Source: Deinococcales bacterium (GTDB lineage Bacteria; Deinococcota; Deinococci; Deinococcales; JAAFIG01). Taken from it: a stretch of 64,000 nucleotides of DNA. The notes under the pieces were generated by a model. It was not told the DNA's origin, did not search any database, and worked only from the letters and a program-made list of their open reading frames with translations. Position numbers and translations under genes: made by a program. Shown piece after piece: positions 1-64,000 of the stretch. The stretch covers positions 1-64,000 of the forward strand of contig JAAFIG010000027.1 in the NCBI GenBank assembly GCA_013298595.1. The letters are read 5' to 3'. Numbering within the stretch: the stretch's first letter is position 1; each line of letters opens with the position of its first letter.

Positions 1-1
1 T

Positions 2-628
2 GAGGTTGGGCATGGGATTGCTGCTCAGTTGTTGCCTTTGGCGGATAGGGTGCATAAGTTGACGATTGTGCCTCGTGGTGGAGCGGCTGGGTTTATGATG
101 CCGTTACCATCAGAAACACAGCATTATGGTAAGAATCGGCTTTTGGACAGAATTGCTGTCGCATTAGCTGGGCGGGCTGCTGAAGAAATTCAATTTGCTG
201 AAATCACCACAGGGGCACAAAATGATTTCCAACAAGCCACTCGCATTGCTAAGCGCATGGTTGCCGAATGGGGCATGAGTGATCACCTTGGACATGTTGC
301 GTTAATCGAAGAGACCCAGAATTTTCTGGGGTATGGCTCGGAAAGCCGCTCCTACAGTGAAGAAACAGCCCAAGCCATAGATGCCGAAATCAAAGACATC
401 ATCGAAACACAATACAAAAAAATTAAGAACTTGCTCGAGCAAAATCGCCATGCTATGGATCGGATTGTAGCCGTGTTGCTCGAGCGTGAAACTCTGACTG
501 GTGAAGAATTTGTGACTGTGTTTGAGGGTGGTATTTTGCCTGAGGAAATTGAGCCTGTAAAACCAATTCTCGAGCCTAGTTTTATCCCACCTAGTGTTTT
601 ACCAAAAACTAAACCCGGCGGAGCGTGA
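2..628 (+). CDS. ftsH: ATP-dependent zinc metalloprotease FtsH, C-terminal part (5' truncated by window)
   Basis: Frame opens at base 2 with EVGHGIAAQLLPLADRVHKLTIVPRGGAAGF (HEVGH zinc motif remnant) and GRAAEEIQFAEITTGAQNDFQQATRIAKRMVAEWGMS, diagnostic of the FtsH peptidase domain. Confidence 0.96.
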   Translation, partial: EVGHGIAAQLLPLADRVHKLTIVPRGGAAGFMMPLPSETQHYGKNRLLDRIAVALAGRAAEEIQFAEITTGAQNDFQQATRIAKRMVAEWGMSDHLGHVALIEETQNFLGYGSESRSYSEETAQAIDAEIKDIIETQYKKIKNLLEQNRHAMDRIVAVLLERETLTGEEFVTVFEGGILPEEIEPVKPILEPSFIPPSVLPKTKPGGA

Positions 629-1325
629 CACTCGAGATGCACTTATGACAGTTGCTGCTGTTTTTGTTTTGGCATTAGCACCAGCATTGTTCTGGTTTTG
701 GTTTTTTGCCCGCCGAGATCAACGTCCAGAACCTGCTTGGCTGATTTTTAGAACTTTTGTCTGGGGGGCTGCAATGGTGATTCCAGCCGTGTTACTCGAG
801 GCTGGAATTTCAAATATATTTGGTGAACTTGCCATGTTTTTCTTGGTGGGTATTATCGAAGAAGGTTGCAAATTAATTGCCGCTTTATCGATTGCTAAAA
901 ATAAAGAATTTGACGAACCCATAGATGGATTAATTTATGCTACAGCCGCTGCACTGGGTTTTGCTACGCTTGAAAATTTCTTTTATTTACTTAATCATGG
1001 TTCAAGTCTCATTTTAATTCGTGGACCAATTTCAACCCTTGGACATATTTTATTTACTGGAGCTTGGGGCTATGCCATGAGTGTGCGGCGTTTCTCGAGT
1101 CGGCGTTTTGTGTTGCGTAAGGGCTGGTTACTAGCAGCTTTGCTGCATACAATTTTTAATTTTTTACTGCTTGGAGCAAGTGCTAAAATTGGACTTGAAT
1201 GGCTATTATTACCATTTATGGGTTTGATGGTTTTGATGTGGCGTTTAATGGGGGCATATTATAAAAAATCTGTGGATGATGAAAAACGTCATGTACAACA
1301 TGCAATGGATCTTGTGCAAAAATAA
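594..1325 (+). CDS. PrsW family intramembrane metalloprotease (real start probably near 646)
   Basis: Multi-TM protein with FLVGIIEEGCKLIAA...EPIDGLIYATAAALGFATLENFFYLL, typical of PrsW. Confidence 0.85.
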   Translation: MFYQKLNPAERDTRDALMTVAAVFVLALAPALFWFWFFARRDQRPEPAWLIFRTFVWGAAMVIPAVLLEAGISNIFGELAMFFLVGIIEEGCKLIAALSIAKNKEFDEPIDGLIYATAAALGFATLENFFYLLNHGSSLILIRGPISTLGHILFTGAWGYAMSVRRFSSRRFVLRKGWLLAALLHTIFNFLLLGASAKIGLEWLLLPFMGLMVLMWRLMGAYYKKSVDDEKRHVQHAMDLVQK

Positions 1326-1410
1326 TTTTGAAAGCCTTCTAGCTTTCTCTCTTAACATCTCTTAAACCTCCTTTGCTTTTCCTCATCAACCCTTGTTCTA
1401 ACCTACACAA

Positions 1411-2673
1411 GTGAAAACAACCATTGCTTTATTAACCGCGTTTGGACTCTCGAGCCTCGCAGCTGCCCAAGAACTGACGGTGTCGTATAATTTTGCCGAA
1501 GTTCGTACACCTGTCAATTTAACAGGTGGGAAATTTGAATGGACTCCAACTCCAGACCTCGCCCAATTCCTGATTCCTGGTAGCCTTGAACTCGAGTACC
1601 CTGATGTCAATTCTTTAACGTTGTTACCACCAACAGGTAGTTTATTAAAGTTTTTTGAAGGCAAAGAAGTGATGGTGCAACTCGAGGATAAAACCATTGT
1701 TAAAGCTCGAGTGATTCGTGCTGATTTAGCTTTGTTTGAAATTAATGGTCAGTACCGTCAAATTGATCCGAGTCGAGTCATTTTTCCAAACCTTGAAGGT
1801 GTGCGTTTTGAACCAACCTATCAGTGGCAGTACAGTGGTGCAGGTGGCAAAAGCAATTTATCGTACCTGACTCGAGCTTTGACTTGGTCGCCACGTTACA
1901 CACTCACTGTAACAGGAGAAAATGCGCGTTTAACTGCTTGGGCAGATGTGCGTAACAATGGTTCGACAGTTTATAACATACCAGAAATCACCTTGGTGGC
2001 TGGACAAATCAACTTAGAAGCTGTACAACAACCACAAAATTTTCCAGGAGCACAACCACAAGCTGCATTAGCTCGAGCCGATAGTGTGCAAAGTGTTGAA
2101 GCGGTTGGTGAAAGTGCTGGTTTACAAATTTTCAAATACGCTAAAGCTTTAATTTTAGGGGGTGGCACAACTACCAGTGTGCCATTTGTAAACACCACTG
2201 CTGCGCTTGAGCGCATTCTGGATTACACAGGGTATTTTTCGGATGCACCACGTCAGGTGCTCCCTATGCAACGCTTGTATGCTGTAAAAAGTGGTGCGGA
2301 TTTACCTGCTGGTGTTGTAACTGTCCGTGAAGATAATCGTGTTGTAGGACAAGCTCGAGTTTCTGATACACCAAAAGCTGAACGGGCTAATCTGTACTTG
2401 GGTTCTGATTTCGATTTGCGTTTACTGCGAACCACTCAAACCCTCGAGCGCACTGCAAAACTTGCAAAATTCAAAGTGATGTTTAGTGTCACCAATACCA
2501 AAGCTCGAGTTGTGACCATTCGTTTGCGCGAAAACTTGGGTGGTAATTACACTTTGGATGCTGTGACATTACCAAATGTTAAACGTGAAACAGAGGGCTT
2601 AAATGCCACTGCAACCCTAGCGCCTAATCAGAAATTTGAAGGTTCATACACTATTACCTATAAATATCAGTAA
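1411..2673 (+). CDS. DUF4139-like secreted protein, GTG start
   Basis: Signal peptide MKTTIALLTAFGLSSLAAAQ; SNLSYLTRALTWSPRYTLTV resembles DUF4139. Confidence 0.6.
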   Translation: MKTTIALLTAFGLSSLAAAQELTVSYNFAEVRTPVNLTGGKFEWTPTPDLAQFLIPGSLELEYPDVNSLTLLPPTGSLLKFFEGKEVMVQLEDKTIVKARVIRADLALFEINGQYRQIDPSRVIFPNLEGVRFEPTYQWQYSGAGGKSNLSYLTRALTWSPRYTLTVTGENARLTAWADVRNNGSTVYNIPEITLVAGQINLEAVQQPQNFPGAQPQAALARADSVQSVEAVGESAGLQIFKYAKALILGGGTTTSVPFVNTTAALERILDYTGYFSDAPRQVLPMQRLYAVKSGADLPAGVVTVREDNRVVGQARVSDTPKAERANLYLGSDFDLRLLRTTQTLERTAKLAKFKVMFSVTNTKARVVTIRLRENLGGNYTLDAVTLPNVKRETEGLNATATLAPNQKFEGSYTITYKYQ

Positions 2674-2797
2674 ACTTGGTGCGTACAGCCAGAAATTATT
2701 CTTAGAGTGTACAGAGCAAGTTCTAGCTTGCTCTGTACATTTTTGTTTGACAAGACAAGCCCACTGCCTACAAAGCATTTGGTATTCTTACCAGCGC

Positions 2798-4210
2798 ATG
2801 ACCGAGCTTTTTCAAGCTTTAAGTACCAATGATTTTGAAACAGCCTTTGAGTTGTTAGAACGTACTTTGCAAATTACTCGTGAACCACAGCAACGCGCCC
2901 AAGTCGCACTCGAGTTAGCTGGGGTTTATGCCTTATTTGGTGCGGGTGGTTTAGATGGTTTACAGCATAGTCTCGAGCAAGCAATTTTGGCTGTGCCTGA
3001 GGTGCAACTCGAGCCACGTTATTTGGCATTGCAAGCAAATGTGTTGATGTTTATTTTAGAAGAAATTCTCGAGCCAAACGATCCGCAACGTGCTCAGGTG
3101 GTGGCTATGGCAGATAAAGCATCTTTGGGTGATGCAATCACACGTTTTTATGCGGCTTCGGCATTGGTTGGTTCGGGTGAATCTGAACGTGGTTTATTGT
3201 TACTCGAGCAAATTCGGTTTGCGGATTTACCAGTCTATTTGCAATGGCGAGCATGGTCTTGGCGGGCTGGTGCTTTTGAAGAACTTGGGCGTTTACGTGA
3301 TGCCAGTTTGGCATACCATCATGCAGCCAACGGAGCAACTGGTTCGGACAGAGCCGCTTTACTACAAGATAAAGCCGCTATGTTACTGGACTTAGAAGAA
3401 CCCCACGAAGCACTCATTGCCCTCGAGCAAAGCTTAGCCGCTGTTTTTGGGATCGAACATCCTAGTGATGCAGCTGCGCGTTTACAATTAGAAGCTCGAG
3501 CGCATCTGATGCTGGAAAATCCGCATTTGGCTCGAGAACATGCCGAACAAGCCATGCGAATCGAAACCAGTAGCGGCGAGCATAGTTTTCCGACCGCCTT
3601 GGTACTGGCACAAACCTTAGCTGCTTTAGAAGTTTGGCAAGAAGCTATTCCGACCTTTCAACGGGCAGTACAACTTGCCCAAGCAGGTGATAAGGGCTTT
3701 GCACTGCATGAACTTGGTTTGGCTCAACTCGACGCAGACCAACCCGATGATGCCCGCAACAGCTTAAAACTGGCATTACTCGAGTCAGTGTACCCACATA
3801 AAGCCGAAATCCGAGCTGACCTTGCCGAACTCGAGTACCGCTTAGGCAATTTTGAAATTGCTGAAAAAGAAGCCAGAACTGCCCTCGAGATGGGAGCAAC
3901 GGTGCCAGCCAGTCTGATGCTTGCTAATGTCGCTTACGAGTACTACCGCTTAGACGAAGCGCTCGAGCATTACCGACGGGCTTTAGAGCATTCTAGCGAA
4001 GGCAACCGCGACTGGGTGATTGCTCATCAAATGACTGCTGATACCTTAGTGCAACTCGGTTGGCGCAACCCAGAACAAATTTTGCACCATGCCAGCCTTG
4101 CCTTACCGCATCTCGAGCCAGCCGATGAATGGGCAATTACGTTAGAAAGTTATATCGAACGAGCCAGGCAACTCATTGTACCCAGCAGTCACTCGAGAAC
4201 CTTGAATTAG
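2798..4210 (+). CDS. TPR-repeat protein
   Basis: Repeated 34-residue-like helices (e.g. ALEVWQEAIPTFQRAVQLAQAGDKGFALHELGLAQL); likely start at MTELFQALS. Confidence 0.75.
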   Translation: MTELFQALSTNDFETAFELLERTLQITREPQQRAQVALELAGVYALFGAGGLDGLQHSLEQAILAVPEVQLEPRYLALQANVLMFILEEILEPNDPQRAQVVAMADKASLGDAITRFYAASALVGSGESERGLLLLEQIRFADLPVYLQWRAWSWRAGAFEELGRLRDASLAYHHAANGATGSDRAALLQDKAAMLLDLEEPHEALIALEQSLAAVFGIEHPSDAAARLQLEARAHLMLENPHLAREHAEQAMRIETSSGEHSFPTALVLAQTLAALEVWQEAIPTFQRAVQLAQAGDKGFALHELGLAQLDADQPDDARNSLKLALLESVYPHKAEIRADLAELEYRLGNFEIAEKEARTALEMGATVPASLMLANVAYEYYRLDEALEHYRRALEHSSEGNRDWVIAHQMTADTLVQLGWRNPEQILHHASLALPHLEPADEWAITLESYIERARQLIVPSSHSRTLN

Positions 4211-4267
4211 CACGAGTTGAGTAGTTAAAATCTTGATGCCAAATTTTATTCACTAATAAAATAACCT

Positions 4268-6238
4268 TTAATAGATTTGGTATCGCCCATTTGGATTGTT
4301 AGCATCAGGTTGAAAAATACGAACGCGCTGACCTGAATTTAAGGTCACGTTAACATTGATAAGATTGGATGGATTATTTGCCATAGGCAGAAGTACAGAA
4401 ACTTCACAAGTACTACTGGTTGGTATACCAATCAAAACACTATATTGACTATTGGTTAAATAACCAGAACCACCATCTACAACACGTGTCATTGTTGATG
4501 TAACATTATTGTTACATTTAACTTTAAGGACACGTCCTTGCTGATTGCGAGTGCCATCACTACTTAATACATCAACAGATATAGCATTGCCACTAAGAAT
4601 TGAGCGATTGTATAGCACATATCGGTGGGCATTACTGCCTAGTGGGTCACCACCAAAAATGGATAGATCAATTTTTGAGTCTTTATCAAAATCAGCGAAT
4701 GCAATATGAAGGCTTCCCCCAAATGCTAGTTCATTACCTAAAGTACCATTTGCATCAAGTAGTTCTTTAACATTTGGAGTGACTAACTCAAAACCACTTC
4801 CTGTCTTTCGATTGTTGGAAAACATACCCCATTGATGTGCATAGCCCGGATCATTTACGGCTGCACCACAAGGTGAACGACTACCCGCAGCAGTACCAGA
4901 AATAATAATATCTTCATACCCATTATTATCAACATCATAGCCCCATAATCCATATGCTTCACAAGTAGTCGCGTTTACTTTTACACCAGCTTGTACTACC
5001 GAAGCAATAGGGGAACCATCAGGTGTTTTTTTCAATTCTTTAAAACATACTCGTACACCACTGGCACACATTGACTTAGGTTGTTGCTCAAAAAGTCTAA
5101 TTACACCAAGATTCTGTGCTGTATTACCAGGAATTTGGGATTGAAAAATACCAAATCCACGAACACCTAGGCTGATAATGTCTAATAAACCATCGTTGTT
5201 CCAATCAAGAAATTTGGTACCTTCTTCAAAATAAGTATTGGTGGGGGTCGGTAACCCTGCGATAATTGTATAGTTCTGAAAAACCATGCCACCATTATTT
5301 AAATATAAACGTTGACCAATCCACATATCGATCTTACCATCAGCATCAATATCAGCAGCCTGTACTCCTTCAGGTGGACCAATTTCATAAACACTTCTGT
5401 CAGGTGGTCGCATTTCAACAGACAAGGCTTTGACTCCCTCTGTTTGACCTTGGCAGTCAGGGTCTTCAGAATAAACTCGATTATTATTCACTAGAGTGTT
5501 TGTAAAGCGACACCAAGTTAATCCTGCTCCTCCCGTAATGTCAGTAAACTTTAGCAAAGTTGGAGTAGAATCGTTTCTCAAAAGTCTATTGGTGGGTCTA
5601 AAGGTATGACCAGCTTGACTAAAGGTTGAACAATTCTGTATATCATCAATCCGATTATAGAAAGGAATAAAAATATCTAAATCACCATCGTTATCAAAAT
5701 CTGCGACGACAGTCGTTTCGCCTCGCCCTCGAATACCAGGTATATTCTGAAATACTACGTCTTCTGTGAACGTATTATTCTTGTTGTTGATATACAAACG
5801 AGTTAGATTTGTTAAATTGCCAGTACATTCTCCGTAAGGGATTGATAATATATCGTCATATCCATCTCTATTAAAATCGGCAATACGAACAGTCTTAGTT
5901 AAGAAATTATTTGGATTTAAACTGCTATAACTATCAAACCGTTGTAAACCAATGTTTGCACCGTTTAGTAATGTAAACCCGCCTGAGGGTGTAGCAAGGG
6001 TGGACATTGGCTCGACTAAACCATCGTTATTAAAATCTCCAATGCCAGGAAACTTACCGCTATTCCCACTATCAACCTGTTTTGCATGAAATTGCCATGT
6101 GCTTGTAGAACTACTTGCTTGAAGAGAGCCACGAACTCCTGATGTAGTTGATTTACTGGAGTCATTACAATTTGTAAGAACCAGTCCAAGTAAGGCAGTA
6201 GTTAACAGTAAAAAAAGTTTTGATTTCAGGTTCAGCAT
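4268..6238 (-). CDS. FG-GAP/VCBS repeat lipoprotein
   Basis: Lipobox-like LGLVLTNC after signal peptide; repeated DFNNDG/DFDNDGDLDI/DIDADGKIDM/DWNNDGLLDI motifs. Confidence 0.88.
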   Translation of the reverse strand: MLNLKSKLFLLLTTALLGLVLTNCNDSSKSTTSGVRGSLQASSSTSTWQFHAKQVDSGNSGKFPGIGDFNNDGLVEPMSTLATPSGGFTLLNGANIGLQRFDSYSSLNPNNFLTKTVRIADFNRDGYDDILSIPYGECTGNLTNLTRLYINNKNNTFTEDVVFQNIPGIRGRGETTVVADFDNDGDLDIFIPFYNRIDDIQNCSTFSQAGHTFRPTNRLLRNDSTPTLLKFTDITGGAGLTWCRFTNTLVNNNRVYSEDPDCQGQTEGVKALSVEMRPPDRSVYEIGPPEGVQAADIDADGKIDMWIGQRLYLNNGGMVFQNYTIIAGLPTPTNTYFEEGTKFLDWNNDGLLDIISLGVRGFGIFQSQIPGNTAQNLGVIRLFEQQPKSMCASGVRVCFKELKKTPDGSPIASVVQAGVKVNATTCEAYGLWGYDVDNNGYEDIIISGTAAGSRSPCGAAVNDPGYAHQWGMFSNNRKTGSGFELVTPNVKELLDANGTLGNELAFGGSLHIAFADFDKDSKIDLSIFGGDPLGSNAHRYVLYNRSILSGNAISVDVLSSDGTRNQQGRVLKVKCNNNVTSTMTRVVDGGSGYLTNSQYSVLIGIPTSSTCEVSVLLPMANNPSNLINVNVTLNSGQRVRIFQPDANNPNGRYQIY

Positions 6239-6267
6239 AAAGTCTCCTAAGTTTAATGTACCAAATT

Positions 6268-6789
6268 TTATTCTATTTTATTTAGCGGAGGCAAAATAGC
6301 AAGCCCCAACATAATCCCTTGAGGGAATTCTTGGGTCATGCGTTCAATGGCTTTTTGAGCAGTGGCTTGTGCCATTTTTTCAAAGGCTTTGCCACCCCAT
6401 TTGTTCGCAGCAGGTAACTCAAGATGAACAATGATTTGTAATTCGTAATGAATGTTGGTTCCATACGACTCGAGCGTGGCATAACCTTGCCCACTGACAG
6501 CTGCCCATGCCTTACCTGTGCGTGGCTGAGCAATCAGGTTTGCACCATTAGCTGTGGTCTCGAGGATGCTATGAAAATCCAGTGCTTGTGCACCAAGAAC
6601 AGGAACATCTACCAGTAAATTGGCGTGAATATCCAAATTTTGCACCTGTAATGCACCAATAAATTGAACATGCTTTAAGCTTTTTTCTACGTTTTGCAAA
6701 TATAAAATAGCTTTCTCGAGCGTCTCGGGGAAAGCAATATCAAAGGCTCGAGCGACTTCGATTTTCATGTTATTCGATCCATTCAACAA
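6268..6789 (-). CDS. conserved hypothetical protein (possibly DUF3809)
   Basis: Intact ORF, start overlaps the upstream ORF; family guess from memory of Deinococcota proteins. Confidence 0.5.
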   Translation of the reverse strand: MLNGSNNMKIEVARAFDIAFPETLEKAILYLQNVEKSLKHVQFIGALQVQNLDIHANLLVDVPVLGAQALDFHSILETTANGANLIAQPRTGKAWAAVSGQGYATLESYGTNIHYELQIIVHLELPAANKWGGKAFEKMAQATAQKAIERMTQEFPQGIMLGLAILPPLNKIE

Positions 6790-7090
6790 CCAATAAATTG
6801 TCTTTGGCGGCGGCGGCTATTTCGGCATCGGTGGCGCTGCGTAACTTTGGTAAATCACGGAAACTCTGGGTGGCATTGGCATAGGCTACACGCACAATGA
6901 TGCGTTCAGTCAGTTCGTCCTTACCGATTTTCCAGACCAATTGATTACCAAGTGTCTCGAGTTGTTCGCGTAGTACTCGAGATTCTGGAATGATAGGGGT
7001 TTGATCGAATAAGTCATTCACGTTTTCTAGCGTACTGTAATTGTTGCAGGACAAAAACTCCTGACTTGTTGCAGGACAAAAACGCCTCAT
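6770..7090 (-). CDS. conserved hypothetical protein (possibly DUF3248)
   Basis: Intact ORF overlapping the next gene; start uncertain because a 25-bp direct repeat lies at its 5' end. Confidence 0.45.
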   Translation of the reverse strand: MRRFCPATSQEFLSCNNYSTLENVNDLFDQTPIIPESRVLREQLETLGNQLVWKIGKDELTERIIVRVAYANATQSFRDLPKLRSATDAEIAAAAKDNLLVVEWIE

Positions 7091-7136
7091 GGATTTTTTC
7101 TGAAAGTTTTCTCATAGCTAACCCCCAGACTAAAGC

Positions 7137-8396
7137 ATGAAAACAATTCAGTATTTGTTACTGGTATGTGCACTTGTTTGCTCGAAAGCTGTGGCAAGCC
7201 CTGCCACAGAGTTATTCCGTGAAGCCAGTTTTTATATGAGTTTTCACTACTATGGGTATTCCAAGGTTAACCCGACAGTGCTGGCAGAGGGTTTAGCCGC
7301 TCAACTCGAGGAAGTGTGTAAACCCAAAGCTGATACCTGCGATTTTGCCCAAGCTCGTCCGTTTATTCAGCGTTTAGCCACAGGGATGCAGGATGGGCAT
7401 ACGTATTATCTTTCACCGCAAACCTTTCGTTCGACCCTCAGTCGTTTTCAAGGTACTAACCCAAATCCCAATCCATTATTTGGGCTGCGTTTTGGTAATG
7501 CCAATACTCGAGGTGAAATTCCTGTGCGTGATGTGGTTGCCGATGCTGCCGCATTCAAAGCAGGGATTCGTCCATTTGATCGGGTGCTGAGTATCAATGG
7601 TCAACAGGTAAATACCACCGAAACTTTACGTACTGCCCTGAGTACCGATCAGGATGTCAAACTCGAGGTCTTACGCGGAGATGCTGCTAATCCAATCAAG
7701 TTTGTAGCCACCATGCGCCGAGCCAGAATCGAACAGGATAACTTACCTTTTTTGTATCAACCACCCAATGCCCCAGCGGGTGTGGTTGCTTTACGCATTC
7801 CCACTTTTACGGGTAGCAACGACATCGCCCCTCGAGTTCATGCTTTGGTTGCCCAAGCCCAAAATGCGAAAACCCTGATTATTGATGTCCGTGATAACCC
7901 AGGTGGCGAAGAAACCGAGTGTTACGGCGCAGCCAGTGCGTTTATTGGCAAAGCTGCCAACCTCAACGAAACCCGTTTGGCTCGAGTGACCGTGGGTTTT
8001 GATGGTGGGAAATTTCTGGGTAACGACCCCAAAGATTTAACCCAATTTGATATTGCCAATCCAAGCCTCTGGAAAGGCAATGTGGCAGTGCTCACTAACA
8101 GTCAAACCGCCAGTTGTGGCGAACTGATGGCATACTTATTGCAATACAACAAACGTGCCCAAGTGATTGGTGAAACCACATACGGCATCCTTAATACAGC
8201 CACCGAATTTTGGCAATTGGTAGATCAAAGCGCCCTAGCAATCACGTATGTTCGTACCCTCAACCCAGATGGAACTTCGGTACCCGAGCAAGTCGTACCC
8301 AACATCGAAACTCGAGATAACCCCAGTGCAGCTGCTGAAACGGGGCGTGATGCCTTGTTTGAACGCGCATACATTGCGCTCGGTGTGCGACAATAA
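7137..8396 (+). CDS. S41 family C-terminal processing peptidase with PDZ domain
   Basis: Signal peptide, PDZ-like IRPFDRVLSINGQQVN, TLIIDVRDNPGG and TNSQTASCGELMAYLL catalytic region. Confidence 0.88.
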   Translation: MKTIQYLLLVCALVCSKAVASPATELFREASFYMSFHYYGYSKVNPTVLAEGLAAQLEEVCKPKADTCDFAQARPFIQRLATGMQDGHTYYLSPQTFRSTLSRFQGTNPNPNPLFGLRFGNANTRGEIPVRDVVADAAAFKAGIRPFDRVLSINGQQVNTTETLRTALSTDQDVKLEVLRGDAANPIKFVATMRRARIEQDNLPFLYQPPNAPAGVVALRIPTFTGSNDIAPRVHALVAQAQNAKTLIIDVRDNPGGEETECYGAASAFIGKAANLNETRLARVTVGFDGGKFLGNDPKDLTQFDIANPSLWKGNVAVLTNSQTASCGELMAYLLQYNKRAQVIGETTYGILNTATEFWQLVDQSALAITYVRTLNPDGTSVPEQVVPNIETRDNPSAAAETGRDALFERAYIALGVRQ

Positions 8397-8400
8397 AACT

Positions 8401-8994
8401 GTGATCGCATTTGTTGAAGGTTTAGTCGTAACGGTCAAAGAAACCAGTGCAGTTGTTGCAGTGGGTGGCTTTGGACTCGAGATTTTTTGCCCCAGACCCA
8501 GCTTAGAGCGTTGCAAAACAGGGCAATTGGTGCGCCTCGAGACAGCTTTGGTCATCCGAGAGGACGCATGGAGTATTTATGGTTTCCATGAAGCCGATGC
8601 CCTCGAATTATTTAAGTTGCTGATGACTGTTTCTGGGGTTGGTCCACGTATTGCCTTAGCAGCATTATCCACATATAACCCCAATGTGCTTGCCAGTGCC
8701 ATTCTCAAAGAGGACTCCAAACTACTTGCCAGTGTCAGTGGGGTTGGCAAAAAAACAGCTGAACGAATCATCCTCGAGTTAGGTAATAAACTGCCTGCTC
8801 ACCTCAGTGTTGGCAAGGGCGCACCACGCCCAGCCCCATCTGAAAACGAAGCTTTCCGCGATGCCGTCGAAGCCCTGATTTCCCTAGGCTACCGCGATGC
8901 CCAAGTACGAACTGTGGTGGCTAATTTACTCGAGGGTGGTGCAGAAAACACAGCCGAAGGGTTAATTCGTAAAGCCTTAGCCAAACTCCGATAA
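8401..8994 (+). CDS. ruvA: Holliday junction branch migration protein RuvA, GTG start
   Basis: IAFVEGLVV...FHEADALELFKLLMTVSGVGPRIALAALS...VSGVGKKTAERIILEL. Confidence 0.95.
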   Translation: MIAFVEGLVVTVKETSAVVAVGGFGLEIFCPRPSLERCKTGQLVRLETALVIREDAWSIYGFHEADALELFKLLMTVSGVGPRIALAALSTYNPNVLASAILKEDSKLLASVSGVGKKTAERIILELGNKLPAHLSVGKGAPRPAPSENEAFRDAVEALISLGYRDAQVRTVVANLLEGGAENTAEGLIRKALAKLR

Positions 8995-9010
8995 ATGATA
9001 GGCTAAAGAT

Positions 9011-9493
9011 ATGGACGCAAAAACTGTTTTGGTCGAACAAATGAATCGCACGGCAAAAGCCTTTCTTAAAGCCCTCGAGGAATTCCCAGCCGATCAATTC
9101 CATAAAGCTCTGCCAGCAGGTGGACACAGCGCAGCTTGGCATGCCATGCACATCGCGGATTGGTCAAGAATTTTGGTACCCAATAATCTCGAGGATGTGA
9201 GCAGTTCAGAACGGTTTGCTTATTTGGGATGGGAAGAATCTGATTTTGCCAAAGCAGTCTACGAACTCGGCAGTGTGACCGAGCAAAGCAGCCAAGCTGA
9301 AATTATTGCCCATCTGAAAAGCCAATTAGACAGAGCTGCCGCTACTGTGCAAAATGCCGATGCAGCACGGCTCGAGGCTAGTGTGCAAACACCGATGGGT
9401 GAACGCAAAATCTTAGCGATTGTGTTAACCCATATCGGACATGTGCCATACCATTATGGTCAAGTTAAAATAAATGCTAAACAACTGAGTTAA
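9011..9493 (+). CDS. DinB-like family protein
   Basis: GGHSAAWHAMHIADWSRIL and HIGHVPYHYGQVKI (three-His pattern). Confidence 0.75.
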   Translation: MDAKTVLVEQMNRTAKAFLKALEEFPADQFHKALPAGGHSAAWHAMHIADWSRILVPNNLEDVSSSERFAYLGWEESDFAKAVYELGSVTEQSSQAEIIAHLKSQLDRAAATVQNADAARLEASVQTPMGERKILAIVLTHIGHVPYHYGQVKINAKQLS

Positions 9494-9501
9494 ATCATTT
9501 G

Positions 9502-9545
9502 AACCCTCGAGACAGTTTTTGCGTATCTGTCTCGAGGGATTTTTG
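9502..9545 (+). terminator. Rho-independent terminator built on CTCGAG
   Basis: CCCTCGAGACAG ... CTGTCTCGAGGG inverted repeat followed by ATTTTTG. Confidence 0.75.
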
Positions 9546-10180
9546 TGACGCTTGCGCTGTATCACTTTCCAATGGTTAGAATGCCTGTTATGAATGCTTT
9601 GTCTGGTGTGTCTACTTTGTCCGATGCGGATTTGGTGGCGCGTTTGGCTTGGCAGGATGAAGCGGCATTGTCGGAATTGTACGATCGGTACTCGAGTGCT
9701 TTGTTTGGTTTGGCGTTGCGGGTGTCTGGTTCTCGAGAACGTGCCGAGGAAATTGTGCAAGATACCATCATGAAGTTGTGGCGTAACCCTAAGTTGTTCG
9801 ATGCGTCTCGAGCGGCATTGTCTACTTTTTTATTGACGTTGGTGCGGAACGCTGCGATTGATGCGTTGCGACGTGAACGGTTCACGGTGCCTCTCGAGGA
9901 TGAAGAGGGTGAGTTGTTACCACTGGCAGCGGATACCTTATCGCCGCTCGAGCAAGCCGAGTTCGAGCAGACTTCAGTGCGGGTGCGTTTGGCTATGGCG
10001 GAGTTGTCGGTGGCGCATCGGCAGACTGTGGAATTAGCCTATTTTCGTGGGGCTTCCAGAGAAGAAATTGCGGCTGAAATGAATGTGCCTGTGGGGACAG
10101 TCAAAAGCCGTTTGAAGTATGCCTTAGATAAGTTGCGAGCCACACTGGGTGGTTTCTCGCTTGGTGGTGAACTTTTATGA
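9545..10180 (+). CDS. ECF RNA polymerase sigma factor
   Basis: LYDRYSSALFGLALRVSGSRERAEEIVQDTIMKLWRNP ... MNVPVGTVKSRLKYALDKLR. Confidence 0.92.
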   Translation: MTLALYHFPMVRMPVMNALSGVSTLSDADLVARLAWQDEAALSELYDRYSSALFGLALRVSGSRERAEEIVQDTIMKLWRNPKLFDASRAALSTFLLTLVRNAAIDALRRERFTVPLEDEEGELLPLAADTLSPLEQAEFEQTSVRVRLAMAELSVAHRQTVELAYFRGASREEIAAEMNVPVGTVKSRLKYALDKLRATLGGFSLGGELL

Positions 10181-11412
10181 CCGATATTCAAGAATTGCTG
10201 CCTTTGGTGGCATTAAATTTGGCTTCACCTGAGGAGCGAGCAGCGGTACAAGCGGCTCTCGAGTCCAGTGCTGCGTTACGGGCTGAGTACGCTCAGCTCA
10301 GGGTCGCTTTAACAGGTTTAGGGGCAACCACTGCTGAAGTACCGCCTGCTGGTTTAAAAGCCAAGATTTTAGCCGCCGCTCGAGCCGATAACCTAGCTGC
10401 GCCTGCCTTTGTCCGACCTGCTCCGCAAATGAAGCGCAGTGCACCAAAACCCCAGTTTTCTCGAGGCTTACCTTGGTTGATGGGTGGTGCTGCCACGTTC
10501 TTAACAGCCATTGCAGTGGTGTTCTTTGCAATTATGCAGTCCTCTCCAAGTATCAATGCTACAGCAGTTGTTTCAACACCCCAAGGTGATTTGGTTTATG
10601 CCAACTCTGGAGAGATGTCACGCACCGCGCCTGTTGTGCTAGTGCGCGCCAATGGTCAGAAAATCCCAGTGGTTTTTGCCGCTAATAAAGCCTGTAAATT
10701 TGAAGCGGCGGTCTCGAGTGATGGTTTAACATATTTACTTGATAGTGCTAATAACAAAGTGTTTATTCTCGAGGAAAGCACTGGTAAACTGGTAGATGAA
10801 TGGGATGTGCCAGCCAATGCAACTGCGATGGATGTGGTGGCGGGTACTGTGGTTGTTCGCTCGAGTAAAGTGGCTCTGATTTTTCGGCGTAACCAAAGTG
10901 GTGAAAAAAGTATGGTTGAGGCACGTATCTCGACGCAAAGTAAAGGCACTTCTGTGGATGCGGCTGTGATTGATGGTCAGCGTTTATTTATTACCGACCA
11001 AGATATGGGTTTGGTACGGGTGTTAGAAGTGGGTACTGGACGTGAATTAATGCAGTTCAAAGCGGCTAAAGCTCCTGTTTCCTTAGCTGTTCGAGATGGT
11101 TTATGGGTTTTAGATGCAGTGGGCGCTTTGTATCATTTGGATTTGCAAACAGGTGCTGTGCTAGACAGCATGAAGCTCGAGGGAGCACCGAGTTTGTTGC
11201 GTTTAACCGATGAGCGAATTTTCGTTGCTGATAAACAAGGGTTTGTGACCGTTTTGGATTGGCAAAAAAAGGTCATCGTTGCCCGTAAGCGCTTGCAAAA
11301 CTTGCCGATGGCACTCTCGAGTATGCCCGATGGTCATGTGGCAGTTGCTCTCGAGAAACGCGGAATTGTTGTGCTGGACAATAAACTTGATGTGGTTAAA
11401 ACCGTTTATTAG
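10177..11412 (+). CDS. anti-sigma factor with beta-propeller-like periplasmic domain
   Basis: Overlaps sigma gene by 4 bp; N-terminal ASD-like region, one TM segment, repeat-rich C-terminus. Confidence 0.8.
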   Translation: MTDIQELLPLVALNLASPEERAAVQAALESSAALRAEYAQLRVALTGLGATTAEVPPAGLKAKILAAARADNLAAPAFVRPAPQMKRSAPKPQFSRGLPWLMGGAATFLTAIAVVFFAIMQSSPSINATAVVSTPQGDLVYANSGEMSRTAPVVLVRANGQKIPVVFAANKACKFEAAVSSDGLTYLLDSANNKVFILEESTGKLVDEWDVPANATAMDVVAGTVVVRSSKVALIFRRNQSGEKSMVEARISTQSKGTSVDAAVIDGQRLFITDQDMGLVRVLEVGTGRELMQFKAAKAPVSLAVRDGLWVLDAVGALYHLDLQTGAVLDSMKLEGAPSLLRLTDERIFVADKQGFVTVLDWQKKVIVARKRLQNLPMALSSMPDGHVAVALEKRGIVVLDNKLDVVKTVY

Positions 11413-11542
11413 TTTTCTGAAGAAAGTGCTTATTTTTTTGACGATTCTTTGACGGTGCATTTGCTAGATTAATCCCAACCAAAGGTTGTGAGTTCAACCA
11501 GTTCATTCGGATGAGATCATCCAAGACCAGTTGGAGGGGATT

Positions 11543-11740
11543 ATGAAACGCACCAATTATATGAAACGCGCCACGCTCCGTTTTCTCGAAGGCACAAAGT
11601 TCCGCACACCAGTCGAAGCTGTTGAAGCAGGACTACGCAGCTTAGGCGAATGGGCAGATATGCTTGCCGAAGAACGCGAAGCAGAAGCCGCTATGGGCAG
11701 CGAACGCCGCCGTAACAGCCGAATCATTGCTGAAGCTTAA
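11543..11740 (+). CDS. small hypothetical protein
   Basis: ATG preceded by GGAGGGG RBS; MKRTNYMKRATLRFLEGTKFRTPVEAV... Confidence 0.6.
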   Translation: MKRTNYMKRATLRFLEGTKFRTPVEAVEAGLRSLGEWADMLAEEREAEAAMGSERRRNSRIIAEA

Positions 11741-11757
11741 TTTTTATTCTTCGCCCC

Positions 11758-11797
11758 CTAGAACCATCAGACGATACCCTGATGGTTTTTTTCTTGT
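11758..11797 (+). terminator. Rho-independent terminator
   Basis: ACCATCAG ACGATACC CTGATGGT TTTTTTC. Confidence 0.8.
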
Positions 11798-11821
11798 AAG
11801 CACAATTGGTATAACCTAGTC

Positions 11822-12526
11822 ATGCCGCGTCTCCTTGCCATTGCCGACCCGCACCTCTCGAGTGTGCAAGGCAAAAGTATGAATGTTTTTGGTGGCAACT
11901 GGACAGGGCATCCGCAAGCGTTTTTTGAACGTTGGCAAGAAACGGTTCGAGCCGATGATATTGTTCTCATTGCAGGTGATATCTCATGGGGTATGAAACT
12001 CGAGGAAGCCATCCCCGATCTCGAGCAAATCCATGAATTACCTGGTCAGAAAATTATTATCCGTGGCAACCACGATTACTGGTGGAATACCATTTCTAAA
12101 GTACGAGCTGCTCTGCCAAGCAGTATCAAAGCTTTGCAACACGATAGTCTAGTAATTGGTGATGTTGCTATTCTTGGCTCGAGAGGTTGGACGTGCCCAG
12201 GAAACGAAGATTTTGCTGCCGATGACGAAAAAATTTATTTACGCGAACTTGAACGCTTAAAACTTGCTGAGCAATCCTTACAAGGTAAAACTTTCTCGAG
12301 AACAGTGCTGATGCTGCATTACCCACCAACCAATGGTGCCTTTGCACCCAGTGGGTTTACCAGTTTTATCGAACAGCTTAACCCCACGGCTGTGGTGTAC
12401 GGACATTTACATGGCATAGACCAAAACCGAGTGCTCCGTCGTTGGAATGGCATCCCCCTGCATTATGTGGCATGTGATGCTGTGCGTTTTAAGCCACAAG
12501 TTGTTTTTGATAACATCGAACTATAA
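11822..12526 (+). CDS. metallophosphoesterase
   Basis: IADPHLSS ... LIAGDISWG ... IIRGNHDYWW ... YGHLHG. Confidence 0.92.
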   Translation: MPRLLAIADPHLSSVQGKSMNVFGGNWTGHPQAFFERWQETVRADDIVLIAGDISWGMKLEEAIPDLEQIHELPGQKIIIRGNHDYWWNTISKVRAALPSSIKALQHDSLVIGDVAILGSRGWTCPGNEDFAADDEKIYLRELERLKLAEQSLQGKTFSRTVLMLHYPPTNGAFAPSGFTSFIEQLNPTAVVYGHLHGIDQNRVLRRWNGIPLHYVACDAVRFKPQVVFDNIEL

Positions 12527-13246
12527 ACCACGCCTCGAGACAACTTCATGAATCAAAATAGCTGCTGCAACACTGGCATTTAAACTCTGGACTTTACCTT
12601 TGGTTTCTATTCGCAGTAACTCATCGCATTTTTCCCGCACCAGCCGCCGCAAACCATCACCTTCTGAACCAATCACTAAAGCAATCGGACGATCAAAATC
12701 TAATTGACCAAGCGCCACTCGAGCTTCACCTGCTGCACCATAAACCCAAATACTTTGGTCTTTGAGTTCGTCTATTAAACGCGGCAAATTCTTAATTTGT
12801 ACAATTGGCAAATGCGTTGTTGCACCTGCACTGGCTTTAACAACCGTTGCCGATAACGGCGCACTACGGCGCTCCTCCACAACCACCCCGTGCGCCCCAA
12901 GCACCTCGGCACTACGAATAATCGCACCAAAATTATGCGGATCGGTAATACCATCGAGTAACACAAGCAACAGTTGTTCCGAACGCCGCTTAGCCAAAGC
13001 AAAACAATCCTCGAGATCAGACCACTGAGCATCAGGTAATTCTGCCACCACACCCTGATGTTGCGTTGTCTTCACCGCCTGATCTAACTCAATACGAGGG
13101 TGCCACTCGAGTGGCACATCGGCGGTTTGACATAATTCCTCGAGTTCACGAGCAAATGCCTTCTCGATACCCTGAGCGGCATAGACACGCTCGATAGACC
13201 CTGTTTGTAAAGCCTCGAGCACTGGATTACGACCATAAATCAACAT
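12521..13246 (-). CDS. rlmB: 23S rRNA 2'-O-methyltransferase (RlmB/TrmH SpoU family)
   Basis: IYGRNPVLEAL ... LLDGITDPHNFGAIIRSAEVLGAHGVVV ... LVIGSEGDGLRRLVREKCDELLRI ... SLNASVAAAILIHE. Confidence 0.93.
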   Translation of the reverse strand: MLIYGRNPVLEALQTGSIERVYAAQGIEKAFARELEELCQTADVPLEWHPRIELDQAVKTTQHQGVVAELPDAQWSDLEDCFALAKRRSEQLLLVLLDGITDPHNFGAIIRSAEVLGAHGVVVEERRSAPLSATVVKASAGATTHLPIVQIKNLPRLIDELKDQSIWVYGAAGEARVALGQLDFDRPIALVIGSEGDGLRRLVREKCDELLRIETKGKVQSLNASVAAAILIHEVVSRRGL

Positions 13247-13432
13247 GGCAATAGCTTAACAGCTTTGAGCTATAAGCAAAGCTGTAATCAAATGTTAAAG
13301 ACAAGGAAACTACAATAGACCTCATATCAACAATTTTCGTTGCCTAAAACAGGGTGATGACAAGTATCCCCTACGTTCAATGTATGGATTTTTGTAGGGT
13401 GCGAACCTAATGTTCGCCCTGTTTTCTCGAGG

Positions 13433-13747
13433 TTATCCAAATAATTTGGTTAATTGAAAAGCAAAACTCATATCCCCTTGAATTTTGAGTTTACCTGTCA
13501 TGGCTGCCATCATTGGGTTGAGTTCGCCTTTGATGATTTTTTCAAAATCGCTGCTGCTGCTCGAGATCGAAATTCTTGGGGTTAAACCATGCGAATCTGG
13601 AGTGCCATTGAGTAATCCTGTGCCTTCTGTGCGAGCATCAAAGGTATAAGGTGTGCCGTCAAATTCAAGTCCAATAACGGCGTTTAAATCAGCTTTGATT
13701 TCAGGGGTGAGTTTGTTGTTTAAGTTCTCGAGAATAGCTTGGCTCAT
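13433..13747 (-). CDS. SCP2 sterol-binding domain protein
   Basis: INPMMAAMTGKLKIQGDMSFAFQLTKLF C-terminus typical of SCP2. Confidence 0.8.
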   Translation of the reverse strand: MSQAILENLNNKLTPEIKADLNAVIGLEFDGTPYTFDARTEGTGLLNGTPDSHGLTPRISISSSSSDFEKIIKGELNPMMAAMTGKLKIQGDMSFAFQLTKLFG

Positions 13748-14208
13748 TTGGGTTCTCCTAATTTTAGAATGTGTTGATAATGTTTTTTTTCGACAGGTGT
13801 GACCGATAACCGATTGCCTTTACGCAGTATTAGCATACCTTCAAGTGCAGCATCTTGTTTCAGGGTTTCTAAGGAAATAAAGGGTAAGGCTTTGACTGGC
13901 TCGAGCAGAATCTGATCCCATCTTGGATTCTCAACAGTGCTTTTAGGGTCGTAATAATCACTGGTTGGGTCAAATTGGGTTAAGTCTGGATGCGTGGTTT
14001 TGGTGACTCGAGCTAATCCAGCAATCCCTGGCGGGGTGGCATTGCTGTGATAAATAATGATGTTATCGCCAATTTTCATGTCACGCATGTAATTGCGGGC
14101 TTGGTAATTGCGAACCCCATCCCACGGGCTTTCTCCTAAACGAACTAAATCTGCAAAGCCAAACACATCGGGTTCGGATTTTAAAAGCCAAAATTGTTGT
14201 TTTGCCAT
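13744..14208 (-). CDS. EVE domain protein
   Basis: FWLLKSEPDVFGFADL...WDGVRNYQARNYMRDMKIGDNIIIYHSNATPPGIAGLARV. Confidence 0.92.
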   Translation of the reverse strand: MAKQQFWLLKSEPDVFGFADLVRLGESPWDGVRNYQARNYMRDMKIGDNIIIYHSNATPPGIAGLARVTKTTHPDLTQFDPTSDYYDPKSTVENPRWDQILLEPVKALPFISLETLKQDAALEGMLILRKGNRLSVTPVEKKHYQHILKLGEPK

Positions 14209-14400
14209 AAAGTCAGTGTACAAGACTGCACAGGTATGCTACACTCCCACGGCTCGGGTTTAGGCTCGAGGCTCGAAAAGAAACTTTTTGAGTGCAACTT
14301 TTAAAGGTTGCCGCGATCTCGCAGGAGTTGTGAGGTACGCATCGGGCGAAATTTTCGTCCGCCGCTCGAGAGAATTTCTCTTCAGCGCGAAGGAGTTTAT

Positions 14401-14736
14401 ATGGCAGAAGTTGTGAAGAAACCAAAGACCCGTAAGGAACGCAAGGTTATTAAATCTAAGCGTCGTGGTAAGGCGCAAGAAAAGCGTCACCGCCAAAGCT
14501 TAAAGAACCGTACTGCGAACCGTGCAACCAAAAGCACCATCAAGACATTTGTTAAGAAGGCTGTTACTGCCACTGCCGAAGGCGCAGCCGATGCTGCAAC
14601 ACTGGTGCAACGTGCCGAAAGCTTGATTGACAAAGCAGCCAAAGGTAGCGTTATGCACAAACGCGCTGCTGCTCGTAAAAAGAGCCGTCTGGCAAAAGCT
14701 ATCACCAAGCAAAAAGCCATTGCTGCCGCTGCATAA
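14401..14736 (+). CDS. rpsT: 30S ribosomal protein S20
   Basis: [35 protein letters not shown]...[30 protein letters not shown] upstream of ATG 14401. Confidence 0.93.
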
Positions 14737-14754
14737 ATCCAGTAACTGGTTTGA

Positions 14755-14786
14755 AGTGGGAAGGCATGCCTTCCCACTTTTTTCTA
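14755..14786 (+). terminator. Rho-independent terminator
   Basis: GTGGGAAGGCATGCCTTCCCAC TTTTTTC. Confidence 0.85.
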
Positions 14787-14820
14787 TATTTGAGTACCAA
14801 ATCGTGCTACCCTAAAGCTC

Positions 14821-16542
14821 ATGAATTTGTTAAACCCTCGTGTTCTCGAGCGCTTAAATCTGCATCGTGTATTTCTGGGCGACCTACGAGAAGTCCTTGT
14901 GGCTAGTGGTGCTCCCGAAAACGAATTACGGGATGCTCGAGCCGCTGCTGGTGGTTTAGAACAAAGTTTTTTGTTGGTGGTGGCTGGCGAGTTTAACAGT
15001 GGTAAATCTTCGTTACTCAATGCCTTATTAGGTGGCGATGCGCTGCTCGAGGGTGTAACGCCAACTACCGATAAAGTCCAGATTCTGGTGCATGGTGAAC
15101 GCGATATTGTTACGCCTTACGAACCGCTGCAAGATGCTTTTGTGGTGCGCCGAGAATTGCCTTTTGTTTTCCTCGAGGGTGTGGCATTGGTAGACACCCC
15201 TGGTACCAACGCAGTCATTCGTCAGCATCAAATTATTACAGAAGGATTCTTACCCCGAGCCGATTTACTCTTATTTTTAACCAGTGCAGATCGCCCATTT
15301 TCTGAATCGGAACGCCAATTCTTAACCCTTGCCAAGGCTTGGTCGCGCAAAGTGGTGATGGTGGTTAATAAAGTGGATTTGCTCGAGTCAGAAGCTGACC
15401 GTGCCACAGTCCAAGAATTTGTGAAAAGTAATGCCTTAGCCACTTTGGGCGAAACCCCGCCTTTTTTTATGGTTTCGGCTCGGCGCTTTAAGCGCGACGG
15501 AACAGATGAGGGTTTTGCGGCTCTCGAGGCACATTTACGCGAAGTGCTTGGCGAACAAAGCCGAGTGCGCTTAAAGTTACTCTCGCCACTGGGTGTGGCA
15601 GGTGAATTATTACAAAGAGCTGCGGCTCGAGTGGGTGCAAGTCAGGAATTACTGGCAGCCGATACACGCTTACTAGCCGATATCGAACGCGAATTTGAAC
15701 TGCACCAAACCGATTTAAAAACGCAACTCGAAGCGCAACTAAGCACAGTGAATAGTGTTTTAGATGGTGTGCAAAAACGTGGCGAAATTTTTATAGACGA
15801 TACTTTACGGGTTTCAAAAACCCTGCAATTACTCAATTCCGATAAAGTCCGAGGACGCTTTGAACGCGAAGTGATTGCCGATGCTGCCCCGCAACTCGAG
15901 CGCCGAGTCTCGGATATTATTGATCGTTTCTTAGAACGCAACGTGCGTTTCTGGAATGACACTGTGAATTTATTATCCACTCGAGGACAAGCCGATGAAA
16001 GCCGAGCTAACCTGATTCGCGGTGCACAATTTGATTACGACCGTCAAGGTTTACTCGAGCGACTTGGTAGTGCTGCCCAACAAGAAATTAATCGTTTTGA
16101 AGGTGGCGAATTTGCTCGTCAACTTGCCACAGGAGCCTCCAGTGCAGTTGTCCGAGGTGGCTTAACCAGCGTGGGTGGCTTGGGGCTGGGAGCTTTACTT
16201 GCAGGGATTTTTGGTACTTTACTGGCAGATTTTACAGGCATTTTACTGGGTATTGCTGTAGCGGGCGTGGGCTTTTTAATTCTGCCACGCAAACGCGCCC
16301 AAGCCAAAACCGAATTAGCCGAACGCATCCGCGAAACCCGCGAACGCTTACGCGAAGTGCTGCTGCGTGAACACACACTCGAGGGAGAACGTGCCCAAGA
16401 ACGTTTACGCGATGCCATTGCACCATTCACCAGATTTATTCGAGCTGAAACTGAACGCTTTAATGCAACCCAAGCGACTTTAACGCAATTAATAACTCGA
16501 GCTAATGGTTTACGAGCCGAAGTTGAAAACTTTGAAGTCTAA
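14821..16542 (+). CDS. dynamin-like GTPase family protein
   Basis: VVAGEFNSGKSSLLNALLGGDALLEGVTPTTDKVQIL ... VDTPGTNAV ... VVNKVDLL; C-terminal hydrophobic segment. Confidence 0.88.
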   Translation: MNLLNPRVLERLNLHRVFLGDLREVLVASGAPENELRDARAAAGGLEQSFLLVVAGEFNSGKSSLLNALLGGDALLEGVTPTTDKVQILVHGERDIVTPYEPLQDAFVVRRELPFVFLEGVALVDTPGTNAVIRQHQIITEGFLPRADLLLFLTSADRPFSESERQFLTLAKAWSRKVVMVVNKVDLLESEADRATVQEFVKSNALATLGETPPFFMVSARRFKRDGTDEGFAALEAHLREVLGEQSRVRLKLLSPLGVAGELLQRAAARVGASQELLAADTRLLADIEREFELHQTDLKTQLEAQLSTVNSVLDGVQKRGEIFIDDTLRVSKTLQLLNSDKVRGRFEREVIADAAPQLERRVSDIIDRFLERNVRFWNDTVNLLSTRGQADESRANLIRGAQFDYDRQGLLERLGSAAQQEINRFEGGEFARQLATGASSAVVRGGLTSVGGLGLGALLAGIFGTLLADFTGILLGIAVAGVGFLILPRKRAQAKTELAERIRETRERLREVLLREHTLEGERAQERLRDAIAPFTRFIRAETERFNATQATLTQLITRANGLRAEVENFEV

Positions 16543-16745
16543 AATATTTCGTACTAAACTAGCCACATAAGCCAAGTTGCGACCCTAGCGAATACTGAGT
16601 TGTTTCGCCGAAAGGTCAAGTGGTACAGATGTTCTTACCCATAGACTTAGAAGGTAAGGTTTTTGGTACACATAAACCTTTATCTATTAGGCTGCCCGAT
16701 CTGCATTTAGATGTCTCGAGCATTTTCTTGGGTTAAGCTAAACAA

Positions 16746-17780
16746 ATGTCAGAGAAATTACCGATTGCTTTGGATGCTATGGGTGGGGACTATGCCCCAG
16801 CCGCAATGGTTGACGGCGCGATTCAAGCTGCCGAACGGGGCATAGCCGTCACACTGGTTGGGCGTGAAGATCAAATCACCAAAGAACTCGTGGCAAAAGC
16901 TGGCAAGAATTGGCATGTCCTGCCCTTAAACGTTGTTCATGCTGCGGATGTGATTGGGATGGACGACGCGGCTACTCAGGTGCGTAGCAATAAACAACTT
17001 TCAATTAATGTGGCAGTGAATTTGGTACGACAAAAAAAAGCCAGTGCAGTGGTGGCTCAGGGGCACACAGGCGCGACATTGGTCAGTGCCTTGTTTGGTT
17101 TGGGGCGCTTAGCGGGCGTGGAACGCCCTGCGATTGTGGCGAATTTCCCCAATGCTAAAGGGCGGGTGACTTTGGTGGATGTTGGGGCAAATGCCGATAA
17201 CCGTCCAGAATTTTTACAAGGTTTTGCTTTGATGGGTGCAGCGTACACCAGTACCATGCAGGGTATTCCCGACCCGAGTGTGGGTTTACTCAGTATCGGC
17301 GAAGAAGAGGGTAAAGGTAATGCCTTGGTCAACGAAACTTTCGATTTACTCAAAAACACGCCAGGTATCCGTTTTTTTGGTAATGTCGAAGGGCGCGATA
17401 TCTTTAAGGGAACCGTAGATGTCGTTGTGACTGATGGTTTTACAGGCAATGTTGTCTTAAAAACGGCTGAAGCCGAAGCCAAAGTGCTGGTTGGTTGGAT
17501 TAAAGAAGCCTTAACAGGTGGTTCTTGGTTGGTCAAACTTGGTGCTTTATTGGTACGCCCTGCGCTTCGTAGCGTTGGGGCTAAACTCGACCCTGCCGAA
17601 TTTGGTGCTCAACCACTACTTGGTGTGAAAGGCTTAGTCTTTATTGGGCATGGCTCGAGTGATGCTAAAGCTGTTTATAGTGCCCTTGCCAATGCGCAAA
17701 AAGCGGTGGATGCAAATTTGCTCGAGAAAGTGGCAGTAAAACTCGAGGGCTTAACCAAGAAGCTTGGAGCGGATGCGTAA
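16746..17780 (+). CDS. plsX: phosphate acyltransferase PlsX
   Basis: IALDAMGGDYAP ... VAQGHTGATLVSALFGLGRLAGVERPAI ... LVDVGANADNRPEFL. Confidence 0.95.
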   Translation: MSEKLPIALDAMGGDYAPAAMVDGAIQAAERGIAVTLVGREDQITKELVAKAGKNWHVLPLNVVHAADVIGMDDAATQVRSNKQLSINVAVNLVRQKKASAVVAQGHTGATLVSALFGLGRLAGVERPAIVANFPNAKGRVTLVDVGANADNRPEFLQGFALMGAAYTSTMQGIPDPSVGLLSIGEEEGKGNALVNETFDLLKNTPGIRFFGNVEGRDIFKGTVDVVVTDGFTGNVVLKTAEAEAKVLVGWIKEALTGGSWLVKLGALLVRPALRSVGAKLDPAEFGAQPLLGVKGLVFIGHGSSDAKAVYSALANAQKAVDANLLEKVAVKLEGLTKKLGADA

Positions 17781-18650
17781 ATGTTTGATCGTTGGTTGGG
17801 TAGGTTACAGCAAATCTGGGATATTGTTCCCAATGTTTTATTGATTCTGCTAACAGCCATATTTTTACTTTGGCTGATTCAACGCTTTGCAACTCGGATC
17901 ACAACGCCCATAGAATTCTCGAGACGCAGTGTTCGCACAGAAACCCTACGGGTGGTGCTTTCCTCGAGTTTACGGGTATTGGTACTGGTTTTAACGTTGG
18001 TGGCAATTCTCTCAGAAGTTGGGGTCAATGTTACGGCATTGCTGGCAGGTGTTTCGATTTTGGGTTTAGCGGTCAGTTTTGGTGCTCAGAGTTTAGTGCG
18101 TGATGTATTGAATGGTTTTTTTATTTTACTCGAGGATCAATATGGTGTTGGTGATGTGGTTAAAATTAATGCTGCGGCAGCTCAAGCGCTTTCTGGGACA
18201 GTCGAACATCTCAATTTACGAGTAACAGTGCTACGTGACCTTGAAGGCACAGCCCATATCATCCCAAATGGCGAAATCAAAACGGTTTCTGTGCTGTCTA
18301 AAGACTGGGCAAGAGTGGTTGCCGATGCCGAAATCCCCAATCATATTGCAATTCAAACGGCACTCGAGGAATTACAAAACCTGAGTAGTACCTTCTATCA
18401 AGACCCAGACTTTGCCAGTAAATTTCTCGAGCCTCCCGAAGTGCTGGGTGTACAAGCCCTTGGGAGCCAAATGACGATTCGGATTTTAATGAAAGTACAA
18501 CCAAAAGAACAATGGGCAATTGCTAGGGAATGGCGTAAACGGTATAAAAATCGGTTGGACAGCCTCGAGTGGCAATCGCCAACCCCTAATTTGCAGATTA
18601 CCTTGCCAGCTCAGGCGCAATTGGTGATGGATGCAGAACCAAGGAGTTAG
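17781..18650 (+). CDS. MscS-family mechanosensitive ion channel
   Basis: ALLAGVSILGLAVSFGAQSLVRDVLNGFFILLEDQYGVGDVVKI. Confidence 0.93.
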   Translation: MFDRWLGRLQQIWDIVPNVLLILLTAIFLLWLIQRFATRITTPIEFSRRSVRTETLRVVLSSSLRVLVLVLTLVAILSEVGVNVTALLAGVSILGLAVSFGAQSLVRDVLNGFFILLEDQYGVGDVVKINAAAAQALSGTVEHLNLRVTVLRDLEGTAHIIPNGEIKTVSVLSKDWARVVADAEIPNHIAIQTALEELQNLSSTFYQDPDFASKFLEPPEVLGVQALGSQMTIRILMKVQPKEQWAIAREWRKRYKNRLDSLEWQSPTPNLQITLPAQAQLVMDAEPRS

Positions 18651-19500
18651 TAAACCACTCCAGTAAATCGGTGGCTTGGCAGGGTTGTGTTACATTCCAG
18701 CCTAAGCTTTTTGCAAGGTCTTGCAGAATGGCGTGTGGGTTGCTGTTGCTTTCGCGCAAGTTCTTGACACTTGGTGCGCCGTTGCGTTTGGCTAAGCGTA
18801 GCCCGTTGTAATCGTGCATCAGTGGCACATGCCAGAACTCAGGTGCCGTGCGGTTCAGTGCTTTGTATAGAATAAGTTGTTGGCTGGTACTACTGATTAA
18901 ATCTGCCCCTCGTAAAACATCAGTCATTTGCATCTCGAGGTCATCGGTGACACAAGCCAGTTGGTACGCCCAAGCACCATCGTTACGACGAATCACAAAA
19001 TCGCCTGTGGTTTGTTGAACATTCTCGAGTACATCACCAACAATGTGGTCGTGCCAAAGAATTTGCTGGTCTGGCACTCGAATTCGTAGTGCAGCAGAAC
19101 GTTCTGGGTGCGTGACTCCGTTGCGGCAAGTACCAAGGTAACGTGTCTCGGGTTCATGCGGCGCACTGACCGCAGCTTGTACTTCTTTACGGGTGCAAGT
19201 GCATGGGTAGGTCTCGAGTTTGGCGGCATAGTGTTCGTATAACTCGAGGCGTTCAGATTGTTTGTATGGTGCAAATTGCCCGCCAATATCCCAAGCTTCA
19301 TCCCAATCTAAACCCAACCAAGCCAGATCACGTAAAATGGTATCCGCTGCACCAACCCGCACTCGAGTTGTGTCTAAATCCTCGAGCCGCAAAATAAAAT
19401 GCCCATTATTGGCTCGAGCTTGTAACCATGCCAGCAAGGCTGTACGGGCATTACCAAGGTGCATTTCACCGGTTGGACTGGGGGCAAAACGTCCACGCAT
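18598..19500 (-). CDS. gluQ: glutamyl-Q tRNA(Asp) synthetase
   Basis: GRFAPSPTGEMHLGNARTALLAWLQAR ... LRLEDLDTTRV ... KRNGAPSV; lacks anticodon-binding domain. Confidence 0.93.
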   Translation of the reverse strand: MRGRFAPSPTGEMHLGNARTALLAWLQARANNGHFILRLEDLDTTRVRVGAADTILRDLAWLGLDWDEAWDIGGQFAPYKQSERLELYEHYAAKLETYPCTCTRKEVQAAVSAPHEPETRYLGTCRNGVTHPERSAALRIRVPDQQILWHDHIVGDVLENVQQTTGDFVIRRNDGAWAYQLACVTDDLEMQMTDVLRGADLISSTSQQLILYKALNRTAPEFWHVPLMHDYNGLRLAKRNGAPSVKNLRESNSNPHAILQDLAKSLGWNVTQPCQATDLLEWFTNSLVLHPSPIAPELAR

Positions 19501-19503
19501 ACG

Positions 19504-20337
19504 CTAAGAACTCGCGCTGGTATACGAACGTAAAGCAAAACGCCAGAACCATCTTGAGAGAAAAAGTAGTAAAGCAGCAAACCCCAAGGCAATCCAAAGA
19601 CTGTTCTGCTCGAGTTTACCCGTCAGGGCTTGAGCAGGAATGGTGGTGATAAAAGCAATGGGGATCACAAAAGTAAACAGAGTTCGCACCCAACCAGGAA
19701 AAACACTGACAGGGAATTGTCCTGCTCGGTAAAAGCCCATAAATAATTCGGTGATATTTTCGACCCGTACAAACCAAAATGCAGTGGTAGAAAGCATAAA
19801 CCAAATGCCATAAACAATGCTGTAAGCACATAGCAACAGTAAAATACCCAGACTTAAATTCCCTAAATTCGGCAGGATTGGGCTTTGCAACACTGCCCAA
19901 ACAATAATACCCAGACCAAGCAGCACATCAGGTAAACGCAGTAAATTGATATTGCGAAAACTGACCAAGAATTGCGAATCTATGGGTTTGAGCAAAGTAA
20001 AATCCATTGTGCCTGTGCGAACACCTTCGGCAATGCGGTTGAGATTAGGCGCGAGTGCCAGCCCAATCAAACCATCAAATAATGTAAAAACGCCAAGTAC
20101 CACAGCAGCTTCGTGAAAAGACCAACCACCAAGCGATTTGTTTTCGCCTAGCAAAATAATTAAACCCAATAACGAACCCAGTACCCGCAAAATGGTTTCG
20201 ACTAAATTGATCACAAAATTAACTCGGTACTCGAGTTGAGCTGATAAACTTGCACCCATAAAAATGCTGATTAAACGCCAGTAACGGGTCATGCGCCCAC
20301 AGCTCCGTAATGTCTGCGCCCAGCTTTCCATAACCAA
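19504..20337 (-). CDS. ABC-2 type transporter permease
   Basis: Multi-TM; next to a second permease and an ATPase. Confidence 0.8.
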   Translation of the reverse strand: MVMESWAQTLRSCGRMTRYWRLISIFMGASLSAQLEYRVNFVINLVETILRVLGSLLGLIILLGENKSLGGWSFHEAAVVLGVFTLFDGLIGLALAPNLNRIAEGVRTGTMDFTLLKPIDSQFLVSFRNINLLRLPDVLLGLGIIVWAVLQSPILPNLGNLSLGILLLLCAYSIVYGIWFMLSTTAFWFVRVENITELFMGFYRAGQFPVSVFPGWVRTLFTFVIPIAFITTIPAQALTGKLEQNSLWIALGFAALLLFLSRWFWRFALRSYTSASS

Positions 20338-21116
20338 CTAAATAATACAAATATAATGGCTAACCACACGCATTGCACCAGTAAAACTCGAGCAATTTCA
20401 GACCAAGGTAATCTGCCAATCAGAATCTGAGCAGGGTAATACACGATATACGGAAAAGGCAGAAACTCGAGGATGGGTCGCAACCAAGCTGGGTAAAAAT
20501 CCAGTGGTGCAAAACTGCCTGATAGCATGATAGATAAGACAAAGTACAACTCGTCTAGCGCAGTAGCATTCTCGAGCCAAAAGCAGAGTAAACCAATGCA
20601 GTACGCAATCAGAAAGCGAATTGCGAAAGCTAAAATAATGGCGAGTATATACACCAGTAAATGCCCAGCACTTGCTACTAAACGCGTGCCAGGAATCAGC
20701 AGTGTTCCCAGTGCCACCACAGCCAGAATAAATGGTCCGCGCACAAAACGCTCGGTGATGTGCTGCATAAAATACTCCCAGAAGGGATTGATTGGACGTA
20801 ATAACTTACTCGAGAAAGTCCCCTGACGAATAGCAAAATCAATTTCCCAAGCCACCCAAGCCACAATCATTTGCCCTGATAACCAAGCTGCCAGAAAATA
20901 AGCAGCAAAATCTGAGGCAGAAAAACCACCCACCGTTCCACCTGCGGCTTGTGCCTGACCAATCCAAACTGCCAACATAATCAGTGGAATGGTGCCAGAT
21001 AACATCCAAATCAGAATTTCAGCTCGGTACACTGTCATATGTGCCAACCAAGCCCCAAATAAGGCTTTAAATTTACGCCAAGTATTCTCGAATGGACTCA
21101 TTGGCTGGCTGTTCAT
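20289..21116 (-). CDS. ABC-2 type transporter permease
   Basis: Multi-TM; operon with ATPase 21113-22099. Confidence 0.8.
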   Translation of the reverse strand: MNSQPMSPFENTWRKFKALFGAWLAHMTVYRAEILIWMLSGTIPLIMLAVWIGQAQAAGGTVGGFSASDFAAYFLAAWLSGQMIVAWVAWEIDFAIRQGTFSSKLLRPINPFWEYFMQHITERFVRGPFILAVVALGTLLIPGTRLVASAGHLLVYILAIILAFAIRFLIAYCIGLLCFWLENATALDELYFVLSIMLSGSFAPLDFYPAWLRPILEFLPFPYIVYYPAQILIGRLPWSEIARVLLVQCVWLAIIFVLFSWLWKAGRRHYGAVGA

Positions 21117-22099
21117 ACGTTGACCTCAGCTCGAGCTTGGGTAAATAATTGTCCAATAATTTCTTCGATGGGTGGGTCTTCGATGGTAATATCTGCCACG
21201 GGCAATTCTGCCAGTAACTTGGCTGCCTTAACAGAAACCTCGGCTCGAGGTACACTAAATTCAACATTTAAGCCCTCGAGTTGCAAAATACTTGCATAAC
21301 GCTCGAGATCTGCTCTGGGCACAAGACGCTCGAGTTGTAATTTCATGATTTTACTCGGACTGGTCGTCTCGAGTAATGCAGCGAGGTCGCCATCAAAAAT
21401 AATTCTGCCTTTATCTACAACAATAATGCGTTTACAGAGCGCGGTCACATCTGCCATATAGTGACTGGTGAGGATGACTGTTGCTGCAAATTTTTGGTTG
21501 TACGCTGCAATAAATTCTCGGATTCGCACCTGCATATTGACATCTAAGCCAATGGTTGGTTCGTCTAAAAATAAGACCTTGGGTTTATGTAGCAAAGCAG
21601 CCGCTAATTCGCATTTCATTCGTTCGCCCAACGATAACTTCCGTACTTGTTTTTTTAAGACATCTTGCAAATCAAGTAAATCCGTAAATTCCTGCATAGT
21701 GGCTTTGTATTCGGCATCAGGGATTTCATAAATTGCCTGATTAACCAAAAAACTATCCAGCGCAGGTAAATCCCAAATCAGTTGTTGTTTTTGACCCATA
21801 ATCAAGGTAATGGTTTTTAAAAAATTGGATTGGCGTTCAAAAGGTACAAACCCAGCCACTCGAGCCTCACCTGCCGAAGGATGCAGCAACCCAGAAAGCA
21901 TTTTCAGCGTCGTGGTTTTACCAGCGCCATTTGCCCCAAGAAACCCAACCATTTCGCCAGTCGCAATCTGAAAACTTACCCCATCTACAGCTTTAACCAC
22001 CCGTATTTGACGCTTGAAAAAACTTTTCAAACTACCAGCCAAACCCGCTTCTTTTTCGGCAACAGTATAATGTTTCTCGAGATTCCGAACTTCAATCAT
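21113..22099 (-). CDS. ABC transporter ATP-binding protein
   Basis: GFLGANGAGKTTTLKMLSGLLHPSAG ... LSLGERMKCELAAALLHKPKVLFLDEPTIGLD. Confidence 0.95.
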   Translation of the reverse strand: MIEVRNLEKHYTVAEKEAGLAGSLKSFFKRQIRVVKAVDGVSFQIATGEMVGFLGANGAGKTTTLKMLSGLLHPSAGEARVAGFVPFERQSNFLKTITLIMGQKQQLIWDLPALDSFLVNQAIYEIPDAEYKATMQEFTDLLDLQDVLKKQVRKLSLGERMKCELAAALLHKPKVLFLDEPTIGLDVNMQVRIREFIAAYNQKFAATVILTSHYMADVTALCKRIIVVDKGRIIFDGDLAALLETTSPSKIMKLQLERLVPRADLERYASILQLEGLNVEFSVPRAEVSVKAAKLLAELPVADITIEDPPIEEIIGQLFTQARAEVNV

Positions 22100-22225
22100 G
22101 ATGCTATCCAGCCTAACACTGCCAGAACTTGCTCACATACTTGATTTAGCTTAATCTGCCAAAAGACATCTTGACATGCGCCAATAGGTTTGATACCCTT
22201 CGCACTCGGGCGACAAAAAGTCCGC

Positions 22226-22302
22226 GCCGCTCTAGCTCAATCCGGTAGAGCACCCGATTTGTAATCGGAAGGTTGTCGGTTCGATTCCGATGGGCGGCTC
22301 CA
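22226..22302 (+). tRNA. tRNA-Thr(UGU), CCA encoded
   Basis: GCCGCTC...GATTTGTAATC...GTCGGTTCGATTCCGAT GGGCGGC T CCA, full cloverleaf. Confidence 0.93.
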
Positions 22303-22342
22303 AAACTCGAGGCACATTAACCTCCTCGAGTCTGTGGTGAGC

Positions 22343-22430
<88 letters not shown>

Positions 22431-22508
22431 GTCCGGAAGTGCAAAATTTTGCACTTCCGGTATTTTGTTTATTGGAACCAATTCGCGTACAATGCCGTAA
22501 GAGAGGGT

Positions 22509-23384
22509 ATGTTGTTGACTGTTGTACCAACCGCTGCGTTAGATGTCACCCGTGCCTTATTTCAAGAGGTACAAGAAAAACTTGTCTGTGAACATATTTC
22601 TATCCTTATTCAAGACCCAAATGTTGTGAGCAAAGAAAAAATGGTTTTATGGTCGCATCATTCCAGCGGGTGGTTTTCGCATTTACGTAGTCACCCAGTA
22701 CCAGAAGGCGTAGGGTTGAGTTGGTTAACCTTACGCGCCAAAACCACTCAAATTTTTAAGAACCCAGCGTCTCACCCAGCCGTATTTGAAACCGAACCAC
22801 AACACGCTCCAATACAAATCCAAGTTTCTGTGCCAATGCTAGGCAAAGAACAACCCCTTGGTGTGTTGCATGTCATGCGAAGCCCAAGCCAACCGCTTGG
22901 GCAAAACGAACTACATTGGCTCGAGCAACGCGTCCAAGCCAGTGTGGTTGCCCTCGAGCAAGCCTTTGCCCTCGAGCGCCAATTGCAAAACCAAATTCCC
23001 AGTACCAGCCAGGCGGTGCAACTCAGTCGTTTTGTCACCGCTTTTGCTTTGTACCTTGGCGAACCACGCCCGATAGCCAATGCCATTGCGATGGCTGCCA
23101 AATTATTAACCACCGAAACACCAACCCAAAACCTCTGTTTACCCCTCGAGACTCGAGAAGCCTTAGCCCATCGGCATACCCATTACGATGGTACTGGCAC
23201 ACCAAGTATCCAAGGGAAAAACATTGCTTATTCTGCCCGAATTATCCAAGTGGTCATCACGTATTTAGATAGTATTCAACACGGATTAAGCCCTGCTGAA
23301 AGTATGGCAGCCTTAAAACATCAGGCAGGTTGGAAACTCGACCCATTACTGGTTGGTGCTTTCGAGCAACACATGCGATCTTAA
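22509..23384 (+). CDS. GAF-like sensor with degenerate HD-GYP-like C-terminus
   Basis: MLLTVVPTAALDVTRALFQEVQ... and AHRHTHYDGTGTP resembling HD-GYP HERxDGxGYP. Confidence 0.6.
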   Translation: MLLTVVPTAALDVTRALFQEVQEKLVCEHISILIQDPNVVSKEKMVLWSHHSSGWFSHLRSHPVPEGVGLSWLTLRAKTTQIFKNPASHPAVFETEPQHAPIQIQVSVPMLGKEQPLGVLHVMRSPSQPLGQNELHWLEQRVQASVVALEQAFALERQLQNQIPSTSQAVQLSRFVTAFALYLGEPRPIANAIAMAAKLLTTETPTQNLCLPLETREALAHRHTHYDGTGTPSIQGKNIAYSARIIQVVITYLDSIQHGLSPAESMAALKHQAGWKLDPLLVGAFEQHMRS

Positions 23385-24409
23385 AAGGTTTTTTCGTGCC
23401 AACGTACAACACTAGCAGCCCAAGTTAAACCCGCACCAAAAGTCACCAAGAGTAAATCTGAACCATCTTTGATGCGCCCATCATCAATGGCTTCGCGCAT
23501 TGCTAAGCCAATACTGGCGGCACTGGTATTCCCAAACCGATCCACATTCGCCACCACTCGTTCTGGGGGTAACTCGAGGTATTCTCTGGCAGCATCTATG
23601 ATACGGTAATTGGCTTGATGGGGAATAAATTGCTCGATTTGATCTAGGGTCATACCAGCTTGTTCAACAGCTTGCTTGGTGGCTGTGTGCATGACTCGCA
23701 CAGCAAATTTAAAAACTTCCCGCCCATTCATCGAAATTTTTTCGGACAACAAACTACCATCGGGTAATTTTGAATTCATACAACGCATGTTCAAATGCTT
23801 AGCACCTTCACCATCTGTGCCAAGCACAAAACTCTTAAAACCATACCCATCGGGCACAACTTCGACAATGCCAGCACAAGCCCCATCGCCAAATAAAACC
23901 AGGGTTGTACGATCAGACCAATCAAGAATTTTGGTTAGAGCCTCGCCACCAATAGCCAGTACTTTCTTACAAATTCCACTGCGGGTATACGCTGCCGCTG
24001 CTGACAAGGCATACAACCAACCAGGACAAGCAGCCAGTAAATCAAAAGCACCAGCCTCGAGTTTAAAATGATTTTGTACCAAAGCGGCTGTTTGTGGAAA
24101 TAATGCATCTGGGGTACTGGTTGCCACAATCACCATATCCACACCAGCCAGCACATTCTCGCCGTAACGTTTAATTAAATCATTAACCGCACCAATGGCA
24201 AGGTCGCTGGTGAATTCATCGGCTCGAGCAAAACGCCGTTCTTTAATACCTGTACGGCTTTGAATCCATTCGTCACTGGTATCAACACCACGTTTAGCTA
24301 AGTCATCGTTGGTGACGATTTCACTAGGAACATAGGCACCAAGAGCAGTTAATCCAACAAAAGTCGAGAAGTTCGAGTTCATGCACATTGAATCATACTC
24401 TAAAAACAA
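23381..24409 (-). CDS. fabH: 3-oxoacyl-ACP synthase III
   Basis: SDEWIQSRTGIKERRFA ... LLAACPGWLYAL ... FIPHQANYRIIDAA ... GNTSAASIGLAM. Confidence 0.95.
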   Translation of the reverse strand: MFLEYDSMCMNSNFSTFVGLTALGAYVPSEIVTNDDLAKRGVDTSDEWIQSRTGIKERRFARADEFTSDLAIGAVNDLIKRYGENVLAGVDMVIVATSTPDALFPQTAALVQNHFKLEAGAFDLLAACPGWLYALSAAAAYTRSGICKKVLAIGGEALTKILDWSDRTTLVLFGDGACAGIVEVVPDGYGFKSFVLGTDGEGAKHLNMRCMNSKLPDGSLLSEKISMNGREVFKFAVRVMHTATKQAVEQAGMTLDQIEQFIPHQANYRIIDAAREYLELPPERVVANVDRFGNTSAASIGLAMREAIDDGRIKDGSDLLLVTFGAGLTWAASVVRWHEKTF

Positions 24410-24430
24410 ATGTGGACTGTACTCGAGCGA

Positions 24431-25228
24431 TTATTTCTTGACTCCAACATGAATTGCTGCCAGTCCAGCTGTTAAAATTCGGTATCGTGGTTCAAAACCC
24501 ACTTCGCGCATCAAAGCTGCTAATGCCTCTGGTTTAGGAAATGCCATCACACTTTCGGGTAAGTACTTATATGCTTCGGGTTTACCCGAAACTACCCCAC
24601 CAATAAAAGGTAAGACATGGCGAAAATACACAGTGTACAACTGCCCTAACAGATTCTCGGGCGGTGGCGGAAACTCGAGAATCACACAACGCCCACCTGG
24701 TTGTAAAACCCGATAGAATTCCTCGAGTCCACGCTTAAAATCTGCAAAATTACGAAAACCAAACGAACAGGAAACCGCATCAAAACGATTATCTGCATAC
24801 GGCAAATTCAGCGCATCACCTTGTTCAAAAGGAATCTCGAGATTCTGTGTTTTGGCTTTGACTCGAGCAATTTCCAGCATTTTAATAGCAAAATCCGAAC
24901 CAATCACCTTAGCAGTTGGTGCAAGTTTTTGAATCGCAATGGCAAAATCACCAGTACCAGTGGCAATATCAAGCACAGCCTTGGGGTTATTCTCAAGCAC
25001 TTCTTTAGCGGCAGCCACTCGCCAGCCCTTGTCCACACCCATCGAAAGCACGCGGTTGAGGACATCGTAACGCTCGGCTATGGCATCAAACATTGCTTGG
25101 ACATCTTTGCCTTTATCTGGGTTTTCGCCAACTTGCGGAGCATTTTTCACGTTATCAACGTAGCAAAATGCTTGCTGTGGATTGTCCCAGAAGCTCAACT
25201 TACAAATAAGAGGTGGTTTGATAACCAA
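24431..25228 (-). CDS. demethylmenaquinone/ubiquinone methyltransferase (UbiE/MenG)
   Basis: VQAMFDAIAERYDVLNRVLSMGVDKGWR ... VLDIATGTGDFAIAI ... SCSFGFRNF. Confidence 0.93.
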   Translation of the reverse strand: MVIKPPLICKLSFWDNPQQAFCYVDNVKNAPQVGENPDKGKDVQAMFDAIAERYDVLNRVLSMGVDKGWRVAAAKEVLENNPKAVLDIATGTGDFAIAIQKLAPTAKVIGSDFAIKMLEIARVKAKTQNLEIPFEQGDALNLPYADNRFDAVSCSFGFRNFADFKRGLEEFYRVLQPGGRCVILEFPPPPENLLGQLYTVYFRHVLPFIGGVVSGKPEAYKYLPESVMAFPKPEALAALMREVGFEPRYRILTAGLAAIHVGVKK

Positions 25229-25248
25229 TTATTTCAGTACACTCAAAC

Positions 25249-26634
25249 ATGCTCGAGTCAAACTTGGTTTCTGAGGCATTACAAATCGCCCGTGCTGGTG
25301 GCGCAGAATTCACCGAACTTTTTGTTGAAGATCGCATCAGACAACGGCTTTCGATGCTAAATGGTAGCATCAAAGAAGCCAGCAGCGGCAATGATTATGG
25401 CGCGGGCATTCGCGCACTGTATGGCACAAAAGTGATTTATGCTTTTACCAACGATGTGACCCGAGAAGGGCTGCAAAGCATTGCTGAAGCTGTGGCTCGA
25501 GCAGGTGGTTTTACTGGCGAAATTGGTATAACCAAGTCCTTAGATTTCCGCATTGCTGCTCCACGCAAATTGTACACCGTGACCCAACACCCACTCGAGA
25601 CTAAACAACTCGAGAAAGTTGCTTTAATGCGCCGAGCCAGTGCATCAGCCCAAATTGGGAAAGTCAAAACAGTGGATGTGTCCTACCTTGATTGGGTGCA
25701 ACACGTGCTGATTGCTAATTCCGATGGACTCTGGGTCGAAGATCAACGTTTTCACTCGAGATTAGGGGTCACAGCCATTACTGAAGATGGAACGCGCCGA
25801 GCCGACGGTTGGCGTTTCCCTGGTGGCAGTATAGGACTCGAGGCATTTACCAATGACATTCCAGAACAAGCAGGTCTTGAAGCAGCTAAAATTGCCAATG
25901 CCATGCTGTACGCCGATTTTGCACCCGCAGGAAAAATGCCAGTGGTGGTTGGACATGGTGGCGGAGGATTCTTATTTCACGAAGCTTGCGGGCATATTCT
26001 CGAGACCACAGCCATCGAAAAAAACGCCAGTGTTTTTGCGGGTAAAATTGGGCAAAAAATCGCTCATGAAAGCGTGACCGCCATAGACGATGGCACAATT
26101 GCTGGCGCACTTGGTACCACCAACATCGATGACGAAGGAATGCCAACTGAACACACCGTTTTAATTGAAAATGGCATTCTCAAAAGTTACATGGTAGATA
26201 AAGTTGGTGCCATGAAAACAGGATATGCCCGCACAGGTTCAGGTCGTCGGCAAGACTATACTTTTGCACCAGCCTCGAGAATGCGAAACACTTTTATTGC
26301 CGCTGGACTTGAGACTCCTGAAAGCCTGATCAAGCAAGTCAAATTTGGTTTATACGCCCGCAGCATTGGCGGAGGCAGCGTTACCCCAGGCACAGGTGAT
26401 TACAATTTTAGTGTCACCGAAGGGTACATTATTCGTAACGGCGAAATTTGCGAGCCAGTCCGTGGTGCATCGCTGGTAGGAAACGGAGCCACCGATTTAC
26501 TCAATATCGCAGGGGTGGCAAACGATTTAATTCGTAGCCCAGGTTTTTGTGGCAGTATTTCAGGCACAATATCGGTTGAAGTTGGGCAACCACACGTGTT
26601 AATCAGTGAAATTACGGTTGGTGGACGAGCCTAG
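25249..26634 (+). CDS. TldD-family metalloprotease, copy 1
   Basis: GGGGFLFHEACGHILETTAIEKNASVFAGKIGQKIA (HExxxH). Confidence 0.93.
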   Translation: MLESNLVSEALQIARAGGAEFTELFVEDRIRQRLSMLNGSIKEASSGNDYGAGIRALYGTKVIYAFTNDVTREGLQSIAEAVARAGGFTGEIGITKSLDFRIAAPRKLYTVTQHPLETKQLEKVALMRRASASAQIGKVKTVDVSYLDWVQHVLIANSDGLWVEDQRFHSRLGVTAITEDGTRRADGWRFPGGSIGLEAFTNDIPEQAGLEAAKIANAMLYADFAPAGKMPVVVGHGGGGFLFHEACGHILETTAIEKNASVFAGKIGQKIAHESVTAIDDGTIAGALGTTNIDDEGMPTEHTVLIENGILKSYMVDKVGAMKTGYARTGSGRRQDYTFAPASRMRNTFIAAGLETPESLIKQVKFGLYARSIGGGSVTPGTGDYNFSVTEGYIIRNGEICEPVRGASLVGNGATDLLNIAGVANDLIRSPGFCGSISGTISVEVGQPHVLISEITVGGRA

Positions 26635-26691
26635 AAACATCAACTTGCATGTCTTTATGGCAGTGTAACCAGAGGCTCGCTACACTACCCT

Positions 26692-28083
26692 ATGCTTGAA
26701 CAAAATATGGTTTCCGAAGTGCTGCAAATCGCTCGAGCGGGCGGCGCTGAATTCACAGATTTATTCGTCGAAGATCGAGTTAATTCTCAATTGCATTTAC
26801 TCAATGGTGCTGTCAAAGATGCCAATGGTGGTAATGATTTTGGCGCTGGTATCCGAGCTTTATATGGCACAAAAGTGATTTACGCTTTTACCAATGATGT
26901 CTCGAGGGATGGCTTAAAAAGCATTGCCGAGGCAGTTGCTCGAGCGGGTGGTTTTGCTGGTGTTGTGGACTCGAGTGGTGCTGGTGGTTTAGATTTTCGT
27001 GTTGCCACACCACGTAAATTGTACAAGGTAGAACAACACCCATTGGAATCACAGCGGCTCGAGAAATTGGCTTTAGCCAAGCGTGCAGCCGCAGCCGCTA
27101 AGGTTGGGCATGTGAAAACCGTGGATGTGCGTTACTTTGATTGGGTACAAAAAGTCTTAATTGCCAATTCTGATGGACTCTGGGTTGAAGATGAACGTGT
27201 TTACTCAAGATTGGCAGTCAATGCCATTGCCGAGGATGGTTCGCATCGGGCTAATGGTGGCTTTAACCCTGGCGCTGGTATGGGACTCGAGTTTTTTGCT
27301 GGTGATGCCCCCGAACAAGCAGGTATCGAAGCTGCGCGGATTGCTAATGCCATGCTGTACGCTGGTTTTTCCCCCAGTGGCACGATTCCTGTGGTGATTG
27401 GTAATGCCTTTGGTGGCGTAATATTCCATGAGGCTTGTGGGCATATTCTCGAGACCACAGCTATCGAAAAAAACGCCAGTGTTTTTGCCGATAAAATTGG
27501 GCAAAAAATTGCTCATGAAAGTTTAAGTGCCGTAGATGATGGCACGATTCCTGGTGCTTGGGGCAGTATCAATGTAGATGATGAAGGTATGGCTTCGGAG
27601 CGCACGGTCTTAATCGAGAATGGCGTGCTGAAAAACTATATGGTAGATAAAGTTGGCGAAATGAAAACAGGGTATGCTCGCACAGGTTCGGGGCGTAAAC
27701 AAGATTACACCTACGCTCCAGCCTCGAGAATGCGGAGTACCTTTATTACCGAAGGTCCTGAAACACCTGAAAGTTTGTTAAAACAAGTCAAATTTGGTTT
27801 GTATGCAAAATCAATGGGTGGTGGTAGTGTCACACCCGGAACAGGTGATTATAATTTCACAGTCAACGAAGGTTACATTGTTCGTGACGGCGAAATTTGT
27901 GAACCTGTCCGGGGCGCTGCACTGGTTGGAAATGGTGCACGGGATTTAATGAATATTGTTGGTGTTGCCGCCGACTTAGCCCAAGGACAAGGCATGTGTG
28001 GTAGCGTTTCAGGCAGCATTCCTACCGATGTTGGACAACCCCATATTCTAATTAGCGAAATCACCGTTGGAGGTCGTGCATGA
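26692..28083 (+). CDS. TldD-family metalloprotease, copy 2
   Basis: Strong tandem similarity to 25249-26634; GGVIFHEACGHILETTAIEKNASVFADKIGQKIA. Confidence 0.93.
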   Translation: MLEQNMVSEVLQIARAGGAEFTDLFVEDRVNSQLHLLNGAVKDANGGNDFGAGIRALYGTKVIYAFTNDVSRDGLKSIAEAVARAGGFAGVVDSSGAGGLDFRVATPRKLYKVEQHPLESQRLEKLALAKRAAAAAKVGHVKTVDVRYFDWVQKVLIANSDGLWVEDERVYSRLAVNAIAEDGSHRANGGFNPGAGMGLEFFAGDAPEQAGIEAARIANAMLYAGFSPSGTIPVVIGNAFGGVIFHEACGHILETTAIEKNASVFADKIGQKIAHESLSAVDDGTIPGAWGSINVDDEGMASERTVLIENGVLKNYMVDKVGEMKTGYARTGSGRKQDYTYAPASRMRSTFITEGPETPESLLKQVKFGLYAKSMGGGSVTPGTGDYNFTVNEGYIVRDGEICEPVRGAALVGNGARDLMNIVGVAADLAQGQGMCGSVSGSIPTDVGQPHILISEITVGGRA

Positions 28084-29435
28084 AACAACTTTCTTTTGCC
28101 CAAGCCAAACAATTTTTGCTCGAGGCAGCCAAGCAAAAAGCTGCCAGTATCGAAGTGTTTGCTTCGCAGAATTCGCGTACCAGTGTGCAAGCTTTCCAAG
28201 GCGAAGTTTCGGAATTTAAGATGTCCAAACGCATGGGTATTGGTGTGCGTGCCTTGGTCAAAGGTGCTTGGGGGTACTCCTACACCGAGAATTTATCTGA
28301 ACCAGCCTTAATGCGTTGCTTAGATAATGCACTCGAGAATGCCCATTTGGTTGCACCAGAACAGTTTGCGGTTTTAGCGGCGCACCCAGAACCACCACAT
28401 ATTGGTGATTTATATGGTGAGGGGTTAAGTGGTGTGACAGTAGACCGCAAGGTAGCTGCTGCTCTCGAGTTAGAACGTGCTGCTCGAGAAGCTGACCCTC
28501 GAGTGGTCAGTGTGGCATACATGTCTTATTCGGATGGTGAATCTGAGGTAGCCATTGCCAATACAGAGGGTTTAGATCGTAGTTACAAAACCAATTCTGC
28601 TTTTCAGTATGTGGCACCGCTGGTACAAGAAAATGGGCAGAGTAAAATGGGTTTTCATGTGCAATTTAGCCGTGAATTTGAAAGCCTTGATCCAACCCAA
28701 ACGGCTATTGAAGCAGTAAGAAAAAGTATACGAAGATTAGCAGCCAAAATGCCTAAAACAGGTAAGTACCCTGTGGTGATTGAAAACCACTGCATGGCAA
28801 TGTTACTAGCAACGTATAGCAATATTTTTAGTGCCAAAATGGTGCAAGAAAATAAAAGCCCATTAGCAGGTAAACTTGGTACAAGTATTGGCTCGAGCTT
28901 AGTACAATTACACGATGATGCCACCCGACCAGCAGGTATGGAATCCCGTCCTTTTGATGATGAAGGCTACCCAAGTCAGCATATTCAACTGATCGAAAAT
29001 GGTGTCTTAAAAACTTTTTTGCATAACACCGAAACCGCTGCTAAAGACGGCTTAAAAAGTACAGGTCACGCCACAAGATTTGGGTACCGAGGTACCATTG
29101 GTATCTACCCTAGTAACTTTTATCTCGAGGCAGGCAAGCAGACCAAAGCCGCACTGCTTGAGGAAATCGGTACGGGTTTACTTCTTACCGAAGTGCACGG
29201 TACACATGCAGGCGTAAATGCCATCACGGGTGAATTTAGCCTGCAAGCCGATGGTTTCTGGGTTGAAGATGGCAATGTTGGTCATGCTTTAGAAAATTTT
29301 ACAGTCGCAGGTAACTTCCTCGAGATGCTGCATAACATCGAAGCCATTGCCGATGACCTCGAGTTTAGCCCAATGGTTGGTGGTACAGGCGCACCCAGTG
29401 TTCGAGTCAAAGAATTAGCCATTGGCGGCACATAA
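28080..29435 (+). CDS. TldE/PmbA-family protein
   Basis: 4-bp overlap with tldD copy 2; GTGLLLTEVHGTHAGVNAITGEFSLQADGFWVEDG. Confidence 0.9.
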   Translation: MKQLSFAQAKQFLLEAAKQKAASIEVFASQNSRTSVQAFQGEVSEFKMSKRMGIGVRALVKGAWGYSYTENLSEPALMRCLDNALENAHLVAPEQFAVLAAHPEPPHIGDLYGEGLSGVTVDRKVAAALELERAAREADPRVVSVAYMSYSDGESEVAIANTEGLDRSYKTNSAFQYVAPLVQENGQSKMGFHVQFSREFESLDPTQTAIEAVRKSIRRLAAKMPKTGKYPVVIENHCMAMLLATYSNIFSAKMVQENKSPLAGKLGTSIGSSLVQLHDDATRPAGMESRPFDDEGYPSQHIQLIENGVLKTFLHNTETAAKDGLKSTGHATRFGYRGTIGIYPSNFYLEAGKQTKAALLEEIGTGLLLTEVHGTHAGVNAITGEFSLQADGFWVEDGNVGHALENFTVAGNFLEMLHNIEAIADDLEFSPMVGGTGAPSVRVKELAIGGT

Positions 29436-29439
29436 AGTT

Positions 29440-30615
29440 TCAGATTTCATCTTGGGGCAAACTTTCGGGTTTGCCCTGCTTTGTTGCAAAATATAACCAA
29501 GTAAAACCAAGTAATGCCATCAAGAAACTGGCACCAAGAATGCCAAGTTTTGCAGTCTCGAGTAAAACAGTGTTGCCTTTAAAAGCAAGGTTGGCAATAA
29601 AAAGTGCCATCGTAAAACCAATACCCCCAAGGATAGCCACACCAAACATCATGCTCCAAGTGACCCCTTTGGGTAATTGAGCCAAGCCAAGACGCACTGC
29701 AACCCACGAAAAAAATGTGATACCAACTGGTTTACCCAGTAACAACCCAAGAAAAACACCAGTGGTAATTTGATTAACTCCACCTGATGATGCCGCCGCA
29801 ATCGGAATACCTGCATTAAACAAAGCAAAAATTGGCATGATCAAAAAATTGACCGGTTTTTTTAACCAAGATTCTAATTGCTCGAGTGGCTGATGGGTTT
29901 CTTTTTGCATTGGAATGCTACTGGCAAGTAAGACCCCTGCGATAGTGGCATGTAAACCACTTTTGTAAACCACATACCACAGCACTAAACCCAGCAATAA
30001 ATACACAGGCAATATTTTCACTCGAGCTACATTTAATCCCCATAAAGCTGCGTAAACAACTGCTACAGCACCAAGCATCAGTGGGTCTAATTTGCTGGTG
30101 TAAAAAATGGCAATGACAATCACTGCGCCCATATCATCCACAACGGCTAAAGCAATCAAAAATATTTTTAAAGCAACTGGTACTCGAGCACCCAGTAACG
30201 ACAAAACACCAACAGCAAAAGCAATATCGGTTGCCATTGGAATACCCCAACCAGCTGCGCCAACACCACCCATATTAAAACCTGCAAAGATTAACGCAGG
30301 AAAAATCATGCCGCCTAAAGCTGCAAAAATTGCTAAGCTAGCACCTCGAGGATTACTCAGTTCGCCAGTGAGAATTTCGCGTTTTAATTCCAGTCCAACC
30401 AACAAGAAAAAAATTGCCATAAAAAAATCATTGACCCAAGCCTCGAGTGGTTTATCAAGGGCTAAAACAGCAATACTTATCGGCAAATTTTTCAGAGCTT
30501 CATAACTGCCTAAGAAAGCAGAATTTGCCCATAACAAAGCAATAATAGCTGCAACAAGCAGCAGTGTGCCTGAAAAAGTTGGGCTGGTGACAAAATTACG
30601 AATGGTATTTCTCAT
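29440..30615 (-). CDS. nhaA: Na+/H+ antiporter NhaA (ORF extends to 30699; likely start at MRNTIRNF)
   Basis: FFLLVGLELKREILTGELSN ... IPMATDIAFAVGVLSLLG; GGAGG RBS just upstream of the ATG. Confidence 0.95.
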   Translation of the reverse strand: MRNTIRNFVTSPTFSGTLLLVAAIIALLWANSAFLGSYEALKNLPISIAVLALDKPLEAWVNDFFMAIFFLLVGLELKREILTGELSNPRGASLAIFAALGGMIFPALIFAGFNMGGVGAAGWGIPMATDIAFAVGVLSLLGARVPVALKIFLIALAVVDDMGAVIVIAIFYTSKLDPLMLGAVAVVYAALWGLNVARVKILPVYLLLGLVLWYVVYKSGLHATIAGVLLASSIPMQKETHQPLEQLESWLKKPVNFLIMPIFALFNAGIPIAAASSGGVNQITTGVFLGLLLGKPVGITFFSWVAVRLGLAQLPKGVTWSMMFGVAILGGIGFTMALFIANLAFKGNTVLLETAKLGILGASFLMALLGFTWLYFATKQGKPESLPQDEI

Positions 30616-30619
30616 AAGT

Positions 30620-30730
30620 ACCTCCGCAGGCATACAAAAACAAAGCCTGTGTTCGACAGACTCCGCCATGCCAGCATCTCGAGGCTGGACTCGCACCATG
30701 TGGTGAGATTAACGCCAGTATAGCAGTAAG
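30620..30730 (-). promoter_or_regulatory. structured nhaA 5' leader, candidate cation riboswitch
   Basis: Minus-strand GGTGCGAGTCCAGCCTCGAGATGCTGGCATGGCGGAGTCTG...ACAGGCTTTG...GCCTGCGGAGGTAC; CAGC/GCTG hairpin; RBS in the 3' stem. Confidence 0.4.
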
Positions 30731-30746
30731 CTCAAGATCAATTCAA

Positions 30747-31787
30747 TTATGCCTGAATTAAATACACACCTTCGTTTGCAAATTGTACCCGTACTGGTTC
30801 GCCGACCTTGGCAAGCAGTGGCGCATCTCCTGCCATGACACCCTCGAGTTGACCTGCGGCGGTATCCACGGTGTACTCGGTGGTTGTGCCAAGAAAAGCC
30901 ACACTGTGCATTTTGCCCTCGAGACCAATGCCGTCTTTGGCAACCCGTAAGGATTCTGGGCGCACCATCACGGTCACATTGCCGTGCTGGATTGGTTGAG
31001 CAAAAGCAAACGAGTAATTGCCCACCGTGGCACTCGAGCCGTTATACGTGCCACTCAAGAAATTTGCTCGCCCAATAAAATCAGCCACAAAACGGGTCAC
31101 AGGCGCTTGATACAATTCCCGAGGTGCGCCTTTTTGCTCGATGATGCCTGATTTCATCACCACCACCAAATCCGAGATTGCCATAGCTTCTTCTTGGTCG
31201 TGGGTCACATATAAACTGGTGATACCCAATTTTTGTTGGAGTTCACGGATTTCTTCACGCACCCGTTTACGCAACTTGGCATCGAGATTTGAAAGTGGTT
31301 CGTCAAACAATAAAACTCGAGGCTGCATAATCAGCGATCTTGCCAATGCCACACGCTGTTGCTGCCCACCAGACAAGGCTTGTACCGCTCGCTGCTCGAG
31401 GTTCTGCAAACCAACTTGCGCCACCACGCCCGCCACCCGTTCACGGATTTCATCATTTGGGCGCTTGGTGACTCGTAAGCCATAAGCAATGTTCTCAAAG
31501 ACATTCATGTGCGGAAACAGCGCATAACTTTGGAACATCATCGTCACATCCCGCAAATAAGCTGGGAGTTGCGTTACATCATCCGAGCCAAAAAAAATCT
31601 TGCCCTCAGTTGGACGCTCCAAACCCGCCACCATCCGCAAAATCGTGGTTTTACCACAACCCGAAGGACCAAGCAGCGTTACCAGCTTACCTGCAGGTAA
31701 CTCGAGCGAAACGGTTTCCACCGCCGTGACCGCCCCAAAGCGTTTCACAATGTTTTCAAGCCGAACAGGAACAGCCGTTTGATTCAT
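30747..31787 (-). CDS. ABC importer ATP-binding protein (Fe3+/spermidine class)
   Basis: LLGPSGCGKTTILRMVAGLERPTEG ... ALSGGQQQRVALARSLIMQPRVLLFDEPLSNLDAKLR. Confidence 0.94.
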   Translation of the reverse strand: MNQTAVPVRLENIVKRFGAVTAVETVSLELPAGKLVTLLGPSGCGKTTILRMVAGLERPTEGKIFFGSDDVTQLPAYLRDVTMMFQSYALFPHMNVFENIAYGLRVTKRPNDEIRERVAGVVAQVGLQNLEQRAVQALSGGQQQRVALARSLIMQPRVLLFDEPLSNLDAKLRKRVREEIRELQQKLGITSLYVTHDQEEAMAISDLVVVMKSGIIEQKGAPRELYQAPVTRFVADFIGRANFLSGTYNGSSATVGNYSFAFAQPIQHGNVTVMVRPESLRVAKDGIGLEGKMHSVAFLGTTTEYTVDTAAGQLEGVMAGDAPLLAKVGEPVRVQFANEGVYLIQA

Positions 31788-31860
31788 AAAAACCTCGAGA
31801 GGAAAGTCGAATGTCGGAACTCAAAGGACGTTTTTACTTTTATCTTTGACCTGATTACCC

Positions 31861-34113
31861 CTACCCAATCCCCTCGAGTCCAGTGCCATTTCTCGAGAAA
31901 CGTTTGCTGAAGGCAAAGAGGAGCAGAATCATGCCGAGGAGTCCTAAAATCATCACGGTACTCATGGCGGCGGCTCGTCCGAGGTTGCCCTGTTCCAGCC
32001 ATGAGAGCATCAGAACAGTGGCAAGGAGATTGCCCGGACTGACGAGGAAAATAATTTGGCTGATGGCGGTCATGCCGCGCACAAAAGCAAAGACAATACC
32101 TGATAAAAGTTGTGGGATTAAAAGTGGCACAAGCACTCTGGCGAGAGTGGTACTCGAAGGCGCTCGCAGAAGGGTGCTGGCTTCGTCTAGGGCTTTATCT
32201 ATTTGGCTGAGACCTGCCATGACACTGCGGATGCTGGCGGGCATGTTGCGAAAGACCAATGCCAAAACGAGGACAATAAACGTGCCAGTCAATAACCACG
32301 GTCCGACGTTAAAAGCAATCACATATGCCACACCCATGACTGTGCCAGGGGTTGCAAAAGAGAGCATACTTGTGGTTTCTAAAATGCTGCGTCCAAAAAA
32401 TTGCTGACGTGTCACCAAATATGCAATCAAAAAACCAAGTAGTGTGGCAACAATTGCACTGACCAAAGCCACTTGCGCGGTACGTGCCAGCACCTCGAGT
32501 CCAGTGCCGCTAAAGTCTATGTAGTGTTGCAAGGTAAATTCACCATTCACCCCCCAGATTTTGACAAAACTGCCATAGAAAACACTGCCGTAGAGCATGG
32601 CGACCAGCAGCCCCCAAAAGCCCAGCACGCCTTGTAAGGTGTTCTCGAGCCAGCGCGGTAGCATACTGAAATTCCCACTGCCAGGCTTGCCTGTCACCGT
32701 TACAAAACTGGTATTGCCGAGCCATGCACGTTGCAATCCCAAAATGGTTAAGACCAAAACAAGCAGCACCGCACCGTAAACACTGGCTTCGTTGGGGTCA
32801 TAGCGTCCCGTAAGTGCCAAATAGACTTCGGTCGCCAGAAAACTTCGGTCTCCACCGAGCAAAATCGGGTTGCTAAAATCGGCTAAGGATTCAATCACGG
32901 TCAGCAAAAAAGCTGCTGCTAAGCCAGGGCGTAGTAAGGGCAGGGTGATCTTGGTAAAGACCATCCACGGGTTCGAGCGCATGGTTTGAGCAGCTTCCTC
33001 GAGCGCAGGATTTAAGCCTTGGACACTGCCACGCAAGGTTAAGTATGCAATGGGCGTGAATGCCAAAATCTGAGCAATGGCTACGCCAGTCACGCCCTTA
33101 AAGTAATTGGTATCAACACCAAAAACTCGGTTGGTGATTAAGCCTTGCGCCCCAAACCAGTTTTCCAAGGCGAACGCCAGTACAAAAGGTGGAGTAATCA
33201 TTGGCAGAATCCCGACGATACTGAGGATGCGCCGCACCCAAGCCGCACGGCAGCGCTGCTCGAGAATCGCAAAAATCAGACCAAAAAACACGGTGGTCGG
33301 CGCGACAATCAGTGCTAGATAGAGGCTGGTAGCAAATGCACCACGCCCAAAAACACCCGCACCAACAATAAAACCTAGCACCCCACCCGCCAGCGTTGTA
33401 CCAAGCAGCAATTGCACTCGAGCTTTGCGTAAGAACATCAGCCCAAAACCAAGCACTGCCCCTGCGGTGGCAATGCCAAAGACAATTGTGGTTTCGGAAC
33501 GTGGCGTAAATTTATTTTCTAAGACCATAAAAAGCGGGCTGGATAAAGTCTCAGCCATCTTTTTTAAGGTAAACGCCCCATTGACAATAATACTCTCGCG
33601 CAGCACAACAAAGAGTGGAAAAGCAATGAATAAGGTCACAAAAATGCCGCATAGCACAATGCTCGAGGCAATAAATGGGTCAGATTGAATCAGACCTGTT
33701 TCAGATAAACCCACACCTAAAACCAGAAGCAAACAGACAAGTGCCGCCAATGCGCCAAATCCAAAATAACTGCTTGTACTGGCTAACCAAGCAAATACTG
33801 TGATTGACACGCCACTCGAGATTCCAATCAGCGCATACCCTCGAGCCAGCATTGGCAAGCGTAACCATGAAAGCACACTCAGCACAGCACTCGAGGTAAA
33901 GAGCAGCCACGCCAGCCAAGTGGCTTTGTTCAGCGCTACCAAGTCCCAATTGAACAACTCAAACGGGCGGTCAGGACGAACAAATGGCAGCAGCAATACC
34001 CCAACTGCTAGCAATACGGCTGGAATCAAAGCTCGAGAGGAACGATTTGAAAATGCACTTGGAATGGCAGCAACCATGAATTCCCCCAACTTGGCTCGAG
34101 AATTGAAAACCAA
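31861..34113 (-). CDS. Fe3+-type ABC importer permease (fused two-domain)
   Basis: Two BPD_transp_1-like EAA regions (ALEEAAQTMRSNPWMVFTKITLPLLRPG; ALDEASTLLRAPSSTTLARVLVPLLIPQ). Confidence 0.92.
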   Translation of the reverse strand: MVFNSRAKLGEFMVAAIPSAFSNRSSRALIPAVLLAVGVLLLPFVRPDRPFELFNWDLVALNKATWLAWLLFTSSAVLSVLSWLRLPMLARGYALIGISSGVSITVFAWLASTSSYFGFGALAALVCLLLVLGVGLSETGLIQSDPFIASSIVLCGIFVTLFIAFPLFVVLRESIIVNGAFTLKKMAETLSSPLFMVLENKFTPRSETTIVFGIATAGAVLGFGLMFLRKARVQLLLGTTLAGGVLGFIVGAGVFGRGAFATSLYLALIVAPTTVFFGLIFAILEQRCRAAWVRRILSIVGILPMITPPFVLAFALENWFGAQGLITNRVFGVDTNYFKGVTGVAIAQILAFTPIAYLTLRGSVQGLNPALEEAAQTMRSNPWMVFTKITLPLLRPGLAAAFLLTVIESLADFSNPILLGGDRSFLATEVYLALTGRYDPNEASVYGAVLLVLVLTILGLQRAWLGNTSFVTVTGKPGSGNFSMLPRWLENTLQGVLGFWGLLVAMLYGSVFYGSFVKIWGVNGEFTLQHYIDFSGTGLEVLARTAQVALVSAIVATLLGFLIAYLVTRQQFFGRSILETTSMLSFATPGTVMGVAYVIAFNVGPWLLTGTFIVLVLALVFRNMPASIRSVMAGLSQIDKALDEASTLLRAPSSTTLARVLVPLLIPQLLSGIVFAFVRGMTAISQIIFLVSPGNLLATVLMLSWLEQGNLGRAAAMSTVMILGLLGMILLLFAFSKRFSRNGTGLEGIG

Positions 34114-34245
34114 AAAACTGATTCAGATCGTCAGAGAATTCCCTCTCACAGGGCGAACATAGAGGTTCGCCCCTACAGTTGGGCAGGTATTCCAGTTGTA
34201 GGGGCGTGTTTTGTACCTCACGGTTCACAGCTCATGGCTTGAGCC

Positions 34246-35274
34246 TTAGCGTGGCAATGGGAAAATCTCGCTGGTCCAACGCTTAATCAGTGGGTCACGC
34301 ACGGTTGGATTGCCCCATTTTTTGGCATCGAGGGTCACCAACTTAAAGTCCTTGGGGTTTGGTGTGTCGTCATCTACTGGGGTTTTGATGTTGCTCGGTA
34401 GGCTGTATGCCCCTGTTTTTGGTCCGATGCTCTGTGCGGCTGGACTGATTGCCCAGTCCATAAAGGCTTTGGCATTTTCCATGTTGCGTGTGCCTTTTAT
34501 CAGGCTTAGCCCACCAATTTCGTAGCCTGTGCCTTCGCATGGAGCAATGATTTGAATTGGGAAGCCTTGTTTTTTAAATTCAACCATGTCGTGCATGAAT
34601 TGAATGCCGATGGCGGCGCTGCCATTGCCCAAAGCAACTCGAGGGGCAACACCACTGCGGGTGTATTCGGAAACATTGGGGTGCATCTTTGCCATCAGGT
34701 CAAAGGCTTTGTCTTCGCCCATCAGGGTAATCAGGGTGGTGATAAAGGTGTATGCCGTGCCACTGGTGTTGGGGTTGGCTATTTGAATTTGTCCTTTGTA
34801 GACTGGTTTAGTCAGGTCAGACCAGCACTTCACGGCTGGTAGATTCTTTGCCTTGAACACATTGGGGTTGATACCGATGCCAAGAATCCCTTGATAAATT
34901 GGCACATAACTTAAACCCACCGCAAAGCGCAAATCACGGCGCAAATTTTCGTAGTCTTTGACTTTGTAAAATGTGGTTAAGCCATTGCTCCATGCTTCGT
35001 AGTGCGGGTCGCCTGTGCCGCCAAACCAAGCATCAAAGGTGGGGTTGGCTTTCTCAGCGCGGATACGGGCTAAGCCTTCGGCGGTGGACAGACGCACAAA
35101 GTTGAGTTTGATACCTGTTTCTTTTTGAAAGGCTGGTCCAAGCGCTTCGCACCAAGGCAGTGTGACGCTGCAAAGCACATTGACTTGTTTTTGCTGAGCG
35201 CTGACGATGCCAGCAGCCGCTGCCAGCGCCAATGCGCCCATGACCAACCCACGACGAGCTATTTTTTTACGCAT
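34246..35274 (-). CDS. Fe3+-type ABC importer substrate-binding protein
   Basis: Signal peptide; VNVLCSVTLPWCEALGPAFQKETGIKLNFVRLSTAEGLARI. Confidence 0.9.
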   Translation of the reverse strand: MRKKIARRGLVMGALALAAAAGIVSAQQKQVNVLCSVTLPWCEALGPAFQKETGIKLNFVRLSTAEGLARIRAEKANPTFDAWFGGTGDPHYEAWSNGLTTFYKVKDYENLRRDLRFAVGLSYVPIYQGILGIGINPNVFKAKNLPAVKCWSDLTKPVYKGQIQIANPNTSGTAYTFITTLITLMGEDKAFDLMAKMHPNVSEYTRSGVAPRVALGNGSAAIGIQFMHDMVEFKKQGFPIQIIAPCEGTGYEIGGLSLIKGTRNMENAKAFMDWAISPAAQSIGPKTGAYSLPSNIKTPVDDDTPNPKDFKLVTLDAKKWGNPTVRDPLIKRWTSEIFPLPR

Positions 35275-35604
35275 ACATTTCTCCTTGAGATGTGACTATT
35301 TTAACCATGTGGATACTGCTCTGAGTGCGTTCTACCTTGCAAAACTGTGCGAAACTATAAAACTTCAACTCGAGGTCATTTCAATGCAATCAATCCACAT
35401 CACAAAACCGTGATTTAGCCCTGATGCCTTTGTGCTTGGCTCGAGAAATAATGTATTTGCTATATGTGTTTTGTTGTTGCATAATACCAACTGTTCAGCA
35501 AATGTCAAGAGGCTGCTTTTTTACAAAGGATTTATTTGGGTCATACCAGCTAGGGTGACTAACTCTATGCGTTCTATGTGTTATGCTTCTTTTCAGAGGT
35601 CGTT

Positions 35605-35805
35605 ATGCCACAATTGCATTTGTATGTTTCTGCTGAAACCGCCGAAGCTCTGCGCCGCAAAGCCAAAGCCCACGACACCAGTGTTTCTAAATACCTCGCC
35701 GAAATTGTGCGAAAAGACTTAGGGGTGGGTTTCCCAGAACATTACGATGAAATTCTTGGTGGCTGGCAAGGTGAACTGCCCAGCCCAAGGCGGGAGTTTG
35801 ACTGA
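35605..35805 (+). CDS. RHH (CopG/VapB-like) antitoxin
   Basis: MPQLHLYVSAETAEALRRKAKAHDTSVSKYLAEIVRKDL; overlaps PIN gene by 1 bp. Confidence 0.8.
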   Translation: MPQLHLYVSAETAEALRRKAKAHDTSVSKYLAEIVRKDLGVGFPEHYDEILGGWQGELPSPRREFD

Positions 35806-36200
35806 TGCTGCTGCTTGATTATAGCGTCTGCATTGCCTTAATTGGCAAGCCAAGCCAAAGTTTAAGCCAAAAGATGTTGGCACAAGACACCCAAAATTTG
35901 GGTGCACCCAGTATTGTCAAAGCCGAATTGCTTCTGGTAGCCAGACTTTCACGTCGCCCCATCGAAAATACCCGACTGGTTGAAGCCTTCTTAAAACCTC
36001 TGATAGTGCTGCCTTTTGATGACCCGAGTGCTGAAGAATACGCTGTCCTATGTGCCGAACCGAGCATTCGTAATGCCGATTTCTCGAGTACCGATTTACT
36101 GACCATTGCAACCGCTCTTGCTTTACGAGCCACTCTTGTGACCCTTAAACCCAGTGTTTTTGTTCGGGAACCAAGGCTAAAACTCGAGTCTTGGGCGTAG
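35805..36200 (+). CDS. PIN-domain (VapC-like) toxin
   Basis: MLLLDYSVCIALIGKPS ... VKAELLLVARLS ... SSTDLLTIATALALRATLVT ... EPRLKLESW. Confidence 0.78.
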   Translation: MLLLDYSVCIALIGKPSQSLSQKMLAQDTQNLGAPSIVKAELLLVARLSRRPIENTRLVEAFLKPLIVLPFDDPSAEEYAVLCAEPSIRNADFSSTDLLTIATALALRATLVTLKPSVFVREPRLKLESWA

Positions 36201-36234
36201 ACATAATCCACATATAGCACATATACTCTAGTTT

Positions 36235-37806
36235 ATGTGGATTGCACTGGGCGGATTAGCTCTCTTAATGATGGGCTTACAGCAACTTTCAAATGCCCTG
36301 AATGCCGCTCTGGGAAACAGTGCTCGTCGTGCTCTGACATGGGCAACCCAAAGCCCATCTCGAGCCAGTCTGGTTGGCGTACTGATAGGGGCTGGCACAC
36401 TTAACTCGGGAGCGTTGAGTTTGGGGGCATTGCAATTGTGTGAAAGTGGTGTAGCTAAATTTGGTGCAGCCCTGATGCTTGGGCTAAGCGCTAAAGCTGG
36501 AGCAAGCCTTGCTCTTATTCTTAGCAACACCCCAGCTGCCGTGTTCGCCTTACCAATGATTGGTATTGGTTATGTGCTTGGTTTACAAAAATCCTTACAA
36601 ATGGCTGGACAAATTCTCAGTGGGATTGGCTTATTACTTTACGGTCTTAGCCTGATGGTACAGGGATTTGCTGGTATCAGCCAAACACCATTTTTTATGC
36701 TGCTCGAGCAGAGTTTGGTTTCAGCCCCATTTGGCATTTGGTTGCTTGGATTTGCCCTCTCAAGTGTTCTTGGTAGTGCCAATGCTGTGGGTGCAATTGC
36801 TTTGTCTTTAAACAGCGCCAATGCCTTGCCGCTCGAGGCTGCGCTGATCCTGACCTTGGGCGGTGGGGCTGGTAGTGGGATGCTACTGGTCATCTCGAGC
36901 AATGCGTCAGCAACTATTGCCAAACGGGTTGCTCGCACGCATGTAACTTGGAAAACGGTTCTATCGTTTCTTTTATTGCCACTCGTATCGTGGTTAAGCA
37001 ACTGGTTTGGCGTTGCACAAATTCATTTGGCATATCATAGCCTTGCAGTGCTGCTAGCGCTACCCACCATCAAACAACTTGAGCAAATTGCCAATCGGAT
37101 ACTGCCTGAAACCAATAAAGCCGTCACCCCCAAATACCTATCAAACGATGCACTCCACTCGAGTGAACTTGCGACTGCTTTAGCTTTACGCGAAGTGAGT
37201 CGGGTTGGAGATCAAGTTATTCAAATGCTCGAGCAAACCAATCGTATTTTTGAAACAGGTACAGGCAACATTGACGATGTTGCACGTTTAGAAAGTAAAA
37301 TAGATACTTTAACTCGAGATGTAGTTTTGTACCTTTCTGAACTGAGTAAACGCCATGCTAGTGAAACACCACTAATGTTAGTCATGGCAGTCTGTGAAAT
37401 CGAACATATTGGCGATCAAGTCAAACGCATGTTGCGAATGCACAATAAACTTATTCTTAGCAACCTCGAATTCAGTACCCAAGGACGCTACGAGTTGCAC
37501 ACAGGAGCGAATCGTATCTTAGAGCGTCTTAACTTAGCTTTAGCCGCCTTAGCTACCCGTAGCCAAGTACTTGCCGAACAAGTACTTCATGAGCGCGAAG
37601 ACATCGAACAATTTTTAAGCCAATTGCGTCGCTCACACCTTGGAAGACTCGAAATGGGTAAAGTTGAATCTCGAGCCACCACTTTAACGCACTTGGATTT
37701 GCTGATTGTACTTGACGAAATTGACCAAAGCAGCGCTAGAATCGCTACCATCAGTCAAGACCTCGAGCACATTCCTGTTCGCACTGCTGAAAACACGATG
37801 AATTGA
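36235..37806 (+). CDS. Na/Pi cotransporter family protein with PhoU-like C-terminus
   Basis: GLALLMMGLQQLSNAL ... GVLIGAGTLNSGALSLGALQL; C-terminal helical PhoU-like region. Confidence 0.85.
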   Translation: MWIALGGLALLMMGLQQLSNALNAALGNSARRALTWATQSPSRASLVGVLIGAGTLNSGALSLGALQLCESGVAKFGAALMLGLSAKAGASLALILSNTPAAVFALPMIGIGYVLGLQKSLQMAGQILSGIGLLLYGLSLMVQGFAGISQTPFFMLLEQSLVSAPFGIWLLGFALSSVLGSANAVGAIALSLNSANALPLEAALILTLGGGAGSGMLLVISSNASATIAKRVARTHVTWKTVLSFLLLPLVSWLSNWFGVAQIHLAYHSLAVLLALPTIKQLEQIANRILPETNKAVTPKYLSNDALHSSELATALALREVSRVGDQVIQMLEQTNRIFETGTGNIDDVARLESKIDTLTRDVVLYLSELSKRHASETPLMLVMAVCEIEHIGDQVKRMLRMHNKLILSNLEFSTQGRYELHTGANRILERLNLALAALATRSQVLAEQVLHEREDIEQFLSQLRRSHLGRLEMGKVESRATTLTHLDLLIVLDEIDQSSARIATISQDLEHIPVRTAENTMN

Positions 37807-37812
37807 ATCTGA

Positions 37813-39663
37813 TTATTCGCCTTTGCTGTACATTTCTTCAACCAAAGCCGAGTATGTTTTCAGAATACTCGAGCGTTTCACTTTTAAAGTTGGTGTCACA
37901 TCGCCATCTTCCTGAGCCAGTTGCTTAGGCAAAATACGAAACTTTTTGACCTGCTCAGCCCGAGCTAAAGTCTTATTAACAGTTTCAACTTCACCTTCGA
38001 TCAGTTGAATAATTTCTTGGTGCTGCGTTAAATCCGAGTACGTGGTAAAAGGAATTTTTCGGCTTTGTGCCCAATCCGAAACACTGTCTTCATCAAGAAT
38101 AATTAAAGCAGTTAAAAACTTTTTTGCATCACCAACCAGTACAGCATCGTTAATAAAACTCGAGGCTTTGAGTTTATTTTCGATAAAAGCTGGTGCAATG
38201 TTTTTGCCCGCAGCGGTAATAAAAATGTCTTTTTTACGCCCAGTGATGGTTAAATTGCCAGCTTCGTCGAGAGTACCAATATCGCCACTATGCAACCAAC
38301 CACTTTGCAGAGTTTCGGCAGTGGTTTTTTCGTCTTTGTGGTAACCCAAAAAAACGTTATCGCCACGAATCAGAATCTCGCCATCATCGGCAATCTTGAT
38401 CTCAATGCCCTGCAAAGCCTGCCCAACAGTGCCCAGTTTAAACGGAAACCCCTGATGGATGGTTGCCGCAGCAGCACCCTCGGTTTGTCCATACCCCTCA
38501 CGGATCAGTACCCCCAGCCCATGAAAAAACTCGAGGACACTTGGTGCAATGGGCGCAGCACCAGACAAGACAAAGCGCACCCGATCTAAACCAAGGCGTT
38601 GCTTGAGACTACGTAAAACCCCAACATAAGCAATGTTACTAGCAATACTTGGTGCTCGTAACTCGAGTTTAGCTCGAGCCATTTCACGACCTCGAGCCGT
38701 CGCCCAACGATACGCTAGGCGTTTGACCCGATCAGCTCGAGTCATACGAATTTCAATAGAACTCATCAGTTTTTCCCAAACCCTAGGCACAGCAAAAAAC
38801 ACGCTCGGACGGACTTCGCGTAAATTCTCGAGAATCGTATCGGGGCTTTCGACAAAATTCACTACATACCCGTAACGGCTTGGAAAGGCAACCGATAACA
38901 TACGCTCGGTAATATGCGATAACGGCAGAAAACTGAGGACTTCATCGCTTTCAAAAATCGGGTTTTTATCCGCCATGCACCCCGCAGCAAAAACCAAATT
39001 CTTATGCGATAACACTGCGCCTTTAGGTCTACCTGTTGTACCAGACGTGTAAATAAATAAGGCTGCATCATTTTTACGCCGATTAGCAATACGGGTCTCG
39101 AGTGTGGCAGTATTACCAGCACTTTGTAACCATGTTCGTCCGATTTGCAAAAAATCTTGCCAGTACAACACCATGCCATCAGCAAATTTTTGCAAACCCT
39201 TCGCATCCATAACCACAATTTTCTCGAGCTTAGGTAAAGAACCACGTACTTCCAGCACCTTATCGAGTTGTTCACCATTTTCCAGAATCACAAAACGCGA
39301 ATCTGAATGATCGAGCACATACTGCACACCATCAGCGGCATTGGTGGCATAAATTGCAGCGGTTACACCTGCCGCCATCATGATTCCCTGATCGGCAATC
39401 ACCCATTCAGGACGATTCTCTGCCAGAATAGCCGCGCTTTCATTCGCCATTAAACCCCACGACAATAACGCCCCAGCCACAGCTCTGGCATTGGCTTCGT
39501 ACTCGAGCCAAGAAATACCTTTCCAAACACCCAGCTCTTTATGGCGCAACGCCACAGCCTCCCCACGTCTTCGTGCAGTGGCAATAAACAATTGCGATAA
39601 TGTTTCCACACCTTCAGGGATAGGCAAAGACACTCGAGCCGAGGCAATAACAGATTGGGTCAT
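37813..39663 (-). CDS. AMP-dependent long-chain acyl-CoA synthetase
   Basis: ALFIYTSGTTGRPKGAVLSHKNL ... REGYGQTEGAAAAT ... GDIGTLDEAGNLTITGRKKDIF. Confidence 0.93.
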   Translation of the reverse strand: MTQSVIASARVSLPIPEGVETLSQLFIATARRRGEAVALRHKELGVWKGISWLEYEANARAVAGALLSWGLMANESAAILAENRPEWVIADQGIMMAAGVTAAIYATNAADGVQYVLDHSDSRFVILENGEQLDKVLEVRGSLPKLEKIVVMDAKGLQKFADGMVLYWQDFLQIGRTWLQSAGNTATLETRIANRRKNDAALFIYTSGTTGRPKGAVLSHKNLVFAAGCMADKNPIFESDEVLSFLPLSHITERMLSVAFPSRYGYVVNFVESPDTILENLREVRPSVFFAVPRVWEKLMSSIEIRMTRADRVKRLAYRWATARGREMARAKLELRAPSIASNIAYVGVLRSLKQRLGLDRVRFVLSGAAPIAPSVLEFFHGLGVLIREGYGQTEGAAAATIHQGFPFKLGTVGQALQGIEIKIADDGEILIRGDNVFLGYHKDEKTTAETLQSGWLHSGDIGTLDEAGNLTITGRKKDIFITAAGKNIAPAFIENKLKASSFINDAVLVGDAKKFLTALIILDEDSVSDWAQSRKIPFTTYSDLTQHQEIIQLIEGEVETVNKTLARAEQVKKFRILPKQLAQEDGDVTPTLKVKRSSILKTYSALVEEMYSKGE

Positions 39664-39732
39664 GATGCGAACAGTTTACCCGAGAAACGCCTCGAGAAAA
39701 GTAATACAACCTCATTCTCGTGAGGGAATGCC

Positions 39733-41664
39733 CTATTCTTCGTCATTTGCAGCTTGCAACTTAGCAATCACACCAACATCCTCGAGTGTGCTGGTATCAC
39801 CACTCATGGCTTGTCCACTGGCAATTTGGCGTAGTAAGCGACGCATGATTTTACCACTGCGGGTTTTTGGTAATGAATCTGTAAATTTAATTTCGTCTGG
39901 GCGTGCAATGGCTCCGATTTCTTTGCTGACATGGGCGCGAAGTTCTTCAGCAGTGGCTGTTTTACCTGTTTTTAAGGTGACAAAAGCAATAATTCCTTCG
40001 CCTTTAATAGGGTCTGGTCTGCCAACCACAGCACTTTCAGCTACGCTAGGATGCGATACCAAGGCGCTTTCGACTTCCATTGTGCCAAGGCGATGCCCCG
40101 AAACATTAAGCACATCGTCTATGCGTCCTACAATGGTGAAATAGCCATCTTCATCACGGCGAGCACCATCACCAGCAAAGTACATATTGGGGATTTCGCC
40201 AAAGTATTGGCGTTTAAAGCGTTCATCATCACCGTAAACAGTTCGTAGCATACTGGGGAATGGTTTACGAATTACCAAAAAACCACCTTCATTAGCAGCA
40301 AGTTCGTTACCTTCTTTGTCCACAATAGCCGCGTCCACACCAAACATTGGTAAACCTGCACTACCTGGTTTGGTTTCGTGAGCACCTGGAATAGTGGTAA
40401 TCATGATGCTGCCTGTTTCGGTTTGCCACCATGTATCAATGATCGGTAATTTTTCTTTACCAATCACACGGTGATACCATAACCATGCTTCTGGATTAAT
40501 TGGTTCGCCAACCGTGCCAAGTAAACGCAAACTCGAGAGATTAAAACGATTTGGGTGCTCATCGCCACCACGCATAAAACTGCGAATTGCGGTTGGCGCT
40601 GTGTACAGGATTGTTGCACTGTGCTTTTCAATGATTTCCCAGAGTCGCCCGGGATGCGGATGATTCGGTGCGCCTTCAAAGATTAGACTGGTTGCACCAT
40701 TAGCTAAAATTCCGTACACCACGTAACTATGCCCTGTAATCCACCCTACATCGGCAGTGCAAAAATACGTATCTGAATCACGTAAATCAAAAACATATTT
40801 ACTGGTTAAATAAGTACCAACCATATAGCCACCAGTGCTGTGCAGCACACCTTTAGGCTTACCAGTACTACCCGAGGTATACAAAATAAACAGTGGATGT
40901 TCGCTATCGAGCGGTGTCGCAGGGCAGTCACTCGAGGCTGTCGCCATCAGTTCGTGATACCACTGATCTCGAGGATTCCAAGTGATTTCATGAGCAGTGC
41001 GTTTAACCACAACCACATGTTCGATACTGGGTGTGTTCTCGAGGGCTTCGTCCACATTTTGTTTCAGTGGCACAATCGCACCACGGCGGTAACTGCCATC
41101 GGCTGTAATTAAAAGCTTGGATTGGCAATCGTTAATCCGATCTGCCAGTGCCCCTGCACTGAAACCACCAAAAACTACGCTGTGCGTTGCACCTACTCGG
41201 GCGCAAGCCAGCATTGCTACAACAGCTTCAACAACCATTGGTAAATAAATGGTTACACGGTCGCCAGCTACCACACCAAGGCTTTTTAAGACATTGGCAA
41301 ATTTGCAAACTTCGCTGTGCAACTCGCGGTACGTTAATTTACGCACATCACCTGGTTCGCCTTCCCAAACCAAAGCAACTTTATCGCCTTTAGTGGTTAA
41401 ATGCCGATCTAAGCAGTTATAACTCAGATTGGTTTTTGCCCCAACAAACCACTTTGCATGAGGTTCATTCCACTCGAGTACTTTCTGCCACGGTTCAAAC
41501 CAATGCAATTCTGCTGCCACACCACTCCAAAACGCATCAGGTTGCTCGAGGCTTGCTTTGTGCATTTGGCGGTATTGTTCGAGTGATAAATTCCCGCCAA
41601 AATTGGCAGGGGGTGCAAAACGACGAGTTTCTTGGAGTACAGCTTCAATACGATTATCGGACAT
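39733..41664 (-). CDS. acs: acetyl-CoA synthetase
   Basis: [36 protein letters not shown] ... [18 protein letters not shown] ... [13 protein letters not shown]. Confidence 0.96.
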
Positions 41665-41936
41665 GGATAACTCCTTAACAATTTTACAAGTTCCTTGAGT
41701 TTATCGTATTTTAGCCCGAGATACCCAATCTGGATACATTGTGAAAAGTTGGTTGTGTTTCCTATAGGTTGTCAAAAAACATTGTGCGGTAAAGGCGAGG
41801 CATGCCTTGCCCCTACGAGTCAATTTGTCCATGATGCAGCAAAACAAGCTTTGAGCATCAACTCAAGTGCCAAATTGTTACGAAAAAATATTTTAAAAGC
41901 AGCATTTACAAAAATACTCTAAACTGAAAGCAACTC

Positions 41937-42827
41937 GTGAACCCATTACCTGAACAGCTATTACTAGACATTCAAACGATTGTTGGTGAAATACAGACAA
42001 TCACAATCATTAGTGGTGGTATCACCAATCAAAATTATAAACTCGAGACTGCCTCAGCAGCTTTTATGTTACGTATTCCAGGTCAATATACAGAGTTGCT
42101 TGGTATTGATCGCCAAGCTGAATTTGCTTGCTCGAGTATTGCCTATAATGTTGGCATTGGTGCTGAACCAATCGCGTATCTTGAAAGGCACAACGCGATT
42201 CTGACTCGGTTTCTCGAGCAAGCCGAAACCCTCACTGCCCAACAAGCTAAAACCCAACTCGAGGCAGTTGTGCAAGCCCTGAAAACTATTCATGGTGCAC
42301 CTGCTTTCCCCAAAAGCTTTTCAGCATTTGAAACCACTCGTCAGTATCACCAATTGGCACTCGAGAAAAACGTGGTGTTTCCAACAGACACAAGGTATCT
42401 CCTCGAGCATTTGACACAGATCGAACAAATCCTCGATTCTCATGCAATGATTACGTCTTGCCATAACGACTTATTGCCCGCCAATTTGTTGCTTACAAAC
42501 CAGCTTTGGATTGTGGATTGGGAATACGCAGGCAATGGCAACCTGTTTTTTGACCTTGGTAATCTTGCCGCCAACCTTGAATTAACAGATTCTGAACTCG
42601 AGACACTAACCAAGCTTTATTTTGGCAAAACCAACGCCAAGCTACACGCTCAAATCCAACTGATGCGCCTTGTTTCGGATGCTCGAGAAGCTTTCTGGGG
42701 ATTTTTACAAAGTGGTATCTCGAGCCTTGAATTTGACTTTACTCATTATGCCCAAACGCACTTTGAGCGATTGAGAAAAGGTCTAGCTCGAGATGAATAT
42801 GCCGCGTGGCTCGAGATTTTATGTTGA
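41937..42827 (+). CDS. choline kinase/aminoglycoside phosphotransferase-like protein
   Basis: ITSCHNDLLPANLLLTNQLWIVDWEYAGNGNLFFDLGNLAAN. Confidence 0.88.
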   Translation: MNPLPEQLLLDIQTIVGEIQTITIISGGITNQNYKLETASAAFMLRIPGQYTELLGIDRQAEFACSSIAYNVGIGAEPIAYLERHNAILTRFLEQAETLTAQQAKTQLEAVVQALKTIHGAPAFPKSFSAFETTRQYHQLALEKNVVFPTDTRYLLEHLTQIEQILDSHAMITSCHNDLLPANLLLTNQLWIVDWEYAGNGNLFFDLGNLAANLELTDSELETLTKLYFGKTNAKLHAQIQLMRLVSDAREAFWGFLQSGISSLEFDFTHYAQTHFERLRKGLARDEYAAWLEILC

Positions 42828-42866
42828 CTAACCTCACTGATTTTGGATGAGCAAGGCACAGTGTAG

Positions 42867-45302
42867 CTATTGCAAAATTCGTTTTCGATCAGGGTCATAC
42901 GGAGAACGCAAATACGGTTTTGCAGCATACCTCTCGCCATTAATGACAATTTCGTACCTACCACTTCGTACCCAAGCTGCATCCACACCACTCGAGTTTT
43001 TCACATAACCCATGCCAATGGCTGCGCCCAAAGTATGAGCATAACTGCCAGAAGTTGTGTAACCAACAGCAATACCGTCCCGTAATATCGGTTCTGAACC
43101 CCACAGTACAGGTTCTGGATTCTCGAGCACAAAAACAACCAGCATTCGGGTTAAGCCTTTTTGTTTTTGCTCGAGTAAAGCTTGTTTACCGATAAATTCT
43201 TTATTCCAATCTATGGCAAAACCCAGTCCCGCCTCGAGTATGGTGTCTTCAGGCGAAATATCGGCACCCCAAGCGCGATAACCTTTCTCGAGCCTAAGCG
43301 AATTAATAGTGTAATGCCCTGCGTTTTCAATACCAAAACTCGAGCCAACCCGCATTAGATCAGCGTAGACTTGGGCGGCTTGGCTGGTGGGAATATGCAA
43401 TTCCCAGCCCTGCTCGCCAACATAAGTGATGCGTATAGCTAGTGCTTTTGCAAAACCAATTTCGATTTGTTTAGCTTCGCCAAAAGCAAAGCCTTGGTGT
43501 GAAAGATCAGCTGTGGTTAATTGAGTTAAAACGGCTCGAGCATTTGTACCCATTAAACCAATCACTGCGTAACTTTCGGTCACATCGGTAATACTGATCT
43601 GCTCGGAAGGGAAGACATTGCGCCGAATCCAATCAGCATCGTGCACCGCTTGACTCGAGCCTGTGATGATCCGAAAGTGCTCTGCACCAAGGCGTAAAAC
43701 AGTTACATCACTTTCAAAACCACCTTTGTTATTTGGCATGGCAGTGTACACGGCTTTGCCAATCGGTACATCAATTTGATTAGCACATAAACGCTGCAAA
43801 ACCACGAACGCATCCCGCCCTGTGATCTCGAGTTTAGCAAAAGCACTTTGATCAAATACTGCTACGGTTTCTCGAGTGGCTTTGTGTTCTAAGGCGTGCA
43901 TAGCAAACCAATTTTGTTTCCCCCAAGCGTATTCAGCAACAGCTTTCATACCATCTCGAGCAAACCAATTGGGGCGTTCAAAACCAGCTTTTTGCCCAAA
44001 ACAAGCACCTGCTTGCGCCAATACATGATGCAATGGCGAGATTCGCAAATTCCGCCCTGTAACTGGTTCACGGTTTGGGTATGCCATTTGATAATGCAGC
44101 CCTAGCACCTCTGTCACACGTTCCCGCAAAAAACTACGATTATTTACACTCGAGCCAAAGCGCCGAATATCCACACTCCACAAATCTAAACTAGGTTCGC
44201 CATCCACAATCCATTCGGCAAGGTACTTACCTGCACCACCAGCACTGGCAATACCAACACTATTAAAACCAGCCATCACAAATAACCCATGTAATTCTGG
44301 GGTTTCGCCCATTAAAAAATTATTATCAGGTGTAAAACTTTCAGGACCATTGACAAATTTCTCGAATTTTGCTTTTTCTAAACGAGGAATACGCCACTTC
44401 CCTGCTGCCAATGGATCAGCATATTTTTCCCAATCTGGCTCGAGCAAAGCGTTACTAAAATCAGTTGGTACAGGTTGCACATCCCACGGTTTGGTGTAAG
44501 CCTGAAAAGCTCCAAGCATAATGCGGTTTCCCTCGCCACGATAATAAATACACTTATTGGGATCGCGCCCAACAGGAAGTTCGTCAAATGCACCATCTAT
44601 CGGTTCGGAAACAATGTAATGATGCTCGACTGGAAAAAGCGGAATATTGACCCCGATTTTTAAGCCAAGTTCTCGAGTCCACATACCACCACACAGCACC
44701 ACAAACTCTGATGCAATATCACCCTCGAGTGTGCGTACACCCGTCACATGTCCATGCTCGCGCAGCACATCCACAACCCGAATATGCTCGAGAATTTTTG
44801 CACCACCCAGTTCTGCGCCTTTTGCAAGTGCCAATGCAGTTTCTTTGGGTAAACACTTGCCATCATCAGGCAACCATGCCGCCCCGAGGACATCATCTAC
44901 CCGCATTAAATTCCATTTTTCTTGGGCTTGGCGAGGCGAAATCATTTCGGCTTTGACCCCAAATAATTCCGCCATTGCTATCGTGCGTTTCAGCTGAATC
45001 ATCCGTTCAGAGCTGGTTGCCACAATTAAACTACCCGTGGTTTTCCAACCTGTTGCCACACCTGTTTCTGCTTCGAGACGCGGGTATAATTCCACACTGT
45101 ACTTATTGATTTTTGTCATGCTGTTGCTGGTGCGAAGCTGTCCCACCAAACCCGCTGCATGCCAAGTTGTACCACCCGCCAAAGTATTTTGCTCGAGCAA
45201 CAAAACATCTGACCAACCCAGTTTAGTTAGATGATACGCCACACTCGAGCCGACAATACCGCCACCAACAACAATCACTCGAGCCGACGATGGAATGGTC
45301 AT
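42867..45302 (-). CDS. FAD-dependent oxidoreductase fused to GcvT-type aminomethyltransferase
   Basis: VIVVGGGIVGSSVAYHLTKLGW ... HYTINSLRLEKGYRAWGADISPEDTILEAGLGFAI. Confidence 0.94.
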   Translation of the reverse strand: MTIPSSARVIVVGGGIVGSSVAYHLTKLGWSDVLLLEQNTLAGGTTWHAAGLVGQLRTSNSMTKINKYSVELYPRLEAETGVATGWKTTGSLIVATSSERMIQLKRTIAMAELFGVKAEMISPRQAQEKWNLMRVDDVLGAAWLPDDGKCLPKETALALAKGAELGGAKILEHIRVVDVLREHGHVTGVRTLEGDIASEFVVLCGGMWTRELGLKIGVNIPLFPVEHHYIVSEPIDGAFDELPVGRDPNKCIYYRGEGNRIMLGAFQAYTKPWDVQPVPTDFSNALLEPDWEKYADPLAAGKWRIPRLEKAKFEKFVNGPESFTPDNNFLMGETPELHGLFVMAGFNSVGIASAGGAGKYLAEWIVDGEPSLDLWSVDIRRFGSSVNNRSFLRERVTEVLGLHYQMAYPNREPVTGRNLRISPLHHVLAQAGACFGQKAGFERPNWFARDGMKAVAEYAWGKQNWFAMHALEHKATRETVAVFDQSAFAKLEITGRDAFVVLQRLCANQIDVPIGKAVYTAMPNNKGGFESDVTVLRLGAEHFRIITGSSQAVHDADWIRRNVFPSEQISITDVTESYAVIGLMGTNARAVLTQLTTADLSHQGFAFGEAKQIEIGFAKALAIRITYVGEQGWELHIPTSQAAQVYADLMRVGSSFGIENAGHYTINSLRLEKGYRAWGADISPEDTILEAGLGFAIDWNKEFIGKQALLEQKQKGLTRMLVVFVLENPEPVLWGSEPILRDGIAVGYTTSGSYAHTLGAAIGMGYVKNSSGVDAAWVRSGRYEIVINGERYAAKPYLRSPYDPDRKRILQ

Positions 45303-45437
45303 GAGCTAGTTTACTGTATGTCTCGAGCTATGGTGATAAGAGTTTTTAGTCTCTCGAGACAATACAAATTCTGTAAAATTGCATTAAGGCGAATTTAAAC
45401 ATAAGAAAATAAATTCTTAGAGGTATAAAATACTGCC

Positions 45438-46805
45438 ATGCAAGACCAAATTCCATTTGTTACTACGGGTACTTATCCACCTCGAGCAGGTAATACTGTA
45501 CAACTTTTGCTAGATGGAGAACCCGCTTTCAGACGCGTTTGCCAAGCTATCGAAAACGCCGAGCACAGCGTTTGGGCAACCATCACTTTTATGTGGGAAA
45601 CATTTCAAATGCCAGATGGAAAAGGCACAGCCCTCGAGGTACTGGCTCGAGCTGCCAAACGAGGTGTTGATGTTCGTTTACTCTTTTGGCGACCCGATGA
45701 AGAAACAGCCGCACTTCGCCGCAACGCGTTCTGGGGTTCTGCTGAACAATTCGCCATGCTCGAGGAAACCAAACCAGACATCAGTATTCGTTGGGATCGT
45801 GCTCAGGCAGGATACTGTCAACACCAAAAAACATGGTTAATAGATGTTGGGAAAGAAAACCAAATTGTGTTTCTAGGCGGAATTAACCTCAACCCAAATT
45901 CGATGGTCGCACCGAAACACTTTGGCGAAAATCAAAACCACGACCTCTACATCGAACTCGGCGGACCCGCCGTGGCAGATGTGCAACACAATTTTGTGCA
46001 ACGTTGGAACGAAGCCAGCGAACGCCACGAAAAAAACGGACTGTGGGGAACTCGAGCCAAGCAAAATCTCGAGTTCCCAACCCACTTACCACTCGAGTGC
46101 GGCACAACCACTGTGCAAATTCAACGTACCATTCATGCAAATCGGTACACAAATAATCAAGCACCCATCGGAGGAAAAACCTTTGAGATTGTCAAAGGAG
46201 AAAAAAGCAATCTCGAGCAATACTGCACCGCGATTAGCTCAGCTAAAAGCAGTATTTATATCGAAAATCAGTACCTCGAGATTCCAGAAATTATTGTTGC
46301 CTTGCATGAAGCTCTGGAGCGCGGTGTCGAAGTTGTCTTACTGCTACCAATCGCGCTAGAACTCACTCGAGAAATACCGCCTGAACTTTTAGCAACTCGA
46401 GTTGCACTAGGTGATTACGATAATTTCACACTGGCAGGCATTGCAGGACTCGGCACAGATGGCAAGCGCAAATCCGTCTGGATTCACTCCAAAACAATGC
46501 TAATTGATGATGCTTGGGCAACCATTGGATCGGCAAATCTGCACCGCTGGTCCATGTATGGTAACAGCGAATTAAACGCCGCGATACAGTCCAAAGAAAC
46601 TATTAAAACCATTCGAGTGGCATTACTCGAGGAACATTTAGACATGGATACTTCGGAATTAGATGATGTGAAAGCGTTGCAGCTATTCAAGAAAATTGCT
46701 CATGCTAACCAAGAAAAACACTTGAGTAACGACCATGCTTGGCGAGGATTAGTAATTGCGCTTGATGTTTCGAGTTATGGACTAAAGCCTCAAACAGGAT
46801 GGTGA
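45438..46805 (+). CDS. phospholipase D / cardiolipin synthase-like protein
   Basis: CQHQKTWLIDVGKENQIVFLGGINLNP ... IHSKTMLIDDAWATIGSANLHRWSM. Confidence 0.92.
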   Translation: MQDQIPFVTTGTYPPRAGNTVQLLLDGEPAFRRVCQAIENAEHSVWATITFMWETFQMPDGKGTALEVLARAAKRGVDVRLLFWRPDEETAALRRNAFWGSAEQFAMLEETKPDISIRWDRAQAGYCQHQKTWLIDVGKENQIVFLGGINLNPNSMVAPKHFGENQNHDLYIELGGPAVADVQHNFVQRWNEASERHEKNGLWGTRAKQNLEFPTHLPLECGTTTVQIQRTIHANRYTNNQAPIGGKTFEIVKGEKSNLEQYCTAISSAKSSIYIENQYLEIPEIIVALHEALERGVEVVLLLPIALELTREIPPELLATRVALGDYDNFTLAGIAGLGTDGKRKSVWIHSKTMLIDDAWATIGSANLHRWSMYGNSELNAAIQSKETIKTIRVALLEEHLDMDTSELDDVKALQLFKKIAHANQEKHLSNDHAWRGLVIALDVSSYGLKPQTGW

Positions 46806-46870
46806 TTGGTAAAAGTAATCGGCTTGAGCTATTGCACTCGAGGTATGTTTTCAGGCTGCGAAACTAAGAA

Positions 46871-47495
46871 TTGATTAAATGGAACGTTTTTAATCTAGGG
46901 GACGTAATCAAGGAAGTTATGAGTAGAATCATTTCAAATCCATGGACTTTTCTCACAAAATTCGTTTATCCCCCACTTTTTTTAGTGTTTTTTGGAGGAT
47001 TTCTTTTATCTATGTACCTTAGTCCTGATGATTGGCATTGTTCGACACAATTCAATAAAACAACTTGCTCAAATTATCGAGTTAAACCAGGACAGACTTA
47101 CTTCTCAAACACAAAAAACCCCCAAGACGAACCCAAGATAACTTTTATTGAAATGCGAGCATTCGCAACGTTAGTGCTGTTTGTTATGGTAATAAGAGTA
47201 GGATATTATGCTGTTGTATTTAAAAAAAGTTGCTCTAAGCACTACCGAATTGACTATTTCTGATTTCTTGAGAACTACTCGAGTGCCTTTGGCGAATATT
47301 GAAGGGGTTAGGATGAATTTTTTTCGTCGTGGTACAGCCACAATTTATCTAAAACCATCTTGTATTTTTGGAGATGAGATTGTTTTTGCTGTCAGAAAAA
47401 GATTTTTTAGATATGAACCCATAGTCGAAGAGCTACGAAGACTCATTCAAGAAATCAATGCTCAAAACAACACTGAGCAATCTCCATTATCCTAA
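46871..47495 (+). pseudogene. membrane protein split by +1 shift at a poly-A run (ORFs 46871-47263 and 47208-47495)
   Basis: ORF1 ends ...YYAVVFKKSCSKHYRIDYF*; shifted at TTTAAAAAAAG it continues ...VVFKKVALSTTELTISDFLRTTRVPLANIEGVRM. Confidence 0.55.
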
Positions 47496-47504
47496 AAACT
47501 ACCT

Positions 47505-47843
47505 GCAAAACCGTACTAATCCCACGGATTCAACACCGAAACAGGCAGCATCGCCACATCATCGGTGTCTCGAGTAACCAGAATCAAACCGTGTTCTATG
47601 GCAGTTGCAGCCAGTATCGAATCCAGCAGTGCTGGTGTTTGTCCTGCTGTAATGGCACTGGCGTATATATCGCCCCAGCGCTGCATAATCACTTCGGTGC
47701 CTGGTAAAATTCTGTCTTCAAAACTTGGTTATAATTCTTTTTTGAACCATTTTTCTAACTCGAGTCCGCGTTTAGTGTTTGTTAAGGTTAGGACTTGGTT
47801 TTGTACCATCTGAAATGACGTTGGTATCCAGTAAGTACATTAA
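47505..47843 (-). pseudogene. PIN-domain toxin remnant
   Basis: Minus strand starts MYLLDTNVISDGTKPSPN then stops (NLNKH*); another frame continues NTKRGLELEKWFKKEL; frame-disrupted FitB/VapC-like gene. Confidence 0.7.
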
Positions 47844-48088
47844 AACTCAATTTCTCGAGCAGGGCGTTTATCGCGTTCTAACCAATCTTCTTCGATTTTC
47901 GGTGCGAGTTGCAACACATCAAATAACGTTTTTTTACCATCCATAGTTTTGTGTTTAGCCGAAATAATGTACACAGCAGGGTGTCCGTGGCGAGTCACCA
48001 ATTGCGTTTCGCCTTGAATGGCTTTTTCGACCAATTCAGAAAAATTGGCTCGTGCTTGCTCGAGTTTCCAAGGGTTTGCCATACGCAC
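47840..48088 (-). CDS. Phd/YefM-family antitoxin
   Basis: WKLEQARANFSELVEKAIQGETQLVTRHGHPAVYIIS. Confidence 0.85.
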   Translation of the reverse strand: MRMANPWKLEQARANFSELVEKAIQGETQLVTRHGHPAVYIISAKHKTMDGKKTLFDVLQLAPKIEEDWLERDKRPAREIEF

Positions 48089-48179
48089 CTCTGTCTGTGC
48101 AGGTTTCTAGCATTTTTTCTGATTTTTAGTACAGAATTTGGGTTTTACAGAGAGTCACCCATCGAGTTTTTCAGTGCTT

Positions 48180-48275
48180 ACACGCGCCCCAAACCCTCAC
48201 CCCGGTTCTGCGCTTCGCTTGAACGCCCCTCCCCCGCGCTGCGCGGGGGAGGGGTTGGGGAGAGGGTTTTAGTGA
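48180..48275. repeat. GC-rich palindromic intergenic repeat (REP-like)
   Basis: CCCTCACCCCGG...CCCCTCCCCCGCGCTGCGCGGGGGAGGGGTTGGGGAGAGGG, far more GC-rich than context. Confidence 0.6.
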
Positions 48276-48353
48276 TTTATATGATACTCTCAAATAAGTT
48301 GTATCTACTGCTCGAGATCAGAAAAGGCAACCATTTCTGATTGCCTCTTTTTC

Positions 48354-49946
48354 CTAGAACTCACCGCGTGCGAAGCTCGAGATGATATTTGGTGCGCTAC
48401 CATCGAAGCCAACAACATCCATCATTCCTGCATCTTTTGGGTCAGCAATGCTGAATTGAGTTGCGGTCATTCCGACCACCACAAGCCGCGCTGCAATACC
48501 CATCTTATCGCGGTATCGGCGTAGTGCTTCAAATGGATGTACCTTACCAAAGTACGTTTCGTTATCGGTGTAAATCACGAAGACATCGGCTTGTACGCCA
48601 TTCTCGAGTGCCCAGAGCATTGGTAAAGCGCAATCTGTTCCACCGAATGATTGGTTTTGCGTCTTGCGGAGTGCTGCCTCGAGTGAATCGTTAGCGCGGA
48701 TGCCAATGTCACGGAATGAATCCGAGAATCCCATGATGTGCGAGTGCTTTTCGCTGCGGAGTGTCAACATTGCCATGGCAGTGCTGGCAAGGTTTGGGGT
48801 GAGACCATGAACTCCTGCGATGTTGCCCCAAGTCATTGAGCCTGAAATATCCAAGCCCAAAACAAAGCGCTTTCCTGCTGGTTGAATCGTACCGAATGAA
48901 GTGTAAAACGCCTTCTCGAGCGCATCCACAATTTGTGGTACAACCTTCCAAGTACCATCGCCTTTGATGCTACGACCACCCTTATACACAAGCATTGCCT
49001 TGAGTGCATCAATTGGATGGATTCGACCCTTACGTAGCGCCTCGGCATCGGTGACTCGAGAAACAATTTGTTCAATGATTTCCCAAGCGCCCGGTACAAG
49101 CAACTCGTGCTTACCCAAGTTACCAAGGTTACGCAAAGTCCAAGTCAAACCGTTGTTCGCCAGCGCAGTGCGGTACACCTTCACACCTCGAGCATGAGTT
49201 GGAATGGCTTCGATAGGTAACTTGTACTCGCGCATAATTGCCGCAGCTTCCTTATCAGACTTTGCCTCGAGAGCCAACATATGACCACGCACAATGTTTA
49301 GTGTAGCATTGTTTGATTCAAGAACGCCATCCACAAGGTACTTAAAGAGCGCATTCCGAGTTGCATCGGCTGTCTTAGGGTGCGAAAGGCGCAACGCATC
49401 GGCTTGCGTCCAACCATCTCGAGACTTGTACTTCACAGCCCAGAGGGCAAGCTTCTCGAGTGGCATGGTTTCGTACACCTTCGCCACACCCGCTCGCGTC
49501 AGACGACCCCAACCACCGAACATTTGTACAAACTCGAGGAAGTGCAACAAGTGCGTACCTGTTCGAGCCACTTCTGGAAGGGCATCCCAAGCTGCCTTAC
49601 GGGTCGCAGAATCCACAGAGAGCTTCGCCACAGCAGCCAAAGCCACAAGTGTAGGCTCAACCTTAGGAGCGCGGTTGTAACGCACCACATCAAGAATAAT
49701 CTCGAGAGCAGTAGCACCCTCTAAAGTAGCGAAGTTACGCACGAAATCAGTCTCGAGCTTGGTTTGACGCGCTTCGGTGGCATAGAACGTACCTCCTTCA
49801 GTTCCTAAAATCAAAAATCGGAGGAAACGATTCGCATCAGTTACTGCGAAGACAAAACCGCCAGCATTATTTTGAACTTGGTCAGCTCGAGCCTTAACGA
49901 TTTGTGGTGTGTTATTTGGACGAAGTGCATTGATAAGGTGCTTCAT
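48354..49946 (-). CDS. rsr: Ro60-family TROVE domain protein (Rsr)
   Basis: MKHLINALRPNNTPQIVKARADQVQNNAGGFVFAVTDANRFLRFLILGTEGGTFYATE...; HEAT-like TROVE plus C-terminal VWA with DISGSM MIDAS; RBS AGGAGG. Confidence 0.93.
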   Translation of the reverse strand: MKHLINALRPNNTPQIVKARADQVQNNAGGFVFAVTDANRFLRFLILGTEGGTFYATEARQTKLETDFVRNFATLEGATALEIILDVVRYNRAPKVEPTLVALAAVAKLSVDSATRKAAWDALPEVARTGTHLLHFLEFVQMFGGWGRLTRAGVAKVYETMPLEKLALWAVKYKSRDGWTQADALRLSHPKTADATRNALFKYLVDGVLESNNATLNIVRGHMLALEAKSDKEAAAIMREYKLPIEAIPTHARGVKVYRTALANNGLTWTLRNLGNLGKHELLVPGAWEIIEQIVSRVTDAEALRKGRIHPIDALKAMLVYKGGRSIKGDGTWKVVPQIVDALEKAFYTSFGTIQPAGKRFVLGLDISGSMTWGNIAGVHGLTPNLASTAMAMLTLRSEKHSHIMGFSDSFRDIGIRANDSLEAALRKTQNQSFGGTDCALPMLWALENGVQADVFVIYTDNETYFGKVHPFEALRRYRDKMGIAARLVVVGMTATQFSIADPKDAGMMDVVGFDGSAPNIISSFARGEF

Positions 49947-50006
49947 TTCGACCCTCCTAAAGGGTAAATTCTTAACTCGAGACGCTGCTCGAGAAATAAG
50001 TAAAAA

Positions 50007-50139
50007 TGGGGGCGTGGATTGGAGTCGAACCAATAAGAACCGATAACCCTATTTACAACGGCTCAGAAAGACTCGAGCAAGGGAACGAAAGAGGGAGAAA
50101 CCCACAAGTGTTCAAAGAACATCGTGGGAATTCCACGCC
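50007..50139 (-). ncRNA. Y-RNA/tRNA hybrid A: tRNA acceptor and T-arm with Ro60-binding-like hairpin, no recognisable D-arm
   Basis: GGCGTGG...CTTGCTC GAGTCTTTCT GAGCCG...AGGGTTATC...ATTGGTTCGACTCCAAT CCACGCC C CCA, immediately 5' of rsr. Confidence 0.6.
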
Positions 50140-50171
50140 CATAAAAAACAACTCGAATGCCAAAATACTGC

Positions 50172-50319
50172 TGGTTGGACAAGTAGGATTTGAACCTACA
50201 AGGGTTGCCCCAGACCTCCTTAAATAACCTTTCACCTTCGGCTCGAAACGAGCAAGGTGTGGCAAAAGGAAAGCTGCACAAGGCAGCTAAGTCCGCGTTT
50301 ACCGTTTCGCCATTGCCCA
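50172..50319 (-). tRNA. tRNA-Leu(UAA), class II, interrupted in the anticodon arm by a Ro60-binding-like hairpin of about 64 nt
   Basis: TGGGCAA TG GCG..CGC G GACTT [AGCTGCC...CACCTTGCTCG TTT CGAGCCGAAGGTGAAAGGTTA] TTTAAGG AGGTC T GGGGCAACCCTT GTAGGTTCAAATCCTAC TTGTCCA A CCA. Confidence 0.65.
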
Positions 50320-50329
50320 ATAAGAAAAG

Positions 50330-50459
50330 TGGTGGAGCGGGTGAGACTCGAACTCACGACCCGGCGATTAGAAGTCGATAACCCTCACGCTTCGGTTCTA
50401 CAAAAGAACAAGGTATGCAGAGGATGTTTTTCCTGCTCTGCCATCTGAGCTACCGCCCC
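50330..50459 (-). tRNA. tRNA-Arg(UCU) interrupted in the anticodon stem by a 54-nt Ro60-binding-like insert
   Basis: GGGGCGG TA GCTC..GAGC A GG [AAAAACATCCTCTGCATACCTTGTTCTTTTGTAGAACCGAAGCGTGAGGGTTAT] CGA CTTCTAA TCGCC ... GTGAGTTCGAGTCTCAC CCGCTCC A CCA; removing the insert gives a perfect 76-nt tRNA. Confidence 0.78.
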
Positions 50460-50463
50460 ACAT

Positions 50464-50549
50464 TGGAGGAATCGGAGGGATTTGAACCCTCGAGACTTCA
50501 GTCTTCCTTCTTAGCAGGAAGGTGCAATAAGCCACTCTGCCACGATTCC
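50464..50549 (-). tRNA. tRNA-Ser(GCU)
   Basis: GGAATCG...CTTCCTGCTAAGAAGG...GAGGGTTCAAATCCCTC CGATTCC T CCA. Confidence 0.88.
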
Positions 50550-50574
50550 ATACCGCTCGAGTTACCTCGAGCTT

Positions 50575-50652
50575 TGGCGAGTCTGACAGGATTTGAACCT
50601 GCATCAGTACGTTTTGGAGACGTATTCCCTTAGCCAGTCGGGATTCAGACTC
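50575..50652 (-). tRNA. tRNA-Trp(CCA)
   Basis: GAGTCTG...TACGT CTCCAAA ACGTA...GCAGGTTCAAATCCTGT CAGACTC G CCA. Confidence 0.88.
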
Positions 50653-50656
50653 ATGC

Positions 50657-51283
50657 TTAATCAGTTGTGGAAGCGGCTATGACAACAATCAAATTTTGTG
50701 TTGGGTGCTTTACAGTCCAAAGAAAACTCCCCCACCATTCATTGCCAGCATTAAAATATGTAGACCAATCATTACTCCATTCAAAAATTTCTAACTCCGA
50801 TTGCAAACCACCAAAAGCAGCTTGGTTGATCTGCTCAAAAAGTACATTCGCTTCCTCGTGATTGATGCGAATACCATAAGGCGTGTCCGAAAAAGCTTCA
50901 GCATAGCCTTGGTTTGAACCAGATTTGCTTCTCGAGTTATCCGCACTGATTTTCCAAACAGAAACAATTTTTTGTTTCTGCCAATCATAGGCACGCCCCA
51001 AGAAACGTTGCACAGAAATTTGTTCACCTCGAGCTTTATCTGGTTCGGTAATAATCTGAAAATAATCTTCACGTTTTTGATTGCGTTCTTGCAAAAGTGG
51101 TAAAAAATAATCATCGAGTTGTTGTGCTAAAACACCAAGAGCAAAAATTGCCGCTTGCTTATGAACTGCTGCGTTGACTGCTACCGATTCACAATCTATC
51201 AAAACATAATCCATAACAATATGCGCTGCTTTAGCTTTCTCGAGAAGTGTTTTTAGTGTGGGATTTGGAATTATTTCTTTCAT
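50657..51283 (-). CDS. hypothetical protein inside the tRNA array
   Basis: Intact 208-aa ORF between tRNA-Trp and tRNA-Ser; no family recognised. Confidence 0.7.
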   Translation of the reverse strand: MKEIIPNPTLKTLLEKAKAAHIVMDYVLIDCESVAVNAAVHKQAAIFALGVLAQQLDDYFLPLLQERNQKREDYFQIITEPDKARGEQISVQRFLGRAYDWQKQKIVSVWKISADNSRSKSGSNQGYAEAFSDTPYGIRINHEEANVLFEQINQAAFGGLQSELEIFEWSNDWSTYFNAGNEWWGSFLWTVKHPTQNLIVVIAASTTD

Positions 51284-51302
51284 ACCACAGAGTATAAGTT
51301 TT

Positions 51303-51389
51303 TGGAGGAAAGCAAGGGAATCGAACCCTTGAAGCTATTTACACCCAGCCGTTTTCAAGACGGTGTCCTCGACCTACCGGACGCTTTCC
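51303..51389 (-). tRNA. tRNA-Ser(UGA)
   Basis: GGAAAGC...CCGT CTTGAAA ACGG...AAGGGTTCGATTCCCTT GCTTTCC T CCA. Confidence 0.88.
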
Positions 51390-51394
51390 ATAAA

Positions 51395-51464
51395 AGACCT
51401 CGCTCGGAATTGAACCGAGACTCTTTGGTTTGCAGCCAAAGCCCATGCCGTCTGGCTCGAGATC
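51395..51464 (-). tRNA. tRNA-Cys(GCA), CCA not encoded
   Basis: GATCTCG...TTTGG CTGCAAA CCAAA...CTCGGTTCAATTCCGAG CGAGGTC T. Confidence 0.78.
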
Positions 51465-51469
51465 ATGAT

Positions 51470-51681
51470 TGGTGGAAGAGACGGGACTCGAACCCGCATA
51501 ACTAAGACTATCGGTATAGGAAAACTCGCTTCCTGCGGCAAGTTACAAACCCACTCGAGACTTGTCATCTCGAGTCGCCAGCCAGTGCATCCGCAACCCC
51601 CGATGGCTTTTGACCTGTCTTAGAACAATTAAGTTACCGTATTCAACGTTTTCGGTGCGCTCCCGTTTGCGCTACTCCCCC
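51470..51681 (-). tRNA. tRNA-like gene with about 136 extra nt; anticodon unassigned
   Basis: GGGGGAG TA GCGC..GCGC at the 5' end pairs with CTCTTCC A CCA after T-arm GCGGGTTCGAGTCCCGT; perfect internal helices CTAAGAC/GTCTTAG and ACTCGAGA/TCTCGAGT. Confidence 0.5.
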
Positions 51682-51692
51682 AATAATTTTAA

Positions 51693-51770
51693 TGGTGTTC
51701 CTTCAGGGACTCGAACCCAGACTTGTCAGTGTTTTAAGCACTGTGCCTCTACCAATTGGGCTAAAGAAAC
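51693..51770 (-). tRNA. tRNA with UAA (Leu) anticodon but short class-I variable loop
   Basis: GTTTCTT...CAGTG CTTAAAA CACTG ACAAGT ...TTCGAGT... AAGGAAC A CCA. Confidence 0.72.
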
Positions 51771-51771
51771 A

Positions 51772-51847
51772 TGGTGCGTCTGGTGGGAGTCGAACCCACA
51801 GATTCTCGGTTTTGAGGCGAGTGAGTGTGCCATTCCTCTACAAACGC
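51772..51847 (-). tRNA. tRNA with CAA (Leu) anticodon, class-I body
   Basis: GCGTTTG...CTCGC CTCAAAA CCGAG AATCT GTGGGTTCGACTCCCAC CAGACGC A CCA. Confidence 0.72.
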
Positions 51848-51877
51848 ATGATTCTCGAGATTATCCCCAAGAATTTT

Positions 51878-51953
51878 TGGTACGCCGAGCGGGACTCGAA
51901 CCCGCAAGCTCCTCGTTCTAAGCGAGGTGAGTTTACCATTTCTCTATCAGCGC
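51878..51953 (-). tRNA. tRNA with UAG (Leu) anticodon, class-I body
   Basis: GCGCTGA...CCTCG CTTAGAA CGAGG AGCTT GCGGGTTCGAGTCCCGC TCGGCGT A CCA. Confidence 0.75.
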
Positions 51954-51978
51954 ACAGACCCTCGAGACTCGAGGGTTA

Positions 51979-52055
51979 TGGTGTCCATGACGGGATTTGA
52001 ACCCGTAAATTCCTGTCGCTCAAACAGGTGACTTTACCAATTTGTCTACACGGAT
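51979..52055 (-). tRNA. tRNA with GAG (Leu) anticodon, class-I body
   Basis: ATCCGTG...CCTGT TTGAGCG ACAGG AATTT ACGGGTTCAAATCCCGT CATGGAC A CCA. Confidence 0.7.
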
Positions 52056-52067
52056 GTACTAAGAATT

Positions 52068-52192
52068 TTGGTGCATGAACCCATATGATTCATTGGTGCA
52101 TGAACCCATATGATTCATTGGTGCATGAACCCATATGATTCATTGGTGCATGAACCCATATGATTCATTGGTGCATGAACCCATATGATTCA
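52068..52192 (-). repeat. five tandem copies of a 25-bp unit abutting the 3' end of tRNA-Gly(GCC)
   Basis: (ttggtgcatgaacccatatgattca)x5 then ttggtgca; minus-strand unit ATGAATCATATGGGTTCATGCACCA ends with the tRNA's own TGCACCA. Confidence 0.97.
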
Positions 52193-52193
52193 T

Positions 52194-52269
52194 TGGTGCA
52201 GATTGGGAGAATCGAACTCCCGTTATTTGCATGGCAAGCAAGCGTCTTCAACCACTAGACGAAATCTGC
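52194..52269 (-). tRNA. tRNA-Gly(GCC)
   Basis: GCAGATT...TTGC TTGCCAT GCAA...GGGAGTTCGATTCTCCC AATCTGC A CCA. Confidence 0.85.
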
Positions 52270-52368
52270 AAAAAGCCTCTGCTTGTGTGGCAATTCTTTT
52301 AGCGGTGAATTGCCCTTTGCTCCCGCTCGAGCAAAGAAAAACAGAGGGGTTGCCCGCGTGTGCGGGTG

Positions 52369-52441
52369 TGGAGCAGAAGGACAGGATTCGCACCTGCATT
52401 GTCACCCGGAAAGGCGCATCTTGCTGTTAGAAGACTTCTGC
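52369..52441 (-). tRNA. divergent tRNA, anticodon uncertain (UUC/UCC-like); T-loop TGCGAAT, no G18G19
   Basis: GCAGAAG TCTT CTAACAGC AAGA ...GCGCCTTTCCGGGTG... GCAGG TGCGAAT CCTGT ..CTTCTGC T CCA. Confidence 0.6.
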
Positions 52442-52444
52442 ATT

Positions 52445-52520
52445 TGGAGCAGTCAGTGGGAATTGCACCCACATTCTCTGGTTGGAAGCCAGTAATCCTG
52501 AGCTGTTGGACGATGACTGC
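52445..52520 (-). tRNA. tRNA-Gly(UCC), non-canonical T-loop TGCAATT
   Basis: GCAGTCA...TCC AACAGCTCA GGA...CTGG CTTCCAA CCAG...GTGGG TGCAATT CCCAC TGACTGC T CCA. Confidence 0.75.
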
Positions 52521-52521
52521 A

Positions 52522-52599
52522 TGGAGGTTTTGACAGGAATTGAACCTGCGTTTTCTTGCTTACAAGGCAAGCGCTCGAGCCAACGTGAGCTTCAAAACC
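52522..52599 (-). tRNA. tRNA-Thr(UGU)
   Basis: GGTTTTG...CTTGC CTTGTAA GCAAG...GCAGGTTCAATTCCTGT CAAAACC T CCA. Confidence 0.87.
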
Positions 52600-52602
52600 A
52601 AA

Positions 52603-52678
52603 TGGTGGGTTCTTTCGGATTTGAACCGAAACCTCGACGATTAAAAGTCGTCTGCTCTGCCAGTTGAGCTAAAAACCC
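52603..52678 (-). tRNA. tRNA-Lys(UUU)
   Basis: GGGTTTT TAGCTC..GAGC AGACGA CTTTTAA TCGTC...TTCGGTTCAAATCCGAA AGAACCC A CCA. Confidence 0.9.
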
Positions 52679-52679
52679 G

Positions 52680-52754
52680 TGGTGATCTCGAGGGGAGTCG
52701 AACCCCTATTTCCGCATAGAGAGTGCAGCGTCGTAACCATTGGACGACAAGACC
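52680..52754 (-). tRNA. tRNA-Glu(CUC)
   Basis: GGTCTTG...GCA CTCTCTA TGC...AGGGGTTCGACTCCCCT CGAGATC A CCA. Confidence 0.83.
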
Positions 52755-52781
52755 ATGAGGCGCAAAACGCGCCAAGGATTT

Positions 52782-52856
52782 TGGTGATCTCGAGGAGAAT
52801 TGAACTCCTGTTTGTCGGGTGAAAACCGCGTGTCCTAGCCATTAGACGACGAGACC
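52782..52856 (-). tRNA. tRNA-Glu(UUC)
   Basis: GGTCTCG...GCGG TTTTCAC CCG...AGGAGTTCAATTCTCCT CGAGATC A CCA. Confidence 0.85.
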
Positions 52857-52859
52857 ATG

Positions 52860-52934
52860 TGGAAGGGAAACTGAGACTCGAACTCAGATTTGGCAGCTTC
52901 AAAGGCTGTTGCGTTACCAATTACGCTATTTCCC
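52860..52934 (-). tRNA. tRNA-Gln(UUG)
   Basis: GGGAAAT...CAGC CTTTGAA GCTG...CTGAGTTCGAGTCTCAG TTTCCCT T CCA. Confidence 0.85.
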
Positions 52935-52940
52935 TAGGGT

Positions 52941-53030
52941 AAAGACTCGAGCAAGTTTTGTATCACATGCAGGGTTTGAACCTGCTCTCCCTAAGGATTA
53001 ACCGATAACTGTGGTACTTCGGCTCGAGTT
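52941..53030 (-). ncRNA. candidate Y RNA D (Ro60-binding stem plus T-arm-like module)
   Basis: 5' ACTCGAGC-C-GAAGTACCACAGTTATC ... GCAGGTTCAAACCCTGC ATGTGATACAAAACTT GCTCGAGT CTTT; 8-bp terminal helix, GTACCAC/GTGATAC helix. Confidence 0.75.
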
Positions 53031-53034
53031 AATT

Positions 53035-53111
53035 TGGTCGGTGGGACTCGGAGTTGAACCGAAACCTCTTGTTCTTCAGACAAGCGTGCAGACCCGCTAC
53101 ACCATCCCCCG
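53035..53111 (-). tRNA. tRNA-Phe(GAA) with bulged A in acceptor stem
   Basis: CGGGGGA...CTTGT CTGAAGA ACAAG...TTCGGTTCAACTCCGAG TCCCaCCG A CCA. Confidence 0.72.
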
Positions 53112-53140
53112 ATTACGAACCCGCTTCCGTCGGGGCGTAT

Positions 53141-53213
53141 TGGGTGCGGTGGTGGGAGTTGAACCCACCAGCCGAGCTTATGAGACTCGGCGCATCACCG
53201 GACGCACACCGCA
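53141..53213 (-). tRNA. tRNA(CAU), Met or lysidine-Ile type
   Basis: TGCGGTG...CGAGT CTCATAA GCTCG...GTGGGTTCAACTCCCAC CACCGCA C CCA. Confidence 0.78.
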
Positions 53214-53266
53214 GCATATATCATTCAGTAAATTACAAAATATCGAAAGAGTAGTATATTATTTTT

Positions 53267-53740
53267 ATGAATAGCATAATGATTCGACCTGCCCAAGAAT
53301 CTGATCTCGAAATTCTTTTTCAATATCAACTTGATGACGATTACAACAAGATGGCAGCGTTTGGTACAGCAAATCCAAAAGATAAAACAGCTTTTTTGGC
53401 GCACAGAAGAAAGATTATTGCAGACCCTGATTGCTTGTTCTATACTGTTGAATGGAATCAAACACCAATCGGAACAGTTGGGAGTTTTTGGTTCGATGGT
53501 GAGCGCGACCTTGGTTACGGCATTGCTAAAGAGTATTGGCGTAAAGGACTGACGACACAAGCTGTACAAGCGTTTTTACCCATTGAACCAATCAGACCCT
53601 TGGGCGCTCGGGTTGCTGTTCACAATGCTGCTTCAATTCGTATCCTCGAGAAATGCGGATTTCAGCGAATCGGTTCAGACAAAGGATTCTCTGACTTTTT
53701 GAACCGTGAAGTTGAAGAGCATATCTATTCGCTACGCTGA
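53267..53740 (+). CDS. GNAT acetyltransferase
   Basis: MIRPAQESDLEILFQYQ ... DLGYGIAKEYWRKGLTTQAVQAFL ... RVAVHNAASIRILEKCGFQRIG. Confidence 0.9.
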   Translation: MNSIMIRPAQESDLEILFQYQLDDDYNKMAAFGTANPKDKTAFLAHRRKIIADPDCLFYTVEWNQTPIGTVGSFWFDGERDLGYGIAKEYWRKGLTTQAVQAFLPIEPIRPLGARVAVHNAASIRILEKCGFQRIGSDKGFSDFLNREVEEHIYSLR

Positions 53741-53752
53741 AAAGATTAACTC

Positions 53753-53826
53753 TGGTCGAAGATGATGGAATCGAACCATCGTTGCCTGCATATCAGACAG
53801 GTGTCCTACCATTGGACGAATCTTCG
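53753..53826 (-). tRNA. tRNA-Ile(GAU)
   Basis: CGAAGAT...CCTGT CTGATAT GCAGG...GATGGTTCGATTCCATC ATCTTCG A CCA. Confidence 0.83.
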
Positions 53827-53884
53827 TTTCTCCTCGAGCGTGTTGGAGGTAATACTCGAGGGGTGCATCCCAAAAAGGATGCTC

Positions 53885-53960
53885 TGGTCGGCGCGGTAGG
53901 GGTCGAACCTACGACAACTGCTTTGTAAGAACAGCACTGCTACCACTGAGTTACGCGCCG
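53885..53960 (-). tRNA. tRNA-Val(UAC)
   Basis: CGGCGCG...CTGTT CTTACAA AGCAG...GTAGGTTCGACCCCTAC CGCGCCG A CCA. Confidence 0.87.
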
Positions 53961-53992
53961 TGGAACTCGAGAATAATGTGGTTCTCGAGATA

Positions 53993-54069
53993 TGGTGGAA
54001 AAGGTCGGAGTCGAACCGACAACCATCTCTGTGCAAAAGAGGCGCTCTCCCAAATTGAGCTACTTCCCC
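53993..54069 (-). tRNA. tRNA-Ala(UGC)
   Basis: GGGGAAG TAGCTC...CTCT TTTGCAC AGAG...GTCGGTTCGACTCCGAC CTTTTCC A CCA. Confidence 0.88.
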
Positions 54070-54140
54070 ATGTGTGAACTGGTACGACTTCCCCGTATTT
54101 GATTCAGGCTTGAGTGCAGTCATAAACCACACTCAAGCGT

Positions 54141-54216
54141 TGGTCGAGCGTGCAAGAATTGAACTTGCCTATGTCCTGTTTCCAAAACAGGAGACCCTCC
54201 TTGAGTCCGACGCTCG
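54141..54216 (-). tRNA. tRNA-Pro(UGG)
   Basis: CGAGCGT...CCTGT TTTGGAA ACAGG...GCAAGTTCAATTCTTGC ACGCTCG A CCA. Confidence 0.86.
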
Positions 54217-54225
54217 AGAATGAAG

Positions 54226-54300
54226 TGAAACTACAAAGGATTTGAACCTTTACTCCGTCGTTTAAGAGACGACTGCTTTACCTTTAAGCTACGATTCCGT
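54226..54300 (-). tRNA. degenerate tRNA-Lys(CUU)-like, poor acceptor stem, no CCA
   Basis: GGAATCG TAGCTTAAAGGTAAAGC A GTCGT CTCTTAA ACGAC...AAAGGTTCAAATCCTTT; acceptor 3' strand GTAGTTT does not pair well. Confidence 0.5.
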
Positions 54301-54304
54301 TAAG

Positions 54305-54377
54305 AGACCTCGGCAAGATTCGCACTTGCATCCTCGAGCTTCGCACGCTCGCGCTCGTCTATTTGAGCTTCGGGGTC
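54305..54377 (-). tRNA. tRNA with GCG (Arg) anticodon, T-loop TGCGAAT, no CCA
   Basis: GACCCCG AA GCTC AAATAGAC GAGC ..CGAGC GTGCGAA GCTCG..GCAAG TGCGAAT CTTGC CGAGGTC T. Confidence 0.6.
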
Positions 54378-54380
54378 ATG

Positions 54381-54430
54381 TGGTGAACTGGTCATGTCAC
54401 AGGTTTGGTGAACTGGTCATGTCACAGGTT
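54381..54430 (-). repeat. two tandem copies of a 25-bp unit abutting the 3' end of tRNA-Arg(UCU)
   Basis: (tggtgaactggtcatgtcacaggtt)x2 followed by tggtgaac of the tRNA 3' end. Confidence 0.95.
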
Positions 54431-54507
54431 TGGTGAACCGAGCAGGACTCGAACCTGCGGCTTCCATGTTAGAAGCATGGCACTCTGTTCCGCTGAGTTA
54501 TCGGTTC
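54431..54507 (-). tRNA. tRNA-Arg(UCU), uninterrupted second copy
   Basis: GAACCGA TAACTC...CCATG CTTCTAA CATGG...GCAGGTTCGAGTCCTGC TCGGTTC A CCA. Confidence 0.88.
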
Positions 54508-54546
54508 ATGATGCCCATGTATCACTGGTTCATGTTGCCCATGTAT
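54503..54546 (-). repeat. 24-bp direct repeat at the 5' flank of tRNA-Arg(UCU)
   Basis: ggttcatgatgcccatgtat cact ggttcatgttgcccatgtat. Confidence 0.9.
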
Positions 54547-54550
54547 TTTT

Positions 54551-54637
54551 TGCCTCGAGCAAGTTGTGGTCTGGGGTTGCGGTTTCCCGCGTCAAAATTG
54601 GAAGTTTTGGATAACCCAGTACCTTCGGCTCGAGAGG
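54551..54637 (-). ncRNA. candidate Y RNA H
   Basis: 5' CTCGAGC-C-GAAGGTACTGGGTTATCC ... AACCCCAGACCACAACTT GCTCGAG GCAAAAAA. Confidence 0.72.
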
Positions 54638-54645
54638 AAATTTGG

Positions 54646-54721
54646 TGGTGAATCGGACAGGACTCGAACCTGCAACCGCTGCGTTCGAAGCGCAGAACTC
54701 TATCCGTTGAGCTACCGATTC
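54646..54721 (-). tRNA. tRNA-Arg(UCG)
   Basis: GAATCGG TAGCTC...CTGCG CTTCGAA CGCAG...GCAGGTTCGAGTCCTGT CCGATTC A CCA. Confidence 0.88.
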
Positions 54722-54725
54722 TTGA

Positions 54726-54787
54726 TTGCTCGAGCAAGTGATTATAGCACGGGTGTTTCAAGATAACCGTGGTACTTCGGCTCGAGT
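54726..54787 (-). ncRNA. candidate short Y RNA E
   Basis: 5' CTCGAGC-C-GAAGTACCACGGTTATCTTGAAACACCCGTGCTATAATCACTT GCTCGAG; CCACGG/CCGTG helix. Confidence 0.68.
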
Positions 54788-54788
54788 T

Positions 54789-55223
54789 TTATTCTTTTTT
54801 GCGCCGTGATTTTAATAGCATCTGAATGCGGTCAAACAATAACTTAAATCCATGCTCGAGTACCCATAAATAGGCAAATAAGCAAAGGACAATAAAGTAC
54901 ATCACTTGATGATTCTGTCCTGTAAAAAATACCCACCCGATTGCTGTACTTGCTCCTATGATTGTACATCTGGCTAAACCAGGACGTGTTTTTCTATGGC
55001 GATAAATCTCAAAAATGCTGATGCCTACAAATAAGGCAATATCCCATCGCCATAAGCTCGAGAAATACCATTGAATGGGTTGTGCGTAAAAAGCAATAGT
55101 GACAAAGCACAACACTGGGTAGAGCAGAATTTCCCAAGACTCGAGTGGTTCGTTGGTCACGAGCTTAGCATACTGTTCGATTCTGGTTTTACATGAGTTA
55201 CTGTGAGCAACTGAGCGCTGCAT
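54789..55223 (-). CDS. hypothetical membrane protein (annotated ATG lies inside Y RNA F, so the real start may be further 3')
   Basis: Hydrophobic ORF with several TM segments. Confidence 0.55.
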   Translation of the reverse strand: MQRSVAHSNSCKTRIEQYAKLVTNEPLESWEILLYPVLCFVTIAFYAQPIQWYFSSLWRWDIALFVGISIFEIYRHRKTRPGLARCTIIGASTAIGWVFFTGQNHQVMYFIVLCLFAYLWVLEHGFKLLFDRIQMLLKSRRKKE

Positions 55224-55264
55224 GGGATATTTTGAAGATAACCATGCAGCATCGGCTCAAAGTA
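55201..55264 (-). ncRNA. candidate short Y RNA F
   Basis: 5' TGAGC-C-GATGCTGCATGGTTATCTTCAAAATATCCCATGCAGCGCTCAGTT GCTCA; 9-bp GCTGCATGG/CCATGCAGC helix. Confidence 0.68.
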
Positions 55265-55273
55265 GTTCGGTAG

Positions 55274-55323
55274 ACAAGTTTCCGCATTGGTACTGCGAAC
55301 AAGTTTCCGCATTGGTACTGCGA
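55274..55323 (-). repeat. two tandem copies of a 25-bp unit at the 3' end of Y RNA G
   Basis: (acaagtttccgcattggtactgcga)x2 plus a partial third; minus-strand unit contains ACTTGTTCGCAG and TACCA. Confidence 0.95.
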
Positions 55324-55390
55324 ACAAGTGATTTCTCGAGGGAATTCAATTCCATTAAAAGGGGATAACCCTCGAGATTCGGCTCACAGT
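55318..55390 (-). ncRNA. candidate short Y RNA G
   Basis: 5' TGTGAGC-C-GAATCTCGAGGGTTATCCCC...CCCTCGAGAAATCACTT GTTCGCA; 9-bp TCTCGAGGG/CCCTCGAGA helix and 7-bp terminal helix. Confidence 0.68.
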
Positions 55391-55432
55391 GAAAACCGTA
55401 GGGCGAATATTGTATTCGCCCAATAACACAAG

Positions 55433-56242
55433 TTAATCCAAGAACACCATGTTCTTCGCGGCTCGAGCTTGATGTTCGGTGTTCATGATGACCCGATGCC
55501 AACCACGTAAGTAAATCGTGGCATGGTCTGGGTGTGAAACTGCACCTCGAGCATATACTCCTGCACCGCGCATCATGGTTTTGAATTGAATGATGCTTGC
55601 ACTTAAGTTTCGTTTCAAAAGTTCTTGGTATTCTTGCTCAGTCAAACCAAGTGGGTATTTTGGAGACACATACACAAGTTCGCCACCTGTGCGGTACGCA
55701 TTCTCGAGCCAGTGCGGTTTGCCACGTCCTCGAGAAATGGGTTCGTTTTGCAGTACAAATTTCTCGGCAACAATTAAGCGTGGTTCGGGAATAAAAAACC
55801 ATTCGCCTTGGCGGATAAATGCAGTAGTGTGGCGGGCAAATCGTTCTTTGCTTTTCAAGGGCGCATCGCGTAACTCAGCAGGGCGCAGCGCATTCATGGC
55901 AGTGACAACATTGCTGACACTTTGTCCAGGAACAGCGCAAGTAAACCAGTGGCGCTCATCATGACCGCATAAGAATTTGTCTTTGTTACCTTCTTGACGT
56001 GCCATTAAAAGCAGGTGACGCAAGTTGCGTTGGATGTCCAGTACCTCGAGTTGAGGAATGTTCTGTTCGGGAATGCGGAGTTTGAAGTATTGTCCGTGCT
56101 TATCATTTGCAATGTCTATGCTGAATTCTGGGTGAAGCAGTCGCGGTGTGCCACGCCAAGAGTTTGACCATCGGCTGGGGAGGAATTCGATTTTGGCTCG
56201 AGCGCCGATTCGCTCAAATTTTTGGATCAAGTGTGTGTCCAT
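55433..56242 (-). CDS. conserved-looking hypothetical protein in the tRNA/Ro60 island
   Basis: Intact 269-aa soluble ORF with FLCGHDERHWFTCAVPGQSVSNVVTAMNALRP. Confidence 0.7.
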   Translation of the reverse strand: MDTHLIQKFERIGARAKIEFLPSRWSNSWRGTPRLLHPEFSIDIANDKHGQYFKLRIPEQNIPQLEVLDIQRNLRHLLLMARQEGNKDKFLCGHDERHWFTCAVPGQSVSNVVTAMNALRPAELRDAPLKSKERFARHTTAFIRQGEWFFIPEPRLIVAEKFVLQNEPISRGRGKPHWLENAYRTGGELVYVSPKYPLGLTEQEYQELLKRNLSASIIQFKTMMRGAGVYARGAVSHPDHATIYLRGWHRVIMNTEHQARAAKNMVFLD

Positions 56243-56278
56243 ACACTTCCTTTGTGTGAATGATTGGCTTATTGCCGT

Positions 56279-56344
56279 TTATTCGCGCTCAGGAAATTTT
56301 TTCTCGAGTCGTCGAATTGCCAGTGCTTGGGGTTTCCTTGTCAT
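56279..56344 (-). CDS. possible 21-aa basic peptide
   Basis: MTRKPQALAIRRLEKKFPERE with GGAG RBS just upstream, 5' of 55433-56242. Confidence 0.35.
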   Translation of the reverse strand: MTRKPQALAIRRLEKKFPERE

Positions 56345-56392
56345 GGTGTTTCTCCTTCTCGAGTGGGCTTAGGGTTGAGTTGCGGGTTTTTT

Positions 56393-56467
56393 TGGCGGTT
56401 CTAACGGGAATCGAACCCGTATTGCCTGAGAGACAGTCAGGTATCGTAGCCGTTGGAACATAGAACC
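56393..56467 (-). tRNA. tRNA-Asp(GUC)
   Basis: GGTTCTA...CCTGA CTGTCTC TCAGG...ACGGGTTCGATTCCCGT TAGAACC G CCA. Confidence 0.88.
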
Positions 56468-56470
56468 TTA

Positions 56471-56547
56471 TGGCTGACTCGGCAGGGATCGAACCTGCGA
56501 CTTTCTGATTAACAGTCAGATGCTGCTACCAACTGAGCTACGAGTCA
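56471..56547 (-). tRNA. tRNA-Asn(GUU)
   Basis: TGACTCG TAGCTC...CTGA CTGTTAA TCAG...GCAGGTTCGATCCCTGC CGAGTCA G CCA. Confidence 0.9.
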
Positions 56548-56553
56548 ATAAAA

Positions 56554-56636
56554 TGGGTGCGGAAGGATTTGAACCTCCATTGTCTTTTGGACGCTTGGGC
56601 TACAACCAAGTGCAATAGCCGTTCTGCCACACACCC
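56554..56636 (-). tRNA. tRNA-Tyr(GUA), class II, CCA not encoded
   Basis: GGGTGTG TGGCAGAACGG...CTTGG TTGTAGC CCAAG CGTCCAAAAGACAAT GGAGGTTCAAATCCTTC CGCACCC A. Confidence 0.83.
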
Positions 56637-56855
56637 TAATGGTACTTGCTCGAGGTGTACGCCTTCGAGCGTGTATCGCCTCTTGAATAATCGTGATGTA
56701 CCGTACAGCACATAAAATCACGTTTTCTCGAGGAGAAAATTTTGGCATTCGAGTTGTCAAGGTTCGCACTCGGGACAAGTTTTAGTTGCCGCAAGCAGTT
56801 TGGGTGTATTTTCTTGCTTCTCGAGGACACGAATTCTCGAGGTTGCTTACACCTT

Positions 56856-56931
56856 TGGGTTCATCGTCGGGAATCGCACCCGAGTTTCTAGGGTCACAAC
56901 CTAGCGTCCTCTCTGTTAGACGACAACGAAC
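56856..56931 (-). tRNA. tRNA-His(GUG), G-1:C73 present, T-loop TGCGATT
   Basis: G TTCGTTG TC GTC TAACAGAGA GGAC...CTAGG TTGTGAC CCTAG...TCGGG TGCGATT CCCGA CGATGAA C CCA. Confidence 0.82.
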
Positions 56932-56944
56932 ATGGTTTTTTTGG

Positions 56945-56986
56945 TACAAAAAATTTGAGCCTATCCGATTCGGGTAGGCTCAATAC
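56945..56986 (-). terminator. Rho-independent terminator (minus strand)
   Basis: TTGAGCCTACCC GAATC GGATAGGCTCAA ATTTTTTG. Confidence 0.75.
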
Positions 56987-57003
56987 AATTTGCCTAATCC
57001 GTG

Positions 57004-57156
57004 TTAAGTGGTACGGTTTTCTGAAGCGCCGAGGAAACTATGATCTTGCCAAAAGCCTAACCCTAAATCCGAAAAATCATTTCTCAGATTGGCACAAATG
57101 CCGCTTGCCGTATTCGGGCGTGGTGCGGTTTTAATTGTGGGGTTTGTAAAGTTCAT
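57004..57156 (-). CDS. possible 50-aa small protein upstream of the tRNA array
   Basis: MNFTNPTIKTAPRPNTASGICANLRNDFSDLGLGFWQDHSFLGASENRTT with GGAG RBS and a downstream terminator. Confidence 0.5.
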   Translation of the reverse strand: MNFTNPTIKTAPRPNTASGICANLRNDFSDLGLGFWQDHSFLGASENRTT

Positions 57157-57335
57157 AAGCTTCTCCGAAAAATCGTTCGAGTTGTTGTAACTCGAGGTTG
57201 AGGTTCTTTGCCTCAATTGCGAGGTGTTGTTTTGCCTCGAGCAGCATAGTACCCAGTGGTTAGGGTGTTGTCATGCGTGGATGTGCTTAGTAGCGCACTA
57301 AGCCATTTGGCGCGATTTAGGTATAATTTGAAGGT

Positions 57336-57818
57336 ATGTCTTTTGTTGTTCGTCACGTTTTATCTTCAGATGCAGCTCAAACAAGTGCTTTGCTGAACGA
57401 GATTATTGCCACTAAGAAATTTAGTATTCTTGAGTCGGTTATCAGCCAACAAGAACAACTCGAATTTATTGTTTCGTTTTCGTCCGATGGTGTTTTTTTG
57501 GTTGCTGAGGATCACGATCAGCAGATTCTTGGGCTGCAAGATGTCAGTCCTACCTCAATAAGTGGTGTGGGTGAAATTGGTACGTTTATTGCTTTAAGCG
57601 CTCAGGGACAGGGTGTTGGTAAAGCACTATCCCAAGCAACTTTTACGGCAGCTCGAGCTAAGGGTTTTCGTAAACTGATGGCGATGATTCGGGCGGATAA
57701 TCCTCGAGCGATTGGGTTTTATCAGCCACTTGGTTTTCGTGTGGTTGGTGTTCTCGAGAAGCACGTGGTGGCTCATGGTCGGGTTTTTGATGAGGTATTG
57801 GCAGAGAAATCACTTTGA
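57336..57818 (+). CDS. GNAT acetyltransferase
   Basis: IGTFIALSAQGQGVGKALSQATFTAARAKGFRKLMAMIRADNPRAIGFYQPLGFRVVG. Confidence 0.9.
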   Translation: MSFVVRHVLSSDAAQTSALLNEIIATKKFSILESVISQQEQLEFIVSFSSDGVFLVAEDHDQQILGLQDVSPTSISGVGEIGTFIALSAQGQGVGKALSQATFTAARAKGFRKLMAMIRADNPRAIGFYQPLGFRVVGVLEKHVVAHGRVFDEVLAEKSL

Positions 57819-57871
57819 TTCTGTGTGGTTTAAGTGCGTATATAAGGCTTTTTTGGAATTTCAAGATGATG

Positions 57872-58897
57872 TCATCTTGAGGTGAAATCTGCTAATGCTT
57901 CGAGTTTTGCTAAAGCCATACCACTACCCAGAATACTCAGTGCGGTTTTTACACCATCCTCGAGACTACTGGCAGCATCAGCAATGTACAAGGCTGCGCC
58001 TGCATTGGCTGCAACAGCGTCTCTCTGAGCATCTGTACCACCACCCGCTAGCACTTTTCTGACAATTGCAGCATTACTTTTTGCATCTGAACCCAGTAAA
58101 TCACTTGGCAGATGCAACACTAAACCTAAATCTCGAGGCTCAATTTGGTATTCACGGATGCTCGAGCCGCGTACTTCGGCAATAAATGTTGTGCCTGTGA
58201 CAGCAATATCATCGTAACGAGTGCCATCTGGTGCATTGCCAAAAACCACCAGTGCACCTTGAATACCAAGTTTTTGTAAAACCCCAGCCATCAGAGGCAC
58301 AAGGCGTTTATCAGCAACACCAAGCAGTTGATGGGTTGCTCCAGCCGGATTGGTCAGTGGTCCGAGCACATTAAAAACGGTGGCTATACCAAGTTCGGCT
58401 CGGACTGGGGCAGCATGACGCATGGCAGGATGATGTGAACGCGCAAATAAAAATCCAATACCAATGGTATCTATCGCTTCAGCCACACGTTCTGTAGGAA
58501 TCTCGAGTTTAACACCAAGTGCCTCGAGTACATCAGCACTACCAGATGGTCTGCCTGCGGTACGGTTGCCGTGCTTGGCGACGCGTACACCTGCGGCAGC
58601 TACCACAAAAGCACAAGCTGTGGAAATATTAAAATTAGCGGTGCCTGTGCCACCCGTACCGCAAGTATCTACCAACACACCCGATCTCACAGGTACTCGT
58701 ACTGCTCTGGCACGCATGGCTTGGGCAAAACCTGCAACTTCAGGTACAGTCTCGCCACGAACGCGTAAAGCAGCTAGTACAGCAGCTGTTTTAACTGCTG
58801 AAAGTTCACCATCCATAATCAAACCCATTAACGCTTCTGCATCCTCGAGCGAAAGGCTTTGTGGGGAAACGGCACGAGCGAATAAAGAAACAGACAT
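57872..58897 (-). CDS. trpD: anthranilate phosphoribosyltransferase
   Basis: LVDTCGTGGTGTANFNISTACAFVVAAAGVRVAKHGNRTAGRPSGSADVLEALG. Confidence 0.93.
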   Translation of the reverse strand: MSVSLFARAVSPQSLSLEDAEALMGLIMDGELSAVKTAAVLAALRVRGETVPEVAGFAQAMRARAVRVPVRSGVLVDTCGTGGTGTANFNISTACAFVVAAAGVRVAKHGNRTAGRPSGSADVLEALGVKLEIPTERVAEAIDTIGIGFLFARSHHPAMRHAAPVRAELGIATVFNVLGPLTNPAGATHQLLGVADKRLVPLMAGVLQKLGIQGALVVFGNAPDGTRYDDIAVTGTTFIAEVRGSSIREYQIEPRDLGLVLHLPSDLLGSDAKSNAAIVRKVLAGGGTDAQRDAVAANAGAALYIADAASSLEDGVKTALSILGSGMALAKLEALADFTSR

Positions 58898-58935
58898 TTG
58901 CTTAGTTTAACAAGAAGCTCAAGTGTCTGGCAGTT

Positions 58936-59754
58936 TCAGTCTATTTGGTTTTTCAGTTCTTTCCAAGCAACTCGAGCACCTTCTAAGTAAGCGCGTTCAA
59001 AAGCATAATCGGCTCGAGTGCCAAGAATCGCATCACCAAGTGGATTGAGCACAGTTCTTTTTGCCAGCAATAAACTTGGGTGAACACCCAGTTGTAATGC
59101 CACGGCATCGCCGTATTTGATGGCAATTTTGACAGCTTGGTAACCCGCAGAATGGGCTTTTGCTGGGTTGCGGGTATGTTCACCTGAATGAAAAGCCAAT
59201 GTGTCAGGTAAACGCCGAATTTTCAAACCTGCTTTCTCGAGCCTCAAGGCAAATTCTAAATCTTCACCACCGTATCCCGAGAGGCTTTCATCAAAACCGT
59301 GTTGCTCGAGTGCGGCTTGTCTGGGCAGGCTGGTGTTCATGCCTGTGAAATTGACCCAATGCGGATTTTTTGGAAATTCTATTTTGCCATTTGGGTATTG
59401 CACAGCTGCAATGGCAATGGATTGCTGAAACACTTCATGAAAAGCCGCATGCCGAGCCAGCACATCATCGGCAAAAATCAGATCGTCATCGGCAAAGACC
59501 AGTATTTCCCCTGTGGCGTGCCTAATAGCTGTGTTACGCGCTCGAGCTTGTCCGCCTTGTTGTAATACCAAAATCTCGAGTTGTAATGTCTGACGGCGTT
59601 TATAAGCTTCGAGCATGGTTAACGTACCATCGGAACTGCCATCGACTGCGATAACCACTTCAAAATCAAGATATGTTTGTTGTTCAAGCGATTGTAGTAA
59701 TTGCTCGAGCAACAACATTCGATTGTGAGTTGGGGTGATGACACTGAGTTTCAT
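58936..59754 (-). CDS. family 2 glycosyltransferase, copy 1
   Basis: MKLSVITPTHNRMLLLEQLLQSLEQQTYLDFEVVIAVDGSSDGT ... ILVFADDDLIF. Confidence 0.92.
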   Translation of the reverse strand: MKLSVITPTHNRMLLLEQLLQSLEQQTYLDFEVVIAVDGSSDGTLTMLEAYKRRQTLQLEILVLQQGGQARARNTAIRHATGEILVFADDDLIFADDVLARHAAFHEVFQQSIAIAAVQYPNGKIEFPKNPHWVNFTGMNTSLPRQAALEQHGFDESLSGYGGEDLEFALRLEKAGLKIRRLPDTLAFHSGEHTRNPAKAHSAGYQAVKIAIKYGDAVALQLGVHPSLLLAKRTVLNPLGDAILGTRADYAFERAYLEGARVAWKELKNQID

Positions 59755-59818
59755 AAGAGTATTCCAGACGATGCTTTGAGGTAGTGGATTTTTGCCAATA
59801 ATGCTCGAGAAATGTTAC

Positions 59819-60637
59819 TCAGGTCTGATCGTTTTTTAGTTCTTTCCAAGCAGCTCGAGCACCATCTAAATAAGCGCGTTCAAAAGCATAATCGGCTCGA
59901 GTGCCAAGGATGGCATCGCCAAGTGGGTTGAGAATGGTTCTTTTTGCCAGCAGTAAACTGGGGTGAACACCCAGTTGTAATGCCACAGAGCCTCCTAATT
60001 TTTGAGCAATATAAACAGCGTTGTACCCTGCCGCATGGGCTTTTTCGACCCCAGGAACCCGAGCGCCATGATGAAAAACTTCGGCTTGTGCTAAGGCTTT
60101 AAATTGTTGACCAGCTTGTAATAAGCGGTATCCAAGCTCGAGGTCTTCGCCTCCGTATTGCGTTAAGCTTTCATTAAATCCGCCGAGTTGCACTATGGCT
60201 TCTCGAGCCACACTGCAATTACAACCCGAGAAATTCATCCAATCAGGTCGGGTTGAAAAGCGCACAACACCATCAGGAAAGCGAACTGCTCCAACAGCAA
60301 TACCATCTTTGAAAAGCTGATGAAATGCCACATGACGAGCTAAGACTTCAGGCTCGAGGGTTAAGTCATCATCGGCAAAAACCAGTATGGCTTCTTTGGC
60401 ACGTGCAATAGCTGCATTACGAGCCGCAGCCCGTCCAACCCCGTTTAATATCACCACTTCGAGTTGCAATGTCTGACGGCGTTTATAAGCTTCGAGCATG
60501 GTTAACGTACCATCTGAACTGCCATCGACTGCGATAACCACTTCAAAATCAAGATATGTTTGTTGTTCAAGCGATTGAAGTAATTGCTCGAGCAACAACA
60601 TTCGATTGTGAGTTGGGGTGATGACACTGAGTTTCAT
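59819..60637 (-). CDS. family 2 glycosyltransferase, copy 2
   Basis: Same first ~60 residues and near-identical last ~55 residues as copy 1; divergent middle. Confidence 0.92.
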   Translation of the reverse strand: MKLSVITPTHNRMLLLEQLLQSLEQQTYLDFEVVIAVDGSSDGTLTMLEAYKRRQTLQLEVVILNGVGRAAARNAAIARAKEAILVFADDDLTLEPEVLARHVAFHQLFKDGIAVGAVRFPDGVVRFSTRPDWMNFSGCNCSVAREAIVQLGGFNESLTQYGGEDLELGYRLLQAGQQFKALAQAEVFHHGARVPGVEKAHAAGYNAVYIAQKLGGSVALQLGVHPSLLLAKRTILNPLGDAILGTRADYAFERAYLDGARAAWKELKNDQT

Positions 60638-60682
60638 AAGAGTATTCTAGGCATGTTTCGGATTACCTTGTACACTTTTACC

Positions 60683-62281
60683 ATGTTTGATTTGCTGATT
60701 CGTCAGGCTCGAGTGGTGGATGGTTTAAATAATCCTTGGTTTTGGGGCGAAGTGGCGGTCAATGGTGATCAAATTGTGGCAATTGGACATCCGCATAGTC
60801 TTGGTGCTGCCAAAGAAGTGGTGGATGCAAAGGGTTTGGTCTTAGCGCCTGGGTTTATTGACATTCAAAGTCATAGCATTGTGCCATTGTTACGCGATGG
60901 GCGTTGTCTTGGCAAGGTTTTCCAAGGAGTCACCCTCGAGGTGATGGGGGAGGGCTGGACTCCTGCTCCTTTTGGTGGGTTGTTAAGCAACCCAATTCCA
61001 ACAAGTTACCCTGTGCCTGAAAGCTGGCTCGAGCAAGCCAAAACTTGGACGCGTTTTGCCGATTGGCTCGAGGCAATGGAAGGTTATGCCAGTGTCAATG
61101 TGGCATCGTTTTTGGCAGGTGGAACGTTACGCGAATTTGTTTGTGGTATGCGAATGGGTCAGGCAACAACAACGGAACTCGAGCAGATGCGCCAAGTCAT
61201 GGCAGCCGCCATGCAGGATGGTGCGATGGGTGTTTCTTATGCCCTGATTTACCCACCTGATGCTTTTTGTGAAACACCAGAAATTATTGAAGTTTGTAAA
61301 GTTGTTGCCGAATATGGCGGTGTCTACATCACGCATTTACGTTCCGAAGGTGATACTTTTCTTGAAGCACTCGAGGAAGCCATTGAGATTGGACGTGATG
61401 CCAATGTACCCGTCGAGGTGTACCACTTAAAAGCCAGTGGTCAACGCAATTGGCATAAAATGCCATTGGCAATAGAAAAAATACTGGCAGCTCGAGCCGC
61501 AGGTGTGGATATCACAGCGGATATGTACCCGTATGCCGCTGCGGGAACAGGTTTAGATGCGCTTTTGCCAACTTGGGCAAGTGCCAATGGTTTGTTCTGG
61601 CAGAATCTCGAGGATGCCGAAATCAGAAAGCAAATGCGTCAGGAAATGCTGCAAGGTGCAGGTGATATGAACACTAGCCGCCCTGAACAAATCATGCCTG
61701 TTGGTTTGCGTTGCCCCGAGCATCAAGAGTATGTGGGTTTACGGCTCTCGGAAATTGCTGCGGCTCGAGATGAGCATTGGGTCGAAACAGTTTTTGCATT
61801 ATTATTGCGTGAACGGCAACGCATTGGCACAATCTATTTCACTATGCTCGAGGATAATTTGCGTTTACAATTACAACAACCCTTTGTTAAAGTTTCCTCG
61901 GATGCAGGTGGGCACAATCCAGAAACAGCGCTCGAGGCAGTGCACCCACGCGGCTACGGCACATTTCCTCGAGTGCTAGGTAAGTACGTGCGTGAAGAAA
62001 AACTGTTAACCCTCGAGCAAGCCGTGCATAAAATGACTGGCTTAGTTGCCCACCGACTTGGGCTACAGACTCGAGGACGTATTGCTGTTGGGGCGTATGC
62101 CGATTTGGTTTTATTTGACCCCGAAACCATTGCTGACCTTGCCACGTTCGAGCAACCTCATCAACTGGCAATTGGTGTCCAAGATGTTTGGGTCAATGGC
62201 ATTCGCGTTCTGAAAGCTGCAAAGCACACAGGAGCCACCCCTGGACGCTTTGTGCGCGGCGCAGGTCACAAAAGCCAGTAA
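60683..62281 (+). CDS. D-aminoacylase-like amidohydrolase
   Basis: DLLIRQARVVDGLNNPWFWGEVAVNGDQIVAIG ... GFIDIQSHSI ... VYITHLRSEG ... SSDAGGHNP. Confidence 0.88.
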   Translation: MFDLLIRQARVVDGLNNPWFWGEVAVNGDQIVAIGHPHSLGAAKEVVDAKGLVLAPGFIDIQSHSIVPLLRDGRCLGKVFQGVTLEVMGEGWTPAPFGGLLSNPIPTSYPVPESWLEQAKTWTRFADWLEAMEGYASVNVASFLAGGTLREFVCGMRMGQATTTELEQMRQVMAAAMQDGAMGVSYALIYPPDAFCETPEIIEVCKVVAEYGGVYITHLRSEGDTFLEALEEAIEIGRDANVPVEVYHLKASGQRNWHKMPLAIEKILAARAAGVDITADMYPYAAAGTGLDALLPTWASANGLFWQNLEDAEIRKQMRQEMLQGAGDMNTSRPEQIMPVGLRCPEHQEYVGLRLSEIAAARDEHWVETVFALLLRERQRIGTIYFTMLEDNLRLQLQQPFVKVSSDAGGHNPETALEAVHPRGYGTFPRVLGKYVREEKLLTLEQAVHKMTGLVAHRLGLQTRGRIAVGAYADLVLFDPETIADLATFEQPHQLAIGVQDVWVNGIRVLKAAKHTGATPGRFVRGAGHKSQ

Positions 62282-62298
62282 ACGCGTATACTGATACC

Positions 62299-64000
62299 GT
62301 GAGTGAAGTTACGCCATTACATTTAATCGAATTGTACGAGTACAAAGTTGCCGATATGCTCGAGCGACGCGAACCTCGTGGTGGTAAGCAATCTGTCCGA
62401 GAATTGCGTGATTTACTAACCAATTCCCGACTTGATGGCAATTTAATTCGGCGTTTCCGAGTAGCTGATCGGAATTTACGCGAAAAAAGTGCGGTACCAA
62501 CCTCCAATATGCAAGTCATAGAAGCCACGGGTCTCGAGGTTGGCTTGGGTTTTGATGGTTTCACCATGTCGGCACCCCAACTTGAAATCAACGATGTCGC
62601 CCCAGCCGCTGTCGCACCTGAAGTCTTTGATGAAGAAGGTTTGGTGTTACGCCAACTTGGTATGCAGCTCTGGCGGGCTGATATGAGCGAAGAGTTGCTC
62701 GAGCAAGGTAAAAAATGGCGTTCAGAATCCAATCGTTCGGTGCTGCGTTTAGTTTATGCTTTGTTACATAACTTAGATCAATACGCCGAACAACCTACTT
62801 TTCCAACCGATTTAAACTTATCCAAATTCAAAGTGGTCTCGCCAGTGCCAGAACCCAACGATTCATTGATTCGTTTATCTGATAGCGAAGCAGTAGATGG
62901 TTTAATGCACTCTTTATTGCATCATATTCTCGATTTTTCCAAAGAATACCCTAAGCTGCGTTTACCCGAAACCGAAGTGTTGCCATACTTACGCCGTTTT
63001 GCCATGGCAGTAGCCAACGATCACCTCGCAGGTGAACCACCACCAGCAATTCAACCCAGTCCTCGAGAAATCAACAGTGCCATAGACCAAGTGCGCCGCG
63101 AAAACATGAACCCCGAAGCCAAAAATGAAATGCTTGCCCGACTGAACAAACAACTCGAGCAAGCCGCAGCTAAGGAACGCGAACAAGCCCAAAGTTTACA
63201 AAACGAACGCCGAGCCTTATTAACCGCAGTAGAAGCCTTATTTGCCTATGTTGTCGAACGAATCCCAGCTCGGTTTGGTGGTAAAGAAAAAGATGTAACC
63301 CCACCAGCCCAAGTGCTCAATGCCCAAAATGATAGCCGAAGACTCGAGACTGTACCCACCGATGCACAACAAATTGTCATTCGACTCAGCCGAGCTACTG
63401 AATTAGAAATGGGTAATGAAAAACTCTTACTAACCAATCGCCCCGAAGGTTGGGTGATTGCTCTTAAAGAAGCCGAATACCCACTCCGCAACAGCAATGT
63501 TATTCCACTCGAGAAACGTGAAATTCAAGTCTTTAGCGACACCAGTGGCGCAGTACCTTATGTTTTATTACAACTCCGCGACCGTGACGGTGGTGGCTTA
63601 TGGAACTTACTCTCCTTAGCCCGTTGCACAGCCTTGTTACTCGACCCATCGTATAGCTTCCTGAATATGCGCTTAATGCGAGCCACCGTTTCTTGGATCC
63701 GAGACCGCCGCATCGAACCACGCGAATTCCACCCAGAAGTTGGTGCAACCTACGCCACCGCACCAGAAGACAACCTCCTAAAATTTGCTCGTACCGCTTC
63801 CGAGCGCATCCTCGAGCGATTACGCCGCTCACCAGCTGGTACCCTCGAGAAAGGCTTCACAACGGCTGCCGAAGTGCTTAGCGAAGACGAAAGCCCAATC
63901 CGAGCCAGCTTACTCGCCCAAGTTTACGCCGAAGCGATGGCACACCAAGTCGGCGAATTTACCGAAGGCACCGAATTACACAAAGCCAACGAAGTGATCG
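62299..64000 (+). CDS. large hypothetical protein, runs off window end (absent from supplied ORF track)
   Basis: GTG start; MSEVTPLHLIELYEYKVADMLERREPRGGKQSVRELRDLL... appears open to the last base. Confidence 0.75.
   Translation, partial: MSEVTPLHLIELYEYKVADMLERREPRGGKQSVRELRDLLTNSRLDGNLIRRFRVADRNLREKSAVPTSNMQVIEATGLEVGLGFDGFTMSAPQLEINDVAPAAVAPEVFDEEGLVLRQLGMQLWRADMSEELLEQGKKWRSESNRSVLRLVYALLHNLDQYAEQPTFPTDLNLSKFKVVSPVPEPNDSLIRLSDSEAVDGLMHSLLHHILDFSKEYPKLRLPETEVLPYLRRFAMAVANDHLAGEPPPAIQPSPREINSAIDQVRRENMNPEAKNEMLARLNKQLEQAAAKEREQAQSLQNERRALLTAVEALFAYVVERIPARFGGKEKDVTPPAQVLNAQNDSRRLETVPTDAQQIVIRLSRATELEMGNEKLLLTNRPEGWVIALKEAEYPLRNSNVIPLEKREIQVFSDTSGAVPYVLLQLRDRDGGGLWNLLSLARCTALLLDPSYSFLNMRLMRATVSWIRDRRIEPREFHPEVGATYATAPEDNLLKFARTASERILERLRRSPAGTLEKGFTTAAEVLSEDESPIRASLLAQVYAEAMAHQVGEFTEGTELHKANEVI

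Follow-up and report, generated by a model that had tools for sequence, protein, structure and literature searches.

The window analysed here, by which we mean the whole 64,000-nucleotide stretch of Deinococcales DNA, contains on its minus strand a tRNA array (50464..56930) of about 28-30 tRNA genes that ends in three unusual elements, referred to below as chimeras A, B and C, followed by rsr, which encodes the Ro60 orthologue (48354..49946, minus strand; 530 aa). The rsr gene lies approximately 400 nt downstream of chimera A, with B and C between them, and is the sole TROVE gene found in this genome. Its product matched NF041674 over the full length at 870.9 bits (cut-off 900), has a TROVE and a Ro60 vWA domain, and has the Rsr of D. 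radiodurans (2nvo, E 1.8e-208) as its nearest solved structure. Four free-standing Y RNA-like elements with the ordinary strand order are located within the array, upstream of A and on the same minus strand (52949..53025, which has a T arm, 54557..54631, 54732..54783 and 55322..55385). The array also has an uninterrupted tRNA-Arg(UCU) gene (54431..54507, minus strand), another is found at G000:C13:7981, and a full set of tRNAs, tRNA-Arg(UCU) included, is encoded in the genome outside the array, so that chimera A is dispensable for decoding.

Several other features of the array and window were recorded. A tRNA-like element at 51683-51470 (minus strand), with counterparts in two of the compared contigs (L010 3501-3712 and L011 4345-4132), has tRNA-like ends (D arm, T arm and CCA) around a strongly conserved insert of about 140 nt in which no Ro motif was seen. 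This element had no match in Rfam and its 20-nt core had no exact match in the viral contigs; it is possibly another unnamed structured RNA built on a tRNA scaffold. An ORF inside the array (55433-56242, minus strand), present at the same place in L011, had no Pfam or NCBIfam match. Between two tRNA genes there is a tandem repeat with a unit of about 26 nt (CACCAATGAATCATATGGGTTCATG; 52070-52190) that copies a tRNA 3' end. The palindrome CTCGAG is highly iterated, occurring 388 times in the window, evenly spread, versus about 16 expected, and is part of the Ro stems as well.

Chimera A (50330..50459, minus strand, 130 nt) combines a tRNA-Arg(UCU)-like gene with a capped Ro-binding stem. It has a 7-bp acceptor (GGGGCGG/CCGCTCC), a D arm, a T arm and an encoded CCA. 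There is no continuous cloverleaf in the gene, as it is interrupted between tRNA positions 28 and 29 by a 54-nt insert (50378..50431, minus strand; positions 29-82) and becomes intact only after in silico removal of this insert. The first-pass annotation had claimed that such a removal leaves a perfect 76-nt tRNA-Arg(UCU), and ARAGORN bears this out, making the same call for the equivalent products of the orthologues in two relatives (75 nt in G001 and 77 nt in G002). The anticodon hairpin CGA-CUUCUAA-UCG (UCU; 50365..50377, minus strand) has the same sequence in both relatives.

The second part of that annotation, a circularly permuted Ro-binding helix within the insert, is likewise supported, by the motif, a covariance model and covariation. 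In DNA letters the insert reads CTTGTTC-TTTTGTA-GAACCGAAG...GAGGGTTAT, the middle 7 nt forming the cap. The putative stem (50377..50425, minus strand) comprises a basal helix, AUCCUC/GAGGGU, CUUGUUC...GAACCGAAG with its bulged C, and then GUUAUC. The strands of the Ro helix are in reversed order (CUUGUUC, cap, GAACCGAAG...GAGGGUUAU), and the cap closes the helix on the side where Y RNAs are open. The stem of A scored 61.2 bits with R1, a covariance model built from the Deinococcales elements. Chimera A is not alone in the window, as B and C have the same capped stem. Chimera B (50175..50319, minus strand; R1 56.2 bits) is built on a Leu-like tRNA body (TGGGCAA/TTGTCCA) to which a further hairpin is added, and is spanned by a tRNA model at 34.2 bits, while chimera C (approximately 50008..50140, minus strand; R1 49.7 bits) has a reduced tRNA body consisting of the acceptor and T arm only. 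The permuted motif occurs three times in the 64 kb, each time in this cluster and within 400 nt, versus none in shuffled sequences, and the permuted-stem covariance model found only those three places in the whole genome.

The array, chimeras A and B and rsr are all retained, with A beside rsr, in a member of the same genus (G001, a JAAFJQ01 MAG) and in one of the same family (G002, a JANYHH01 MAG). Chimera A and its G002 orthologue have about 90-93% identity in two blocks, whereas most of the other array blocks that aligned have 67-90% and rsr has 68%. Decay in relatives, which the first-pass annotation had held would speak against its proposal, was not what we observed; few stretches of the array are as well conserved as chimera A. 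The only part of A that is enlarged in G002, by about 100 nt, is the cap loop. Next to the insert, the pairs read GG/CC both in the window and in G002 and GA/UC in G001, a compensatory change of G28-C42 to A28-U42. The G001 genome has two extra copies, A3 and A4, in which the anticodon arm is shortened and the acceptor, D and T arms and Ro stem are retained; A4 has no CCA. As A4 is solitary, with a tRNA-Ser upstream and a coding region downstream, it fixes the phase of the element. We rejected the alternative phase, in which tandem YrlA RNAs are read across adjacent chimeras, since the chimeras' own acceptors pair at 7 of 7 positions, a complete tRNA-Ser precedes A in the window and A4 stands alone.

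To look beyond the Deinococcales, rsr loci of other phyla, mostly MAGs and viral contigs, were retrieved with an Rsr alignment; a scan of the contigs with a single Rsr protein as query gave no matches. Genes for rsr were present in 348 phage records and in at least 171 IMG/VR contigs. In several phyla rsr lies inside a large tRNA array (L123 and L128 from Bradyrhizobium, L129 from Polyangium, L119, L120 and L126), and the arrays at rsr loci comprise 33 and 31 tRNAs in Bradyrhizobium, 27 in Polyangium, 12 in Verrucomicrobia and 10 in a delta-proteobacterium. One rsr-bearing viral contig also has five type-P5 twister ribozymes (L178 1380-3355). Matches to R1 were found beside rsr in several of these loci, flanked by tRNA bodies, and the same architecture occurs beside rsr in Verrucomicrobiota, Opitutae, a delta-proteobacterium, Polyangium fumosum and several phage contigs. 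Some of these chimeras are spanned by a tRNA model (L129 11848-11970, 47.8 bits; L010 6528-6650, 45.9 bits; phage contigs L210, L145 and L206), and 27 of 41 stem hits have their own acceptor (7/7) and T stem (5/5) at suitable spacing, versus 0.51 expected from shuffled flanks. The L129 chimera is an A-type element of Polyangium fumosum DSM 14668 (NZ_SSMQ01000045.1). Most chimeras of other phyla have no usable anticodon arm.

Covariation supporting the predicted chimera fold is strong. In the permuted stem, 94% of cells are paired across 17 sequences from several phyla, with 37 double changes versus 12.9 in shuffled alignments (0/500), and in the whole fold, based on 12 rotated chimeras, 93.6% are paired with 22 double-change pairs (0/500), shuffle statistics that are inflated by the relatedness of the sequences, while controls with a slid register drop to about 25-56%. 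Covariation was also found in a set of 10 permuted stems. In contrast, the minimum free energy fold of A as a single sequence lacks the Ro stem and has -40.9 kcal/mol, versus about -35.0 kcal/mol for the proposed fold, with a z-score of -0.06, so that the support for the predicted structure is comparative, not energetic. An alternative hairpin, GCAGAG/CUCUGC, is common to A in the window, G001 and G002, but since it is absent by eye from A3, A4 and the Polyangium chimera we make no claim of a switch. These data also bear on whether A is a decayed tRNA pseudogene into which a Y RNA fragment was inserted. The tRNA set outside the array is complete and some sister copies are degenerate, which speaks for such an origin; nevertheless, we consider it very improbable, based on the high conservation of A, the compensatory changes and the recurrence of the architecture across phyla, and it is already contradicted by the covariation.

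The first-pass annotation knew of no precedent for such an RNA, which is not strictly correct, as the known YrlA RNAs already have a tRNA-like domain. In YrlA, D, T and acceptor arms have been described together with a basal stem that binds Ro (PMC8394870), and YrlA can be superposed on tRNA once a circular permutation is allowed for (PMC11472068), making chimera A the inverse permutant of a known RNA class. Like YrlA-type Y RNA (Rfam RF02553), chimera A has the Ro-binding helix with the conserved CCGAAG/CUUG and bulged C, the GGUUAUC strand, a tRNA-like domain of acceptor, D and T arms in the same cyclic order, and a location beside rsr. However, YrlA has 5' and 3' ends that pair in the Ro stem, a short loop closing the acceptor and no free CCA, whereas chimera A ends at the acceptor with CCA and its Ro stem is capped. 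Chimera A reached just 17-20 bits with the Rfam YrlA model, below the gathering score of 69, but this low score is uninformative because a permuted RNA cannot match colinearly. It scored 28.5 bits with the Rfam tmRNA model, versus a gathering score of 47, and ARAGORN reported no tmRNA.

A relationship by permutation is indicated by a further model, R3, trained only on the 12 chimeras after they had been cut in the cap and read round through the acceptor. With E-values that are rough, as for any of our purpose-built models, R3 picked out YrlA-like RNAs of the ordinary order next to rsr. These were in mycobacteriophage Sparky (63.9 bits, E 2.5e-12, with UUCG closing the acceptor), in Bradyrhizobium (E 3.2e-9 and 1.6e-8, one with a GAAA closure) and in phage contig L161 (E 2.5e-17), with further matches in others. 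Because R3 also matches across adjacent tandem chimeras (L010 6588-6719) and, in part, plain tRNAs, a hit was taken as YrlA-like only if it lay next to rsr and contained a Ro motif. The chimeras and the ordinary YrlA-like RNAs have an identical cyclic order of parts, including the AAAAC linker from the D arm to the Ro strand. That a model from rotated chimeras alone finds ordinary-order RNAs beside rsr argues that chimera A is a circular permutation of YrlA; as its ends are at the acceptor, we regard it as a permuted relative of this known class and not as a YrlA proper. The pairs 27-28/42-43 that flank the insert are present, in a tRNA-like register, in 20 of 27 ordinary YrlA-like RNAs. As these RNAs cannot be spliced into a tRNA, the flanking pairs of the chimera are explained by the Y RNA fold itself.

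This last point is relevant to the choice that the first-pass annotation had left between a new small intervening sequence and a stable tRNA-Y RNA chimera, of which the latter is supported and the former is made less likely. Under the former, the 54 nt would be excised and an enzyme such as RtcB would join the halves, to give a functional tRNA-Arg(UCU) and a linear or circular Ro-binding RNA. Consistent with this are the perfect tRNAs produced by joining the exons in three genomes, the compensatory change at 28-42 in G001, the two RtcB genes in the genome, and three phage contigs whose chimeras, split at this position as well, become Cys(GCA) (L145), Thr(UGU) (L195) and Ile(GAU) (L210) once the insert is taken out. 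We nonetheless consider excision unlikely, as the tRNA-splicing endonuclease (PF01974) was not found in the genome, which is 94% complete, while archaeal controls were positive; the Ro stem is kept in all of the copies, even where the anticodon arm is unusable (A3, A4 and most chimeras of other phyla) or the CCA is missing (A4); the flanking pairs are kept in ordinary YrlAs, which excision cannot turn into tRNA; and tRNA-Arg(UCU) is supplied twice elsewhere. That the gene gives two RNAs, a joined and working tRNA-Arg(UCU) and a small, possibly circular, Rsr-binding RNA, seems quite unlikely; if true, the insert would be a bacterial tRNA intron of a new, protein-spliced kind that yields a Y RNA. 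Known tRNA introns, both group I and archaeal-type, similarly split a tRNA gene near the anticodon, but differ from the insert of A in that it is 54 nt long, lies at 28/29, has a conserved Ro-binding stem and occurs in a genome where no splicing endonuclease was found. A group I intron was rejected, in agreement with the earlier remark that the insert is too small, since 54 nt compares with a catalytic core of about 200 nt or more and there was no Rfam intron match in the window.

Alongside the observed anatomy, conservation, covariation, linkage to rsr and permutation homology, we think it probable that chimera A gives rise to a stable Y RNA that is scaffolded by a tRNA and binds Rsr. Such an RNA would share its transcription with the tRNA array, and the enzymes that normally mature tRNAs (RNase P and 3' processing) would trim its ends. 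Acceptor, D arm, T arm and anticodon hairpin, which make up the tRNA body, would remain folded, with the capped Ro stem projecting as a third helix from the anticodon stem at 28/29, and the proposed three-way junction of Ro stem, anticodon hairpin and tRNA body would be the Y RNA fold itself. Based on its motif and position, the Ro stem would be bound by the Rsr encoded downstream. The tRNA body would most likely be an effector domain, as in YrlA, that may tether Rsr to tRNA-recognising partners or PNPase, or act as a decoy for tRNA-damaging enzymes. Counting against a stable Y RNA is the preference of the single sequence for another fold by free energy.

Since all three A orthologues have kept their anticodon hairpin and CCA intact, there is room for a tRNA function. 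The unspliced RNA could be bifunctional, being charged or read by its anticodon as a tRNA while bound by Rsr, or acting as an anticodon-nuclease decoy through the retained hairpin. The invariance of this hairpin among the A orthologues favours such roles, as do the tRNA-like 7-nt-loop hairpins that directly follow GGUUAUC in many phage YrlA-like RNAs. Against them stand the C at position 20 of chimera A, where A20 is an identity element for Arg in E. coli, and the lack of the loop in other chimeras; overall we view bifunctionality as doubtful. A published proposal that the tRNA-like domain of YrlA could compete for anticodon nuclease (PMC7790460) is in its favour. Hairpins with a CUNNNAA loop were seen after GGUUAUC in both topologies, with the anticodons UCU, UGU, GUU, GCU, GAU and UCC (L010 107, L130 ~8640, L155 7753, L161 10465, L166 9914, L186 9872, L195 7549 and others). 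These hairpins of the Y RNA-like elements might be anticodon decoys.

The proposed tRNA-scaffolded Y RNA may be compared with two other systems. The D. radiodurans Y RNA-Rsr-PNPase complex (RYPER) has an orthologous Rsr and Y RNA genes near rsr; its Y RNA, however, is in the literature drawn on here a scaffold that joins Rsr to PNPase, with no mention of a tRNA body bearing CCA. In archaea, a TROVE gene is present in 20 of 29 tRNA clusters, resembling the rsr genes within the bacterial and phage arrays here, but the part of that source drawn on describes no embedded Ro stem (PMC6333295). YrlA and its inverse are natural circular permutants of one RNA; their loci are similar, and they sometimes share a cluster with free-standing Y RNAs. 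Such permutants are direct evidence for tRNA genes as the base on which YrlA-type Y RNAs are built. They also allow the purpose of tRNA mimicry to be tested, as the inverse form could in principle meet the CCA-adding enzyme, synthetases, EF-Tu and RNase P, and they link Ro60 with the tRNA arrays of bacteria and phages.

Follow-up and report, generated by a model that had tools for sequence, protein, structure and literature searches.

The tRNA array shown here raises the question of what is encoded by a gene that has the two ends of a tRNA, a long insert and no recognizable anticodon. This gene lies on the minus strand between tRNA-Leu(UAA) and tRNA-Cys, with its 5' end at position 51681 and its 3' end at position 51470 of the window (the whole 64,000-nt stretch analysed), in a bacterial genome of 4.58 Mb. 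A first-pass annotation, made from the letters alone, had described a folded insert enclosed by an intact tRNA frame, and this frame is indeed complete over 212 nt, with the acceptor stem GGGGGAG/CTCTTCC, D-arm, T-arm with T-loop, A73 and CCA. Neither ARAGORN nor Rfam called a gene at 51470-51681, Rfam also at permissive thresholds. From 5' to 3' the elements (Table 1) follow one another as acceptor strand, U8-A9, D-arm, hairpin P1, a linker, the 5' strand of helix P_A, a variable stretch (of 12 nt in the bacteria and about 63 nt in the phages), a core of about 95 nt that is closed by P_B and holds the hairpins P_C and P_D, the 3' strand of P_A and, after 3-4 nt, T-arm and acceptor; homologues measure about 212-262 nt. 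The lack of an anticodon arm (5-bp stem, 7-nt loop), already noticed in the first pass, extends to all six homologues, in which the loops of the post-D-arm hairpin comprise 8-14 nt and no split anticodon stem can form. The RNA has a complete tRNA frame of acceptor, D-arm and T-arm, in which a short hairpin with an A-loop takes the place of the anticodon arm, and a large conserved core domain that a covarying helix closes beside the T-arm.

Table 1. Positions in the window of the tRNA-framed RNA gene, its structural elements and its surroundings.
Feature	Positions	Strand	Remarks and basis
tRNA array containing the RNA	50464-56930	minus	27 ARAGORN tRNAs
269-aa array protein	55433-56242	minus	protein searches
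tRNA-like genes beside the Ro60/TROVE gene	50330-50459, 50174-50320, 50010-50160	minus	tRNA frames
Whole tRNA-framed RNA gene	51470-51681	minus	212 nt; sequence and homologues
Acceptor stem, 5' strand GGGGGAG	51675-51681	minus	G3.U70 wobble; pairs with 51474-51480
D-arm GCGC-AAACGGGA-GCGC	51657-51672	minus	sequence and six-sequence alignment
Hairpin P1 ACCG...CGGT, A-rich loop AAAAC	51636-51656	minus	at expected start of anticodon arm
Helix P_A, 5' strand CTAAGAC	51617-51623	minus	pairs with 51502-51508; double changes
Helix P_B, 5' strand ATCGG	51600-51604	minus	pairs with 51510-51514; double changes
Conserved core block 1, GGTT.CGG..G.ACTG..GC	51575-51599	minus	pattern common to phage homologues
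Hairpin P_C CTCGAGA/TCTCGAG	51554-51574	minus	comparative alignment
Conserved core block 2, GGGTTT...TGC.GC	51535-51553	minus	conservation with phage homologues
Hairpin P_D AGGAA-GCGAGTT-TTCCT	51518-51534	minus	nearly invariant from phage to bacteria
Helix P_B, 3' strand CCGAT	51510-51514	minus	six-sequence alignment
Helix P_A, 3' strand GTCTTAG	51502-51508	minus	T-stem begins four nt later
T-arm GCGGG-TTCGAGT-CCCGT	51481-51497	minus	sequence and alignment
Acceptor 3' strand CTCTTCC, discriminator A73, encoded CCA	51470-51480	minus	sequence

Folded singly, the sequence has an ordinary minimum free energy (z = -0.86), so that chance could be excluded through comparison alone. Searches within the same family yielded homologues with 85% and 81% identity in two Deinococcales MAGs (G001 and G003), and a search at the level of the order yielded one with 79% identity over 147 nt in the type strain Calidithermus chliarophilus DSM 9957 (G024), where the remainder of the gene is also present. 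All three sit inside tRNA arrays at equivalent places, adjoining Leu tRNAs, and the sequence likeness drops off at the borders of the RNA gene. Because the tRNA frame caused a full-length model (R1) to match ordinary tRNAs in most genomes, we adopted a model of the insert only (R2), which found exactly four bacterial members among 111 genomes of the phylum and the same four alone among 390 relatives in 285 genera. Of the 27 loci returned by a pattern scan of 84,980 genomes, only three, all from Deinococcota, were real according to the covariance model.

The alignment of the four bacterial sequences supports the insert as a folded structure: 98.7% of the pair cells form, compared to 91% in shuffles, and 13 pairs are changed on both sides, compared to 4.4 in shuffles. 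When the 3' partners were slid by 1-3 columns, the number of such double-change pairs fell to 1-2. The helices proposed in the first pass fared differently in this comparison. CTAAGAC/GTCTTAG proved to be real, with double changes in six of its seven pairs among the bacteria and in all seven once the phages are included, and the ACTCGAGA/TCTCGAGT helix is upheld by covariation, though it would have been weak on its own, as CTCGAG occurs 388 times in the window. The TTGCGG/CCGCAG pairing had to be given up, since relatives carry TTCCGG or TTTACGG as the 5' strand while CCGCAG is unchanged. Three helices had been overlooked, namely the covarying ATCGG/CCGAT, ACCG/CGGT after the D-arm and the hairpin AGGAA/TTCCT. 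A GCC/GGC pseudoknot is invariant in the four bacterial sequences and not evident in the phage form.

Outside bacteria, R2 matched two phage contigs of 113 and 128 kb (E = 4.8e-5 and 1.5e-4), in both cases within tRNA arrays. The frame of the phage RNA is complete in different letters (acceptor ACTCTCG/CGAGAGT, D-arm GCTT/AAGC, T-arm CTCGG/CCGAG), and its D-arm is followed by the hairpin ACCGGT-AAAAACGA-ACCGGT. The phage RNA folds far better than its shuffles (z = -3.7), and its minimum-energy fold holds the acceptor, D, P1, P_A, P_B, P_D and T helices together with a P_C-like hairpin. No additional phage members came from a third model built with the phage forms included, whose weak match in L121 falls in a coding region. 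Exact-pattern scans of viral contigs (L046-L065, L110, L141-L148) gave mostly chance matches in coding sequence, the RNA was not found at the Ro60 loci of viruses, and blastn against phage and plasmid records returned tRNA-type matches at most.

Eight helices are common to all six homologues, two of which are nearly identical, leaving about five independent sequences. With helix strings that were placed by hand, favouring pairing, 257 of 261 pair cells form (98.5%) and 26 of the 44 pairs are changed on both sides; helix order and spacing are conserved. A descriptor built on structure alone asks for a tRNA frame, a T-loop and a helix whose end lies 2-6 nt ahead of the T-stem. Over about 0.56 Mb, made up of the window, the bacterial arrays and the viral loci and read on both strands, it returned group members alone; it missed Calidithermus, which escapes it through a one-base deletion in P_A. 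The distance from the D-arm to P_A is kept at 31-34 nt even though the insert lengths of phages and bacteria differ. Sequence conservation is distributed unevenly: the core strands GGTT.CGG..G.ACTG, GGGTTT and TGC.GCAGGAA.CG.GTTTC vary little, the frame helices much; the core single strands and P_D are near-constant while the tRNA frame, P_A and P_B diverge in sequence. Judged from these sequences, a constant core within a changing frame looks as would be expected of a core that binds or catalyses. On this evidence we regard it as highly probable that the RNA exists with the structure described.

The 269-aa array protein belongs to no Pfam, PHROG or NCBIfam family, and its AlphaFold model is poor (mean pLDDT 45.5). 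It occurs in three of the 111 phylum genomes, all of them RNA-bearing, and is thus found in three of the four bacterial genomes with the RNA, being absent from G001. Its relatives extend from Deinococcota to large phages at 33-63% identity, with FLCGHDERHWFTCA invariant among the bacteria. Both phage contigs that carry the RNA are among the 21 viral contigs that encode it, and in 16 of these 21 at least one tRNA gene is present in the fetched stretch. Because the protein is shared with so many viral contigs, most of them with tRNA genes nearby, we consider a phage origin of the RNA quite likely.

Several other features of these arrays were noted. Between tRNA-Leu and tRNA-Gly of the window, positions 52070-52200 hold five tandem copies of a unit of about 25 nt (GGTGCATGAACCCATATGATTCATT). 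Phage arrays contain further tRNA frames with long inserts (L128:4328-4498, L130:6638-6928, L133:3157-3329 and L133:9562-9688) that have no obvious sequence likeness to the 212-nt RNA; tRNA-like genes of large size may be a frequent feature of arrays of this kind. Two neighbouring phage tRNAs at L128:16224-16373 were assigned the four-base anticodons cttg and cttt by ARAGORN, and suppressor or Pyl-type tRNAs (tta, cta) are predicted at L123:2826-2900, L129:15039-15113 and L131:2818-2892. The 388 copies of the palindrome CTCGAG are evenly spread over the 64 kb, where the average 6-bp palindrome has 17; its density is about 7.9 per kb in the fetched stretches of G001 and G003 and 3.6-4.8 per kb in Calidithermus. 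This abundance resembles that of the HIP1 repeat of cyanobacteria.

Rfam 15, searched with three homologues at a permissive threshold, matched no family. Among known RNAs with a tRNA-like part, the YrlA Y RNA also joins D, T and acceptor elements to another domain, and a Ro60 gene is located near the 212-nt RNA. The latter, however, differs from YrlA in its intact acceptor end with CCA, in having the putative effector domain inside the frame and in lacking a Ro60-binding motif. The absence of such a motif from 51470-51681, and hence a class distinct from the neighbouring Ro60-type tRNA-like genes, had been recognized in the first pass and holds: CCGAAG...GTTAT is missing there and present several times elsewhere in the array. 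The RNA also occurs in Calidithermus, whose genome gave no TROVE/Ro60 hit, and in the two phage contigs, possibly incomplete, that gave no TROVE hit. With the motif missing and Calidithermus devoid of Ro60, identity with a Ro60/Y RNA is ruled out. The Ro60-type gene at 50330-50459 shares the tRNA frame, G3.U70, A73, CCA and a post-D-arm hairpin with AAAAC loop; in contrast to the 212-nt RNA its insert carries CCGAAG...GGTTAT, and the two have no core sequence in common. This motif lies inside the tRNA frame of both 50330-50459 and 50174-50320, and the insert of 50010-50160 looks similar. Relatives of 50330-50459 were found in G001 and G003, the copy in the latter being 227 nt long. GCCGAAG...GTTAT modules are also present between tRNA genes on the minus strand, at 53005-53023, 54611-54629 and 54763-54781 (chance expectation 0.02 in the window).

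We propose, with a probability of roughly 0.6 that blends existence, origin and function, that the RNA is a phage-derived noncoding tRNA mimic that matures like a tRNA and whose core acts as effector. The acceptor and T-arm of tRNAs are recognized by RNase P and by tRNA 3' processing, and as the frame keeps both elements, excision from the array transcript would be the simplest route of maturation. The RNA would be transcribed together with the tRNA array, be cut out by the tRNA-processing enzymes that recognize acceptor and T-arm, and accumulate as a stable tRNA mimic unable to decode. Its job would most likely lie in the phage-host conflict over tRNAs: the frame could engage tRNA-cleaving defence nucleases, or factors of modification, charging or decay, and the conserved core could be the effector that blocks or redirects tRNA-acting enzymes. 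Phage tRNAs have been proposed to counter tRNA-depleting defences (PMC10264068), and the units of mycobacterial arrays are considered putative anti-defence devices (PMC12803027). Such phage and bacterial array units resemble the present locus in their dense arrays of tRNA genes; in the literature covered, with most subscription journals and preprints outside it, we found no description of a non-decoding RNA of this form as an array member. The tRNA-like part of YrlA binds PNPase (PMC8394870) and has been suggested to inhibit an anticodon nuclease (PMC7790460). By analogy, a tRNA look-alike without anticodon would suit a decoy or a tether, and from context and analogy such a function towards tRNA-acting enzymes is a tentative suggestion, which we rate at somewhat less than even odds.

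G3.U70 with A73 and CCA makes alanylation possible in the three related bacteria, as judged from sequence. This identity is found in three of the six homologues and is absent from Calidithermus and the phages, so alanylation would not be the common function. A wider version of our proposal, in which the RNA is a further natural tRNA mimic beside tmRNA and YrlA, phage-born, tRNA-processed, alanylatable in some hosts and with a core whose direct targets would be the ribosome or tRNA-cleaving defence enzymes, is rather unlikely.

The alternative that survives best is a ribozyme, aptamer or self-assembling RNA, for which the tRNA frame would serve excision and end protection only. Core strands and a P_D hairpin that hardly vary between phages and bacteria would agree with this, as would the setting, since GOLLD and ROOL are likewise structured noncoding RNAs of phages or prophages near tRNA islands (PMC12286853). 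However, many GOLLD RNAs exceed 800 nt (PMC12286853), and compared to these much larger RNAs the present one has only about 212-262 nt, differs in sequence, carries its core inside a tRNA frame and is not matched by the Rfam models of GOLLD and ROOL. We consider this explanation unlikely. Slightly less credit goes to a ribosome-rescue RNA of the tmRNA type whose message part was lost or never existed, and which would enter stalled ribosomes charged with alanine. As in tmRNA (RF00023), acceptor and T-arm go together with a closing helix that stands where the anticodon stem would be, before the T-arm at the position of tmRNA helix 2; in the array G3.U70 with A73 and CCA is limited to tRNA-Ala, the 212-nt RNA and the Ro60-type tRNA-like gene, and several phage arrays with the 269-aa protein contain tmRNA genes. 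Against it, the tmRNA covariance model does not match at the locus, the D-stem is base-paired, recognized tmRNA pseudoknots are lacking, no tag reading frame or degradation tag is conserved or common among the homologues, the genome has a separate tmRNA of its own (124 bits), and G3.U70 is missing in Calidithermus and the phages. Identity with tmRNA itself is ruled out by the unmatched model, the D-stem, the lack of a common frame or tag and the separate genomic tmRNA.

A tRNA gene split by a spliced intron, a case raised by the checks that the first pass proposed, is suggested by the two tRNA halves around a folded insert and yet refuted by comparison and very improbable: the flanks form no anticodon stem in any homologue, the group I and group II intron models of Rfam are unmatched, the closing helix P_A would either stay in the product or be destroyed, and the spacing from D-arm to P_A is constant while insert lengths differ. 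Decay of a tRNA into two halves, with unrelated sequence lying between them, was named at the outset as the refuting case and would account for the missing anticodon and the weak single-sequence folding score; it is excluded for practical purposes, since the four bacterial and two phage sequences are conserved and show double changes.

The reading as a phage-derived tRNA mimic is the one we favour. Since tRNA mimics with added domains are already known, the RNA is rated as a structured tRNA-mimic noncoding RNA in a novel form and not as categorically new. A conserved member that does not decode implies that phage tRNA arrays carry more than decoding tRNAs, and tRNA finders and Rfam annotation overlook such genes. 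The RNA is a concrete candidate with which to examine effects on the ribosome or on defences that target tRNAs, and as it is carried by Calidithermus chliarophilus DSM 9957, a type strain in culture, expression and deletion are directly accessible.
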